A DNA stretch of 64,000 nt from Methylococcus geothermalis (GTDB lineage Bacteria > Pseudomonadota > Gammaproteobacteria > Methylococcales > Methylococcaceae). The position numbers were made by a program, and so were the translations under genes. The number at the start of each line of letters is the position of its first letter. Positions within the stretch are counted from its first letter, which is position 1. Below the pieces are notes generated by a model that ran no database searches, was not told the DNA's origin, and worked only from the letters and a program-made list of their open reading frames with translations. Of this stretch, positions 1 to 64,000 are shown one piece after another. Location of the stretch: positions 1,440,501 through 1,504,500 of the forward strand of contig NZ_CP046565.1 of assembly GCF_012769535.1 (NCBI RefSeq). Reading direction: 5' to 3'.

Positions 1-506
1 GCATACAGGTTTGGGAAGGTGGGGACGTCGAGCTCGGGATTCCGGTCCAGCGTGCGCATGCCCTTGCCGGTTTCCACCAGCATCGGCGCGGCGCCCGCCG
101 CCGTCGCCGCTTCGATATCGCGCAGCGAATCGCCGACGGCCGGCACACCGGCGAGTTCCACGCCGTATTTTTCGGCGAAGGCGCGGAACAGGCCGGGCCT
201 GGGCTTGCGGCAGCCGCACATGTCTTCAGGACCGTGCGGGCATAGGAATACGTCGAAGATTTCGCCGCCGGCCTCCCGGACCGCCGTCCGCATCTTGTCG
301 TGGATCGCTTCCAGCGTGGCGGGGCTGAACAACCGGCGGGCAATGCCGGACTGGTTGGTCAGTACCACCACCCGGAAGCCGTGGCGAGTCAGCAGCGCGA
401 TGGCGTCGAGGCTGCCGGGGATCGGCCGCCATTCTTCCGGCGACTTGATGTAGTCGTCGGAGTCTTCGTTGATGACGCCATCCCGGTCCAGGATCACATA
501 GCGCAT
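1..506 (-). CDS. gmhB: D-glycero-beta-D-manno-heptose-1,7-bisphosphate 7-phosphatase, 3' end outside window
   Basis: HAD-superfamily phosphatase of ADP-heptose synthesis for the lipopolysaccharide inner core; it removes the C7 phosphate of heptose bisphosphate in the cytoplasm. The N-terminus shows the HAD motif LDRDGVIN with its nucleophile Asp, then LTNQSGIARR. A zinc-binding loop follows, CPH...CGCRKPRPG, a shorter version of the C-x-H...C-x-C loop of GmhB. VGDSLRDIEAA is HAD motif IV. About 168 codons are visible and the end lies beyond base 1. The ATG is one base past the glyS stop, so it is very probably read from the glyQS transcript. A glyQ-glyS-gmhB order is common in gammaproteobacteria, often followed by plsC. 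Confidence 0.9.
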   Translation of the reverse strand, partial: MRYVILDRDGVINEDSDDYIKSPEEWRPIPGSLDAIALLTRHGFRVVVLTNQSGIARRLFSPATLEAIHDKMRTAVREAGGEIFDVFLCPHGPEDMCGCRKPRPGLFRAFAEKYGVELAGVPAVGDSLRDIEAATAAGAAPMLVETGKGMRTLDRNPELDVPTFPNLY

Positions 507-507
507 G

Positions 508-2581
508 TCACTGGGCCGGCTGTAGCGCGGAGATGTCGGCGATGTTCAGGAACAATCCTTCTACCAGGGCGAGCAGGCCGAGCCGGTTGAGGCGCAGGGA
601 TTCGTCCTCGGTCATCACCATCACCTCGTCGAAGAAGGTGTCGACGCTGTCGCGCAGCTGCGCCAGCCGGCACAGCGCCGTGGTGTAGTCGCGGGCGTGC
701 AGCAGCGGCAGGATATCGGCATGGGCCTGGCGGGCCGCAGCCAGCAGCGCCTTTTCCGAGGGCTCGGCCAGAATCTGTTCGTCGGCGTTCGCAACCACCG
801 TTTCGCCCGACTTGCGCAGGATGTTGCGGATGCGCTTGTTGGCCCCGGCGAGGCTTTCGGCCGCGGTCAGGGCACGGAATTCGCGCACGGCGAGGAGCCG
901 GTACACGAAATCTACGAGATTCGTCGGCCGGATCGCCAGCACAGCCTCGAACTCGTCGTGGCGGTAGCCCTGGTCCAGGCAGTAGCCGCGCAGGCGCTCA
1001 TAGAGAAAATCGAGCAGCGCCGAGCGGGTCGCGTCCGGATCGAAGCCGTGGGGGAGGCGTCCCAAGGCCTTTTCCAGCAGGACTTCGATATCCAGGTCGA
1101 GCTCCTTTTCGATCAGGATGCGGATGACGCCCAGCGCGGCGCGGCGCAGCGCGTAAGGGTCGCGGTCGCCGCTGGGGACCAGGCCGATGCTGAAGATGCC
1201 GGCCAGGGTGTCGATCTTTTCCGCCAACGCCAGGATCTCGCCGGTGCGCGAGGCGGGCAGCGGGCCCCCGGACACTTTGGGCAGGTACTGTTCCTCGATG
1301 GCCTGGGCGACTTCCTCGGGCTCGCCTTCGGCCAGCGCGTAATAGCGCCCCATGGTGCCTTGCAGCTCGGTGAATTCTCCGACCATGTGGGTCAGGAGGT
1401 CGGCCTTCGCCAGCAGGGCGGCGCGTTCGGCGAAGCTCGGGTCCACGTTCAAGGATTCGGCGACGAAAGCGGCCATGTGCTGCACCCGCCGGGTCTTGTC
1501 GAGCATGGAGCCGAGCTTGTTTTGGAAGGTGACCTGGCCCAGTTCCTCCACCCGGTCTTCCAGGGTGCGTTTGCGGTCCTGGTTCCAGAAGAATTCGGCA
1601 TCCGCCAGCCGCGGCCGGACCACGCGCTCGTTGCCTTGGCGGACGAACTCGGGCCGGCGGCTGTCGATGTTGCTGAAGGTGATGAAATGGGGCAGCAGCT
1701 TGCGGTCCGCGTCGACCACCGGGAAGTACTTCTGGTTGTCCTGCATGGTCGTGATCAAGACTTCCGGCGGCAGGCTCAGATAGCGCGCCTCGAAGCCGCC
1801 CAGCACCGGCACCGGCCACTCGACCAGGGCGGTGATTTCGTCCAACAGATCGGGGTCGATCAGCGGCTTGCCATTCACCGTCGCGGCAGTTTCCACGGCA
1901 TGCCGTTCGATCCGGCTGCGGCGTTCGGCGAAGTCCGGCAGGACGTGGCCCTGGGTCGTCAGCAGGCGGGCGTATTCGGCGGGACACGTGATCTCGATCG
2001 GAGCCGGCGCATGACAGCGGTGGCCGCGGGTGGTCCGGCCGGCGGCGACGCCGAGGATTTCGCATTCGATCACGCCATCGCCGTAAATCAAGACCACCCA
2101 CTGCACCGGCCGGACGAATTCGGCCAGTCCCGCGCCCCAGCGCATGCGCTTGGCGATCGGCAGCGCGGCCAGGCTTTGGCGGATGATGTCGGGGATCAGG
2201 GTTTCGGTGGGTTTGCCGCGAACCTCCTGTATCAGGCCCACCCATTCGCCCTTGTCGGTCTTCAGCGTGATGAGCTGGTCGACCGTGACGCCGCAGCTTT
2301 TGGCGAAGCCCTCGGTGGCCTTGGTGGGTGCGCCGGTGGCGTCGTAGGCGGCGTTCAGCGCCGGCCCGCGCCGCTCGACGGTCTGGTCCGGCTGGGCGGT
2401 GGCCAGTTCCCGGATCAGCAACGCGAGCCGGCGCGGCGTGGCGTAGGCTTCGATGGCGGCATACGACAGGCCGGCTTTTTCCAGTCCGGCAGCCATGTTG
2501 TCCTTGAGCGCTCCGCTCAGCTTGAGCAGGGATTTCGGCGGCAGCTCCTCGGTGCCCAGCTCGAACAGCAGGTCGCGGGTC

Positions 2582-2589
<8 letters not shown>
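508..2589 (-). CDS. glyS: Glycine--tRNA ligase, beta subunit
   Basis: Beta chain of the bacterial alpha2-beta2 glycyl-tRNA synthetase; it recognises tRNA-Gly while the alpha chain activates glycine. The product is 693 residues, the usual size. It opens with [14 protein letters not shown], the family signature, and has a central HD-type domain ([19 protein letters not shown]) and a C-terminal DALR-like anticodon region ([11 protein letters not shown]). An in-frame extension upstream is possible, but the ATG at 2589 gives the canonical N-terminus and overlaps the end of glyQ by 8 bases, which implies translational coupling. The downstream gene gmhB starts one base after its stop. Confidence 0.97.
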
Positions 2590-3517
<928 letters not shown>

Positions 3518-3549
3518 AAGCGATCCGGCAGGTTTTCGTGCGGGCGGGA

Positions 3550-3555
3550 ATTATA
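3550..3555 (-). promoter_or_regulatory. Candidate -10 element for glyQ
   Basis: Read on the minus strand this is TATAAT, 32 bases upstream of the glyQ ATG. It would give a leader of roughly 25-30 nt. A good -35 at 16-18 bp is not evident, so this is a weak call. It lies between the convergent-in-order dehydrogenase stop and glyQ, the only free space for a promoter. Confidence 0.35.
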
Positions 3556-3570
3556 GCTGAAAGTATAGGG

Positions 3571-4442
3571 TCAGCCCTTGGGGCGCGCGGCCGATTTCAG
3601 CCGAAACAGGCCGGAGATGTCGTCCTCGCCGTGGCCCCGGGCCATGAGTTCGGCATAGTCGTCCCGGGTCTGGGTGCTCAGCGGCAGGGGGATGCCCAAT
3701 CTTTCCGCCATCTCCAGGCAGATGTTCAGGTCCTTGTGGTGCAAGGCCAGCTTGAAGCCGGGCTGGAAGCTGCCGCGGATCATGGTTTTGCCGCGCTTGT
3801 CCAGGAACCAGTTTCCGGCGGCGCCGCCGGAAACCACGTCGATGACCTTGTCCAGGTCCAATCCCAGCGCTTGCCCGAATGCCAGGGCCTCGGTGACGGC
3901 CTGGTTGATGCCGGCGCACATCACCTGGTTCACCGCCTTGGTGGCCTGGCCGGCGCCGGTGTCGCCCATGTGCATGATGCGGTTGCCCATCGCTTCCAGC
4001 ACCGGCCTGACTTTTTCGACGGCTTCGGCCCGGCCGCCGACCATCAACGCCAGGGTGCCGCTGCAGGCGCCTTCGACGCCGCCGCTCACCGGGGCATCGA
4101 GAAAATCGCCGCCCGCCTGGCGGACGACCTCGGCGGCGCGGCGGGCGGTGGCTACGCCAACCGTCGAGCAGTCGACGACCACCGCGCCCGGCCGGAGCGT
4201 CGGCGCCAAAGCCCCGATCACTTCCAGCGCATCGGCGTCGGCGGAGACGCAAGTCACGATGACATCGCAGGCTGCGGCCAGATCGGCGGCGCCGGCGTAG
4301 GCCATGGTGCCGGTCTCGGCGGCGAGCGCCAGGGCCTTTTCCGGCGTGCGGTTCCAGACGCCGGCCAAAAGGCCCGCCCGGTGGAGGTTGCGGGCCATGC
4401 CCAGCCCCATGGCGCCGAGGCCGACGAAGCCGGTCTTCATGC

Positions 4443-4446
<4 letters not shown>
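3571..4446 (-). CDS. Beta-hydroxyacid dehydrogenase (HIBADH / glyoxylate-succinate-semialdehyde reductase type)
   Basis: NAD(P)-dependent dehydrogenase of the 3-hydroxyisobutyrate dehydrogenase/tartronate-semialdehyde reductase/GLYR superfamily, 291 residues. The N-terminal Rossmann motif is GFVGLGAMGLGMA (from residue 6). VWNRTPEK follows beta-2, DAPVSGG (117-123) is the substrate-binding motif and GQATKAVNQ contains the catalytic Lys170. The exact substrate cannot be read from sequence. The WNRT motif resembles the glyoxylate/succinate semialdehyde reductase subgroup. Its ATG overlaps the speA stop in an ATGA junction, so it is translated from the speA message. Met3 (base 4440) is an alternative start. 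Confidence 0.85.
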
Positions 4447-6320
<1,874 letters not shown>

Positions 6321-6390
6321 GGGGGACCGTCTTTCAAAAACATCCAATTATGGGGAGAATGCAACATTTTTTCCACGCAGGAGGACTTCC

Positions 6391-7248
6391 ATGCGCGACG
6401 CACAGGACTGGTTTACCGAATCCTATCCACAGTACGGCAGTGCGCTGTCCCTGAAAATCAAGGCGAAGCTGCACGAGGAACAGACACCGTTCCAGCGCAT
6501 CGAGATCTACGACACCGAATGGTTCGGCAAGCTCATGGTGATCGACGGCTGCACCATGGTGAGCGACCGCGATAATTTCCTCTACCACGAGATGATGACG
6601 CATCCCGTGCTCTACACCCATCCCGCACCGAAGACGGTGTGGATCATCGGCGGCGGCGACTGCGGCAGTCTGCGCGAAGTGCTGAAGCACGAGGAAGTCG
6701 AGAAGGCCGTTCAGATCGACATCGACGAGCGCGTGACCCGGCTGGCGGAGCGGTATTTCCCGGCGCTGTGTGATTCCAACGACGATCCCCGCGCCGAACT
6801 GCTGTTCATCGACGGCATCCAATGGGTAAAGGATGCGCCGGAGGCTTCCGTCGACGTCATCATCGTCGACAGCACCGACCCGGTCGGGCCGGCGGAGGGG
6901 CTGTTCAACGAAGCGTTTTTCCGCGAATGCCACCGCTGCCTGCGTGCCGACGGTATCCTGGCGCAGCAGAGCGAATCGCCGCTGTTCCACATGCCGCTCA
7001 TCACCTCGATGCATCGGATCATGCGGCAGGCGGGCTTTTCGCAGACACGCACGCTGTTCTTCCCGCAATTCATCTATCCGTCGGGCTGGTGGAGTGCCAC
7101 GATGGCCGGCAAAGGGGACCTGAGCCGGTTCCGCGCGGACGCCGCGGTGGCGAAGCCGTTCCCGACACAGTATTACAACGCGGAAATCCATCGGGCCGCG
7201 TTCGCCGTGCCTGAGTTCTTTCGCAACGCCCTGCGGGAGCTGGGCTGA
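6391..7248 (+). CDS. speE: Spermidine synthase
   Basis: Aminopropyltransferase joining decarboxylated SAM and putrescine to give spermidine. The 285-residue protein has the family landmarks QRIEIYDTEWFGKLMVIDG, YHEMMTHPVL, the SAM-site loop GGGDCGSLRE (87-96; GGGDGG in most relatives) and the catalytic DSTDPVGPAEGLF (160-172). The start is fixed by a strong AGGAGG ribosome site six bases before the ATG, although an open frame extends 72 bases further upstream. It diverges from speA. Confidence 0.95.
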   Translation: MRDAQDWFTESYPQYGSALSLKIKAKLHEEQTPFQRIEIYDTEWFGKLMVIDGCTMVSDRDNFLYHEMMTHPVLYTHPAPKTVWIIGGGDCGSLREVLKHEEVEKAVQIDIDERVTRLAERYFPALCDSNDDPRAELLFIDGIQWVKDAPEASVDVIIVDSTDPVGPAEGLFNEAFFRECHRCLRADGILAQQSESPLFHMPLITSMHRIMRQAGFSQTRTLFFPQFIYPSGWWSATMAGKGDLSRFRADAAVAKPFPTQYYNAEIHRAAFAVPEFFRNALRELG

Positions 7249-7280
7249 ACCGATGCTCGGCGGCGATTTGTCAAGATACG

Positions 7281-7291
7281 ATCGGTCCGAT
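7281..7291. promoter_or_regulatory. Perfect dyad upstream of the MarR-type gene (possible operator)
   Basis: ATCGG-T-CCGAT is an exact inverted repeat with a one-base centre, ending 13 bases before the ATG of the MarR-family gene. MarR proteins bind short palindromes and often repress their own gene, so autoregulation is a reasonable inference. The half-sites are only 5 bp, so chance occurrence is possible. Confidence 0.3.
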
Positions 7292-7304
7292 ACCATTGAT
7301 CGCC

Positions 7305-7877
7305 ATGGAAGCTGATCGCGTATACGACTATCTGGAGCGGATTTCGAACCTGATCCGCATGGATGCGCGCCGGTCCGAAAGCTTCAAAGGGCTTCAGCCG
7401 GTGCAGCTCGAAGCCTTGCATTATCTGGCCAGTTGCAACCGGTACAGCAACACGCCGCTGGCCGTGGCCGACTATCTGGGGCTGACCAAGGGGACGGTAT
7501 CGCAGACACTGGCGGTCCTCGAAAGCAATGGCTTGATCGTCAAGGAAAGCGATGCCCGTGACCGGCGTGTGGTGCATCTGACGTTGACCGAGGCGGGCCG
7601 GCGGCTGCTGAAGGAGTCGATTCCGCCCCCCGTGCTGCGTGCGGCCCTGCGCACTCTGCCGGAGGACCAGCGCCAGGTACTGGAATCGGCCCTCGCCAAT
7701 GTCCTCCAGGCGATGCAGGTGGCCAACCAGCTCAAGACCTTCGGTGCCTGCAAGACCTGTCGTTACCACCTCATTCTCGAAGATGCCCGTCGCCGTTGCG
7801 CGCTGACCGGTGAACAATTGTTCGAGGACGATGCCGAGATGATCTGCCGCGAGCACCAATTGCCCGTTGGCGATTGA
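7305..7877 (+). CDS. MarR-family transcriptional regulator with C-terminal Cys/His module
   Basis: A 190-residue winged-helix DNA-binding protein. Residues 1-140 match MarR organisation: an N-terminal dimerisation helix, LQPVQLEALHYLASC, the recognition helix LGLTKGTVSQTLAVLESNGLI, and the wing KESDARDRRVVHLTLTEAG. The tail beyond residue 145 is unusual: C149-x2-C152-x2-H155, then C165, then C181-x2-H184. Such spacing could hold zinc or an iron-sulfur cluster and so act as a metal or redox sensor; this is inference. A TTG at 7296 is an alternative start without a better ribosome site. It stands alone between speE and the convergent PII gene, so its regulon cannot be read from context. Confidence 0.85.
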   Translation: MEADRVYDYLERISNLIRMDARRSESFKGLQPVQLEALHYLASCNRYSNTPLAVADYLGLTKGTVSQTLAVLESNGLIVKESDARDRRVVHLTLTEAGRRLLKESIPPPVLRAALRTLPEDQRQVLESALANVLQAMQVANQLKTFGACKTCRYHLILEDARRRCALTGEQLFEDDAEMICREHQLPVGD

Positions 7878-7881
7878 CGGC

Positions 7882-7910
7882 GGGCAGCCAGGAGCTGCCC
7901 TTGCGTTTCT
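7882..7910 (+). terminator. Rho-independent-type hairpin after the MarR gene
   Basis: GGGCAGC (7882-7888) pairs perfectly with GCTGCCC (7894-7900) around a 5-base loop, then TTGCGTTTCT follows. It begins 5 bases after the MarR stop and lies between two convergent genes, the expected place for a terminator. The U tract is interrupted. Confidence 0.5.
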
Positions 7911-7937
7911 AACGTCTGAATCTGGCGCGGGGGGCTG

Positions 7938-10265
<2,328 letters not shown>

Positions 10266-10585
10266 TTATTGTGGCGTGTCCGGTCGGCCGCGAATTGAGA
10301 ATTATACTCATGAGAAGGGCATGAAATCCGGTGAATTTTAAGACGGGTTCGGCGACAATGAAATCTGAGCCGAGGTATCAGGCGCCGTCCTGAGAGGGGC
10401 TGAAGAGTAAGAACCCGTGACGTGCCTGTTTACTTCGTAAAAAGAGGGTTTTTCTTCCCTCCGTCGGTATACAATGGAGCGCGGTATCGAAGGGGCGTTA
10501 TTGCGGGAGTTCGCGATAACGGGTAGTGCGAATGCCGCGTCCGGCAGAGGGGTCGTGAGCGGCGGGTTTGTTGAGGAAGAAACCG
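10266..10585. other. Intergenic region between acs and the rpoS-like gene
   Basis: A 320-base region without a credible gene that must hold both divergent promoters. Near acs there is a minus-strand TATAAT. A small perfect repeat, TTTAC-TTC-GTAAA, sits at 10429-10441. TACAAT at 10470-10475 could be a -10 for the sigma-factor gene, but no matching -35 is seen. A ribosome site GAGGAAGA precedes the sigma-factor ATG. Confidence 0.6.
10301..10306 (-). promoter_or_regulatory. Candidate -10 element for acs
   Basis: TATAAT on the minus strand, 36 bases upstream of the acs ATG. No convincing -35 lies 16-18 bp away, which would fit an activator-dependent promoter, as acs promoters often are. This remains an inference. 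Confidence 0.4.
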
Positions 10586-11608
10586 ATGTCGTCTGAAGTC
10601 GATTTTGAGTTGGATGGCGGTCTCGTTGGGGGCTTGGCTTATGTCGATGAGACAGCCGCGATCGAAATGAGCGCCGGTTGCGAGATCGAGGTGGACGCCG
10701 TCGATGATGGCGGGGCGCCAGGGTGGCGGGATGAAGCTTCCGATGAATGCGGAGAAGGGGCCGAGGTTGGTTCCGAGCTCGATGCGACGCGGATTTACCT
10801 GAACCAATTGGGGAAATGGAAACTTCTGACGGCGGAGGAAGAGAAGCATTTCGGACGGCGTGCCCTCGAAGGCGATGAGGCCGCCCGCTGCCTCATGATC
10901 GAAAGCAATCTGCGTCTGGTCGTCAAGATTGCACGCCGCTATCTGAACCGGGGTTTGCCTTTGCTCGACCTGATCGAAGAGGGCAATCTCGGCCTGATCC
11001 GGGCCGTCGAGAAGTTCGAGCCGGACCGCGGTTTCCGCTTTTCCACCTACGCAACCTGGTGGATACGGCAGACGATCGAGCGCGCCCTGATGAGCCAGGT
11101 CCGGGCCATCCGGCTTCCGGTTCATGTGGCCAAGGAAATGAACGTGGTACTGAAGGCCTACCGGAGCCTGTCCGTCAAAATACAGGGGGTGCCGACGGCT
11201 CTGGATGTGGCCCGGCAACTCGGCAAATCTCCCGAGCGGGTCGAGCAGCTTCTGCGGCTGAGTGAAAAGGATTTGTCGGCCGATGCGCCGATCACCGCCG
11301 ATTCCTCCAAATCCCTGCTCGACATGGCGCCGGATGACGGTCAGAGTCCGATAACGGATACTCTGCTGGCGGAACGACTCGAACAGAAAATCGGCGAATG
11401 GCTCGATCGACTGAATTCCCGCCAGTGTGAGGTTCTCCAGCGCCGCTTCGGGCTCGGTGGGCATGAGGTGGCGACGCTCGAAGAGGTGGCCCTGGATATG
11501 GGGATCACCCGCGAAAGAGTTCGCCAGATTCAAAGAGAGGCGCAGCTCAAGCTGCGCGGCATGCTGGAGGCGGAAGGATATACCGCCGACGCGGTATTGC
11601 TGAACTGA
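10586..11608 (+). CDS. rpoS: RNA polymerase sigma factor, RpoS-like
   Basis: Sigma-70 family factor of 340 residues. After an acidic 65-residue N-terminus, region 1.2 is [22 protein letters not shown]. Region 2 reads [38 protein letters not shown] and [16 protein letters not shown]. Region 3 begins [12 protein letters not shown], as in RpoS rather than RpoD, and region 4 has [16 protein letters not shown] and [13 protein letters not shown]. Lack of the long 1.1 and non-conserved regions of RpoD supports RpoS, the general stress/stationary-phase sigma. The usual nlpD-pcm neighbours are absent. The start follows GAGGAAGA; an upstream TTG frame extension is disfavoured. Confidence 0.88.
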
Positions 11609-11626
11609 GCCGGCCGCTGTCGGCTC
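11607..11626 (+). terminator. Hairpin overlapping the rpoS-like stop codon
   Basis: GAGCCG (11607-11612) pairs with CGGCTC (11621-11626) across an 8-base loop, starting inside the TGA stop. No T tract follows, so it is more likely a 3'-end stability element or rho-related pause than an intrinsic terminator. Confidence 0.25.
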
Positions 11627-11718
11627 CTGCTGGCTGGCTTCAAGGGCGCCCGTCCTTGTCGACGCAGGGACCGATCCGCGTTAAATTACCCAGAATGCAA
11701 CGGACTCAAGAGAGAATC

Positions 11719-12108
11719 ATGACGCTTCGTAGATTCGGAATCCTAGGGATTGCTTTCCAATTGGCGGCTTGCGCGTCTATGGAAGAGAAGATTCAGGATA
11801 CGGAACAGCTGCTTGCGGCCGCCGGCTTCAAGATCAACTATGCTCAGACGCCGGAGCAGCAGGCCAACGTCAAGGGGATGACGCAGCAGAAGCTTGTCGC
11901 GCACCCCAAAGGCGACAAAATAATGTACGTCTACGCGGACGCGAGCATCTGTCAATGCGTTTACGTGGGCGACGCGGACGCCTATGCACGTTTCCAGAAG
12001 CTCGCGGTGGAGAAGGAAATCGCCGACGAGCAGAGGCAGGCGGCGGAGACCAACCTCGATGCCACGATGAACTGGGGCATGTGGGGCCCCGGATTATGGT
12101 GGCCCTGA
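11719..12108 (+). CDS. Putative lipoprotein of unknown function
   Basis: A 129-residue protein with a basic N-terminus, a short hydrophobic stretch and a lipobox ending LAAC (Cys about residue 18), so it is predicted to be lipidated and anchored in the envelope. The mature part contains KINYAQTPEQQANVKGM, a CQC pair in DASICQCVYVGD, and a Trp/Gly-rich end (MNWGMWGPGLWWP). I do not recognise the family. The ATG at 11719 gives the signal peptide; the open frame upstream lacks one. A strong terminator follows, so it ends its own transcription unit. It may be read with the rpoS-like gene 110 bases upstream. Confidence 0.75.
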   Translation: MTLRRFGILGIAFQLAACASMEEKIQDTEQLLAAAGFKINYAQTPEQQANVKGMTQQKLVAHPKGDKIMYVYADASICQCVYVGDADAYARFQKLAVEKEIADEQRQAAETNLDATMNWGMWGPGLWWP

Positions 12109-12156
12109 TCGGGATGCTTTTGGTATCGGCTGTTTGCCCGCGCTGATGGGCAAGAC

Positions 12157-12187
12157 GAAGCGCCCCTTTGCGGGGCGCTTCTTTTTT
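12157..12187 (+). terminator. Strong intrinsic terminator
   Basis: GAAGCGCCCC (12157-12166) and GGGGCGCTTC (12172-12181) form a perfect 10-bp stem with a TTTGC loop, followed directly by six T. It ends the lipoprotein transcript and lies just before the convergent trkH stop. Confidence 0.9.
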
Positions 12188-12193
12188 GGCGAT

Positions 12194-13678
12194 TCATTTG
12201 CGCCAGAATGTCGAGGTGAAGATGATCAGTGCGGTAAAAACCTCGATGCGGCCCAGGAACATGGCGACGGTGCATGTCCAGGTCTGGAAATCGGAAAGGG
12301 AGGCATAGTTGCTGGCGGGTCCCACCACATTGAGGCCGGGACCTGCGTTGTTGATGCTGGCGATGATGGCAGAGAACGAGGACACCATGTCCAGCCCGCT
12401 GACCACCAGCAACAACGTCAGGATGACGATGCTCATGAAGTAGACGAAGATGAAACCCAGGACCGACAGAATGATGCTCGAAGGAATCACCATATGGCCG
12501 ATCTTGACCGGATTGACCGCCGTCGGATGTGTCAGGAGCAGCATCTGCAGTTGACTCTGTTTCATCAGGATCAGGGTGCGCATCATCTTGATACCGCCGC
12601 CGGTCGAACCCGTGCACACCAGGATGCTACTCAGGAACAGCATCCACAGCGGTGCGAACAAGGGCCACTGATTATAGTCTACGGATGCGAAACCGCAGTC
12701 GGTGGCGATGGACACGAGGTTGAAGCTCGCATGCCGTAGAGCGGTCCAGAAATCCGGATAAGTGTGGTGCGCGACCAGGAACAGGGCGATGGCCAGACAG
12801 CTTCCTAATGCCAGAATCAGGTAGGGAATGGCCTCGATGTCATGCTGATAAGCCTTCAGGCTCCTGGTGCGGATTGCCAGGAAATGGGTGGAGAAGTTCA
12901 TTCCGGCGATCAGCATGAAAACCATCAGGATCGCTTCTATCACCGGCGAGTCGAAGTAGCCGACACTGGCATCATGGGTCGAGAACCCGCCCAGGCTCAT
13001 GGCGGCGAAAGCATGACAGATGGCGTCAAGCCAGCTCATGCCGGCTATCTTGAGGCACAGGATGCAGGCCAGCGTGATATAGGCGTAAACCAGCCAAAGA
13101 TTTTTTGCGGTTTCGGTGATCCGCGGTGTCAGCTTGTTTTCCTTCATGGGGCCGGGGGTTTCCGCCATGAACAGCTGGCGTCCGCCGATGCCCAGCACGG
13201 GGAGAATGGCCACCGCCAGCACGATGATGCCCATCCCGCCCAGCCAGTTCAATTCGTGGCGCCAGAGGTTGATTGCGGGAGGAAGCTGGTCGAGGCCCGC
13301 CAGCACCGTAGCCCCTGTCGTCGTCAGCCCGGACATGGCTTCGAAATAGGCATCGGTAAACGATAGCCCCTCGATGTACGACATCAGCGGGAAGGTAGCG
13401 AAGGCCGCCATGCCGGTCCAGGCCAGCACCACGAGTAGGAAGCCATCCTTGGACTTGAGGTCGTATTGATACTGCCTTGTCGCGATCCAAAGCATCGCGC
13501 CGGCGCCGATGGTGAAGAGCATGTCCTCGATGAACAGGAGCGCAGTGCCGTCGGAGGCGAGCAAGGAGGCTGAGATCGGGAGCAGATAGGTCAGGCTGAA
13601 GACCATCAGCATCAACCCGAACACACGGGCGAGAGAGAGCAGGCGCTTTACGGTGCTGCGGGATGCGATCTGGGGCAT
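12194..13678 (-). CDS. trkH: Trk-type potassium uptake protein, membrane subunit
   Basis: Inner-membrane K+ transporter subunit of the TrkH/TrkG/KtrB superfamily, 494 residues, with about ten to twelve hydrophobic segments. The pore repeats show the family glycines: AMSGLTTTGATVLAG (first P-loop), AMSLGGFSTHDASVGY, ATDCGFASVDYNQWP, and INNAGPGLNVVGPA. CTGSTGGGIKMMRTLIL is the conserved membrane-gate region. It normally works with the cytoplasmic TrkA, which is not in the window. The ATG at 13678 is preferred over a TTG two codons upstream. Confidence 0.93.
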   Translation of the reverse strand: MPQIASRSTVKRLLSLARVFGLMLMVFSLTYLLPISASLLASDGTALLFIEDMLFTIGAGAMLWIATRQYQYDLKSKDGFLLVVLAWTGMAAFATFPLMSYIEGLSFTDAYFEAMSGLTTTGATVLAGLDQLPPAINLWRHELNWLGGMGIIVLAVAILPVLGIGGRQLFMAETPGPMKENKLTPRITETAKNLWLVYAYITLACILCLKIAGMSWLDAICHAFAAMSLGGFSTHDASVGYFDSPVIEAILMVFMLIAGMNFSTHFLAIRTRSLKAYQHDIEAIPYLILALGSCLAIALFLVAHHTYPDFWTALRHASFNLVSIATDCGFASVDYNQWPLFAPLWMLFLSSILVCTGSTGGGIKMMRTLILMKQSQLQMLLLTHPTAVNPVKIGHMVIPSSIILSVLGFIFVYFMSIVILTLLLVVSGLDMVSSFSAIIASINNAGPGLNVVGPASNYASLSDFQTWTCTVAMFLGRIEVFTALIIFTSTFWRK

Positions 13679-13849
13679 CGTCAACGGCGGAGTCGGTGCA
13701 TGGGGTGCATCGGCGGGCCATCACACAAGCCGTCGGCGCGATTCGGACGCGGGCCCGGATTTCCGGTTCCGATGTCCTCGGACGGCGGCTTCGGGCCGGG
13801 GGTCCTGGGTTCGCTCACGATACTGGGGCGACTCACGGTATCGCCGGGT

Positions 13850-15289
13850 TCACCGCGGCAATTCGGAGTGGCCCATGAGAAATTCGTCTACGGCCCGTGC
13901 CGCCTGGCGCCCCTCGCGGATTGCCCAGACGACGAGCGACTGCCCCCGCCGCATGTCTCCGGCCGTGAATACCTTGTCCACCGAGGTGCGATAGCTCAGG
14001 GCATCTGCCTGGACATTGCCGCGCTCGTCGAGCCGGACCCCGGCTTCCTCCAGCAGCCCTTCGTGCACCGGGTGTACGAAACCCATGGCGAGCAGGACGA
14101 GGTCGGCCTTGAGCGTGAATTCACTGCCCGGGATTTCTTCCATGAGCCAACGTCCGCCGTCCTGTTTCCAGCTCACTTCGATGCAATGGATCTGGGTGAC
14201 CCGCCCGTTTTCGCCACTGAAGCGCTTGGTCGCGACGCTCCAGCGGCGTTCGCAGCCTTCTTCCTGCGAGGAGGAGGTGCGCAGCCGGTTGGGCCAGTTC
14301 GGCCAGGTGAGCCCCTTGTCTTCCTTGGCCGGGGGCTGGGGCAGGATTTCCAGTTGCACGACCGAGGCGGCGCCCTGGCGGATCGAGGTACCGATGCAGT
14401 CGGAGCCGGTGTCGCCGCCGCCGATGACGATGACGTGCCGGTCCGTTGCCAGGATGCTGCTCTCGTCTTCGATCGCATCGCCGGCGACGCGCCGGTTCTG
14501 CTGCTTCAGGAACTCCATGGCGAAATGGATGCCGCCCAGCTCGCGCCCAGGAACGGGCAGGTCGCGCGGCTGCTCCGAGCCGCCGGCCAGCACGATGGCG
14601 TCGAAATCGGCCAGCAGCCGGCTCATCGGAATATTGGCCCCGATGTGGCTGTTCGGACGGAAGATCACGCCTTCCGCCTGCATCTGGGCGATGCGGCGGT
14701 CGATCAGATGTTTCTCCATCTTGAAGTCGGGAATGCCGTAGCGCAGCAGGCCACCGATACGGTCCGCCTTCTCATAGACGACGACGCCATGGCCGGCGCG
14801 AGCCAGTTGCTGGGCGCAGGCGAGCCCGGACGGACCCGAGCCCACCACGGCCACGCGTTTGTCGGTGCGCTTGAGGGGGATTTGCGGACGGATCCAGCTT
14901 TCTTCCCAGGCCTTGTCGACGATCGAGCACTCGATGGTCTTGATGGTGACCGGCTCGTCGTTGAGGTTCAGCGTGCAGGCGGCTTCGCAAGGAGCGGGGC
15001 AGATCCGGCCGGTGAATTCCGGGAAGTTGTTGGTGCTGTGCAACACCTCGCTCGCCTCTTCCCAATTGCCTTGATACACCAGATCGTTCCAGTCCGGAAT
15101 GATGTTGTTGACGGGGCAGCCCTGGTGGCAATAGGGGATGCCGCAATCCATGCAGCGGGCGCCCTGGCGGCTGATTTCTTCCTCGCTGAGCGGCACTACG
15201 AATTCGCGGTAATGCTGGATGCGGTCCGCGACCAGGGTGTAACGCCGGTCCTGCCGAGCAATTTCCATGAAACCGGTGGGTTTTCCCAT
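13850..15289 (-). CDS. gltD: Glutamate synthase (NADPH), small subunit
   Basis: Beta subunit of GOGAT; it oxidises NADPH through FAD and passes electrons to GltB for glutamate formation. The 479-residue protein opens with [10 protein letters not shown], the usual GltD start; an in-frame extension into the gltB spacer is ignored. Cysteines C46, C49, C54 and C58 ([15 protein letters not shown]) and the later CPAPCEAAC serve the [4Fe-4S] clusters. [18 protein letters not shown] is the FAD motif and [15 protein letters not shown] the NADPH motif. [17 protein letters not shown] closes the FAD site. It lies 37 bases after gltB. Confidence 0.96.
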
Positions 15290-15326
15290 CTTGTTCAATA
15301 CCTCGCGTCTGTCTTGTGGGCCGGAT

Positions 15327-19955
<4,629 letters not shown>

Positions 19956-20224
19956 TGGGGTTACCTCTTGAGGATCGCGCCGGGTCAACGAGCGAACGCG
20001 TCTGGAGTGGCGCCCCATCCGTTCCGATACGGGGTTCCGCCCTGAAAGGGACGGCCGCGGCTTACGCGGGTCCGGTGATCAACGAATGAGGACAAGGTCA
20101 TCGCACAGGGGGCGGCGGTCCGCCCGCAAAAAATGGCTGGAAACTATATGGAATCGGGCATGCATTTGCAACACATGCCGTCCGCTATCTCTCTCGGCCG
20201 AGGGGCCTGGATGTGTCCTCCGTA

Positions 20225-20253
20225 TTGTTCGGGAACGGTGAAAAGGGTATAGT
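20225..20253 (+). promoter_or_regulatory. Sigma-70 promoter of the rpsF operon
   Basis: TTGTTC (20225-20230), a 17-bp spacer and TATAGT (20248-20253). The spacing is ideal and both hexamers are close to consensus. Transcription would begin near 20260, giving a leader of about 80 nt before the rpsF GTG. Confidence 0.65.
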
Positions 20254-20267
20254 TTGCCGTTTTTGAC

Positions 20268-20312
20268 GGGGTATCTACCCCTTCTCCTTGCTTCATCGCC
20301 CCGGCGGGAAGC
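20268..20312 (+). promoter_or_regulatory. Structured rpsF leader, possible S6:S18 autoregulatory element
   Basis: Two hairpins lie in the predicted 5' leader: GGGGT-ATCT-ACCCC (20268-20281) and a nested stem GCTTC..CGCC/GGCG.GAAGC (20290-20312). Many bacteria control rpsF by binding of the S6:S18 complex to a leader stem with a bulged CCG. The CCCCGG segment here could supply it, but I cannot confirm the fold. Confidence 0.35.
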
Positions 20313-20338
20313 TGACTCAAACCGAAAGGAGCATTAGC

Positions 20339-20752
20339 GTGCGACATTATGAAATAGTGTTCATGGTCCATCCGGATCAGAGCGGACAGGTGCCGGCGAT
20401 GATCGACCGGTACCGTTCCATCATCGAAGGCGCGATGGGGCGCATCCATCGCCTGGAGGACTGGGGGCGCCGTCAACTGGCCTATCCTATCGCCAAGCTG
20501 CACAAGGCGCATTACGTGTTGATGAACATCGAGTGCGATCAGGCGACTTTGGAAGAACTGGAGAGCGGTTTCCGGTTCAACGACGCGGTGCTGCGCAGTC
20601 TGACGATCAAGCGCGACGAGGCGGTAACCGAGCCGTCGGCGCTGGCAAGGTCGGGTGGGGAAGCCGAGGTCGAGCGCGCGTCGGCTGACGACAGCGAAGA
20701 CGAGAAGGCAGCCGGCGTCGAGCCGAACAACGAGGCGGAAGCAGAGGCCTGA
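20339..20752 (+). CDS. rpsF: Small ribosomal subunit protein bS6
   Basis: Ribosomal protein S6, 137 residues, which binds 16S rRNA as a pair with S18. It starts at GTG with [14 protein letters not shown], eight bases after an AAAGGA site; the in-frame region upstream does not resemble S6. [18 protein letters not shown] and [11 protein letters not shown] are core motifs. The C-terminal 35 residues are acidic and low-complexity (many Glu, Ala, Asp), like the tail that RimK extends with glutamates in relatives. It heads rpsF-rpsR-(membrane protein)-rplI; priB is absent between rpsF and rpsR. Confidence 0.96.
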
Positions 20753-20808
20753 GGCCGCTGCCGATAAGCCGGAATACATATTCGCCGATCAGGTTTTGGA
20801 GTTCACCG

Positions 20809-21039
20809 ATGGTTCGTCAATTCAAACGTAGAAGGTATTGCCGCTTTACCGCGGAAGATGTCAAGGAAATCGATTACAAGGATTTGGACATGCTGCGGGA
20901 ATACATCTCGGAAACGGGGAAGATCGTTCCCAGCCGCATTACGGGGACCAGTGCGAAGTATCAGCGCCAGTTGGCCACGGCCATCAAGCGGGCGCGGTTT
21001 TTGGCGCTGCTCCCGTTCTGCGATGCGCACGAGCAATAA
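20809..21039 (+). CDS. rpsR: Small ribosomal subunit protein bS18
   Basis: Ribosomal protein S18, 76 residues. [21 protein letters not shown] starts the conserved region in part, and [18 protein letters not shown] and [13 protein letters not shown] complete it. It forms a dimer with S6 on the 30S platform. A TTTTGGAG ribosome site precedes the ATG. It is second gene in the rpsF operon. Confidence 0.97.
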
Positions 21040-21077
21040 GCGTCCTTAGGCCGTTGTCGCTGAAAGGCTGAGGGTTC

Positions 21078-21989
21078 GTGAAGGGGCTTGCGGCTTTCGT
21101 CATGAAGGGCCGGTGGCAGGCGGTGTTTGTCATCGCCGGCTTTGCCTGCCTTTCGTTCATGATACCGCTGGTCGGTCTGCTGAGTTCCGCCGCCTTCGGG
21201 CTCGTAGTGCTGCGGCAAGGCCCGCAGTCGGCGTTGACGGTTTTGGTTCCGGCGGCGATGGCCGTTGCCGCCTTCGGGGGAGTGGTGCTGGGCAGCGTGG
21301 CGGCGCCCTTGATCTATGCGCTGTTGCTCTGGCTTCCCACTGCCCTTGCGGCATGGGTGCTGCGGCTGTCCCGCCGCCTCGAGTGGGCGCTGGCCGCCGT
21401 CGTCATTCCCGCCCTGGTGGCCGTTTTGGCGGTTTATGGCCTGGTCAGCAATCCGGCGGAATTCTGGAGCGAAAAGCTCATGCCGATGGTCCAGCCGCTG
21501 CTGGATCAGGCGCCGGCCGATTTCGACGCGGACGCCGCCCGTTCGGGACTGCGTGTGGCCGCGCATTATGCGACGGGCTTCGTGAGCGCGGGCTCCGCGC
21601 TCAGCGTATTCATGACCCTGGTGTTGGCCCGATGGTGGCAGTCCTTGCTGTACAACCCCGGCGGATTCCGCGCCGAGTATCTCGAACTGCGGCCCAGCCC
21701 GGCGTTCGCGTATGTCGCTCTGGCCTGCATGGGCGGCGCGGCGTTGTTTGCGTCATCGGCGGTGGCGGAATTGATGTGGAATCTCGGGCTGGTGTTTTTC
21801 ATGTTGTACCTCATGGTGGGAATCGCGGTGATCCATGCGCTGCTGTCCCGCCGCGCAGGCGGAAAGTTCTGGCTGGCGGGGGTTTATCTGCTGCTGTTCG
21901 TGATTCCCCAGGTCGCCATCCCCGTGGTGCTCATGGGGTTTACCGACGTCTGGATGGACTGGCGTCACCGGCGGATTGCGGGCGCCTGA
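21078..21989 (+). CDS. DUF2232-type multi-pass membrane protein
   Basis: A 303-residue very hydrophobic protein with about eight membrane segments and no catalytic motif that I recognise. It occupies the place between rpsR and rplI where gammaproteobacteria commonly encode a DUF2232/YybS-like membrane protein; assignment rests on this position and on the hydrophobic pattern. A periplasmic or cytoplasmic loop around residues 120-165 is rich in Asp/Ala/Pro. It uses a GTG start. Co-transcription with ribosomal genes suggests a growth-linked role, but the function is unknown. Confidence 0.8.
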   Translation: MKGLAAFVMKGRWQAVFVIAGFACLSFMIPLVGLLSSAAFGLVVLRQGPQSALTVLVPAAMAVAAFGGVVLGSVAAPLIYALLLWLPTALAAWVLRLSRRLEWALAAVVIPALVAVLAVYGLVSNPAEFWSEKLMPMVQPLLDQAPADFDADAARSGLRVAAHYATGFVSAGSALSVFMTLVLARWWQSLLYNPGGFRAEYLELRPSPAFAYVALACMGGAALFASSAVAELMWNLGLVFFMLYLMVGIAVIHALLSRRAGGKFWLAGVYLLLFVIPQVAIPVVLMGFTDVWMDWRHRRIAGA

Positions 21990-22046
21990 AGCGCACGGGC
22001 CGGCAATAATTCATTTCTTAAAATCAGTTTTTTCGAGGTCTGGAAG

Positions 22047-22493
22047 ATGGATGTGATTCTTCTTGAGAAGGTGCCGAATCTCGGCAGCCTGGGTGACAAG
22101 GTTTCGGTGCGGCCGGGATATGGCCGCAATTTCTTGATTCCGAAAGGCAAGGCGGTTGCCGCGACGGCGGCGAAGCTGGCCGAGTTCGAGCAGCGCCGGG
22201 CGGAACTGGAGAAAAAGGCGTCCGACGAGCTTGCTGCTGCACTGGCCCGCGCCGAGGCGATCTCGCAGCTGAGCGTTTCCATCGCCCAGAAAGCCGGCGA
22301 GGAAGGCAAGCTGTACGGCTCGGTCGGCACCAAAGACATCGCCGAAGCGGTCACTGCGGCCGGCGTGGCGGTCGAGCGGCACGAGGTGCGGCTGCCCCAC
22401 GGCCCGATCCGCCTCGCCGGAGATTACGAAATCACGCTGCACCTGCATAGCGACGTGAACGCGACGCTGAACCTGAAGGTCGTCGCGGAGTAA
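22047..22493 (+). CDS. rplI: Large ribosomal subunit protein bL9
   Basis: Ribosomal protein L9, 148 residues. The N-terminal domain reads [19 protein letters not shown], then [16 protein letters not shown], the L9 signature. A long connecting helix rich in Ala, Glu and Arg follows, and then the C-terminal RNA-binding domain ([17 protein letters not shown]). A GAGGT site lies ahead of the ATG. It is last gene of the rpsF operon; waaA follows 25 bases later and may be read through. Confidence 0.97.
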
Positions 22494-22518
22494 TCAGACC
22501 AAGCGCCGGGGGCGGAGC

Positions 22519-23796
22519 GTGAGGTCCGTTTATACGAGCCTGTTTTACGCGTCCCTCCCCTTGGTGCTGGCGCGCCTGTTCTGGCGCAGCCGGGCGAATC
22601 CGGGCTATCGGGAGCGGGTAGCCGAGCGGTTTGCGTTCTATCCCGGCCCCCGGAGGCCGGTGGACGTATGGATTCATGCGGTTTCCGTGGGCGAAGCGGA
22701 AGCCGCATTTTCATTGATTGCCACCATCCGGCGGCACCTGCCGGCTTCCATCCTCGTCACCACGACCACGCCGACCGGTTCCGCGCGACTGCGCAAAGTG
22801 CTCGGCGATGCGGTCGAGCATGTTTATCTCCCCTACGACCTGCCGGATGGCGTCGGCCGTTTTCTGGACCATTTTTCGCCCCGTCTGGCCGTCATCATGG
22901 AAACGGAAATCTGGCCCAACCTGTTCGCGGCTTGCCGCGGGCGAGGCGTTCCGCTCGTGATCGCCAACGCCCGCTTGTCGGAGCGGTCGGCCCGGCGATA
23001 TGGTCATATCCGCGGCACCCTGAAGAATCTTCTGGCCGGCGTCGACATCGCGGCCCAGACGGAGGACGACGCCCGCCGTTTCCTTGCAGTCGGCGCGGAT
23101 TCTTCGGCCGTCACCGTGACCGGCAATCTGAAATTCGATACGGAACTGGATGCCTCGACTCGCGAGGCTGGAGAAGCCCTCAAGAAGCGCGTGTTCCAGG
23201 AGCGGCTGGTGTGGCTGGCGGCGAGCACGCATCCGGGTGAAGAAAGGGCGGTGCTGGAGGCCTTCGCGAGCGTCAGATGCCGGCATCCGCATTTGAAGCT
23301 GGTGATCGCGCCGCGCCATCCCGAGCGTTTCGAAGAGGTCGCGCGGCTGGTGGCTACGAGCGGGTACCGGATCGCCCGGCAAACCCAAGCCGGCGAGGTC
23401 ATGCCTGGGAATTTCGATGTTTTCCTGCTCGATACGCTAGGAGACCTCATGCGTTTCTACGTTGCGAGCGACATCGCTTTCGTCGGCGGGAGCCTGGTTG
23501 ACATCGGTGGTCACAACGTCGTGGAGCCCGCATTGGCGGAAACGGCCATTGTGTTCGGTCAACATACCCGGAATTTCAAACAGATATGCGATGATCTGGC
23601 GGGCGGCGAGGCCGCTCTTCGAGTCCACGACGCCGAGGCTTTGGCCGCCGCGGTCGATCGGCTGGCGGCGGACGCCGGCTTACGCGCCGAGCTGAGGCGG
23701 CGGGCTCTGGCCTTCGTCGAACGCAATCGGGGTGCATCGGAGCGGCATTGGCGGCTTCTTGCGCCTCATCTTCGGGAGCTTTCCACATCTCATTGA
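22519..23796 (+). CDS. waaA: 3-deoxy-D-manno-octulosonic acid (Kdo) transferase
   Basis: Inner-membrane glycosyltransferase that adds Kdo to lipid IVA in LPS assembly. The 425-residue protein has an N-terminal membrane anchor (residues 4-22), then WIHAVSVGEAEAA, TTTTPTGS and METEIWPN, with the catalytic Glu of the family in VSVGEAE. The C-terminal nucleotide-sugar half has VIAPRHPERFEEV, DTLGDLMRFY and FVGGSLVDIGGHNVVEPA. It starts at GTG after a GGGGGCGGAG stretch. With gmhB and manC it belongs to envelope polysaccharide genes. Whether it adds one or two Kdo units cannot be told. Confidence 0.94.
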   Translation: MRSVYTSLFYASLPLVLARLFWRSRANPGYRERVAERFAFYPGPRRPVDVWIHAVSVGEAEAAFSLIATIRRHLPASILVTTTTPTGSARLRKVLGDAVEHVYLPYDLPDGVGRFLDHFSPRLAVIMETEIWPNLFAACRGRGVPLVIANARLSERSARRYGHIRGTLKNLLAGVDIAAQTEDDARRFLAVGADSSAVTVTGNLKFDTELDASTREAGEALKKRVFQERLVWLAASTHPGEERAVLEAFASVRCRHPHLKLVIAPRHPERFEEVARLVATSGYRIARQTQAGEVMPGNFDVFLLDTLGDLMRFYVASDIAFVGGSLVDIGGHNVVEPALAETAIVFGQHTRNFKQICDDLAGGEAALRVHDAEALAAAVDRLAADAGLRAELRRRALAFVERNRGASERHWRLLAPHLRELSTSH

Positions 23797-23814
23797 TTTT
23801 TGCGAGGGCGCGCA

Positions 23815-25272
23815 ATGACGAACGTCACGATCAAACCAGTCATTCTTTCCGGCGGTGTGGGTTCCAGGTTGTGGCCCCATTCCCGTGAGGCCTATCCAAA
23901 ACAGTTCCTACCCTTGTTGGGCGAGCGGACTTTGTTCCAGGAAACCGCCGATCGCATCGGCGGCATCGCCGAAGCGCGCTTCGACATCCGCTCGCCCTTG
24001 GTGGTATGCAACGAACAGCATCGCTTCCTGGTGGCCGAACAGCTCAGGCAGATGGGCTACGAGGAGGCCGACATTCTGCTCGAACCGTGCGGCCGCAATA
24101 CGGCCCCGGCATTGACGATCGCGGGGCTTCATGTTCGCGAGCGCCATGGGGAAGAATGCATTCTGGCAGTGATGCCGGCGGACCACCATATCGCCGACGT
24201 CGAAGGATTTCGCGCGGGCCTGGCGCGCGCGCTAGGCGTTGCCGGACGCGGGCTGATCGGGACATTCGGCATCGTACCCGACAGGGCGGAGACGGGTTAC
24301 GGCTACATCCGCAAGGGCAGGGCGCTGGATGACGACGGCATCTTTGAGCTGGAGGCCTTCGTGGAAAAGCCGGATGCCGAAACGGCCTCGCGTTACCTGG
24401 ACTCGGGCGATTATCTCTGGAACAGCGGACTGTTCGTCCTGCGGGCAGGTGTCTGGCTGGAACGGATAGGGCTGCATCGGCCCGACATTCTGGAGCACTG
24501 TTCAGCGGCCTACGAGAAGTCCTGCCGGGACGGCAACTTCCTCCGTGTGGACCGGAGCGATTTCCTCCGCTGCCCGGCGGATTCCATCGACTATGCCGTG
24601 ATGGAAAAGCTGAATGGCTCGGGACAGGCGGTCGTCATCCCGATCGACGTGGGCTGGTGCGACCTGGGCTCATGGGCCTCGCTGTCCGAGGTCAAGCCGC
24701 GGGACGATAACGGCAATGTGGTGGAGGGCGACGTTTATGCGCGCGACACGCGGAATTCCCTGCTGTATGCCGACAGCCGGTTCCTCGCGGCCATCGGCGT
24801 GGACGACCTGCTGGTGGTGGACACCGCGGACGCGGTGCTGGTCGCCCATAAATCGAAGGCGCAGGACATCAAGCAGATCGCTGAACATCTGAAATCGGCC
24901 AACCGCCCGGAACACAAAATTCATCGTCGAGTGCACCGGCCCTGGGGGACCTACGAGTCGATCGACACGGGTCAGCGTTACCAGGTCAAGCGGATCACCG
25001 TGACGCCGGGATCGGCCCTGTCGCTGCAGATGCACCACCACCGGGCCGAACACTGGATCGTGGTGCGGGGTACGGCGCGTGTCGTCCGGGGCGAGGAATC
25101 ATTCCTGCTGACCGAGAACCAGTCCACCTATATCCCGATCGGGGTTCACCATCGCCTGGAAAATCCAGGAACCATTCCATTGGAAATCATCGAGGTGCAA
25201 TCAGGCAGCTATCTCGGCGAGGACGACATCGTCCGCTTCCAGGACCAATACCACCGTACCGAAGAACGCTAG
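23815..25272 (+). CDS. manC: Mannose-1-phosphate guanylyltransferase / mannose-6-phosphate isomerase
   Basis: Bifunctional enzyme of GDP-mannose synthesis for surface polysaccharide, 485 residues. The N-terminal nucleotidyltransferase has ILSGGVGSRLWPHSREAYPK (pyrophosphorylase signature). VMPADHHIADV, TGYGYIRKG, VEKPD and WNSGLFVLRAG follow. The C-terminal type II isomerase is a cupin: RPWGTYESIDTG, VTPGSALSLQMHHHRAEHW and NQSTYIPIGVHHRLENPG, with metal-binding His residues. The ATG at 23815 is preferred over a frame extension. It may also be called algA/xanB. Confidence 0.94.
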   Translation: MTNVTIKPVILSGGVGSRLWPHSREAYPKQFLPLLGERTLFQETADRIGGIAEARFDIRSPLVVCNEQHRFLVAEQLRQMGYEEADILLEPCGRNTAPALTIAGLHVRERHGEECILAVMPADHHIADVEGFRAGLARALGVAGRGLIGTFGIVPDRAETGYGYIRKGRALDDDGIFELEAFVEKPDAETASRYLDSGDYLWNSGLFVLRAGVWLERIGLHRPDILEHCSAAYEKSCRDGNFLRVDRSDFLRCPADSIDYAVMEKLNGSGQAVVIPIDVGWCDLGSWASLSEVKPRDDNGNVVEGDVYARDTRNSLLYADSRFLAAIGVDDLLVVDTADAVLVAHKSKAQDIKQIAEHLKSANRPEHKIHRRVHRPWGTYESIDTGQRYQVKRITVTPGSALSLQMHHHRAEHWIVVRGTARVVRGEESFLLTENQSTYIPIGVHHRLENPGTIPLEIIEVQSGSYLGEDDIVRFQDQYHRTEER

Positions 25273-25284
25273 GAATATTCCCAA

Positions 25285-26376
25285 ATGGCATTACACGTCG
25301 GCATCGTCGGCCTGCCCAACGTCGGCAAGTCCACGCTTTTCAACGCGCTCACCAAGGCCGCCATTGCGGCCGAGAACTATCCGTTCTGCACCATCGATCC
25401 CAATGTGGGCGTGGTGCCCGTCCCCGATCCGCGGCTTGAAGTGCTGGCGGGGATCGTCAAGCCAGAGCGGGTGCTGCCCACCACCATCGAGTTCGTCGAC
25501 ATCGCGGGTCTGGTGGCCGGCGCATCCAAAGGTGAGGGTTTGGGCAACCAGTTTCTCGCCCACATCCGCGAGACCGACGCGATCGCGCATGTCGTCCGCT
25601 GCTTCGAGAACGACGATGTGGTGCACGTCGCCGGCAAGGTCGATCCGCTGTCCGACATCGAAGTGATCGGGATGGAACTCATCCTCGCCGACATGGCGAC
25701 GGTGGAGAAGGGCCTGCAGCGGGCCCAGAAGGCCGCCAAGTCCGGGAACAAGGACGAGATCGAGCGCGTTCGCGTCCTGGATCTCGTGATCAAGGGGCTG
25801 AACGCCGGGACTCCGGTGCGCGCGATGCCTTTGCCCCCGGAGGACGTGGCCTTGCTGCGGGACCTGCACCTCCTCACCGCCAAGCCGACGATGTATATCG
25901 CCAACGTTCAGGAAGGCGGCTTTGAGAACAATCCGTTGCTGGATCAGGTCGAAGCCTTCGCCCGGGATGAGGGCGCGGTGGTCGTGCCGGTATGCGCCGC
26001 CTTCGAAGCCGAGCTGTCTCAGCTCGAAGAGGAGGACAAAGCGGATTTTCTGGCGGAGATCGGTTTCGATGAACCGGGACTCAACCGGGTGGTGCGGGCC
26101 GCCTACCGCTTGCTGAACCTGTTCACTTTTTTTACCGCGGGCGTCAAGGAAGTGCGGGCGTGGACGATTCCCGCGGGAGCCACCGCTCCCCAGGCGGCCG
26201 GAGTCATTCATACGGACTTCGAAAAAGGCTTCATCCGTGCCGAAGTGATCGCCTACGAAGACTTCGTCGCCTGCAACGGCGAGCAGGGGGCCAAGGATGC
26301 CGGCAAATGGCGCCTGGAAGGCAAGGACTATGTCATGCGCGACGGCGACGTCGTGCATTTCCGCTTCAATGTTTAG
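25285..26376 (+). CDS. ychF: Redox-regulated ATPase/GTPase of the Obg family
   Basis: YchF/Ola1 P-loop protein, 363 residues, ribosome-associated and ATP-preferring. The Walker A is GLPNVGKST (9-17), switch II is [17 protein letters not shown], and the altered G4 motif ANVQE replaces NKxD, as expected for ATP preference. A helical insertion (residues 130-175) and a C-terminal TGS domain ([17 protein letters not shown]) complete it. An AGGAA site lies before the ATG. The usual neighbour pth is not adjacent; it follows manC by 12 bases. Confidence 0.96.
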
Positions 26377-26377
26377 G

Positions 26378-26494
26378 CGCCCCCCGGAGGGGGCGATCCG
26401 AGCGGAGGGGCGCTGGCGCTTTGTGGCGGAAGACGCCAGGAGTCACAAAGGGTAGACGGAGGGGCTCGTCTACAATCGCAGGAACTGCGATTTT
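26378..26494 (+). terminator. Four tandem hairpins after ychF, the last followed by TTTT
   Basis: H1: CGCCCCC/GGGGGCG (26378-26395), starting two bases after the stop. H2: CTTTGTG/CACAAAG (26419-26450) with inner TGGCG/CGCCA. H3: GTAGACG/CGTCTAC (26452-26473). H4: AATCGCAG-GAA-CTGCGATT (26474-26492) plus TT. All stems are perfect, and H3 and H4 abut. H4 with its T run could be an intrinsic terminator for ychF. The whole may instead be a folded RNA. Confidence 0.5.
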
Positions 26495-26602
26495 GAAGGG
26501 GCTCGATGACCTGCGATCCGGCCTAGGGCCGCCGCCCGGCATTGATCGAGGACGAATGGGTGTGACGAGCGGGGCAGGAGCGAGGCGAAAAATTTTTAAA
26601 GT

Positions 26603-26616
26603 TTGATCCAGATCAA
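26603..26616. promoter_or_regulatory. Exact FNR/ANR-type box
   Basis: TTGAT-CCAG-ATCAA matches the FNR/ANR consensus TTGAT-N4-ATCAA at every defined position. It is followed by AT-rich DNA with possible -10 hexamers TATTTT (26631) and TAAACT (26643), which would place it in an activator-like position for rightward transcription. The first gene rightward is the 59-residue membrane protein. CRP-family relatives can share this half-site. Confidence 0.6.
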
Positions 26617-26658
26617 CTATTGTTTTTCATTATTTTGTGGGGGTAAACTTGCCATCAA

Positions 26659-26700
26659 TGAAGCGGAGCACCGAGATGGGTCCCGTCCCATCCCGCTTCA
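26659..26700 (+). promoter_or_regulatory. Bulged hairpin in the leader of the small membrane protein gene
   Basis: TGAAGCGG (26659-26666) pairs with CCGCTTCA (26693-26700). Inside, GATGGG (26675-26680) pairs with CCCATC (26687-26692), with an 8-base bulge on the left arm only. It would lie in the 5' leader of a transcript started near the FNR-type box. A role in mRNA stability or translation is only a guess. Confidence 0.35.
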
Positions 26701-26793
26701 GAGTGCAACCATCAACTATATGATGGGGAGGCGGGTAGCCGTTGGGCTCGAAGCGTAATCCCTGCAACATCGGCAACGATAGGAGGATATAAA

Positions 26794-26973
26794 GTGGAAA
26801 ACCAAGAAAAAGATAACTTCTGGTTGTGGATCGGCGCACTGATCGTAGGGACCATCGTCCTGGTCGTCTTGTTTAAGGCGAGAGAAAATGAAGTGAGCGG
26901 TTGGCAGAGCGGTGCCGCTCAAGAGGCGGCCAAGGAAGTCGACGCTCAAATTTCGAAGCAAAAAAGCAAGTAG
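26794..26973 (+). CDS. Small single-pass membrane protein, 59 residues
   Basis: A short gene with a GTG start seven bases after a perfect AGGAGG. The product begins MENQEKDNFW, has one membrane helix (LWIGALIVGTIVLVVLF, about residues 11-27) and a charged C-terminal tail (about 32 residues) ending KQKSK. No Cys or His and no known motif are present. The strong ribosome site, clean signal-anchor pattern and upstream FNR-type box argue that it is real. Size and topology recall accessory subunits of respiratory complexes, but there is no sequence match I can name. No partner gene is adjacent. Confidence 0.7.
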   Translation: MENQEKDNFWLWIGALIVGTIVLVVLFKARENEVSGWQSGAAQEAAKEVDAQISKQKSK

Positions 26974-27025
26974 GACTTTCGCCATTCCTCGAATGGGATT
27001 GTTTTGACAATACGGATCGTTCATT

Positions 27026-27091
27026 CCCGGTATCGAGACCGGGTGAGCGAGGACAGGAAAGTCTATTAGGAGCAAATGCTCGCTGTTTTTT
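27026..27091 (+). terminator. Candidate terminator of the small membrane protein gene
   Basis: A perfect 6-bp hairpin (CCCGGT/ACCGGG) is followed by AGCGAG (27046-27051), which can pair with CTCGCT (27079-27084), and then G plus six T. The second stem has a long loop, so efficiency is uncertain. Confidence 0.35.
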
Positions 27092-27229
27092 GGGTGCGTA
27101 GAAAGGATGAGTTCTTGACTTAAAGCACGGGAGCTCTATCTTTTCTGCGCATCAAATCCCACCTGATAGGAGCGTTCTTCCTTGGGAATGCCTCCGGTCT
27201 TTCTGCGGTTTCACCGCCCTTTGATTCAA

Positions 27230-27254
27230 CGCCCCGGCTACGGCAACCGAGGCG
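27230..27254 (-). terminator. Hairpin just after the YafS-like gene
   Basis: CGCC-C-CGG and CCG-A-GGCG form an 8-pair stem with one mismatch, immediately beyond the stop on the minus strand. A T tract is lacking on that side. Confidence 0.3.
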
Positions 27255-27256
27255 TC

Positions 27257-28018
27257 CTATGCCTGTGGCGCTTCCTCGTCAAGCGCAAGAAAAGCAGTTT
27301 CGATTGAGCAGCCGCCACCGATCAATTCGGGAATCGAGGACCAGCACGGTGTCGCGGGAATCAGCCGCTGTCGGCGCTTGATCGCTCGAACCGCATAAGC
27401 CGTCGCTAAACGGGCACGGGAACGGTTCAGGAGAGAGCCGCTGTTCGGGAGGCAGCATTCCGGGGTCAGGCTGAAGCCGGCGACCAGGGAGGTTTCCAGA
27501 TGGAGGCTTCGCAGCCAGGCAATCAGGCGAGACGGCGTGATCAGGCTGATCTCCGTTTTTTTAAGAAGCAGGGGGATGCAGCGTGGCAGGTTCTTTGGGT
27601 TCCAAGGGTTGAGTGCGATGACGTGAAGTTCTCCCTGAGGCTTGAGAATGCGCTCACACTCTTTCAGTATCCAATAGGGATCACCGGAAAACTCGAGTAC
27701 GTGCACGATGTAGATGACGTCGATGCTCTGGGCGCCGAACGGGATTTCATTCGGGGCGGCAATGACCGGCGCGGGCGCACGGTGGGCCGTCTTCGGCCCG
27801 GTGGTGACGAGGCACGAGATGCCGGCCGGGCAGCCTTCAAGGGGCGGCATGTCGCCTGGGCACCCAACTTGTAATGTAATCTGATTGTAAGTAAGCTTTA
27901 GCCCACTCGACAAATAATGGAATTCCAATCGCTTGAGTGCCTGCCCCGGCGTCGTGGCTCGATACCATTCAGAGAATATCTCATGAGGGTGTTGAGCAAA
28001 GCCTTTGTTTGTACTCAT
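27257..28018 (-). CDS. YafS-like class I SAM-dependent methyltransferase
   Basis: A 253-residue protein with a Methyltransf_11-like core. LQVGCPGDMPPLEG aligns with the SAM motif I region but is atypical, lacking the classic GxGxG. IPFGAQSIDVIYIVHVLEFSGDPYWILKE in part is the central acidic/hydrophobic strand, and ERILKPQGELHVIALNPWN is typical post-motif sequence of this subfamily. The substrate is unknown. It diverges from mltD with only 59 bases between starts; yafS and mltD are also near neighbours in other gammaproteobacteria, which supports the YafS comparison. Confidence 0.75.
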   Translation of the reverse strand: MSTNKGFAQHPHEIFSEWYRATTPGQALKRLEFHYLSSGLKLTYNQITLQVGCPGDMPPLEGCPAGISCLVTTGPKTAHRAPAPVIAAPNEIPFGAQSIDVIYIVHVLEFSGDPYWILKECERILKPQGELHVIALNPWNPKNLPRCIPLLLKKTEISLITPSRLIAWLRSLHLETSLVAGFSLTPECCLPNSGSLLNRSRARLATAYAVRAIKRRQRLIPATPCWSSIPELIGGGCSIETAFLALDEEAPQA

Positions 28019-28077
28019 AGAGTTGAGCGGCCTGTTGTAGCTAGCCTCAGCCAGCAGCCTAACTGAGGGAGTATTTC

Positions 28078-29772
28078 ATGAAGCGATTTCCGCTCCGTCC
28101 GCGATTGCTCGTCACCGTGTCGCTGGTGGCACTGCTTCTTCCAGGCTGTGCCAGCAAGTCCAATAACCTGAAAGCATTGACTCCGGAGCCCCGGTTCGGG
28201 GCTGCTTCCGAGGAAGCAGCCAAGGGCGGCCGATCCAAGAAGGAGAAGCAGGCATCCCCAGGTTCCCGGTACGACACGTTGTGGGAACGAATGTTCTCGC
28301 TGTACGCCTTGCCCAACGTGGAACATCGCGCCATAGACCGCGAAGTGTCGTGGTTCATCAACCATCCCGATTACCTAAAGCGTGCGCAGAGGCGTGCCGA
28401 ACCCTTCCTATATACCATCGTTCGGCAGCTTGAGAAACAGAAGATGCCAGGAGAGTTGGCACTGTTGCCCATTGTCGAAAGCGCGTTCCAGCCGCATGCG
28501 GTTTCTCCTGCCAGGGCTGCAGGGATCTGGCAGTTCATCCCGGAAACGGGGCGTCGCTACGGCTTGAAGCGGAGCCGTTCGTACGACGGGCGCCGCGATG
28601 TTTATGCCTCGACGCGGGCGGCAATCAAATACCTCAAAAAACTCAACAACGATTTCAACGGCGACTGGCTTCTGGCCGTGGCGGCCTACAATTGCGGCGA
28701 AGGGGCGGTCGCCAAGGCGATACAACGAAACGAAGCGCGGAATTTGCCGACCGACTTCTGGTCGCTGGATTTGCCGGAGGAGACGAAGGCCTACGTGCCC
28801 CGGTTGCTGGCCGTCTCGAAGGTGTTCGCGAACGCGGACAAGTATGCCATCGATCTGCATTACATTCCGAACGAAGCCATTTTCAAGCCGGTGAAGGTGA
28901 GTTCACAATTGGATCTTGCGCTGGCGGCGGATGCCGCCGACATGAGTCTGGAGCAGATGCTCGAATTGAATCCCGGCTTCAAGCATCAGCATACCGATAT
29001 CGAAGGTTCCTATCGTCTTTTCGTGCCTGCGGACAAGTCGCGGAAATTCAAGAAGGAGCTGGCCCGCCTGGCGATGGGGGGACAATTCGATGCCCGTCCC
29101 GAGGCATCTGGCGAGACCGGAAAGTTCGAATTCGGCCGACGCGAATCATCTGGCCCCTCTGCGGATGACGCTGCCGACCAGGCTTCTGCCCGGTCGGAGC
29201 GGAAGCCCGCGACCACCGGTGATGGGTCGGGTGATGCTTATCCGTCGAGCCGTTCGGAGCGGGCTTCGGCGAAGAGGTTGAATCGGGAGGACCGCTGGCA
29301 GGAGGTAGAGGTCGGGGAGCGGAATGGTTCACATGTCGTCGTCCGTCTCCGCGATGGGACCCGTCTCCGGGACGCTCCGATGCGGGAACATGAACGCGCA
29401 GACCAGACCGCCAAGGGAAAGCGCGGTCGCAATGAAGGCCCCAGCTTGTCCAACAAAGGAAAACACGGGGGGAAGGCTGACGACTGGAAAGTGATGGCAG
29501 ATTCGGCTCGCTCGCGCTCTGAGCCGTCTCACGATGGGCAAGGCGGAGGAAGCAAGGAAAAACATGGTTTGCTTAGATTGTCCGACCAAAGGCATGGCAG
29601 CGGGATCAATGCGTCGCAATCCATTCGCCATACCGTCAAGCCAGGGGAAACGCTGTTTGCCATTTCCCAGCGGTTTGGGGTCAGCGTCGCGGATCTCCGA
29701 AAATGGAATGGGGTGAAGGAAAACAAGATCGAAGCAGGCAGGAACATCAAGGTTTCAGCCGGAAAGGATTAA
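28078..29772 (+). CDS. mltD: Membrane-bound lytic murein transglycosylase D
   Basis: Peptidoglycan lytic transglycosylase anchored as a lipoprotein; 564 residues. The signal peptide ends in the lipobox LLPGC. The SLT domain includes ALLPIVESAFQPHAVSP with the catalytic Glu, AAGIWQFIPETGRRYGL and LAVAAYNCGEGAV. Residues about 337-514 are a low-complexity Ser/Arg/Lys/Glu-rich linker, unusually long. A single LysM domain ends the protein (HTVKPGETLFAISQRFGVS); relatives often have two or more. An AGGGAG site precedes the ATG. It diverges from the YafS-like gene. Confidence 0.92.
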   Translation: MKRFPLRPRLLVTVSLVALLLPGCASKSNNLKALTPEPRFGAASEEAAKGGRSKKEKQASPGSRYDTLWERMFSLYALPNVEHRAIDREVSWFINHPDYLKRAQRRAEPFLYTIVRQLEKQKMPGELALLPIVESAFQPHAVSPARAAGIWQFIPETGRRYGLKRSRSYDGRRDVYASTRAAIKYLKKLNNDFNGDWLLAVAAYNCGEGAVAKAIQRNEARNLPTDFWSLDLPEETKAYVPRLLAVSKVFANADKYAIDLHYIPNEAIFKPVKVSSQLDLALAADAADMSLEQMLELNPGFKHQHTDIEGSYRLFVPADKSRKFKKELARLAMGGQFDARPEASGETGKFEFGRRESSGPSADDAADQASARSERKPATTGDGSGDAYPSSRSERASAKRLNREDRWQEVEVGERNGSHVVVRLRDGTRLRDAPMREHERADQTAKGKRGRNEGPSLSNKGKHGGKADDWKVMADSARSRSEPSHDGQGGGSKEKHGLLRLSDQRHGSGINASQSIRHTVKPGETLFAISQRFGVSVADLRKWNGVKENKIEAGRNIKVSAGKD

Positions 29773-30035
29773 AATGCTGCCACCATGGCGATGGCGGAGG
29801 CACGATACTCGTTGATCTTGCCAGCGGTTCTTGCAATTCGGCCCAAGCGGCCTCAAGTCAGGCGAGAAGATTGTTCTGATCGTCTGTATTCTCCGATCCC
29901 CAGCGGGATCGTTCCCATGCTAGTCAGTTTTCGCCTCGGCCGGGCCTTCCTGCTTGATAGGGATGTTTTTCGGCTGCCGGCCGTGTAACCTCGTTCAGTC
30001 TGAATCCTCTCAAGTTATTGGAGTTATCAACCTAG
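29773..30035. other. Gap between mltD and rsfS
   Basis: 263 bases. A 67-codon frame (29785-29988) is present, but it has no ribosome site and no recognisable product. I see no clear promoter or terminator. Confidence 0.5.
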
Positions 30036-30380
30036 ATGCCTATGCAAATCGATTCGTTGCTCGAAATCGTCGTGGCCGCGTTGGATGAAGGCAAAGGGCG
30101 CGACGTCAAAATCATCGACCTGCGCGGAAAAACGGCCATCGCCGATTTCTTCGTGATCGCGAGCGGCACTTCCGACCGTCACGTCAGATCCCTGGCGGGG
30201 GGTGTCGAAGCCAGTGCCAAAGCGCATGCGCTTCATCCCTTCGGGCTAGAGGGGGAGGATTCCGGCGAATGGGTGGTGGTGGACCTCGGGGATGTCGTCG
30301 TGCATGTGATGAAGCCGCCGGTACGCGAGTTTTACCAACTCGAAAAGCTCTGGGCCGAAACCTTTCCTGCCGCCGCCTGA
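30036..30380 (+). CDS. rsfS: Ribosomal silencing factor RsfS
   Basis: Binds L14 on the 50S subunit and blocks subunit joining during slow growth. The 114-residue protein shows the family motifs DLRGKTAIADFFVIASGTSD, HVRSLA, EGEDSGEWVVVDLGDVVVHVM and REFYQLEKLW. It usually lies between nadD and rlmH; neither is here, so it is an isolated copy of the module. ATG at 30042 is an alternative start. An intrinsic terminator follows. Confidence 0.95.
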   Translation: MPMQIDSLLEIVVAALDEGKGRDVKIIDLRGKTAIADFFVIASGTSDRHVRSLAGGVEASAKAHALHPFGLEGEDSGEWVVVDLGDVVVHVMKPPVREFYQLEKLWAETFPAAA

Positions 30381-30396
30381 GCGGCTTGGCTTCGGG

Positions 30397-30442
30397 GACG
30401 CCGCGTACCGGCTACTGCGGCGGCGTCTTCTTCTGTTTTTTC
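30397..30442 (+). terminator. Intrinsic terminator after rsfS
   Basis: GACGCCGC (30397-30404) pairs with GCGGCGTC (30420-30427), followed by a T-rich tail containing six T in a row. The structure overlaps the 3' end of the convergent glycine-zipper gene. Confidence 0.6.
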
Positions 30443-30762
30443 TTCGATTGAGTGCTGGCTTGGCCTTGCCGATAGCCTTCGGCGTAGGTCTCCGCCTGGT
30501 TTTCTTTGTACTTCTGATACAGATAGCCGCCGGCCAGCCCCGCTGCGGCCCCGATACCCGCCCCCATGGCGGCATTGCCCGCCAGCGCTCCGATGACTGC
30601 CCCGCCTCCGGCACCGATCAGCGTGCCGGACGTCATGCGCTGCTGGCTCGGCGTCATCCCGGCACATCCGGCCATTCCGGCGGCAAGAATCAAAGCCGCG
30701 AAGCTGCGGGGGAAGTTGGCTACAACGGGGATGGCGCGAATGTTCGCAGGATGGCCGGTCAT
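30412..30762 (-). CDS. Glycine-zipper lipoprotein
   Basis: A 116-residue small envelope protein. The signal peptide ends in the lipobox AGMAGC. The mature part has a glycine zipper (LIGAGGGAVIGALAGNAA..GAGIGAAAG) that can pack in a membrane or oligomerise, then YLYQKYKENQ and a Lys/Gln-rich tail. Proteins of this kind occur widely in proteobacteria with poorly defined roles. The ATG at 30762 with AGAGG is preferred; the 24-residue frame extension would spoil the signal peptide. Convergent with rsfS. Confidence 0.8.
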   Translation of the reverse strand: MTGHPANIRAIPVVANFPRSFAALILAAGMAGCAGMTPSQQRMTSGTLIGAGGGAVIGALAGNAAMGAGIGAAAGLAGGYLYQKYKENQAETYAEGYRQGQASTQSKKKQKKTPPQ

Positions 30763-30850
30763 GGTGAACCTCTCCTTTGCTCTTTGCCAGGTCATGGAGA
30801 CGTGTTGCAGTTTATCAACTCGAGGCATGGGCATCTATGTGCCACGCGTG

Positions 30851-32926
30851 TCACGCGCCGACATAATGCAGTCCGTGATCTACCCAGCGGCCGAGCAGGG
30901 GCGCGACCAGTTCGGGGTGGCATTCGAGTAGCCGTTCGGCGTTCCGGGGGACCGTTTCGAGCAGGTCGGCGTCGCGGGCAAGGTCCGCGATCCGGAATCG
31001 GGCCAGCCCCGTCTGGCGGACGCCCAGAAACTCGCCTGGCCCCCGCAATTGGAGGTCTTTCTCGGCGATGACGAAACCATCCGAGGATTCCTTCAGGATT
31101 TTCAGCCTTTCTTTGCCGGTGGCGGAGAGCGGGGATTGATACAGGAGGATGCAGTAGGCCTCGCCCGGGCCGCGACCGACCCGTCCCCGAAGCTGGTGCA
31201 GCTGGGCGAGGCCCAGGCGCTCGGGATTCTCGATGATCATCAGGCCGGCATTGGGCACGTCTACGCCCACTTCGATCACCGTCGTCGCGACCAGGATGTC
31301 GGACTCGCCTGCCTTGAATTCCTGCATGACGAGATCCTTCTCGGAGGCTGACATACGGCCATGAAGCAGCCGGACGCGAAGGCCGGGGAGGGCCTCGGCG
31401 AGGCTGGCGGCGGTATTTTCGGCTGCCTCGCACTGCAGCGCTTCCGATTCCTCGATCAGGGTGCAGACCCAATAGGCTTGCCTGCCGCCGGCGATCCAGT
31501 TGCCGATGCGGTCGATGATTTCCGCTCGCCGCGTCGAAGGAATCACGCTGGTGACGACGGGTGTTCGTCCCGGCGGGAGTTCGTCGATGATCGAACAGTC
31601 CAGATCGGCGTAGCCTAGAATCGCCAGCGTGCGTGGAATCGGCGTCGCGGTCATGACCAATTGATGAGGCAGGACGGCGTCCGGATGGGCCTTGTCCCGC
31701 AGCGCCAGGCGCTGGTGGACCCCGAAGCGGTGCTGTTCGTCGATGATGATCAGGCCCAGCCTGTGGAACTCGACGGTCTGCTGGAACAGCGCATGAGTCC
31801 CGATGACCAGTGCCGCGTCGCCGGCCGCGACCGCCGACAAGGTGTCCCGTCGAGCCTGGCTCTTGAGCTTGCCGGTCAGCAGGGCAGTCGTGATGCCCGC
31901 GGGTTTCAACCAGGCGCTGAAGGTGCGGAAATGCTGTTCGGCCAGCAGCTCGGTGGGTGCCATGAGGGCGGTCTGCCAGCCGCTGGTCGCCGCCGCCAGC
32001 GCGGCATGGGCGGCGATGACCGTTTTGCCCGAGCCGACGTCGCCTTGCAGCAGGCGCATCATGGGGCGCCCGGCGCACAGATCGGACTCGATTTCCCGGA
32101 TCACCCGCCGCTGCGCCGCGGTGAGCGCAAAGGGCAGGCCGGCACTGAAGGATTCCTTGAGTACGGAATTCGTCCGCAGCAAAGGGGCGGACCGCCGACG
32201 GATTTCCTGCCGAAATCGGCCCAGGCTCAAATGGTGAGCGAGCAGTTCCTCGTAGGCCAGGCGTCGGCGGGCCCGTTCCAGGATGTCGTGCCGGCTATCG
32301 ACGGGGCGGTGCAAGCTGTGGACCGCATGCCACCAGGACATGGCATCGAGCACGGGTGACAGTTTCAGCGGGAACTCGACTGGATCGTCCGGGAACTGCC
32401 CGGCGATGCGCAGGGCTTGAGCCACGAGCCGCCGCAGGCTCTGCTGGCGCAAGCCGTCCGTGGTTGGGTAAACCGGGGTCAGCCCCGGTTCCAGGGGAGG
32501 GGAGGCGGTGCCGTTCAGACCTTCATATTCGGGGTGGACCATTTCCAGTCCGTGCGCCCCGAGGCGGGCCTCGCCGAAACAGCGAATCCGCCGGGTGCCG
32601 CTCAGCGCGCGGAGCTGTTCGGGCCGGAAATGGAAGAAGCGCAGATTGAGGAAGCCGGTGCCGTCGCTGATACGACAGATCAGCGAACGGCGTGTCGTGC
32701 CGGCGACATCCGCAAGCTCCACCTCGCCTTCCACTAGGGCGGACTGGCCGGGTTGCAGCGAGCCCAAGGGCGTGAGCCGGGTCCGATCCTCGTAGCGGAT
32801 GGGTAGGTGAAGCAGGAGGTCCTGCAGGCTGAAGATGCCGAGCTTGTTGAGGCGGGCTATCGTTTTTTCGCCCGCCCCCTGCAGGCTGCCCAGGGAGACC
32901 TGTCCCAGTGCCCGCGATTTCGTCAT
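30851..32926 (-). CDS. recG: ATP-dependent DNA helicase RecG
   Basis: Branch-migrating helicase that remodels stalled forks and Holliday junctions; 691 residues. The N-terminal wedge (OB) domain spans about 60-160. The helicase core shows Walker A LLQGDVGSGKTVIAA, motif II IIDEQHRFG (DEQH), motif III MTATPIPRTLA, and C-terminal motifs ATTVIEVGVDVPNA and QLRGRVGRGPGEAYC. It follows ridA by 13 bases in the rpoZ-spoT-ridA-recG series. Confidence 0.96.
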   Translation of the reverse strand: MTKSRALGQVSLGSLQGAGEKTIARLNKLGIFSLQDLLLHLPIRYEDRTRLTPLGSLQPGQSALVEGEVELADVAGTTRRSLICRISDGTGFLNLRFFHFRPEQLRALSGTRRIRCFGEARLGAHGLEMVHPEYEGLNGTASPPLEPGLTPVYPTTDGLRQQSLRRLVAQALRIAGQFPDDPVEFPLKLSPVLDAMSWWHAVHSLHRPVDSRHDILERARRRLAYEELLAHHLSLGRFRQEIRRRSAPLLRTNSVLKESFSAGLPFALTAAQRRVIREIESDLCAGRPMMRLLQGDVGSGKTVIAAHAALAAATSGWQTALMAPTELLAEQHFRTFSAWLKPAGITTALLTGKLKSQARRDTLSAVAAGDAALVIGTHALFQQTVEFHRLGLIIIDEQHRFGVHQRLALRDKAHPDAVLPHQLVMTATPIPRTLAILGYADLDCSIIDELPPGRTPVVTSVIPSTRRAEIIDRIGNWIAGGRQAYWVCTLIEESEALQCEAAENTAASLAEALPGLRVRLLHGRMSASEKDLVMQEFKAGESDILVATTVIEVGVDVPNAGLMIIENPERLGLAQLHQLRGRVGRGPGEAYCILLYQSPLSATGKERLKILKESSDGFVIAEKDLQLRGPGEFLGVRQTGLARFRIADLARDADLLETVPRNAERLLECHPELVAPLLGRWVDHGLHYVGA

Positions 32927-32939
32927 CGCTCTGGAGGCG

Positions 32940-33326
32940 TTAGTCCGGCAAGATCAGGACCGCATCCATTTCCACGCAAGCGCCGCGGGGGAGAGCAGCC
33001 ACGCCGATCGCGGCGCGCGCCGGATAAGGCTCGCCGAAATAGTTCGCCATGATTTCGTTGACCAGCGGAAAGTGCCCGAGATCGGTCAAGAACACGTTGA
33101 GCTTCACGATGTCTCTTAGCGTGCCCCCGGCGGCTTCGGCAACCGCGCCCAGATTGTCGAAAACCCGTCGGATCTGGACTTCCATGTTGTCGTCGACCAG
33201 CGTCATGGTGGCCGGATCGAGGGGGATCTGGCCGGACAGGTAGACGGTGTTGCCTACCTTGATCGCTTGGGAATAGGTGCCGATGGCCTTGGGTGCGTGA
33301 TCGGTGTGAATGACTTGGCGTGTCAT
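32940..33326 (-). CDS. ridA: RidA-family reactive intermediate/imine deaminase
   Basis: Small trimeric enzyme (128 residues) that hydrolyses 2-aminoacrylate and related enamines, protecting PLP enzymes. [20 protein letters not shown] opens the fold. [24 protein letters not shown]-like [13 protein letters not shown], and [21 protein letters not shown] (split here) hold the conserved Arg/Cys/Glu residues. The ATG overlaps the spoT stop (ATGA), so it is coupled to spoT. A frame extending upstream in this register lies within spoT and is not used. Confidence 0.95.
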
Positions 33327-35539
33327 GATTCTTTCTTTCTCAGTTCCGATTTGACTCTGGATATTTTCAGGACGATGCTCAATTTCCGCAATTCCCGCAT
33401 CACTCGTGCGAGGTGGACGCGATCCTTGACCCCGATGGTGAGGATGTCGGTGGATATCTGATCGTCCTGGTTGGTGATCTGGACGTTTTCGATGTCGGCT
33501 TCCATGCGCGAGATAGCCGAAGCGATCTGGGCGAGGGTGCCGACGCGGTTCATCAGCTCCAGGCGAATCATCGCCGGGAACATCCCGCTCGCCGCTCGAT
33601 CCCATTCCACGTCCAGGCTGTTGATCTGCTTGCGCCGCAGCTCGGCGGCGTTCTTGCAGTCGGTGACATGCACCACGATACCTTTGCCTGGATTGAAGAA
33701 ACCTACGATCGGGTCTCCCGGGATCGGCCGGCAACATTTCGCCAAGTTGACCACGACGCCCTCGGTGCCCTTGATGACGAGGGGCGTTCTTGCGCGTTTT
33801 TCGTCGGACGGCGATGACACGCCTTTGTGGATTTCCTGATCGCTTTGCAGCATCTGCTGCACCACCAGAAAGGGCAGCCGGTTCCCGAGCCCCAAGTCTT
33901 CCAGCAGGGATTCGAATGAAGGCAGATCGAGGCTTCGGGTAAAGTTGTCGATACAGTGTTGCGGAATCGCATCCAGATTCAGGCCGTGATTGGCCAGATC
34001 CTTTTCAAGCAGGCGCCGGCCGAGATTGACTGCCTCCTGCTTCTTGAAATTCCTCAGGTGGCTGCGGATGGCGGCCCGCGCCTTGGCCGTCACCACATAG
34101 TTCAGCCACAGTGGATTGGGCCGGGCCCAGGGCGCGGTGATGATTTCGATGGTCTGGCCGTTTTCGAGCACGCTGTGCAGTGGTGCGAGTACGCGGTTGA
34201 CCCGTGCCGAAACGCAGGAGTTGCCGATGTCGGTATGGACCGCATAGGCGAAATCGACGATGGTCGCCCCGCGCGGCAGCTTGATGATGCGGCCCTTCGG
34301 GGTGAAGACGTAACATTCGTGCTGGAACAGGTCGACCTTGAGGTTGTCCAGGAACTCCATGGAGTCGCCGGCGCTCTTCTGGATTTCCAGCAGGTCCTTG
34401 AGCCATTCGCGGGCCCGGGCCTGGCTGCCGGCGGCGGGGTCGGTTTCCGATTTGTACAGCCAGTGGGCGGCAATGCCCGACTCCGCCATGTGGTGCATCG
34501 CATGGGTGCGGATCTGGATTTCCAGCGGCAGGCCGAAGGGGCCGATCAGTACCGTATGCAGCGACTGGTAGCCGTTGGCCTTGGGCAAGGCGATGTAGTC
34601 CTTGAACCGACCGGGGATGGGTTTGTACAGATTGTGCACTACGCCCAACGCCCGGTAGCACTCGTCGGGCGAATCGACCACGATGCGGAAAGCGTAGACG
34701 TCGTAGACCTGGGCGAACGGGAGATGTTTGCCGCGCATCTTCTGGTACAGGCTGTAAAGATGCTTTTCCCGGCCGATGATCCGGGCGTCCGGCATGCCGC
34801 AGTCCTTGAGGCGTGTTTTCAGGGTCGACTCGATGGTGGCGAGGATTTCCTTGCGGTTGCCGCGCGCCTTTTTCACGCAGTGTTCGAGCACCCGGTACCG
34901 CATCGGGTACATGGCCGAGAATCCCAGGTTCTCGAGTTCCAGCCGGACTTCGTTCATCCCCAGCCGGTGGGCGATCGGGGCGTAAATGTCCAGGGTTTCC
35001 TTGGCGATGCGGTAGCGCCGCCCGGCATTCATCACGTCCAGCGTGCGCATGTTGTGCAGGCGGTCGGCCAGCTTCACCATGATGACGCGCAGATCCTTGA
35101 CCATCGCCAAGACCATCTTGCGAACATTCTCCGCCTGGGCTTCGGCGCGCGACTTGCAGTCGAGCTGGGTGAGCTTGCTGACACCGTCGACAAGTTCCGC
35201 CACTTCGGCGCCGAAGCGGGTGCTAAGGTCTTCCTTGGTCAGCGGCGTATCTTCGATGACGTCGTGGAGCAGGGCGGCCATGATGCCCTTGGCGTCCATC
35301 CGCATCTCGGCCAGGATGATCGCGACCGAAAGGGGATGGCAGACGTAAGGCTCGCCGCTCAGCCGGAGCTGTCCATCATGCGCCTTGGCTGCGACTTCGT
35401 AAGCCTGGTGGATTTCGGAAACCTGAGCCGGATCGAGGTAGCTCGACGTCAACGTGCCAAGCCGGCGCGCCAGTTTCTCCTGGGGCAGTTCCGCCGGCTC
35501 TTGCGGCAGCGGAGTATCGGCGATGGCGTAGGGACTCAT
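33323..35539 (-). CDS. spoT: Bifunctional (p)ppGpp synthetase/hydrolase
   Basis: Long RelA/SpoT homologue, 738 residues. HD hydrolase domain with HDVIEDT at 92-98 and [12 protein letters not shown], all intact. The synthetase domain has [28 protein letters not shown] and [20 protein letters not shown]; the RFKD form is the one seen in bifunctional rather than synthetase-only enzymes. TGS ([19 protein letters not shown]), a zinc-finger-like segment ([13 protein letters not shown]) and a C-terminal ACT domain follow. It lies 29 bases after rpoZ and overlaps ridA. Confidence 0.96.
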
Positions 35540-35568
35540 GACGGCTGTCGGGGCGGTCTCCGGAAAGC

Positions 35569-35853
35569 TTAGATTTCGTCGTCCAGATCGGCCAGGTCGT
35601 CCCTGGGCGGGGCCGGCATCGGCCGTTCGATCGGGAAGCGGTCCGTTCTCACCTTTTCCTTCAGATAGGCCGGGCCGATGTGTCCTTCCGCGATTTCGCG
35701 CAAGGCAACCACCGTCGGCTTGTCGTTGTTCCAGGCCACCTTGGCTTCCTCGGGATGGCGCGCCAGCACGCGGGCCCGCTTGCTGGACAGCAGCACGAGC
35801 TGAAAACGGTTTTCGACTTTATCCAGGCAATCTTCGACGGTGATGCGCGCCAT
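35569..35853 (-). CDS. rpoZ: DNA-directed RNA polymerase omega subunit
   Basis: Omega subunit, 94 residues, which assists beta-prime folding and forms ppGpp site 1. [20 protein letters not shown] and [12 protein letters not shown] are signature segments; [15 protein letters not shown] follows. gmk, its usual upstream neighbour, is absent; pgk lies upstream instead. The spoT partnership fits stringent control. Confidence 0.97.
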
Positions 35854-35990
35854 TGATGATCCTCAATCGGTAGCGATGGAAAAAACGGATAGTATGTACC
35901 GTAGTTCGGAAGCCGTGTACAGTTCATTTGACTCCCGAAGCGGTGATTTGTTGCGGACGCGATACAGCAAAGGTAGGGCTGTGTCGGGAT

Positions 35991-37166
35991 TCAAGCTGCG
36001 CGGTTCTCCAGCATGGCGACCGCCGGTAGTTGCTTGCCTTCGAGGAATTCCAGGAAAGCGCCGCCGCCCGTAGAAATATAAGAGATGCGGTCGCCGATGC
36101 CGTATTTGTCGATGGCCGCGAGGGTATCGCCGCCGCCGGCGATGGAAAACGCATCGCTTTCGGCGATGGCTAGCCCTAAGGTGCGTGTGCCTTCGCCGAA
36201 CTGGTCGAACTCGAAGACACCCACCGGGCCGTTCCAGACCACCGTCCCGGCGCGGCCGACATAGTCGGCATAGCGTCTGGCGGTCTCGGGGCCGATGTCG
36301 AAGATCATCTCGTCGTCGGCGACGTCCGCAACGTTCTTGACCACAGCGGGTTCGGCCGCGTCGAACTGTTTCCCGACGACGACATCGACCGGCACCGGAA
36401 TCTCGCCTCCCTTGACTTTCGCGGCCTCCATCAGGCGCCGGGCTTCGGCGACCAGATCTTCCTCATACAGCGATTTCCCGATGTTGAACCCAGCCGCCTT
36501 GATGAAGGTGTTGGCGATGCCGCCGCCGACGATGAGCTGATCGACCACTTGCGAAAGGGAGTCGAGCACCGTCAACTTCGTCGAGACCTTCGAGCCGCCG
36601 ACGATGGCGACCAGCGGCCGTGCCGGGGCATGCAGGGCCTTGCCCAATGCATCCAGTTCCGCCGCCAGCAGGAGGCCGGCGCAGGCGACGGGCGCGAACT
36701 TGCCGACGCCGTGCGTCGAAGCTTCGGCACGATGCGCCGTGCCGAAGGCATCCATCACGTAGACGTCGCACAGCGCGGCGAGCTTGCGGGCCAAGGTCTC
36801 ATCGTCCTTCTTCTCTCCCTTGTTGAAGCGGACGTTCTCGAATAGTACGACCGAACCGGCGGCAGGATCGACGCCATCGAGGTAGTTCTTCACCAACTGC
36901 ACCGGCCTGCCCAGCAGTTCGGACAGCCGCTGGGCCACGGGCTGCAAGGAAAATTCCTCGGCATATTCCCCTTCGGTGGGGCGGCCGAGATGCGACATCA
37001 GCATCACCGTGGCGCCTGCGTCCAGCGCGTGGCGAATGGTCGGCAGCGCGGCGCGGATGCGGGCGTCGCTGGCGACCTTGCCGTCCTTGACGGGGACGTT
37101 GAAGTCTTCCCGGATCAGGACGCGTTTGCCCGCGAGATCGATGTCGGTCATGCGTTTGAAAGCCAT
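35991..37166 (-). CDS. pgk: Phosphoglycerate kinase
   Basis: Glycolytic/Calvin-cycle enzyme interconverting 1,3-bisphosphoglycerate and 3-phosphoglycerate; 391 residues. N-domain substrate motifs: [25 protein letters not shown] and [15 protein letters not shown]-domain nucleotide motifs: [31 protein letters not shown] and [21 protein letters not shown] lies just before the ATG at 37166; eleven upstream in-frame codons are excluded. gap, tkt and fba are not adjacent. Confidence 0.96.
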
Positions 37167-37205
37167 CAGATGCTCCTTTGTGTTCTTGAATCTTGGCATC
37201 GCCGC

Positions 37206-37763
37206 TCAGGCGTCGCGCCACTTGATCGAACAGCCCATGCTGGGGAACTGTTCCGCCGGCCCCTTGCCGGTCCTGGCCACCTGCTTCATGGCCTCGTAAA
37301 GGTCGCGGCGGGTGTCCGGCGGCGCGGCCTCCTTGCGGCTGGCGTCGAGCCGACCGCGGTATTGCAGTTCGAGATCGGCGTTGTAGCCGAAGAAATCCGG
37401 CGTGCAGACGGCACCGTAGGCCTTGGCGACCGCCTGGGTTTCGTCCAGCAGGTAAGGAAAGGGGTAGGCCAGTTCCGCGGCGACCTTCTTCATATTCTCG
37501 AACGAATCTTCCGGATAGTCGGTCGGATCGTTGGACATGATCGCCACCGTGCCGATGCCGAGGGCCTGGAGGTCTCTGGCGTCGCGCACCAGGCGGTCCT
37601 GCACCGCCTTGACGTAGGGGCAATGGTTGCAGATGAACATGACCAGCAGGCCTTTGGGGCCGCGGCATTGCTCCAGCGTCCAGGTCTTCCCGTCGACGCC
37701 TGGCAGGGCGAAATCGATGGCTTTTTGGCCGAATTCACACACAGGGGTTTCTGTTCTTACCAT
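37206..37763 (-). CDS. Thioredoxin-like (AhpC/TSA-fold) protein
   Basis: A 185-residue redoxin. The thioredoxin fold carries the active site FICNHCPYVKAV (Cys-x2-Cys). DFALPGVDGKTW is typical of the peroxiredoxin-like N-terminus, and TPDFFGYNADLELQYRGRLD has the cis-Pro region. It has no signal peptide, so it is cytoplasmic. The family is widespread and poorly characterised; a thiol-disulfide reductase or peroxidase role is inferred. It is located between ubiB and pgk. Confidence 0.85.
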   Translation of the reverse strand: MVRTETPVCEFGQKAIDFALPGVDGKTWTLEQCRGPKGLLVMFICNHCPYVKAVQDRLVRDARDLQALGIGTVAIMSNDPTDYPEDSFENMKKVAAELAYPFPYLLDETQAVAKAYGAVCTPDFFGYNADLELQYRGRLDASRKEAAPPDTRRDLYEAMKQVARTGKGPAEQFPSMGCSIKWRDA

Positions 37764-37831
37764 GTCGGCAGGCTCTGAAATTTAGGGTTTTCCGCATGAT
37801 ACCAGACATCGCCCGGAGCGCCTGCACCGTT

Positions 37832-39460
37832 TCAGCGCAGGGTCCAGGCATAGGTGAACAGGCCCAAGCCGAGCGCCGCCAGCAGCCAGACCAGTGCCGA
37901 CTGGGCGAAGGCGGTGCCCAGGATCGCGGCGCTCAGGACCAGCGAACCGCCGCCGATGCCGCCCAGGATGCGGCGCTGCCCCTGGCGGACTTCCCGGCTC
38001 AGGGCGCGCAGTTCGTCCGAGCGGATAGGGAGTTCGAGCCTGCCGTTCACCGCGCGGTCCAGCGCCTGGTAGCCCAAGCCCGGCACTTCCGGCCACTGCT
38101 GGGCCCATTCGGGAAGCTTGGCGCCCAGCTTCTTGACCGTGGACTTCGGTCCCCGGTCTTCCTGGAACCAGTGTTCGAGGAAAGGTTTGGCCGTCTGCCA
38201 GAGATCGAGTTCGGGGTAGAGTTCCCTTCCCAAGCCTTCGATGTTGAGGAGGGTCTTCTGCAGCAGCACCAATTGGGGCTGCACTTCCATGTCGAAGCGC
38301 CGGGCCACCTGGAACAGCCGCAGCAGCACCTGGCCGTAGGAGATTTCCTTCAGCGGCTTCTCGAAGATCGGTTCGCTGACGCTGCGGATGGCCGATTCGA
38401 ATTCCTCGATCCGGGTGGTGCGCGGCACCCAGCCGGATTCGACGTGCATCTCGGCGACGCGGCGGTAGTCCCGGTTGAAGAAGGCCAGGAAATTCTCCGC
38501 GACGTAGTACTGGTCGGCCTTGGAGATGCTGCCGACGATGCCGAAATCGACCGCGATGTAGCGCGCATCGGGGGTGGCGAAGATATTGCCGGGATGCATG
38601 TCGGCATGGAAGAAGCTGTCGCGGAACACCTGGGTGAAGAAGATTTCCACTCCGCGTTCGGCCAGCAGCTTGAGGTCGACGCCTTCACGCCTGAGCTGTG
38701 CGATGTCGCCGATGGGGATGCCGGCGATGCGCTCCATCACCATCACGTCGCGACGGGTGTAATCCCAGTAGACCTTGGGGATGTAGAGAATCTCGGAAGT
38801 CTCGAAGCGGCGCCGGATCTCGGCGGCGTTGGCGGCTTCCCGCACCAGGTCCAGTTCGTCGAGGATGGTCTTCTCGAATTCGGCGACGACCTCGGTCGGG
38901 CGGAGCCGTCGGGCGTCCGGCCAGAACCGGTGGGCCATGCCGGCCAAGGCATAGAGCAGTTCGATGTCCGCCTCGATGCGTTTCTGGACGCCGGGCCGCA
39001 GCACCTTGACCACGACGTCCTCGCCGCTGTGCAGCCGGGCGGCATGCACCTGGGCGACCGAGGCCGAGGCGAGCGGCTCCTCGTCGAAGAACCGGAACAG
39101 CGTCCCGACCGGCTGGCCCAAAGCGGCTTCGATCATCCGGCGGGCCTCGAGGCCGGGGAAGGGAGGCACGCGGTCCTGCAGCTTGACCAGTTCCTCGCCG
39201 ATGTCGTCGGGCAGCAGGTCCCGGCGGGTCGAGAGTGTCTGGCCGAATTTGACGAAAATCGGCCCGAGTTCCTCCAGCGCCTGGCGGATGCGCACCGCGC
39301 GCGGCGCTTCGAGGTTGCGAGCGCGCAGCCCCGCCGGGAAACGGGCGGCATAGCGCAGCGGGCGGTACAGATGGGTGGCTTCGACCAGTTCGTCGAGTCC
39401 GTGGCGGACCAGGACCTGCTGGATGTGCAGTAAGCGGCTGACGAGTCGGATCGGGATCAC
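37832..39460 (-). CDS. ubiB: Ubiquinone biosynthesis regulatory protein kinase-like UbiB
   Basis: ABC1/ADCK-type atypical kinase needed for coenzyme Q synthesis; 542 residues. The KxGQ motif is [19 protein letters not shown] and the alanine-type nucleotide loop is [24 protein letters not shown] is the catalytic loop and VDFGIVGSI the DFG-like motif. Two C-terminal membrane helices (about 495-540) anchor it. GTG start in a GTGA overlap with ubiJ. Confidence 0.96.
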
Positions 39461-40119
39461 GGCGTTTTCGGCTGAAGGTGGCGGGGGGCGGCATGCAGCG
39501 TTTTTTCGAGACGGGCAAGCCGGGCTTCCAGCCGTGCGACGCCGTCGCGCAGCTGGTCGACCGCCGTGTACATGGCATCGGCCTCGGGGCCGGCGGGGAC
39601 GATCCGGGTCTCCTCCTGCAGTAGTTCGCGGAGGTCCAGGCGCACGCTGGTGCCGACGTCGGCGCTCCAGCTCTGGAGCATCCGCCCCGCGTCGGCGATT
39701 TCCCTGGCCGCCGGTGGTCCCAGATAGCGTCCGATGATCGCTTCCCAGGGGATATCGAGGTCTTTCAATAATTCGGAAAACTTGCGCGCGGTTTCGGTAT
39801 CGCCCTCCAGCACCAGTGATCCGGCCGTGCCGGGGCCGACGTTGTCCCGGCTCAGCGCCATCCGCGCCAGCGTCAGGGGGGAGCCCGCGATCACGGCGTC
39901 GGGCGTGGCCGTGCTTTCCCGCAGCACCTGGATGCCGTCGGGGGTGGGGCAGAACAAGAGGCCGAGGCCGGGGGGCGTCAGCACCAAAGCAACGGATTTG
40001 CCGGCGAGTGCCTCCAGCCGCATGCGGCTCGATGCACCCAAGGCGACATAGCGCGACAAGGCCTTCTCCAGGGCGCCGCTCAAGGCGGCCGCGAGCAGGA
40101 GTTTCAGGGTCCCGGCCAT
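39457..40119 (-). CDS. ubiJ: Ubiquinone biosynthesis accessory factor UbiJ
   Basis: SCP2-domain lipid-binding protein of the Ubi metabolon, 220 residues. The N-terminal SCP2 domain (about 15-115) includes ITGSP-like [13 protein letters not shown] and [15 protein letters not shown]. The C-terminus is a predicted coiled coil ([19 protein letters not shown]). It sits between ubiE and ubiB in the canonical order, two bases after the ubiE stop. Confidence 0.93.
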
Positions 40120-40121
40120 GC

Positions 40122-40868
40122 TCAGAGCTTGTAGCCCCGGTGCACGGCGACGATGCCCTGCATCAGGTCGAAGTATTCGCAGCGCTCGAAGCCGGCCTGC
40201 TGCATCATGGCCTTGAGTTGCTCCTGATTGGGGTGCATGCGGATCGACTCGGCCAGGTAGCGGTAGCTCTCGCTGTCGTTCGCGACGAGCTTGCCCAGGA
40301 ACGGCAGCACCTTGAACGAGTACAGGTCGTAGGCCTTCTTGAGCAGTTCGTTGTGGACCTCGGAGAATTCCAGCACGATGACCCGTCCCCCCGGCTTCAG
40401 GGCGCGGTACATGGACTTCAAGGCTTCTTCCTTGTGGGTGACGTTGCGCAGGCCGAAGCCGATGCTGATGCAGTCGAAGCTGTTGTCCGGAAAGGGCAGT
40501 TTTTCCGCGTCGATCTGGGCGTAAGCCACCGATTCGGCGAGGCCTTCGTCGATGATGCGGTCGCGGCCGCGCCCCAGCATTTCCGCGTTGATGTCGGACA
40601 GCACCACGAATCCCTTGGCGCCGACGCGCCTGCGGAACAGGGCCGTCAGGTCGCCGGTGCCGCCGGCCAGGTCCAGCACCTTCTCGCCGTAGCGGACATG
40701 TGCCAGATCGACCGCGATCCGTTTCCAGATGCGGTGGACGCCCATCGACATCAGGTCGTTCATGACGTCGTACTTGCCGGCGACGGAGTCGAACACGGCG
40801 CGGACCATGCTCGCTTTTTCGCCCTCGGGCACGGTGCGGAAGCCGAAGTGGGTGGTATTGTCGCTCAT
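40122..40868 (-). CDS. ubiE: Ubiquinone/menaquinone C-methyltransferase
   Basis: SAM-dependent methyltransferase acting on the quinone ring; 248 residues. [20 protein letters not shown] starts it. [18 protein letters not shown] is the UbiE signature, [15 protein letters not shown] the SAM motif I, and [19 protein letters not shown] and [10 protein letters not shown] the following core motifs. It heads ubiE-ubiJ-ubiB and follows the DUF971 gene by 33 bases. Confidence 0.97.
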
Positions 40869-40901
40869 GCGTATTCTCGAAAAAGGACTTAAGGCGTTAG
40901 G

Positions 40902-41267
40902 TCAGTGGCCGGTTTTGCGGCTGCAGCCCGCCGCCGAGACTTTGCCGAGGTACTCGCGCCACAGGGTGGTGTAGTGACGGCCGAGGTCGTACAGCAGCTT
41001 CCAGGTATAGATGCCGGTGTCGTGGCCGTCGCTGAAGGTCGGCTTGATGCCGTAGTTGCCGACCGGATCGATGGCCGTGATGGTCACGTCTTCCTTGTTC
41101 AGCTGCAGGGTTTCCTGCCCGGGACCGTGGCCGCGCACTTCCGCCGAGGGCGAATACACACGCAGGTATTCGCAGGGCAGTTCGAAGCGGCTGCCGTCGT
41201 CGAAGGATACTTCGAGCAGCCGGCTCTCCCGGTGCAGGGTGATGGCTAAGGGGGTCGGATCGCTCAT
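40902..41267 (-). CDS. DUF971 (GBBH-like N-terminal domain) protein
   Basis: A 121-residue stand-alone version of the N-terminal domain of gamma-butyrobetaine hydroxylase. RLLEVSFDDGSRFELPCEYLR in part and IDPVGNYGIKPTFSDGHDTGIYTW are the conserved segments, with Cys and His residues that hold zinc in related domains. The function is unknown; this gene between hslU and ubiE is conserved across proteobacteria. Start at 41267, two bases after the hslU stop. The longer frame lies in hslU and is rejected. Confidence 0.9.
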   Translation of the reverse strand: MSDPTPLAITLHRESRLLEVSFDDGSRFELPCEYLRVYSPSAEVRGHGPGQETLQLNKEDVTITAIDPVGNYGIKPTFSDGHDTGIYTWKLLYDLGRHYTTLWREYLGKVSAAGCSRKTGH

Positions 41268-41269
41268 GG

Positions 41270-42592
41270 TCACAGGATGTAGCGGCTGAGGTCTTCGTCC
41301 TGAGCCAGGGAGCCCAGGTGGGCGTCGACGTAGGCTGCGTCGATCGTGATGCTGTGGCCCGCGCGGTCTGGCGCGTCGAAGGAGATTTCTTCCAGCAGGC
41401 GCTCCAATACCGTGTGCAGCCGGCGGGCGCCGATGTTCTCGGTGCGCTCGTTCACCTCCCAACTGATCTGGGCGATGCGGCGGATGGCGCTGTCGGCGAA
41501 TTCCAGGTTGACGCCTTCGGTCGCCAGCAAGGCGGTGTATTGCGCGGTCAGCGAGGCGTCCGGCTCGGTGAGGATGCGCACGAAGTCGTCGGCCGACAGC
41601 GGGCTCAGCTCCACACGGATCGGAAACCGCCCCTGCAGCTCCGGGATCAGATCGGACGGCTTGGCCAGATGGAAGGCCCCGGAAGCGATGAACAGGATAT
41701 GGTCAGTGCGGATGGCGCCGTACTTGGTGCTGACGGTGCTGCCTTCGACCAGCGGCAGCAAGTCGCGCTGCACGCCTTCGCGGGAAATGTCCGGACCGCC
41801 GTATTCGCCGCGCTTGCAGATCTTGTCCAGCTCGTCGAGGAAGACGATGCCGTTCTGCTCCACCGCCTGGACGGCCCGCAGCTTGATCTCTTCCTCGTTG
41901 ACCATTTTCCCTGCCTCTTCTTCCTTGAGGAGCTTGAGCGCATCCCCAACCCGCAGCTTGCGGTTCTTCGTGCGCCCCGACTGCATGTTCTGGAACAGGT
42001 TCTGCAACTGGCTGCTCATTTCTTCGAGGCCGGGCGGCGCCATGATCTCCACACCGATCGGGGCGGCCGAGACGTCGATTTCGATCTCCTTGTCGTCCAG
42101 TTCGCCGCTGCGCAGCTTCTGCCGGAACTTCTGCCGCGCCGGCGAATCGCCCTCCTCGTCGGCGTTCCAGGTGCTGGCGTGCGGCACCAGCACGTCGAGC
42201 ACGCGCTCTTCGGCGGCGGCCTCGGCCCGGCTCTGCACCTTGGCCATTTCGGCCTGGCGGATCATCTTGATCGCCGCATCGATCAGGTCGCGGATGATGG
42301 ATTCGACGTCGCGGCCGACATAGCCGACTTCGGTGAACTTGGTCGCCTCGATCTTGATGAATGGCGCGTTGGCCAGCCGGGCCAGGCGGCGGGCGATCTC
42401 GGTCTTGCCGACGCCGGTCGGGCCGATCATCAGGATGTTCTTGGGCGTGATCTCGTCCCTCAGCGGCTGGCCGATGTTGGCCCGGCGCCAGCGGTTGCGC
42501 AGCGCGATGGCGACGGCGCGTTTGGCCTCGGCCTGGCCGACGATGTGCTTGTCCAGTTCGTGGACGATTTCGCGGGGAGTCATCTGGCTCAT
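41270..42592 (-). CDS. hslU: ATP-dependent protease ATPase subunit HslU
   Basis: AAA+ unfoldase that feeds HslV; 440 residues. [20 protein letters not shown] opens it. Walker A is [17 protein letters not shown], the pore loop GYVGRD, Walker [13 protein letters not shown], and sensor 2 region [17 protein letters not shown]. An I-domain spans about 110-245. The C-terminus ends in RYIL, used to dock into HslV. Its ATG overlaps the hslV stop (ATGA). Confidence 0.97.
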
Positions 42593-43152
42593 GCTGGGGT
42601 ACTGGAATTCTGCGCGATCTCGAGTTCTTCGATGGTCAGATTGCGGTTGGTGTAAATGCAGATGTCGGCCGCGATGTTGAGCGAACGCTCGACGATGTCG
42701 CGGGCACCCAGTTCGGTGTTTTCGAGCAGGGCGCGGGCCGCCGACTGGGCAAACGGGCCGCCCGAGCCGATGGCGATCAGGCCGTTCTCCGGCTCGATGA
42801 CGTCGCCATTGCCGGAAATGATGAGCGAGGCTTTGTCGTCGGCGATGGCCAGCAAGGCTTCCAGCCGGCGCAGCATGCGGTCGGTGCGCCAATCCTTGAC
42901 CAGTTCCACCGCGGCTTTGGTGAGGTTGCCACGATGCTTTTCCAGCTGGTTTTCGAAGCGCTCGAACAGGGTGAAGGCGTCCGCCGTGGCGCCGGCGAAA
43001 CCGGCCAGCACCCGTCCGTTATAGAGGCGCCGCACCTTGCGGGCATTGCCCTTCATTACCGTGTTGCCGAGCGTGACCTGGCCGTCGCCGCCGATCACTA
43101 CCTGGTTGCCCCGGCGGACGGAGACGATGGTTGTGCCGTGAAAATCTTCCAC
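42589..43152 (-). CDS. hslV: ATP-dependent protease subunit HslV
   Basis: Threonine peptidase of the HslVU complex, 187 residues. The GTG at 43152 gives [15 protein letters not shown]; the catalytic Thr becomes N-terminal after removal of a short propeptide ending at Gly6. [15 protein letters not shown] and [17 protein letters not shown] are family signatures. The frame is open 18 codons further up, but that stretch does not resemble HslV. No clear ribosome site precedes the GTG, so the exact start is the least certain point. Confidence 0.95.
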
Positions 43153-43221
43153 AGGATTTCTAAAGTCGTGGGTGAAACATCGGCATTCTATACGAATGCG
43201 CAACAATCGTCCGTGTGGCGT

Positions 43222-44976
43222 TTACTTTAAGGGTTCCGAACGGCTCCGGAGGAATTCGACGACGTTTTCGATCCCGATCTGCTGGCTGTCTGCGTCTCGG
43301 CGCCCCTTGTATTCCAGGGTGCCGGCGTCCAGTCCGCGCTCACTGACGACGATGCGATGTGGAATGCCGATCAGCTCCATGTCGGCGAACATCACGCCGG
43401 GGCGGGCCTTGCGGTCATCGTACAGCACCTCGAATCCGGCGGCCGAGAGTTCGGCGTAGAGCCGGTCGGCGGCGACTTGCACGCGCTCGGAGGTCTGCAT
43501 GTTGATCGGGCACAGGGCGACCTGGAATGGCGCCAGGGCTTCCGGCCAGAGGATGCCGCGTTCGTCGTGGTTCTGTTCGATCGCTGCCGCGACCACCCGC
43601 GACACGCCGATGCCGTAGCAGCCCATCACCATGACCTGGCTGCGGCCCTCCTCGTTGAGCACGGTGGCGTTGAGCGCGGCGCTGTACTTGGTGCCGAGCT
43701 GGAAAATGTGGCCGACTTCGATGCCGCGGGCGATGCTCAAGACCCCTAAGCCGTCCGGACTGGGGTCGCCCTCGACCACGTTGCGGAGGTCGCGCAGATA
43801 CTCGTCCTGCGGGAGCGGCAGGTCGCGCTCCCAGTTGACCCCGGTGAAGTGGAAGCCGGCCTCGTTGGCGCCGCAGACGAAATCGCTCATCGCGGCCACG
43901 GCGCGGTCGGCATAGACTGGGCCGAAAGCGGCCTCGGCCGGCAGGTTCAGCGGACCGATGTAGCCGGGACGGCAGCCCATGTGGCGCTCGATCTCGTCCT
44001 CGCTGGCGAAGCGGAACCGGCCCAGCACCTTGCCCAGCTTGATCTCGTTCAGCTCGTGGTCGCCGCGCAGCAGGACCTTCACGAACACGTCCCGGTCCAG
44101 GCCGTCGGCATCGACGATGGTCTGCATGACGGCGATGGTCTTGAGGATTTTGTCGGCGGGAACCCCGAGGAATTCGCTCACCTCGGCGATGGTTTTCTTG
44201 CCCGGCGTCTCGACCTTGAGCAGCTCGGCGGTTGGAGCCGAACGTGGCGTTGCGGGCGCCACGGCCTCGGCCTGTTCGATGTTGGCGGCGTAATCGCTGG
44301 CCGTGGAGAAGGCGATGGCATCCTCGCCGGAATCGGCCAGCACATGGAACTCGTGCGAATGGCTGCCGCCGATGGCGCCGGTGTCGGCCAGGACGGGGCG
44401 GAATTTCAGGCCCAGCCGGCTGAAGATGTTGCTGTAAGCCAGATACATGGCGTCGTAGGTCTGGGCCAGCGACTCGTTGTCCAGATGGAAGGAATAGGCA
44501 TCCTTCATGAGGAATTCGCGCGCCCGCATCACGCCGAAGCGCGGCCGGATCTCGTCGCGGAATTTGGTCTGGATCTGGTAGAAATTGACCGGGAGCTGTT
44601 TGTAGCTCTTCAGCTCGTTGCGGGCCAGATCGGTGATGATTTCCTCATGGGTCGGGCCCAGGCAGAACGCCCGGTCGTGGCGGTCATTGATGCGCGCCAG
44701 CTCCGGTCCGTACTGCTCCCAGCGTCCCGACTCCTGCCACAGCTCGGCCGGCTGCACCACCGGCATCAGCACTTCCAGTGCCCCGGCCCGGTCCATCTCC
44801 TCGCGCACCACCCGCTCGACCTTGCGCAAGACCTTCAATCCCAGCGGCAGCCAAGTGTAGAGCCCGGCCGCCAGCTTCCGGATCAGGCCGGCGCGCAGCA
44901 TGAGCTGATGGCTGACGATCTCGGCGTCGGACGGGGTTTCCTTGAGGGTGTTCAGGGGGAACTGGGAGGTGCGCAT
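43222..44976 (-). CDS. proS: Proline--tRNA ligase
   Basis: Class II prolyl-tRNA synthetase of the bacterial type, 584 residues. Motif 2 and 3 regions: [41 protein letters not shown] in part, and [20 protein letters not shown]. Between them lies the INS editing domain (about 225-400), which clears mischarged alanyl-tRNA. The C-terminal anticodon domain starts [10 protein letters not shown]. The ATG gives [13 protein letters not shown], the canonical start. Confidence 0.97.
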
Positions 44977-45218
44977 GGGGAAGTATCTAGGCGGCTGGAA
45001 AATTTTTTATTTTATCGATAGATGGCGGATCAAGTCAGCAAGATTTTGGCTGGGCGCGCCGGAGCCGCGATGGGTGCCGCAGCCGCAGACTATGGCGCGC
45101 TCGTCGGTCCGGCATACCGCGCCCGGTACCGTTTGCAGCCAGTCGGCCTGGCAGTCGTCGGTTGCATGGCGGACCGGGTGGGAACGTGCTGCGCCTGGGT
45201 TTCACCGCGGCGCAGAGC
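44977..45218. other. Gap between proS and the DUF504 gene
   Basis: 242 bases. AT-rich at 44999-45022 with a possible proS promoter. The rest is GC-rich; rightward open frames here continue antisense through the DUF504 gene and look like shadows. Confidence 0.5.
45004..45033 (-). promoter_or_regulatory. Candidate proS promoter
   Basis: On the minus strand TTGATC (45033-45028), an 18-bp spacer and TAAAAA (45009-45004), about 30 bases upstream of the proS ATG. Reasonable -35, weaker -10. Confidence 0.4.
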
Positions 45219-45473
45219 TCAATGGGTTCGCTGCCAGATCAGTTCGCCGTTGCGGTACACCTCCTTGATGCGATGCAGAGGGATGGTACGCAACTCGCCC
45301 AAGTGGTCAATCCATTCAAACGCGTTCGGCGGGTCCTCGGGAAACGCCAGTTCTGCAAGCGGCACCTGCACAATGCGGCGCTCGATACGGTCGTAGTAGC
45401 CGATGCGGAATTCCGCGCGGCCGAATTCCGCATCCCAGCGTATGCGATGGAGCAGATCTTGAATCGGTATCAT
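45219..45473 (-). CDS. DUF504 / MJ1316 RNA cyclic-group end recognition domain protein
   Basis: An 84-residue single-domain protein matching the DUF504 (MJ1316) pattern: MIPIQDLLHRIRWDAEFG, FRIGYYDRIERRIVQVPL, then GELRTIPLHRIKEVYRNGEL and IW near the end. The Pfam domain is annotated as recognising RNA 2',3'-cyclic phosphate ends and is tied to RNA repair. The domain is commoner in archaea and is fused to other modules elsewhere. Here it stands alone; no ligase or phosphodiesterase is adjacent. The ribosome site is weak. Confidence 0.8.
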   Translation of the reverse strand: MIPIQDLLHRIRWDAEFGRAEFRIGYYDRIERRIVQVPLAELAFPEDPPNAFEWIDHLGELRTIPLHRIKEVYRNGELIWQRTH

Positions 45474-45591
45474 GGCTGGGAAATTGGTCTTCGACCCGCT
45501 CCGAGATCACAGAGACCGCCGCTAAGCGAACTTTATTCATTGAAGGGCTGAGGCGTTAAGCCTTCGCCATCGTCCCCCGGCGGCATGGTCG

Positions 45592-46110
45592 TCAATGAAT
45601 GTGCATCTCCCGATTGTTGGCCTTATCGCTTCTTTCCAGCAGATATCTGTCCTGATCACCGGGCAGGGGCTTGCCGTCGCCGCTGAGATAGATCAGGGTG
45701 CCTTCGTCCCGGATGGCGAGGCGGCGCGGTGGGGCGTCCTTGTTGGGGGTCAGCACGACCAGGCCGTTTTTGTCATCCCACTGGTATCTGCCTTTTTCGA
45801 AGGACTCCCGGTTTTGCGGCTTTGCGGGCTGGATGACCAGGAGATACCGGTTCTTGTCGTTCAACGACAGGGTCATCTTCAATCCGTTGCAATTTTCTTC
45901 CTGGCACGGCAGGTAGCCGTAAAAGACGCCACGGAATTTGCCCGCTGATTCCTCGGCACCAGCATGTGCCGAATGGTCCATTGCGCCGTGTTGGTTCAGT
46001 TCACGTGCCTTGAGGGCTTTTTCCTGGAGCTCTTTGTCGCTTTCCGCCCCGGCGGGCGGGATCGCGCTAAGTAGCGCGCCGAAAACGAGGAAGGGGACCT
46101 GCTTGATCAT
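45592..46110 (-). CDS. NlpE-like periplasmic protein (copper-resistance NlpE N-terminal domain type)
   Basis: A 172-residue exported protein. MIKQVPFLVFGALLSAIPPA is a Sec signal ending near Ala-Gly-Ala; no lipobox Cys is present, unlike E. coli NlpE. A His-containing stretch (HGAMDHSAHAGAEE) is followed by GVFYGYLPCQEENCNGLKM, which resembles the NlpE N-domain FxGxLPCADCxG but with a wider Cys spacing. GTLIYLSGDGKPLPG and RYLLERS close the barrel-like domain. In-frame Met codons at 46131 and 46158 are alternatives. It diverges from a multicopper oxidase, which supports a copper-linked role. Confidence 0.7.
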   Translation of the reverse strand: MIKQVPFLVFGALLSAIPPAGAESDKELQEKALKARELNQHGAMDHSAHAGAEESAGKFRGVFYGYLPCQEENCNGLKMTLSLNDKNRYLLVIQPAKPQNRESFEKGRYQWDDKNGLVVLTPNKDAPPRRLAIRDEGTLIYLSGDGKPLPGDQDRYLLERSDKANNREMHIH

Positions 46111-46646
46111 TTTTCCGTTCAATGTTCGCATATTAGGAATTTCTGGGTATCGGTTCATCCCGCGCCCTCGAGATGCCGAGCGTCCAGGAGCGACGCCCGC
46201 ACCGCGGAGGCGCTGGCGGACACGAAGCCGGCGCAAGGCCGGGCCGCGTTCGCCAACGCTGGATTTTTACACATACTCCTACTTCCAGGGCATAGCCGCC
46301 TGCGCTTGGCCACGCCCGCCGCGCTTTCGTGTCTTGCGCAAGCGGGCACTGATAGCCGGGCGCGCATCTGGCCAGGTCCTGTCGAAGGCGGCGCAGACGA
46401 ATGGATTGGCATCTGTCTACGGGTCGGCGCTCCGCTGAACGATCCGCACGCCTCTGGCAACCTCCAGCCACCGGCCTCCGGGATCGAATGGCGATATCAC
46501 CGGAAACTTATATACAATGCTGCCAAGGGCATCCCGTCCGCCATGCGTGCGGGCGCCCGTCCACCACGAGCCTCCCGGCTGGCGGCGCCCGCAGCAGGAG
46601 AAGGTTCGCCATAACTAGAGCGACCTTGAGGTCGAAAGGAGGGGTT
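46111..46646. other. Divergent intergenic region of the copper-related pair
   Basis: 536 bases with no supported gene. A TATACAAT hexamer-like stretch (46511-46518) could be a -10 for the oxidase, without a clear -35. A perfect dyad sits next to the oxidase ribosome site. A 39-codon leftward frame starting near 46274 has AGGAG only one base from its ATG and is not credible. Confidence 0.55.
46621..46634. promoter_or_regulatory. Perfect dyad beside the multicopper oxidase ribosome site
   Basis: CGACCT-TG-AGGTCG is an exact inverted repeat immediately 5' of AAGGAGGGG. It could be an operator, or an RNA hairpin that affects ribosome access. The CCTTGAGG core resembles half of a MerR-family site but lacks the expected 19-20 bp promoter spacing around it. 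Confidence 0.3.
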
Positions 46647-48347
46647 ATGCCATCCAGCATCCATGTGTCACGCCGCCGTTTTCTCCGCCAGACCGGTCTG
46701 GGTCTGTTCGCTCTCGCCGGGGTGCCGGCCTGGGCACAGGCCATGACCATGCCGACCGGCCCGAAGCTCAGCCCGAACAAGGCATCGCCCGCGTTCGTCC
46801 CGGACGTGGAAATCGAGCTGGTGGCACGCCAGTCCTCGGTGGCTATCCTGCCCGGCCAGCCGACGCGGGTTCAGCAGTACGTCGCACGCTTGGTGAAAGG
46901 CCCGGAAGGCACGTTGACCAACCTGCCGGGGTCTTACCTCGGCCCGGTGATGCGCCTGAGCAAGGGCCAGAAGGTGCGCATTCATTTCCGCAACGAGCTG
47001 TCCGAGCCGACCATCGCGCACTGGCACGGCATGCATGTTCCCGCGCTGATGGACGGCCACCCGATGTACGCGATGGATCCGGGAGAGACTTTCGTTTACG
47101 AATTCGAGGTGCTCAACCGTGCGAGTCTGAACATCTATCATCCGCATCCGCACGAGATGACCGGACGGCAGGTCTATCACGGCCTGGCCGGTGGCATCCT
47201 GGTGAACGACGAGGAAGAGGCGGCACTGGGCCTGCCCGCGGGGGAATACGAGATCCCCCTCGTGCTGCAGGACCGGCGCTTCGACGCCGACAACCAGCTC
47301 GTCTATGTCCGCCACATGCACGAGCGGATGATGGGGTTTCATGGCGATCGCATCCTGGTCAACGGCCGGCCGGACTTCGCGGTCGAGGTGGCGAGCCGGG
47401 CCTACCGGCTGCGCATCATGAACGGCTCGAACGCCCGCATCTACAAGCTGGGCTGGGACGACGGCACGCCCTTGACGGTCATCGGTACCGACGGCGGCTT
47501 GCTGGAGGCGCCGGAGGTCAAGCCCTATGTGATGCTCGCGCCGGGCGAGCGGCTGGACGTCTGGGCGGATTTCAGCGGGCGCGGGGTGGGTTCGCAGATG
47601 GTGATGCGGAGCCTGCCGTTTTCGGGTGCTCTCCCGATGATGGCGCGGCGGATGATGGGCGAGATGATGCACAGCTCCTTGCCGCTGGGCAGCGATTACC
47701 CGCTGTTCACGGTCCGGGTGACCCGGCGGGTGAGCGAAAGCCCCAGCCTGCCGAGGCGCCTTGCGAAGCTTTCCCGCTACACCCTGGCCGATACCGCCAA
47801 TCCGGACAAGCCGCTGCCTCTGGAGATTTCCGAAGGGCCGATGTCCATGCTGCTCAACCGTCGCCCGTATGCCCACGACGACCTGCAGCCGTTCGAGCGG
47901 ATTCCGCTGGGCAGCATTCAACTGCTGGAGATATTCCACGGCCACGGCCGTTCGGGAGAGGGCATGGAGCATGGCGGCGGGCCAGGCATGGGCATGCACG
48001 GTGGCATGGGCATGATGGGGCATCGCGGCATGGGGATGATGGGAGGACACGGCGGCGGCATGGAGGGTGGCATGGGCATGATGATGTCGATGGCGCATCC
48101 CATCCATCTGCACGGCCAGTCCTTCCAGGTCGTCAGCCGCACGGTGAGCGGCGCGGTGCTGGAGGACTATGCGAGCGTGCGTGAGGGCTTCGTCGACAGC
48201 GGCTGGAAGGACACCGTGCTGACGATGCCCGGCGAACGGATTCGCCTGATCAAGCCATTCCAGGACTTCAAGGGCCTGTTCATGTACCACTGCCACAACC
48301 TGGAGCACGAGGACATGGGTATGATGCGCGAGTTTTCCATCGAATGA
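46647..48347 (+). CDS. Tat-exported multicopper oxidase, CueO/CopA-like, with Met-rich insert
   Basis: Three-cupredoxin oxidase of 566 residues. SRRRFLRQTG (8-17) is a twin-arginine signal. Trinuclear copper ligands: HWHG (125-128), HPHPHEMTGRQVYHGLAGG, HPIHLHG (484-490) and HCH (548-550). Type 1 copper uses Cys549, His554 and Met559 in HCHNLEHEDMGMM. Residues about 440-482 are a Met/Gly/His insert with 15 Met, comparable in kind to the Met-rich region of CueO. Likely periplasmic Cu(I) oxidation and detoxification. AAGGAGGGG precedes the ATG, which overrides an 82-codon upstream extension. Confidence 0.9.
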   Translation: MPSSIHVSRRRFLRQTGLGLFALAGVPAWAQAMTMPTGPKLSPNKASPAFVPDVEIELVARQSSVAILPGQPTRVQQYVARLVKGPEGTLTNLPGSYLGPVMRLSKGQKVRIHFRNELSEPTIAHWHGMHVPALMDGHPMYAMDPGETFVYEFEVLNRASLNIYHPHPHEMTGRQVYHGLAGGILVNDEEEAALGLPAGEYEIPLVLQDRRFDADNQLVYVRHMHERMMGFHGDRILVNGRPDFAVEVASRAYRLRIMNGSNARIYKLGWDDGTPLTVIGTDGGLLEAPEVKPYVMLAPGERLDVWADFSGRGVGSQMVMRSLPFSGALPMMARRMMGEMMHSSLPLGSDYPLFTVRVTRRVSESPSLPRRLAKLSRYTLADTANPDKPLPLEISEGPMSMLLNRRPYAHDDLQPFERIPLGSIQLLEIFHGHGRSGEGMEHGGGPGMGMHGGMGMMGHRGMGMMGGHGGGMEGGMGMMMSMAHPIHLHGQSFQVVSRTVSGAVLEDYASVREGFVDSGWKDTVLTMPGERIRLIKPFQDFKGLFMYHCHNLEHEDMGMMREFSIE

Positions 48348-48350
48348 ACG

Positions 48351-48387
48351 AAGTTCGGACGGGACAAGGAGCGTCCTGCCCGAACTT
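48351..48387 (+). terminator. Hairpin at the 3' end of the multicopper oxidase gene
   Basis: AAGTTCGG pairs with CCGAACTT (8 bp), then a 3x3 internal loop and GGAC/GTCC. It starts four bases after the stop. Absence of a T tract makes it a weak intrinsic terminator or an mRNA 3'-end stabiliser. Confidence 0.4.
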
Positions 48388-48507
48388 GCGAGGCACGTCG
48401 TCTTTTCCTGCGCCCCCCAAGAACGCCGGTGAGCGTTGCCCACCGGTTTTCACACGATTGATCCCTCCCGGAGTTTGGTCTACGCATGTGGACTCGTTGT
48501 TGAATTG

Positions 48508-48535
48508 GTAAATACGACTCATTATCATTCGTATT
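48508..48535. promoter_or_regulatory. Fur-like dyad upstream of the haem/Calx-beta gene
   Basis: AATACGA (48511-48517) and TCGTATT (48529-48535) form a perfect inverted repeat around CTCATTATCAT. By hand, 48508-48526 matches the E. coli Fur consensus at 13 of 19 positions, including all of TCATTATC. It lies 70 bases before the ATG. Iron control of a haem protein would make sense, but another regulator could use the dyad. Confidence 0.4.
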
Positions 48536-48604
48536 GGACGGCATGTCAGTTTCACCGTTTGGATAGCCGTGCCTTTTCGATCAACAAGACCATGCGAGCC
48601 CCCT

Positions 48605-50410
48605 ATGAGATTTCACCGCCTTTTCCCGCCATCCTCTTTGGGTTGGTTGTGTGCTTTGATTCCGCTATGCCTGACTCCGGCGAATGCTGCACCGCCGGAC
48701 CCTTTCGAGGGATCGCGGCATATATTGACCGTGAAGTTCAACGTCAACCGGCCCGTTACGGACACGGAGGACCAATTCCGGGCCGTTCTCCAGCTCATGG
48801 ACGCCATCGACGGCGAAACGGCGGGCGTGGCCGAACATCACCCGGCCAAGGACGCCACCTGCGACCAGTGCCACGTCAAGGATTCCATCTCCGTGGACCA
48901 TGGCGGCCTGATGATCAATGAAGCGAGCCCGGCCAAGAGTTGTGAAAAGGCCGGCTGCCATAGCCTGACGGTGGCGGGGGAGATGCCGTTCTACGTCAAA
49001 CCGTTTGCATCGCTGGATGAAACCAAGAATGCCAAACTGGCGAAGCAGCGCCTCGCGGCGGCGCGGGATCTGTTGCAATACACCGCCTCGCTCAAGAATA
49101 GTGCGGTGGTGCGGCTGGGCGGATTGCCCAAGATCAGAGATTTTGCGATCGACATCCGCGCCCAGGACAAGCGCATCAACAACCTGACGCACGATGTGCC
49201 GCTGGTTTTCTTCGAGCCGAAAAATGCCTTCGAAGTGAAGAAAAACGGGGATTTGCTGCCCCAGTATGCCGCCGGTCTGTCGAACGAGGTGCTGTCCCTG
49301 GTGGCGCAGGACATGAGTGTCGCTACCCGGCTGGACGGGACGGTGGAAGCCAGGATGGCCAAGGCTTCCGATGTGTACAAGTACCTGTCGCTCGCGGATC
49401 GCGATCTGTCCATACAGCATCTGCTGACGAATTCGCAGCTCGTGCTGCGTTATCTGGCGACCCTGCCGGTCGATACCGCCGATTTCGTCTCGTCCCGGCT
49501 GGCGGAAGATTTTCCCGCTGCCGTGCTCAAGACGGACGCTACGGCCGGCGAGGCCGCGACCGGCCTTCGCCGCACCATCACCTGGGAAATTCCGGCGGCG
49601 GCCAATGACGGGGTGAAGGCCGCCACGATCATATTCCAGCGCAACGAGGAGGGCAGCCGGACCCAGCCCTCGACGCAATTGCAGTTCCAGCGGCTGGCCG
49701 GCTCCATGCGCGGCACCGCCGTCCGGATGCTCGAACTCTTCCAGGAACGTTATTCCGCGTTCGCCGCCGATCATGCCCGCTTCACGTTGACCTATCAGGC
49801 CAGCCAGGAGGCGGACAAGAGCCTGCTGACCACGGCGATCGGGAATTCCAGGGAAGCTGCGGCTGCGGGCGAACTCAGGCGGACTCTGGCGCACAACGAA
49901 AACACGGCCACTGGCACCCTGCCGGCGCCGGGCCAAGTGGGGGCGGCCCTCGGCGCCGCCAAGGAGATCGCGGCGGCGAATCCTGCCGTGATCCGCAGGC
50001 TCCGCAGCACGCTGCGCTTCAAGCCCGATCTGACGACCGTGTCCCAGATCAGCGGCGAGGTGCTATTGGGCTCGCTGCCCCGCGTCTGGGTGTCGGCTGG
50101 CCGGACCGAAGTTGCCGAAGGAAGCGGAGAGCGCTTGGTTTTCACCGTGTCTCGCGAGACGCCGACCGACAAGTCCTTGACCGTTCATCTGACGCTGGGC
50201 GGCAGCGCTCAGCCGGGCAAGGATTACCTCAAGCCCAAGCTTCGGGTCACCCTGCCAAAGGGCGTCGCCAGCGTGGACGTTTCGGTGAAGCTGCGCAACG
50301 ACCGCCTCGTCGAAGGGGCGGAAACGATGACCCTGGCCATTGCGGGAAGGAAGGAATACACCCGCTTGCCGGCCTCGGATGCAACGGTCACCATTGCCGA
50401 TGATGATTGA
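48605..50410 (+). CDS. Secreted protein with two haem-c motifs and a C-terminal Calx-beta domain
   Basis: A 601-residue exported protein with an unusual layout. Signal peptide to about residue 28 ([16 protein letters not shown]). Residues 78-119 look like a small multihaem module: His78-His79, CDQCH (86-90, CX2CH), His99, then CEKAGCH (113-119, CX4CH), enough His for bis-His ligation. Residues 130-490 match nothing I recognise. Residues 491-601 are a Calx-beta domain ([50 protein letters not shown]), usually calcium-binding and extracellular. A surface or periplasmic electron-transfer or adhesive role is inference. The start at 48605 gives the signal peptide; its ribosome site is weak. Confidence 0.8.
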
Positions 50411-50544
50411 TCGCCCGCCGGAAAGCCGGAGGCGGTGAAAAAGGCCGGCAGCGTGGCAATGGGAGGCAGGGGGGCATTAAAATCACTGCCTCCCGGCCTG
50501 CTCTCGCCGCCGGTTCCTCCCTACCATCCTTCGGCATTCTCTAT

Positions 50545-51747
50545 ATGCGTATCGGAACCCCAAATTCGCACTCCGCCGTCCGGGTGCTGCTCCTGGGCAG
50601 CGGTGAACTCGGTAAGGAAGTGGTGATCTCCTTGCAGCGCTATGGTGTCGAGGTGATCGCCGTCGACCGCTATCCCGGCGCCCCGGCGCACCAGGTTGCC
50701 CACCGCGCCCATGTCGTCGACATGACGGATGCGGCGGCGATCCGGACGCTCATCGAGCGCGAGCGTCCGCATTTCATCGTGCCGGAGATCGAGGCGATCG
50801 CCACCGATGCCCTTGCCGACATCGAGCGGCTGGGGCTGGCGAAGATCGTGCCCAATGCCCGTGCGGTGAGGCTCACCATGAACCGTGAAGGCATCCGGCG
50901 ATTGGCGGCGGAAGAACTGGGCCTGCCGACATCGCCCTATGCGTTTGCCGATTCCTGCGACGCCTTGGCCGAAGCGGCGGCGAAGATCGGTTTCCCCTGC
51001 TTCGTCAAACCCATCATGTCGTCCTCCGGCAAAGGCCAGTCGATGCTGAAGGGTCCCGACGATGTTGAAGCGGCCTGGGCCCATGCGAGGGAAGGCGGGC
51101 GGGTCAAAGCTTGCCGCGTCATCGTCGAAGGCAGGATCGAGTTCGATTTCGAGATCACCCTGCTGACGGTGCGTTCACCGACTCCGGCAGGCGATGCCGG
51201 GATAGCATTCTGCGAGCCGATCGGCCACCGCCAGCAGGGCGGGGATTATGTGGAAAGCTGGCAGCCGCAGCCCCTGAACCCGAAAGCCAGGGAGCGGGCC
51301 GAGGCGATTGCCCGCTCGGTAGTCGATGCTTTGGGGGGGCGAGGGCTGTTCGGTGTCGAACTGTTCGTCCGGGGCGACGAGGTCTGGTTCAGCGAAGTGA
51401 GCCCGCGCCCGCACGACACCGGGATGGTGACCATGATCAGTCAGGCGCAAAACGAATTCGAACTGCACGTCCGCGCGATCCTGGGGCTTCCGGTCGACAC
51501 CGCTTTAAGGCGCCCCGGTGCCAGCGCCGTGATTTACGGCGGGATGGCCGCGGAAGGCATCGCTTTCGAGGGACTGGAGCAGGCGTTGAGCGTGCCGGAA
51601 TCCGAGATTCGCCTGTTCGGCAAGCCGGAAGCGTTTCCGCGGCGGCGGATGGGCGTCGCTCTGGCGGCGGCGGATACGGTGGATGAGGCCCGGCGCCGGG
51701 CGGCTCAGGCGGCATCGGCGGTACGGCCGGTGGCGGTTCCGGCGTGA
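50545..51747 (+). CDS. purT: Formate-dependent phosphoribosylglycinamide formyltransferase
   Basis: ATP-grasp enzyme (GAR transformylase 2) that uses formate for the third step of purine synthesis; 400 residues. [21 protein letters not shown] starts it in part; [21 protein letters not shown] and [14 protein letters not shown] (ATP-binding loop) follow. [25 protein letters not shown] and [13 protein letters not shown] are PurT signatures. Free formate is a C1 intermediate in methylotrophs, so the choice of PurT would suit one. The in-frame extension upstream is not PurT-like. Confidence 0.95.
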
Positions 51748-51816
51748 GACTTGTCTGGATCGACGATGCGGTGGTATAACCGCGCTCGTTTTGATTCGAG
51801 AAAAAGACGGAAAAAC

Positions 51817-52440
51817 ATGCGGATAAAACGACGTCTTTGGATCGCGCTGATGCTGGGGGGGTTGCCGGCGGCGCAGGTTTCGGCAGATGTCTACAAGTTC
51901 GTCGACAAGAAGGGCCATGTCTATTACACCGACCGGCCCCAGCACAACGGCTACCGGCTGATCGCCACGACCAAGGTGGCCGGCAAACTGGGGTCGCCGC
52001 CGCCGCTGCCCGCCGTGGCGCGGCCCCATCGGGTGTCGGTTTCCCTCGAGCGGAACCGTGAAATCCTGGCGCCGCTGATCGCGGAAGTGGCCGAGCGCTA
52101 TCATCTCGACCCGCTGCTGCTGCATGCGATGATCCAGGCCGAGTCCGCATACAACGCTGAGGCGGTTTCAGGCAAGGGAGCGGTCGGACTGATGCAGTTG
52201 ATGCCCGACACCGCGGCGCGCTATGGCGTGCGGGACCGGACGGATCCGGTGGAGAACGTCCACGGCGGCGCCCGCTACCTGAGCGACCTCATCGGCATGT
52301 TCAACGACGTGAGTCTGGCGGTCGCTGCCTACAATGCCGGCGAGAACAACATCATCAAATATGGCAACCGGGTTCCGCCCTTCCCCGAAACCCAGGATTA
52401 CCTGAACCGGGTGATCGAGTACTACAATCGCCTGAACTGA
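51817..52440 (+). CDS. Small lytic transglycosylase with DUF4124 and SLT domains
   Basis: A 207-residue exported protein. After a basic signal peptide (residues 1-23) comes a DUF4124-like strand pair, DVYKFVDKKGHVYYTDRP. The SLT domain has AMIQAESAYNAEAVSGKGAV with the catalytic Glu, GLMQLMPDTAARYGV, ENVHGGARYLSDL and LAVAAYNAGENN. It is predicted to cut peptidoglycan in the periplasm. The ATG at 51817 follows GACGGA; an upstream frame lacks a signal. It stands between purT and the convergent maf gene. Confidence 0.9.
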   Translation: MRIKRRLWIALMLGGLPAAQVSADVYKFVDKKGHVYYTDRPQHNGYRLIATTKVAGKLGSPPPLPAVARPHRVSVSLERNREILAPLIAEVAERYHLDPLLLHAMIQAESAYNAEAVSGKGAVGLMQLMPDTAARYGVRDRTDPVENVHGGARYLSDLIGMFNDVSLAVAAYNAGENNIIKYGNRVPPFPETQDYLNRVIEYYNRLN

Positions 52441-52461
52441 GGCCGTACGGCAGCGGCCTCC

Positions 52462-53061
52462 TCAAACGACGGCTACGCCGCAGCGCCGCAGCAGTTCGGT
52501 GAGCAGAATGAGGGGCAGGCCGACCAAGGCATTCGGATCGTCGCCCTCGATGCGCTCCAGCAGGGCTATACCCAATCCTTCCGACTTGAAAGCGCCGGCG
52601 CAGTCGTAAGGTTGGTCGATCGCGACATAGCGCTCGATCAGGCGCCGGTCCAGGCGCCTGAAATGCACCCGGCAGCGGTCGAGGCCGGCATGGCTGATGC
52701 CGCGACGGGCGTCGTACACGCATAGTCCCGTCAGAAAAGTCACGATTTTCCCCGAGGCCTGCTGCAACTGGGCCACGGCGTTTTCGTGGTTTCCGGGTTT
52801 GCCCAGCCGCCGCTCTCCCAGAACGGCGACCTGATCCGAACCGATGATCAGGTGGTCGGGATAGGCTGGCGCCAGCGCCTGCGCCTTCTGGCACGACAGC
52901 CGCAAGGCAAGATCCGCCGGATCCTCGCCCGGCAAGGCAGACTCGTCGATGTTGGGCGACACCGGGGTAAAAGCCAGTCCGAGTTTGCTTAGCAATTCGC
53001 GGCGGTAGCTCGAACCGGAGGCAAGCACGAGCGGCTGCAGCGAAGGCGAGGAAGCCTGCAT
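52462..53061 (-). CDS. yceF: Maf-family nucleotide pyrophosphatase (YceF type)
   Basis: House-cleaning hydrolase, 199 residues, of the subgroup that hydrolyses 7-methyl-GTP. [19 protein letters not shown] is the family start. [11 protein letters not shown] carries the catalytic acidic residue and [14 protein letters not shown] follows. [24 protein letters not shown] and [13 protein letters not shown] complete the active site. It diverges from yceD, as in E. coli; the two start codons share one CATG. Confidence 0.93.
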
Positions 53062-53077
53062 GGCGGTGTTCCAAGCT

Positions 53078-53107
53078 TTGACAGAAGTTGGATTTGGCCT
53101 GTATTAT
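53078..53107 (+). promoter_or_regulatory. Near-consensus promoter for yceD-rpmF
   Basis: TTGACA (53078-53083), an 18-bp spacer and TATTAT (53102-53107). The predicted transcription start is within about three bases of the yceD ATG at 53117, and no ribosome site exists between them. Confidence 0.6.
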
Positions 53108-53116
53108 TGCACGATT

Positions 53117-53632
53117 ATGCTTCCCCACCTGCCTGAATTCGTCGATCCGCTGGATTTCGCGGACAAGCGTCGCCGGTTGGCGGGTGAGATGCCGCTGGCA
53201 CTGTTCGACCGTATCCAGGAGTTCTTGTTCGAGAAAGCCGGGAACATCAGGGTCGAGCTGGATTTCGGCAAGGACGGCCGAGGGTCGGTGGTGACCGGCC
53301 GAGTGGAAGCCGATCTCGTGCTGCAATGCCAGCTCTGCCTGGAGCCGCTGCCGTGGGCGGTGCGGTCGCCGGTGTCGCTGGGCGTGGTGGCTTCACTGGA
53401 GGAAGCCGATCGCCTGTCCGGGTCTTACGAGCCGCTGCTGTTCGACGGCGGAGCGCCGATTCGGCTGTCCGACCTGGTTCAGGACGAACTGGTCCTGGCC
53501 ATCCCGCTGATACCGCAGCATCCGAACTGCGGGGAGGCGGCGCATGGCGGACCGCGGCCGGCGGTCAGGCAAAGGGAAAACCCCTTTGCCGTGCTGGCGC
53601 AATTGAAAAACAACGATAGCAAGTCTTCTTAA
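53117..53632 (+). CDS. yceD: 23S rRNA accumulation protein YceD (DUF177)
   Basis: A 171-residue protein needed for normal 23S rRNA levels in related bacteria; it precedes rpmF almost everywhere. RVELDFGKDGRGSVVTGRVEA and LQCQLCLEPLPW carry the Cys-x2-Cys pair, and DLVQDELVLAIPLIPQHPNC the third Cys. ENPFAVLAQLK is the conserved C-terminus. The ATG at 53117 gives the usual N-terminus and lies at the predicted transcript 5' end, so the mRNA may be leaderless. Confidence 0.93.
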   Translation: MLPHLPEFVDPLDFADKRRRLAGEMPLALFDRIQEFLFEKAGNIRVELDFGKDGRGSVVTGRVEADLVLQCQLCLEPLPWAVRSPVSLGVVASLEEADRLSGSYEPLLFDGGAPIRLSDLVQDELVLAIPLIPQHPNCGEAAHGGPRPAVRQRENPFAVLAQLKNNDSKSS

Positions 53633-53641
53633 GGAGTCATC

Positions 53642-53836
53642 ATGGCTGTTCAGCAAAATCGCAAGACCCGTTCGAAGCGCGGCATGCGGCGGTCGCACGA
53701 CGCATTGAGCGCAAGTGCTCTGTCGGTCGAGTCCAATACCGGCGAAACCCATCTCCGCCACCATGTGAGCCCGGACGGTTACTACCGTGGTCGCCGTGTC
53801 GTCGCGCCGAAGCGCGGCGACGAAACCGAAGAATAA
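53642..53836 (+). CDS. rpmF: Large ribosomal subunit protein bL32
   Basis: Ribosomal protein L32, 64 residues: [20 protein letters not shown], then a Ser-rich centre and [14 protein letters not shown]. It lacks the zinc cysteines found in the C-plus form. AAGGAG precedes the ATG. It lies 9 bases after yceD. Confidence 0.97.
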
Positions 53837-53912
53837 GCATCGACCTTTCGGTCTTGCGGTTTAGTATCCTCTCTTTGACTTTTGATGGCGGTGCATGCGG
53901 CGCGGTGACGGT

Positions 53913-54932
53913 ATGACGACCATCGCTTTGGACGCGATGGGTGGTGACCACGGACCTCAGGTCGTGGTGCCCGCGGCTTTGGACAGTCTGCAACGGAACC
54001 CGTTGCTGCGGCTCGTGCTGGTGGGCGACGAGACCGTGCTGCGCGGGTACCTCAAGGACGCCCCGGCCCGGTTTGGAGAACGGCTGAAGGTGCGCCATGC
54101 TTCTCAGGTGGTGGAAATGCACGACCAGCCATCCAAGGCGCTTCGCACCAAGAAAGACTCGTCGATGCGGGTGGCCATCGATCTGGTCAAGCAGGGGGAG
54201 GCCGATGCCTGCGTGAGCGCGGGGAATACCGGTGCGCTGATGGCAATCGCCAAATTCGTCCTGAAGACCATACCCGGCATCGACCGGCCGGCGATCATCG
54301 CTGCCGTGCCTTCCATGACAGGGCATACCCACGTGCTCGATCTCGGCGCGAATGTCGACTGTACCGCTGAGCACCTTTATCAGTTCGCCGTCATGGGCTA
54401 CGAATTGGTGCGGGCCGTGGAGGAGCGGGAGCACCCCACCGTCGGTCTCCTTAACATCGGCGAAGAGGAAATCAAGGGGAACGAACAGGTGAAGCGGGCC
54501 GCCGAACTGCTCAACGGAGCGCACGTCAATTTCGTCGGCTTCGTCGAGGGCAACGACATTTTCAAGGGCAGTGTCGACATCGTCGTGACCGACGGCTTCG
54601 TCGGAAACGTCGCGCTGAAAAGTAGCGAAGGCTTGGCGAAAATGATTTCCCATTTCATCAAGCGGGAATTTTCCAGCAGTTGGCTGACCAAGCTCGCCGG
54701 CCTGGTGGCGCTTCCCGTACTCAATGCCTTCAAGCGCCGGATCGATCCTCGCCAGTACAATGGCGCCAGCCTCCTCGGCCTGCGCGGCATCGTGATCAAG
54801 AGCCATGGCAACGCGGACCGCTTTTCCTTCGCCAACGCCGTCGCGATCGCAGTGAAAGAGGTCGAGAAAGCCGTCCCGGACCGCATCGGCGAGCGCGTGA
54901 CGGATGTCTTCGCCGCGAGGAACCTGGCGTGA
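53913..54932 (+). CDS. plsX: Phosphate acyltransferase PlsX
   Basis: Makes acyl-phosphate from acyl-ACP for phospholipid synthesis; 339 residues. [20 protein letters not shown] starts it; [32 protein letters not shown] and [17 protein letters not shown] are family signatures. [16 protein letters not shown] is near the active site. An ATG six codons upstream (53895) is an alternative start; neither has a strong ribosome site. The stop overlaps the fabH GTG. Confidence 0.95.
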
Positions 54933-55894
54933 GCCGATACTCGCGCATTGCGGGCACCGGCGGTTATCTCCCCCGTGAGGTGGTGACCAACGACGACCTC
55001 GCCATGCGGGTCGAAACTTCGGACGAATGGATCGTCGAGCGGACCGGTATCCGCCGCCGTCATATCGCTGCTCCCGACGAAACCGCGTCCAGCATGGCTG
55101 AAATCGCTTCCCGGCAGGCATTGGAAGCGGCCGCCATCGATCCGCACGATCTCGATCTGATCATCCTCGCGACGAGTTCGCCGGACCGGGTCTTTCCCAG
55201 CACGGCGTGCCTGCTGCAGCAGCGGCTGGGTGTGCGTAGTTGCGCGGCTTTCGATGTGCAGGCGGCATGCTCGGGCTTCATATTCGCCTTGAGCATCGCC
55301 GATCAATACATTTCCGCCGGCAATGCCAACCGCGTCCTGGTGGTCGGCACCGAAGTCAATTCCCGTTCCGTAGACTGGGACGACCGCTCGACCTGCATTC
55401 TGTTCGGCGACGGTGCCGGTGCCGTGGTGCTCGAGTCTTCCACCGAGCCCGGCATCATGAGCACCCATATCCATTCCGACGGCCACTACCAGGACCTGCT
55501 GTATCTGCCCAATCCCGCCAGCAACGGCGAGGGAAGCGACGAAAGCCGCACCATTCGGATGCAGGGCAGCGAGGTTTTCAAGGTCGCAGTCAACACGCTC
55601 GGCCGCATCGTCGATGAAACCCTGGAGCAGAATGGCCTTCAGAAATCCGACGTGGACTGGCTGGTGCCCCACCAGGCCAATATCCGCATCATCGCGGCGA
55701 CCGCGAAAAAGCTCCAGTTGCCCATGGAGCGCGTCGTCGTGACGGTGGACGAGCAAGGCAATACCTCTTCCGCCTCAATTCCTCTTGCATTCGACGAGGC
55801 CGTTCGCGACGGCCGCATCAGGCGCGGGCAAACCGTGCTGATGGAAGCCTTTGGCGGCGGGTTCGCCTGGGGTTCCGCTCTTCTGCGCTATTAA
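54929..55894 (+). CDS. fabH: Beta-ketoacyl-ACP synthase III
   Basis: Starts fatty-acid synthesis by condensing acetyl-CoA with malonyl-ACP; 321 residues. Catalytic triad: Cys114 in [10 protein letters not shown], His in [12 protein letters not shown], Asn in [26 protein letters not shown] is the CoA-binding start. GTG start in a GTGA overlap with plsX; a longer frame in this register runs inside plsX and is not used. Confidence 0.97.
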
Positions 55895-55911
55895 TAAAAA
55901 GACGTTTTGCA

Positions 55912-56868
55912 ATGCCCAATATCGACAACGGCCTCGCTTTCCTTTTTCCGGGGCAGGGCTCCCAATCCATCGGCATGCTGGCGGACCTCGCCGCGGCGTA
56001 TCCGGTGGTCGGACGGACCTTTGCCGAGGCCTCGGAAGTGCTGGGATTCGACCTCTGGCAGCTGGTCCAGGAGGGTCCCGAAGAAGAACTCGACCAGACC
56101 GTCAATACCCAGCCGGCGATGCTTGCCGCAGGTGTCGCGACCTGGCGGATCTGGTGTGAAGCGAGCGAGCGGCGTCCCGCGTGGATGGCGGGCCATAGCC
56201 TGGGAGAATATTCGGCGCTGGTCGCCGCCGGTGCGCTCGGGTTCGCCGATGCGGTGAAGCTGGCGGCCCAGCGCGGACGGTTGATGCAGGAAGCCGTGCC
56301 GCCCGGCAAGGGGGCCATGGCCGCCGTTCTGGGTTTGGATGATCCCCAGGTGGTCGCCGCTTGCAAGGAAGCCTCCACTGCGGATTCGGTCGTGACGCCG
56401 GCCAATTTCAACGCGCCGGGCCAAGTGGTGATCGCCGGTGTAAGCAGCGCGGTCGAGCGCGCGATCGCGGCGGCCAAGGCGTTGGGCGCCAAACGAGCGG
56501 TGCTGCTTCCGGTCAGTGTGCCCTCCCATTGCGCATTGATGGCGCCTGCCGCTGAAAAATTCGCAGCCCTGCTGTCGGAAACGCCGTTCGATTCCCCCCA
56601 TGACCGGATCGGCGTGGTGCACAACGTCGACGTCGCCATGCACCCGTCTCCCGAGGTGATTCGGGCCGTACTGGCCCAGCAGATTTCCCATCCCGTGCGC
56701 TGGTCCGAAACGATCCGCTTCCTCAGCGACCAGGGCGTCAGGCGCTTCGTGGAATGCGGCCCCGGCAAGGTTCTGGCCGGCCTCAACAAGCGCATCGTCA
56801 GCGGCGAAGCGACGCTGGCCATCGTGGATCAGGATTCGTTTAATAAAGCCCTGGAGTCGATTCGATGA
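55912..56868 (+). CDS. fabD: Malonyl-CoA--ACP transacylase
   Basis: Loads malonyl groups on ACP; 318 residues. FLFPGQGSQSIGML and the nucleophile elbow GHSLGEYSALVAAG with the active Ser. LAAQRGRLMQEAVPPGKGAM supplies the Arg, and LPVSVPSHCALM the catalytic His. The gene lies 17 bases after fabH and its stop overlaps the fabG start. Confidence 0.97.
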   Translation: MPNIDNGLAFLFPGQGSQSIGMLADLAAAYPVVGRTFAEASEVLGFDLWQLVQEGPEEELDQTVNTQPAMLAAGVATWRIWCEASERRPAWMAGHSLGEYSALVAAGALGFADAVKLAAQRGRLMQEAVPPGKGAMAAVLGLDDPQVVAACKEASTADSVVTPANFNAPGQVVIAGVSSAVERAIAAAKALGAKRAVLLPVSVPSHCALMAPAAEKFAALLSETPFDSPHDRIGVVHNVDVAMHPSPEVIRAVLAQQISHPVRWSETIRFLSDQGVRRFVECGPGKVLAGLNKRIVSGEATLAIVDQDSFNKALESIR

Positions 56869-57602
56869 CGGACCAGATTGCAATTGTCACAGGCGCCAGC
56901 CGGGGTATCGGCCAAGCCATTGCCCACCGCTTGGCGCGGGCCGGCCATACGGTGATCGGCACCGCGACCTCGGAAGGAGGCGCAGCGGCCATAGGCGCAG
57001 GCTTGGGCGATGCCGGCTTGCCCGGCTGCGGGCGGGTGTTGGACGTGAGTGATCCTCAGTCGGTCGAGGCATTCGTCGCCGCCGTCGGCGAGGAGTTCGG
57101 CGTGCCGACGATCCTGGTCAACAACGCCGGCATCACCCGCGACGGCCTGTTGATGCGCATGAAGGACGAAGACTGGAATGCGATCATCGACACCAACCTG
57201 TCCTCGGTCTACCGCATGAGCAAGGCATGCCTCAAGGGCATGATGAAGGCGCGCACCGGCCGCATCGTCAACATCACCTCCGTCGTGGGGTTGACCGGCA
57301 ACGCCGGGCAGACCAACTACGCGGCGGCCAAGGCCGGCATCATCGGCTTCACCAAGTCTCTGGCCAAGGAGATCGGGTCGCGCGGCATCACCGTGAATTC
57401 GGTGGCGCCGGGTTTCATCGATACCGATATGACCCGTGCCTTGCCGGAGGCGCACAAGACGGCCCTGCTGACCTCCATTCCGCTGGGGCGGCTGGGCCGG
57501 GCCGAGGAAATCGCCGGGGCCGTGGCCTTTCTATGCTCCGACGATGCGGCCTACATCACCGGCGAAACCCTGCATGTCAATGGCGGCATGTTCATGCCAT
57601 AA
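56865..57602 (+). CDS. fabG: 3-oxoacyl-ACP reductase
   Basis: NADPH-dependent short-chain dehydrogenase, 245 residues. TGASRGIGQAIAHRLA is the cofactor loop, NNAGITRDGLLMRM the NAG region, NITSVVGLTGNAGQTNYAAAK carries Ser-Tyr-Lys in part, and VAPGFIDTDMT follows. ATGA overlap with fabD. Confidence 0.97.
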   Translation: MTDQIAIVTGASRGIGQAIAHRLARAGHTVIGTATSEGGAAAIGAGLGDAGLPGCGRVLDVSDPQSVEAFVAAVGEEFGVPTILVNNAGITRDGLLMRMKDEDWNAIIDTNLSSVYRMSKACLKGMMKARTGRIVNITSVVGLTGNAGQTNYAAAKAGIIGFTKSLAKEIGSRGITVNSVAPGFIDTDMTRALPEAHKTALLTSIPLGRLGRAEEIAGAVAFLCSDDAAYITGETLHVNGGMFMP

Positions 57603-57627
57603 GCGGCTTTTATTGCCAGAAATTGCT

Positions 57628-57655
57628 TGTGTTCGCGGGAATTCACACTAAAATC
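57628..57655 (+). promoter_or_regulatory. Candidate internal promoter for acpP
   Basis: TTGTGT (57628-57633), a 16-bp spacer and TAAAAT (57650-57655) lie in the 94-base fabG-acpP gap, about 40 bases upstream of the acpP ATG. A separate strong promoter fits the high demand for ACP. Confidence 0.45.
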
Positions 57656-57696
57656 TCCGCACCTCTAAACTTGAATAACACTGAGGACAAAAAACG

Positions 57697-57927
57697 ATGA
57701 GTGATATAGCAGAACGTGTAAAGAAGATCGTCGCCGAACAGTTGGGCGTGAAGGACGAAATCTCGAACGAGGCTTCCTTTGTGGACGATCTGGGCGCCGA
57801 TTCTCTGGACACGGTCGAGCTGGTCATGGCTCTCGAAGAAGAGTTCGAGTGCGAAATTCCTGACGAGGACGCCGAAAAGATCACCACGGTTCAGCAGGCG
57901 ATCGATTACATCCAGAGCCATACCTGA
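57697..57927 (+). CDS. acpP: Acyl carrier protein
   Basis: Acidic 76-residue carrier. The phosphopantetheine site is Ser36 in [39 protein letters not shown] forms the last helices. GAGGA ribosome site ahead of the ATG. It is placed canonically between fabG and fabF. Confidence 0.98.
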
Positions 57928-57948
57928 TCCGCTTTACCGTTCCATCAG

Positions 57949-57986
57949 CCCCACGGGACATCGTCATCCGGTGGGGTCTTCTTTCG
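57949..57986 (+). terminator. Hairpin between acpP and fabF (possible attenuator)
   Basis: CCCCAC (57949-57954) pairs with GTGGGG (57971-57976), then TCTTCTTTCG. It could end part of the acpP transcripts and so keep acpP expression above fabF. Confidence 0.4.
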
Positions 57987-58007
57987 TTGACCTCCAGGTA
58001 ATTCAGC

Positions 58008-59249
58008 GTGAGCAAGCGTCGCGTCGTCATCACCGGACTGGGAATGGTCTGTCCGGTCGGCCTCAATGTACCCGAAAGCTGGGATAGCATCCTGAACGGC
58101 CGCAGCGGAATCGGCCCGATCGAGCATTTCGATGTGTCCGGCTTCGCCACCCGTTTCGGCGGCAGCGTGCGCAACTTCGATGTCACCCAGTATCTGCCCG
58201 AAAAAGAAGCCAAGAAGATGGATACCTTCATCCATTACGGCATGGCGGCGGGCAGCCAGGCGTTCGAAGACGCCGGACTCGAGGTCACCGAAGCCAATGC
58301 CGACCGGATCGGCGTCTGTATCGGTTCGGGCATCGGCGGGATCACCGGCATCGAGCACGGCTATGGCGTATTTCTCAAAGGCGGACCCCGCAAGATTTCA
58401 CCCTTCTTCGTGCCGGCCAACATCATCAACATGATTTCCGGCAATCTGTCCATCAAGTACGGCTTGAAAGGGCCGAATTATGCCATCGTGACCGCCTGCG
58501 CCACGGCGACCCACAGCATCGGCAGTGCGGCCAGGGTGATCCAGTATGGCGATGCCGACGTGATGGTGGCCGGCGGCGCCGAAATGGCGAGTTCGCCGAC
58601 AGCGCTGGGCGGCTTTGTCTCGGCCCGTGCCCTGTCGCGCCGCAACGATGACCCGCCGCGGGCGAGCCGGCCCTGGGACAAGGATCGCGATGGTTTCGTG
58701 CTGGGTGACGGCGCCGGCGTGGTGGTGCTGGAAGAGTTGGAACACGCCAGGAAGCGCGGTGCCCGCATCTATGCGGAAGTGATCGGCTTCGGCATGTCGG
58801 GTGATGCTCATCACATGACGCAGCCGCCGGAAGACGGGGAAGGCGCCGCGCGCTGCATGATGCACGCGATGCGCGATGCCGGCGTCAATCCGGAAGACAT
58901 CGATTACATCAATGCGCACGGCACCTCGACGCCAGCCGGCGATCTCGCCGAAACCCGCGCCATGAAGGCAGTGCTGGGTCCGCATGCCTATACCACCGCG
59001 ATCAGTTCGACCAAGTCCATGACCGGTCATTTGCTCGGCGCGGCGGGCGGGATCGAGGCGATCTTCTCGGTGCTGGCAATCCGGGACAGCGTGGTGCCGC
59101 CGACCATCAATCTGGATACGCCCGATCCGGAGTGCGATTTGGACTACGTACCCCATACCGCCAGGCACAAAGACCTCGACGTGGTCATGTCCAATTCCTT
59201 TGGTTTCGGCGGCACCAACGCGACGCTGATCTTCAAGAAATTCGCCTAG
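58008..59249 (+). CDS. fabF: Beta-ketoacyl-ACP synthase II
   Basis: Elongating condensing enzyme, 413 residues. [14 protein letters not shown] starts it; the active Cys is in [14 protein letters not shown], with His residues in [12 protein letters not shown] and [13 protein letters not shown], and the C-terminal [18 protein letters not shown] start, 80 bases after acpP. Confidence 0.97.
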
Positions 59250-59308
59250 GCGCGGAGGGTTTTCCCCGGCTTCTACGCCTCGCTCCACTTCTGCCGGATT
59301 CCGTCTCC

Positions 59309-60136
59309 ATGAGAGTCCTGGTCAACGGTCGTCCCGCCGAGTGTGTCGATGCGCGCGACCGGGGGTTTCAATATGGCGACGGCGTATTCACGACCCTCCG
59401 CGTGAGCGGCGGACGGCCGCTCCTGCTGTCCCGGCATCTCGACCGTCTCGCCGATGCCTGCTCCCGGCTCGGCATCCCCTATCCCGGCGATGAGTCGCTT
59501 CTCGCCGACCTGCAGCTGCTTGGACCGGAAGCGGCCGAGGGGGTGGTGAAGATACAGATCACCCGCGGCATCGGCGGACGCGGCTACCGGCCGGTGACGG
59601 ACGGCGAGCCGACGCGCGTGGTTTCGCTCCATTCCGCCCCTGAATTTCCGCGGGCATATTACCGCTACGGCGTGAGTGCGATGCATTGCCGTACGCCGCT
59701 CGGTGTCAATGCCGCGCTCGCCGGGATCAAGCACATGAACCGGCTGGAGCAGGTGCTCGGACGGGGGGAGTGGGCCGACGAATACCAGGAAGGCGTGATG
59801 TGCGACACTGAAGGCTTCGTCGTCGAGGGCACCATGAGCAATGTTTTTCTTGCGAAGTCCGGTAGGATCGAAACTCCCCTCATCGACCGCTGCGGCGTGA
59901 ATGGTGTGATGAGGCGTCTGGTCCTGGAAATCGCGTCTTCCCAAGGGGTCGAAGTGCGTGAAAGGCGCATCCGGCCGGAAGAGCTGGCGTCCGCCGATGA
60001 AGTCTTTTTGACCAACTGTGTCATCGGCATCTGGCCGGTGGCACGGCTGGCTGACCGGAGTTACCCGGTGGGGGAGGTGACGCGCATGCTGAGTGCGCGG
60101 GTGGCCGACTGCCAGCGAGGTGTGCTGTCCGAATGA
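59309..60136 (+). CDS. pabC: Aminodeoxychorismate lyase
   Basis: PLP fold IV enzyme releasing 4-aminobenzoate for folate; 275 residues. RGFQYGDGVFTTLRV is the family start. GIKHMNRLEQVLGRGEW contains the PLP Lys, and EGFVVEGTMSNVFLAKSG and LTNCVIGIWPV complete it. The ATG at 59309 is chosen; the long frame upstream runs inside fabF. Its stop overlaps mltG (ATGA). Confidence 0.94.
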   Translation: MRVLVNGRPAECVDARDRGFQYGDGVFTTLRVSGGRPLLLSRHLDRLADACSRLGIPYPGDESLLADLQLLGPEAAEGVVKIQITRGIGGRGYRPVTDGEPTRVVSLHSAPEFPRAYYRYGVSAMHCRTPLGVNAALAGIKHMNRLEQVLGRGEWADEYQEGVMCDTEGFVVEGTMSNVFLAKSGRIETPLIDRCGVNGVMRRLVLEIASSQGVEVRERRIRPEELASADEVFLTNCVIGIWPVARLADRSYPVGEVTRMLSARVADCQRGVLSE

Positions 60137-61134
60137 AGCGTGCCGCCGCCATAGTGCTGATTCTCGCGGCAGCGGTCGTCATCGCTGCGGTGAACGATTT
60201 TCTCAAGTCGATCGAGCGGCCGGTCGCCAACGCGGAGCCGGTGGTGTTCGAGATCGCTCGGGGGCAGGGCCTGAAGGATATCGCCTCCGGACTGAGGCAG
60301 GCGGGCGTGATCGACGAGCCCTGGTGGTTCGTATTGCTTGCCTGGGAGGAAGGCCAGGCGCACAAGCTGAAGTCCGGGGAATACGAGATTCCTCCGGGCA
60401 TCGACCGGCGCCGGCTGCTGGCGCTGTTCGCCTCCGGCAGGGTCCGCCAGCATGCCGTGACCCTCGTCGAAGGCTGGACCTTCCGTCAGATGCTGGCGGC
60501 GCTGCAGTCACAGCCGGCGCTGGAGCACCGCATCGTGGCGGAAAGTGACGTCGCTGCGTTGATGCGGATGCTGGCAAGGGCGGAGCTGGATCCGGAAGGG
60601 CGGTTTTTCCCCGATACCTATTTCTTCACCAAGGGCACGCCGGACGTCGAAATTCTCAAGCGAGCCTACGACCGCATGGCGGCGGTGCTGGCCGCGGAAT
60701 GGCGGCGCAGGGTCGCCGAGCTTCCCTACCGCACGCCGGACGATGCCCTGATCATGGCCTCCATCATAGAAAAGGAGACCGCGCGGCCGGAAGAACGGCG
60801 CGAAGTGGCCGGGGTCCTCGTCCGCCGGCTTCGGGCCGGCATGCCGTTGCAGGTCGATCCGACCGTCATCTACGGACTCGGCGAGCGCTATAACGGCAAC
60901 CTGCGGCGCGAAGACCTCAAAGCGGATACACCCTACAACACCTATCTGCACCGAGGCCTGCCGCCTGCGCCGATCGCAGCGCCGGGGCTGGCCTCGCTGC
61001 GGGCCGCGCTGAACCCGGCGCCGGGTGACAGCCTGTACTACGTCGCGCGCGGCGATGGTGGCCACCGCTTTTCGCGGACTTGGGACGAACATAGGGAAGC
61101 GGTCGATCGGTACCAGAAGAGCAAGCAGCCATGA
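60133..61134 (+). CDS. mltG: Endolytic murein transglycosylase MltG
   Basis: Inner-membrane enzyme that cuts nascent glycan strands and sets their length; 333 residues. One N-terminal membrane helix (about 3-20), a LysM-like segment (EIARGQGLKDIASGLRQAG), then the YceG domain: FFPDTYFFTKGT, ASIIEKETARPEERREVAGV with the catalytic Glu, and MPLQVDPTVIYGLG. YNTYLHRGLPPAPIAAPG is a signature. It is coupled to pabC and tmk by 4-base overlaps. Confidence 0.95.
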   Translation: MKRAAAIVLILAAAVVIAAVNDFLKSIERPVANAEPVVFEIARGQGLKDIASGLRQAGVIDEPWWFVLLAWEEGQAHKLKSGEYEIPPGIDRRRLLALFASGRVRQHAVTLVEGWTFRQMLAALQSQPALEHRIVAESDVAALMRMLARAELDPEGRFFPDTYFFTKGTPDVEILKRAYDRMAAVLAAEWRRRVAELPYRTPDDALIMASIIEKETARPEERREVAGVLVRRLRAGMPLQVDPTVIYGLGERYNGNLRREDLKADTPYNTYLHRGLPPAPIAAPGLASLRAALNPAPGDSLYYVARGDGGHRFSRTWDEHREAVDRYQKSKQP

Positions 61135-61757
61135 CACCCGGCAAATTCATCACGCTGGAAGGTGGCGAGGGCGTCGGCAAGACCACCAACCTCGATTTCG
61201 TCGTGAGGCGGCTGCGCGAACGCGGGCTGGAGGCCGTTGCGACGCGGGAGCCGGGGGGCACCGTTTTCGGCGAGGCGGTGCGGGGGATTTTCCTGCATCA
61301 GGAGGAAGTGCGGCCGGAAGCCGAGTTGCTGCTGCTGTTCGCGGCCCGGGTCCATCATCTTCGGGAGGTGGTCGAGCCGGCCTTGCGGCGCGGCGCCTGG
61401 GTGGTATGCGACCGCTTCACCGATGCCAGCTATGCCTACCAGGGCGCCGGGCGGGGCATCGAGCGATCGGTCATCGATTTTCTGCGGGACTGGATCCAGG
61501 CCGGGCTGAAGCCCGATCTGACCCTGCTGCTGGATGCGCCGGTGGACACCGGTCTGAAGCGGGCGCACCAGCGCAGCGGGCCGGACCGGCTGGAAAAGGA
61601 GAACATGGCTTTTTTTATGCGGGTGCGGGAAGGCTATCTGGCGTTGGCGCAGGCCGAGCCCGATCGGATACGGGTGATCGATGCCGCCCAGCCGTTGGCC
61701 TTGGTGCAGGCGGCGATAGCATCGCAAGTGGATTGGCTGTTTTCCGATCATGTCTGA
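61131..61757 (+). CDS. tmk: Thymidylate kinase
   Basis: dTMP to dTDP kinase, 208 residues. P-loop FITLEGGEGVGKTTNL, TREPGGTVFGEAVR, the DRFTDASYAYQGAGRG signature, and a lid region around RSGPDRLEKENMAFF. ATGA overlap with mltG; its end overlaps holB by 8 bases. Confidence 0.97.
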   Translation: MTPGKFITLEGGEGVGKTTNLDFVVRRLRERGLEAVATREPGGTVFGEAVRGIFLHQEEVRPEAELLLLFAARVHHLREVVEPALRRGAWVVCDRFTDASYAYQGAGRGIERSVIDFLRDWIQAGLKPDLTLLLDAPVDTGLKRAHQRSGPDRLEKENMAFFMRVREGYLALAQAEPDRIRVIDAAQPLALVQAAIASQVDWLFSDHV

Positions 61758-62736
61758 TCTGGTGGGGCGTTATCCTTGGCTGGAGCCGGCCCATGACCGG
61801 CTGAGGGCGTATCTGGCTTCCGGGCGACTGCCGCAAGGGCTTCTGATTTCAGGTGCCGCGGGTGTGGGGAAGGGCGCGCTGGCCGATGATTTCGCTCGCC
61901 GGCTGCTGTGCAGCCGAGCGTCAGTCGACGGTGCTTGCGGCGTCTGCGCGGCCTGTCGTCTGGTGGCGGCAGGCAGCCATCCGGACTACCTGCATGTCGA
62001 GCCGGAGGAAGCGGGAAAGCGCATCACCGTCGATTTGATCCGCCGGCTGATCGACAGGCTTTCGCTCAAGCCGCAGTACGGTGCTGCCCGGGTCGTGGTC
62101 ATCCGTCCGGCGCACGCCATGAACACGGCGGCCGCCAACAGCCTGCTAAAGACCCTGGAAGAGCCCGATCCCCGTACCCTGTTCGTCCTCATCAGCGAAC
62201 GGCCTGCACAGCTGCCGGCGACGGTGTTGAGCCGTTGCCAGCGGCTGGAGGTGGCGTTGCCGGAGCGGGAGGACGCGCTGCGCTGGCTGGCCGGACAGGG
62301 TTTCGGTGAGAACGCCGAGGCGTTGCTGGCGATGGCCAACGGCGCGCCGCTCCGTGCGGCCGAGCTGCATGGCGGCGATCTGGTCCAGCGCCGGAGGAAG
62401 GTATTCGAAGACTGGATCGCGGTGTCCCGGCAAGCGGCTGATCCGCTCGCGGTCGCCGAGCAATGGGCCAAGGAGGACGGCGAGACCGTCACCGGCTGGC
62501 TGCAGAGCTGGATCACGGACCTCATCCGCGTCGGCAGCAGTCGGACGCCGGCAGGGGGCCGGTTGGCCAATGCCGATCTGGAACAGGAATTGCGGCCATT
62601 GGCGGAGGGCCTGGAACTTCGCGGCCTGTTCCGGCGGCTCGATGAAATCGAAACCGCGCGGCGGAGTCTGGAAGGTCAAGCCAACCGGCAACTGATCATG
62701 GAAGATATCCTGATAAACTGGAGCCGGTTCAGGTGA
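61750..62736 (+). CDS. holB: DNA polymerase III delta-prime subunit
   Basis: Clamp-loader subunit, 328 residues. QGLLISGAAGVGKGALADDFA is a P-loop-like segment in part. The zinc module has CSRASVDGACGVCAACRLV (four Cys), and MNTAAANSLLKTLEEPDPRT and VLSRCQRLEV are clamp-loader signatures. It overlaps both tmk and pilZ. Confidence 0.95.
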   Translation: MSDLVGRYPWLEPAHDRLRAYLASGRLPQGLLISGAAGVGKGALADDFARRLLCSRASVDGACGVCAACRLVAAGSHPDYLHVEPEEAGKRITVDLIRRLIDRLSLKPQYGAARVVVIRPAHAMNTAAANSLLKTLEEPDPRTLFVLISERPAQLPATVLSRCQRLEVALPEREDALRWLAGQGFGENAEALLAMANGAPLRAAELHGGDLVQRRRKVFEDWIAVSRQAADPLAVAEQWAKEDGETVTGWLQSWITDLIRVGSSRTPAGGRLANADLEQELRPLAEGLELRGLFRRLDEIETARRSLEGQANRQLIMEDILINWSRFR

Positions 62737-63107
62737 CCGGGAGCACGGCATTGAGCGAAGATCAGAAGGGTACCCGCCAAGGCATTCTGGCGCTGACCAT
62801 CAAGGATAGGAACGCGCTGTATGCCGCCTACATGCCGACCATCAAGAACGGCGGCCTGTTCATTCCGACGACTCGCAACTACCGTTTGGGTGATGAGGTC
62901 TTCATGCTGTTGCAGCTGATGGACGAACCGGAGCGGATCCCGATTTCGGGCCGGGTCGTGTGGATCACGCCGAAGGGTGCCGCCGGCTTCCGATCGGCCG
63001 GCATCGGTGTACGATTCAACGAAGAGGACGCCGGTGTCACCAAGGCGCTGATTGAAAGCTACCTGTCCGGCCATCTGGAATCGGATCAGCCTACCCATAC
63101 CATGTAA
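62733..63107 (+). CDS. pilZ: Type IV pilus assembly protein PilZ
   Basis: A 124-residue PilZ-fold protein matching the founding type IV pilus PilZ: GILALTIKDRNALYAAYMPT, NGGLFIPTTRNYRLGDEVFM, and VVWITPKGAAGFRSAGIGV (with a short C-terminus). It lacks the RxxxR and (D/N)xSxxG residues that bind c-di-GMP, as in other members of this subgroup that act in pilus assembly. GTG start in a GTGA overlap with holB. holB-pilZ-tatD is a known order in pseudomonads and relatives. Confidence 0.93.
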   Translation: MTGSTALSEDQKGTRQGILALTIKDRNALYAAYMPTIKNGGLFIPTTRNYRLGDEVFMLLQLMDEPERIPISGRVVWITPKGAAGFRSAGIGVRFNEEDAGVTKALIESYLSGHLESDQPTHTM

Positions 63108-63146
63108 TCCTTAGGGGCGAAACCCGCCCTCGTCGCTCCCAATCCC

Positions 63147-63920
63147 ATGTTCATCGACTCACATGCTCACCTCGACCGCCTCGACCTGAAACCGTTCGGC
63201 GGCGACTTTTCCCGCTTCATGGAGGAGGCCGGCGCCCAAGGCGTGGAGCGCATGTTATGCGTCTCGATCAACCTGGAAGACTACCCCGCCATGCGCCGGC
63301 TCATCGAGCCCTATCCCCATGTCTCCGTCTCGGTCGGCGTGCATCCCAACGAAACCGATACCGAGGAGCCGGATCTGTGGCGCCTGGCCGAACTGGCGGA
63401 TGACGACCGCGTCGTCGCCATCGGCGAAACCGGCCTGGATTATTTCCGCAGCGAGGGAGATCTCACCTGGCAGCACGAGCGCTTCCGCAATCATATCCGC
63501 GCCGCGAAGCACACCGGTAAACCGCTGATCATCCACACCCGCGATTCGCGCGCGGACACGCTGCGCATCCTCGAAGAAGAGGACGCGGGCGAGGTGGGCG
63601 GTGTGTTCCATTGCTTCACCGAAGACTGGGAGACGGCACGCCGGGCGCTGGATCTGAATTTTTCGATCTCGTTCTCCGGCATCGTCACCTTCCGGACCGC
63701 CGAAACCCTTCAGGACGTCGCCCGCAGAGTGCCGGACGACCGTTTCCTGATCGAGACCGATTCGCCCTATCTGGCGCCGGTGCCGCTACGGGGCAAGCCG
63801 AACTATCCGTACCATGTCCGCCATGTGGCCGGCATGATCGCCGAACTCAGGGGCGTCTCGCTGGCCGAGGTGGCCGACCGGAGCATGCGGAACTATGACG
63901 AGCTGTTCGGCAACGGCTGA
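63147..63920 (+). CDS. tatD: TatD-family metal-dependent hydrolase/DNase
   Basis: A 257-residue TIM-barrel hydrolase (YcfH type). Metal ligands: MFIDSHAHLDRLD, VGVHPNETD, IGETGLDYF, LIIHTRDS, GVFHCFTEDW and IETDSPYLAP, all intact. Predicted 3'-5' exonuclease or deacylase. It is the last gene of the fab-holB series here. Confidence 0.95.
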   Translation: MFIDSHAHLDRLDLKPFGGDFSRFMEEAGAQGVERMLCVSINLEDYPAMRRLIEPYPHVSVSVGVHPNETDTEEPDLWRLAELADDDRVVAIGETGLDYFRSEGDLTWQHERFRNHIRAAKHTGKPLIIHTRDSRADTLRILEEEDAGEVGGVFHCFTEDWETARRALDLNFSISFSGIVTFRTAETLQDVARRVPDDRFLIETDSPYLAPVPLRGKPNYPYHVRHVAGMIAELRGVSLAEVADRSMRNYDELFGNG

Positions 63921-63979
63921 GTCAGCGGAACATTTCTTGCCTAGCCCAGAAGGTTTTATCCTGACGACCGGATGTCCTT

Positions 63980-64000
63980 ATGACGATCTATTCTCGCTCC
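63980..64000 (+). CDS. Possible start of the next gene (cut by the window edge)
   Basis: An ATG at 63980 opens seven codons (MTIYSRS) to the window end. No clear ribosome site and too little sequence to name a product. Confidence 0.2.

Follow-up and report, generated by a model that had tools for sequence, protein, structure and literature searches.

Architecture of the P0001 gene

The window analysed here, a stretch of 64,000 nucleotides from Methylococcus geothermalis (host genome, a single contig of 3.37 Mb), contains a gene for a predicted exported protein, named P0001, whose parts are listed with the neighbouring genes in Table 1. A sequence-only reading of this DNA had proposed a 601-residue frame from ATG to stop that encodes a signal peptide, closely spaced CX2CH and CX4CH haem sites with extra histidines nearby, about 360 unrecognised residues and a C-terminal Calx-beta domain. 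Our analysis reproduced this layout throughout, with ~365 residues lacking a family in Pfam or NCBIfam. The signal peptide, which we likewise read by eye and in which no lipobox was seen by eye, varies in sequence in an alignment of the four orthologues described below. With an export signal (by eye) and CXnCH motifs, P0001 has the features that serve as the general criterion for c-type cytochromes. No model in Pfam or NCBIfam spans the whole protein, and at the sequence level we agree with the earlier view that no named family unites two predicted haem-c sites with a Calx-beta domain.

Table 1. Features of the P0001 locus, with positions numbered from the first base of the window
Feature	Position	Strand	Details
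NlpE-domain gene	45592–46110	opposite	next upstream of multicopper oxidase
Multicopper oxidase (left neighbour)	46647–48347	+	PF07732, PF07731
Fur-box-like site	48511–48529	+	AATACGACTCATTATCATT; 75 bases before start codon
P0001 gene, predicted exported protein	48605–50410	+	601 residues; ATG at 48605, stop ends at 50410; two haem-c motifs, orphan middle region, C-terminal Calx-beta domain
Signal peptide	48605–48688	+	residues 1–28, by eye; putative cleavage after ANA
Predicted paired haem module	48836–48961	+	residues 78–119; HH-x6-CDQCH-x8-H-x13-CEKAGCH
Orphan middle region	48980–50074	+	residues 126–490; no family match
Calx-beta domain	50090–50407	+	residues 496–601, PF03160; C-terminal end DDD
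PurT-like protein (right neighbour)	50545–51747	+	PF02222, PF21244 PurT_C

Predicted haem sites and their conservation

The two motifs, CDQCH at residues 86–90 and CEKAGCH at residues 113–119, together occupy 34 residues. Both CX2CH and CX4CH are known spacings for haem c. In the mature protein (residues 29–601), cysteines occur only at positions 86, 89, 113 and 118, all inside the motifs, and these four residues and both motif histidines are invariant in 4/4 orthologues. Equally invariant are histidines 39, 78, 79, 99, 390 and 430, among which HH 78–79 and His99 are the extra histidines near the motifs. Whole-gene dN/dS ranged from 0.24 to 0.31 over the six orthologue pairs, while residues 29–125 gave 0.11–0.24; set beside the three other segments compared (the signal peptide, the middle and the Calx-beta part), the haem part had the lowest value in four of the six pairs. 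We infer from the motifs and their conservation that CDQCH and CEKAGCH carry two covalent haems, which makes P0001 a predicted dihaem protein with His78/His79 and His99 as candidate distal haem ligands.

The earlier reading had also likened this part to c3-type modules. CX2CH followed by CX4CH resembles cytochrome c3, and P0001 shares with the c3/c7 families this order of sites as well as histidines before and between them. Residues 78–122 matched Cytochrome_C7 (PF14522) weakly yet consistently, at 12.4 bits (E = 0.14) against a cut-off of 24.8 and below threshold in 4/4 orthologues (best E = 0.052), and Paired_CXXCH_1 (PF09699) gave 7.6 bits, below its cut-off of 20.6. The likeness thus stood as a faint family signal, whereas by score P0001 lies outside the c3/c7 families; it also differs from them in having two haem sites only, fused to long haem-free parts. 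A phmmer search of residues 56–127 against PDB returned two sequences, both labelled ‘Cytochrome c’ (7lq5, E = 0.34; 8d9m, E = 0.86), with local likeness over 33 residues at the haem pair and a histidine near the matching place. Both entries are presumably OmcZ, a multihaem wire protein, whereas P0001 has two sites, and neither match is significant. The weak Cytochrome_C7 and PDB matches to the putative haem pair are therefore hints rather than signs of membership.

Calx-beta domain and orphan middle region

The C-terminal domain matched PF03160 with 41.2 bits (cut-off 27, E = 1.9e-10) over profile positions 10–119 of 119, and the same model matched 4/4 orthologues. In a whole-genome search, P0001 held the sole PF03160 match of the host. 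Residues E502, E505, D540, E570 and D599–601 are invariant in all four orthologues. Such acidic residues are calcium ligands in Calx-beta domains; the calcium stabilisation envisaged in the sequence-only reading is putative, though in keeping with their conservation. DUF5006, which also fell on this part (E = 0.18), was discarded as a weak name. Elsewhere in the Methylococcaceae, small proteins at two loci (L006 and L013) follow the P0001 layout in having a signal-like start (by eye) and a single terminal Calx-beta domain that ends in DND and is 31% identical to that of P0001, but, unlike P0001, they lack haem motifs. No haem motif was present in the frames at 15 Calx-beta loci (L006–L020), which were analysed as cut stretches that cover long proteins in part. 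Given these small proteins elsewhere in the family, the Calx-beta domain may have a broader use in Methylococcaceae, as a module for the surface or for stability.

Between the predicted haem pair and the Calx-beta domain lie 365 residues that are 84–87% identical between P0001 and its orthologues and include the invariant His390 and His430. Neither P0001 nor its orthologues gave an above-cut-off match to Pfam or NCBIfam in this region, and a profile of residues 126–490, a search proposed in the sequence-only reading, found nothing in PDB at E values of up to 10. By eye, no catalytic motif was recognised. The PRK12516 sigma factor model, which matched here (E = 0.035; 13.5 bits, cut-off 321), was rejected as a weak name. 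AlphaFold2 models were computed from four alignment rows for full-length P0001 (mean pLDDT 29.7, every residue below 50) and from four close rows for residues 126–490 (mean pLDDT 37.4, 43 of 365 residues at 50–70). Both are too poor to show whether the haem motifs are buried; the model of the middle region suggests helices followed by a small mixed alpha/beta part, on which we place no weight.

Distribution and genomic neighbourhood

Full-length homologues were detected in four of six Methylococcus genomes, the host included (G000, G010, G011 and G013), and are lacking in G012 and G014. The three same-genus genomes match P0001 at 86–87% identity, with 86% over the full length for the orthologue of M. 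capsulatus Texas. In the other 305 genomes of the order, no full-length homologue was found. A profile of residues 28–493 matched 7 of 311 order genomes, in full in the four Methylococcus genomes and as short, weak hits in three. The full P0001 sequence matched 10 of 38 family genomes, six of them solely within residues 477–601, at the Calx-beta end. Class and phylum samples, which overlap with each other and with the order set, gave matches in 3/369 genomes (two Methylococcus, one short match) and 2/398 genomes (own genome, one short match), respectively. Outside Methylococcus, the hits amounted to five short, weak matches (L023, L026, L027, L028 and L029) with E values of 3.5e-4 to 7.1e-3 per genome. 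Those at L023 and L026 contain internal stops, and L029 was dismissed as a chance match because its frame, which we take to be arginine succinyltransferase-like, has no haem motif. Among named genome contigs across phyla, 63 pattern matches included one relative, that of M. capsulatus Texas, in a single-protein scan that detects close relatives only; 83 pattern matches in viral contigs included no relative, and plasmids gave no pattern match. As far as searched, the P0001 family was found only in Methylococcus.

The multicopper oxidase gene is separated from the P0001 gene by 257 bases. In G012 and G014, oxidase and PurT matches are 123 and 136 bases apart, respectively, and the P0001 gene is therefore absent between the same neighbours. 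The PurT tree places G012 with G010, the oxidase tree places it with G014 and the outgroup, and G014 is next to the outgroup in either tree; whether G012 lost the gene or others gained it is not settled by these gene trees. An operon with the multicopper oxidase is not favoured because of the 257-base gap, the conserved promoter-like site described below and the presence of the oxidase without P0001 in G012 and G014. Counting against separate transcription, a scan found no plus-strand terminator between the two genes. By eye, an inverted repeat is visible in the same interval at ~48351–48387. In the oxidase itself, the last copper domain is preceded by a stretch rich in Met, Gly and His.

A conserved Fur-box-like site upstream of P0001

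Upstream of the start codon, the Fur-box-like site has 17 of 19 columns invariant in the four orthologues, compared with 158 of 261 over the intergenic region. Four of 243 windows of 19 columns reach 17 invariant positions: one pair at this site and another pair near 48373. With up to three mismatches, the site pattern occurs once in the window (0.01 expected) and three times in the 3.37-Mb genome, two of them besides its own position, with none for the reversed control; the related pattern AATGAGAATCRTTATCATT has four genome matches and none in the control. The E. coli-type Fur 19-mer agrees with the four orthologous promoters at only 12 or 13 of 19 positions; when the window is cut into 426 successive pieces of 150 bases, 13 of them likewise score 12 or better. 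A Fur protein is encoded in the host genome (E = 1.8e-44). In addition, a weak sigma-70-like match at 48500–48528 overlaps the site with its second hexamer, as a repressor site would; the stretch scanned has two sigma-70-like matches against 0.4 in shuffles, the second being on the opposite strand. We regard the Fur label for 48511–48529 as plausible.

Larsen and Karlsen (PMC4831470) describe a sigma-54 sequence and a FUR box in the promoter of the MCA0424 cytochrome operon. One of the genome matches to the site pattern (L052) falls at the place of this published FUR box, which matches the site with three mismatches, and the published sigma-54 sequence is present there. At the corresponding host locus (L054, G000:C1:271000-276000), where the sigma-54 sequence and the FUR-box position are conserved, two large multihaem cytochrome genes lie adjacent, the second being the apparent MCA0424 counterpart. 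At L055:1501-2724, a further genome match forms a near-palindromic Fur-like box, AACGAGAATTGTTCTCATT, 32 bases ahead of a gene that carries CSSCH and CAACH motifs and by eye resembles members of the MauG/cytochrome c peroxidase group; a divergent gene lies on the opposite strand. The closest genome match to AATGAGAATCRTTATCATT, with 0 mismatches, is located at L053 near 2041 (L051), before a small frame starting MNRLPSTPAEPQ.

Probable relation to MCA2010 and copper limitation

In M. capsulatus Bath, MCA2010 is recorded as a ‘predicted c-type cytochrome’ with 3.2-fold higher expression under copper limitation (PMC4831470), and Table 1 of that paper marks it ND, with no detection by mass spectrometry. 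The same source gives cytochrome c1 as MCA1960, 50 tags from MCA2010; in the Texas genome, the distance between the P0001 orthologue and cytochrome c1 is 44 kb, or 46 called genes. The gene caller used for Texas is crude, with one doubtful 50-residue gene and some gaps that resemble missed small genes, and 46 called genes are therefore compatible with 50 tags. The intervening Texas genes contain one haem-like motif (CGTCH, position +15), in a product without a signal peptide by eye. Judged by this gene counting with a crude caller, that is, from gene order and not from the Bath sequence, the P0001 gene is very probably the counterpart of MCA2010, and it has probably already been recorded and measured under that name. 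According to the published methods, the search was for CxxCH only, so a CX4CH site would be uncounted in that study, and ‘calx’ does not appear in its main text (PMC4831470).

For Bath, the same study reports 51 candidate c-type frames that encode a leader or a membrane helix, and it describes MCA0421, MCA0423 and the SACCP MCA2590 as copper-repressed proteins of the surface fraction that increase under copper limitation (PMC4831470). These resemble the probable counterpart MCA2010 in being c-type and raised by copper limitation; they differ in belonging to the multihaem cytochrome c553O or MauG families, for which the main text mentions no Calx-beta domain. Bath cells starved of copper produce more anodic current and reduce more ferrihydrite, and the current is lower when MCA0421 is deleted; according to the authors, the exact roles of the several cytochromes need more study (PMC6281684). 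MCA2010 does not occur there. ‘Calx-beta’ is likewise absent from the main text of a Bath secretome study (PMC4257694). In the open-licence literature, we found no mention of MCA2002, MCA2003, MCA2009, MCA2011, MCA2012 or MCA2013, and none of Calx-beta combined either with multiheme and cytochrome or with cytochrome c, heme and domain. The surface electron carrier envisaged in the sequence-only reading thus gains circumstantial support from a probable counterpart that is raised together with surface cytochromes, while the ‘ND’ entry for MCA2010 speaks against it.

Proposed function and alternatives

We give an even chance to P0001 being an exported dihaem c-type cytochrome of copper starvation that transfers electrons at the cell envelope or surface. 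It would be exported by the Sec pathway and receive two haems at CDQCH and CEKAGCH from the cytochrome c maturation system. With His78/His79 and His99 as sixth ligands, two nearby bis-His haems would result, similar to one step of a multihaem wire. This haem head might accept electrons from periplasmic or surface cytochromes and deliver them either to an outer acceptor or to whatever partner the orphan middle region binds, while the C-terminal Calx-beta domain could anchor the protein on the cell surface or stiffen it with calcium. The Fur-type site would repress the gene when metal is plentiful, so that it would rise with the surface cytochromes at copper shortage. Against this cytochrome reading, the published induction is by copper limitation, whereas a Fur site would point to iron.

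The conserved Fur-box-like promoter site, the Fur protein in the genome and the copper-limitation response of the probable counterpart MCA2010 would also suit a role in metal acquisition, in which the exported haem protein, by reducing or retaining Fe(III) or Cu(II) close to the cell, would allow metal uptake during starvation, with electron export to minerals either absent or a by-product. The P0001 gene moreover adjoins a multicopper oxidase gene, with an NlpE-domain gene one further. However, the six neighbours scanned include no receptor, transporter or siderophore genes, the oxidase is also present where the P0001 gene is missing and the middle region has no known metal-binding site; we consider this role possible though rather unlikely. 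A different division of labour, with the middle region as an enzyme to which the haem pair merely supplies electrons, would accord with 365 residues retained at 84–87% identity and with the invariant His390 and His430. This region showed neither a family or PDB match nor a catalytic motif by eye, and an enzymatic function seems to us improbable.

Covalent haem is itself a prediction and the family matches remain under cut-off, which would also suit four cysteines that instead bind zinc or form disulfides in an envelope structural protein. Both cysteine pairs, however, end in CH with spacings known for haem c, shuffling the mature sequence 200,000 times produced both motifs together once and the extra invariant histidines are placed to suit distal ligands. 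The genus also exports many c-type cytochromes, judging from the 51 Bath candidates (PMC4831470). A protein without haem appears improbable. Returning to the exported dihaem cytochrome, a bolder and improbable extension is that P0001 represents a Methylococcus-specific class of surface redox proteins, built from a bis-His haem pair, a linking fold peculiar to them and a Calx-beta domain that responds to calcium; if so, calcium at the surface would determine the place at which electrons exit the cell under metal starvation, or whether they exit at all.

Many exported cytochromes of Bath rise in copper starvation. P0001 is compact, with two predicted haem sites. Its predicted build, a haem pair followed by an orphan middle region and a Calx-beta domain, is unusual for a cytochrome of the copper-starvation set. 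If its haem and calcium parts cooperate, a new link from calcium to outward electron flow would emerge. As related species either carry or lack the gene at this one place, between the oxidase and PurT genes, natural variation can be used to test the contribution of P0001.
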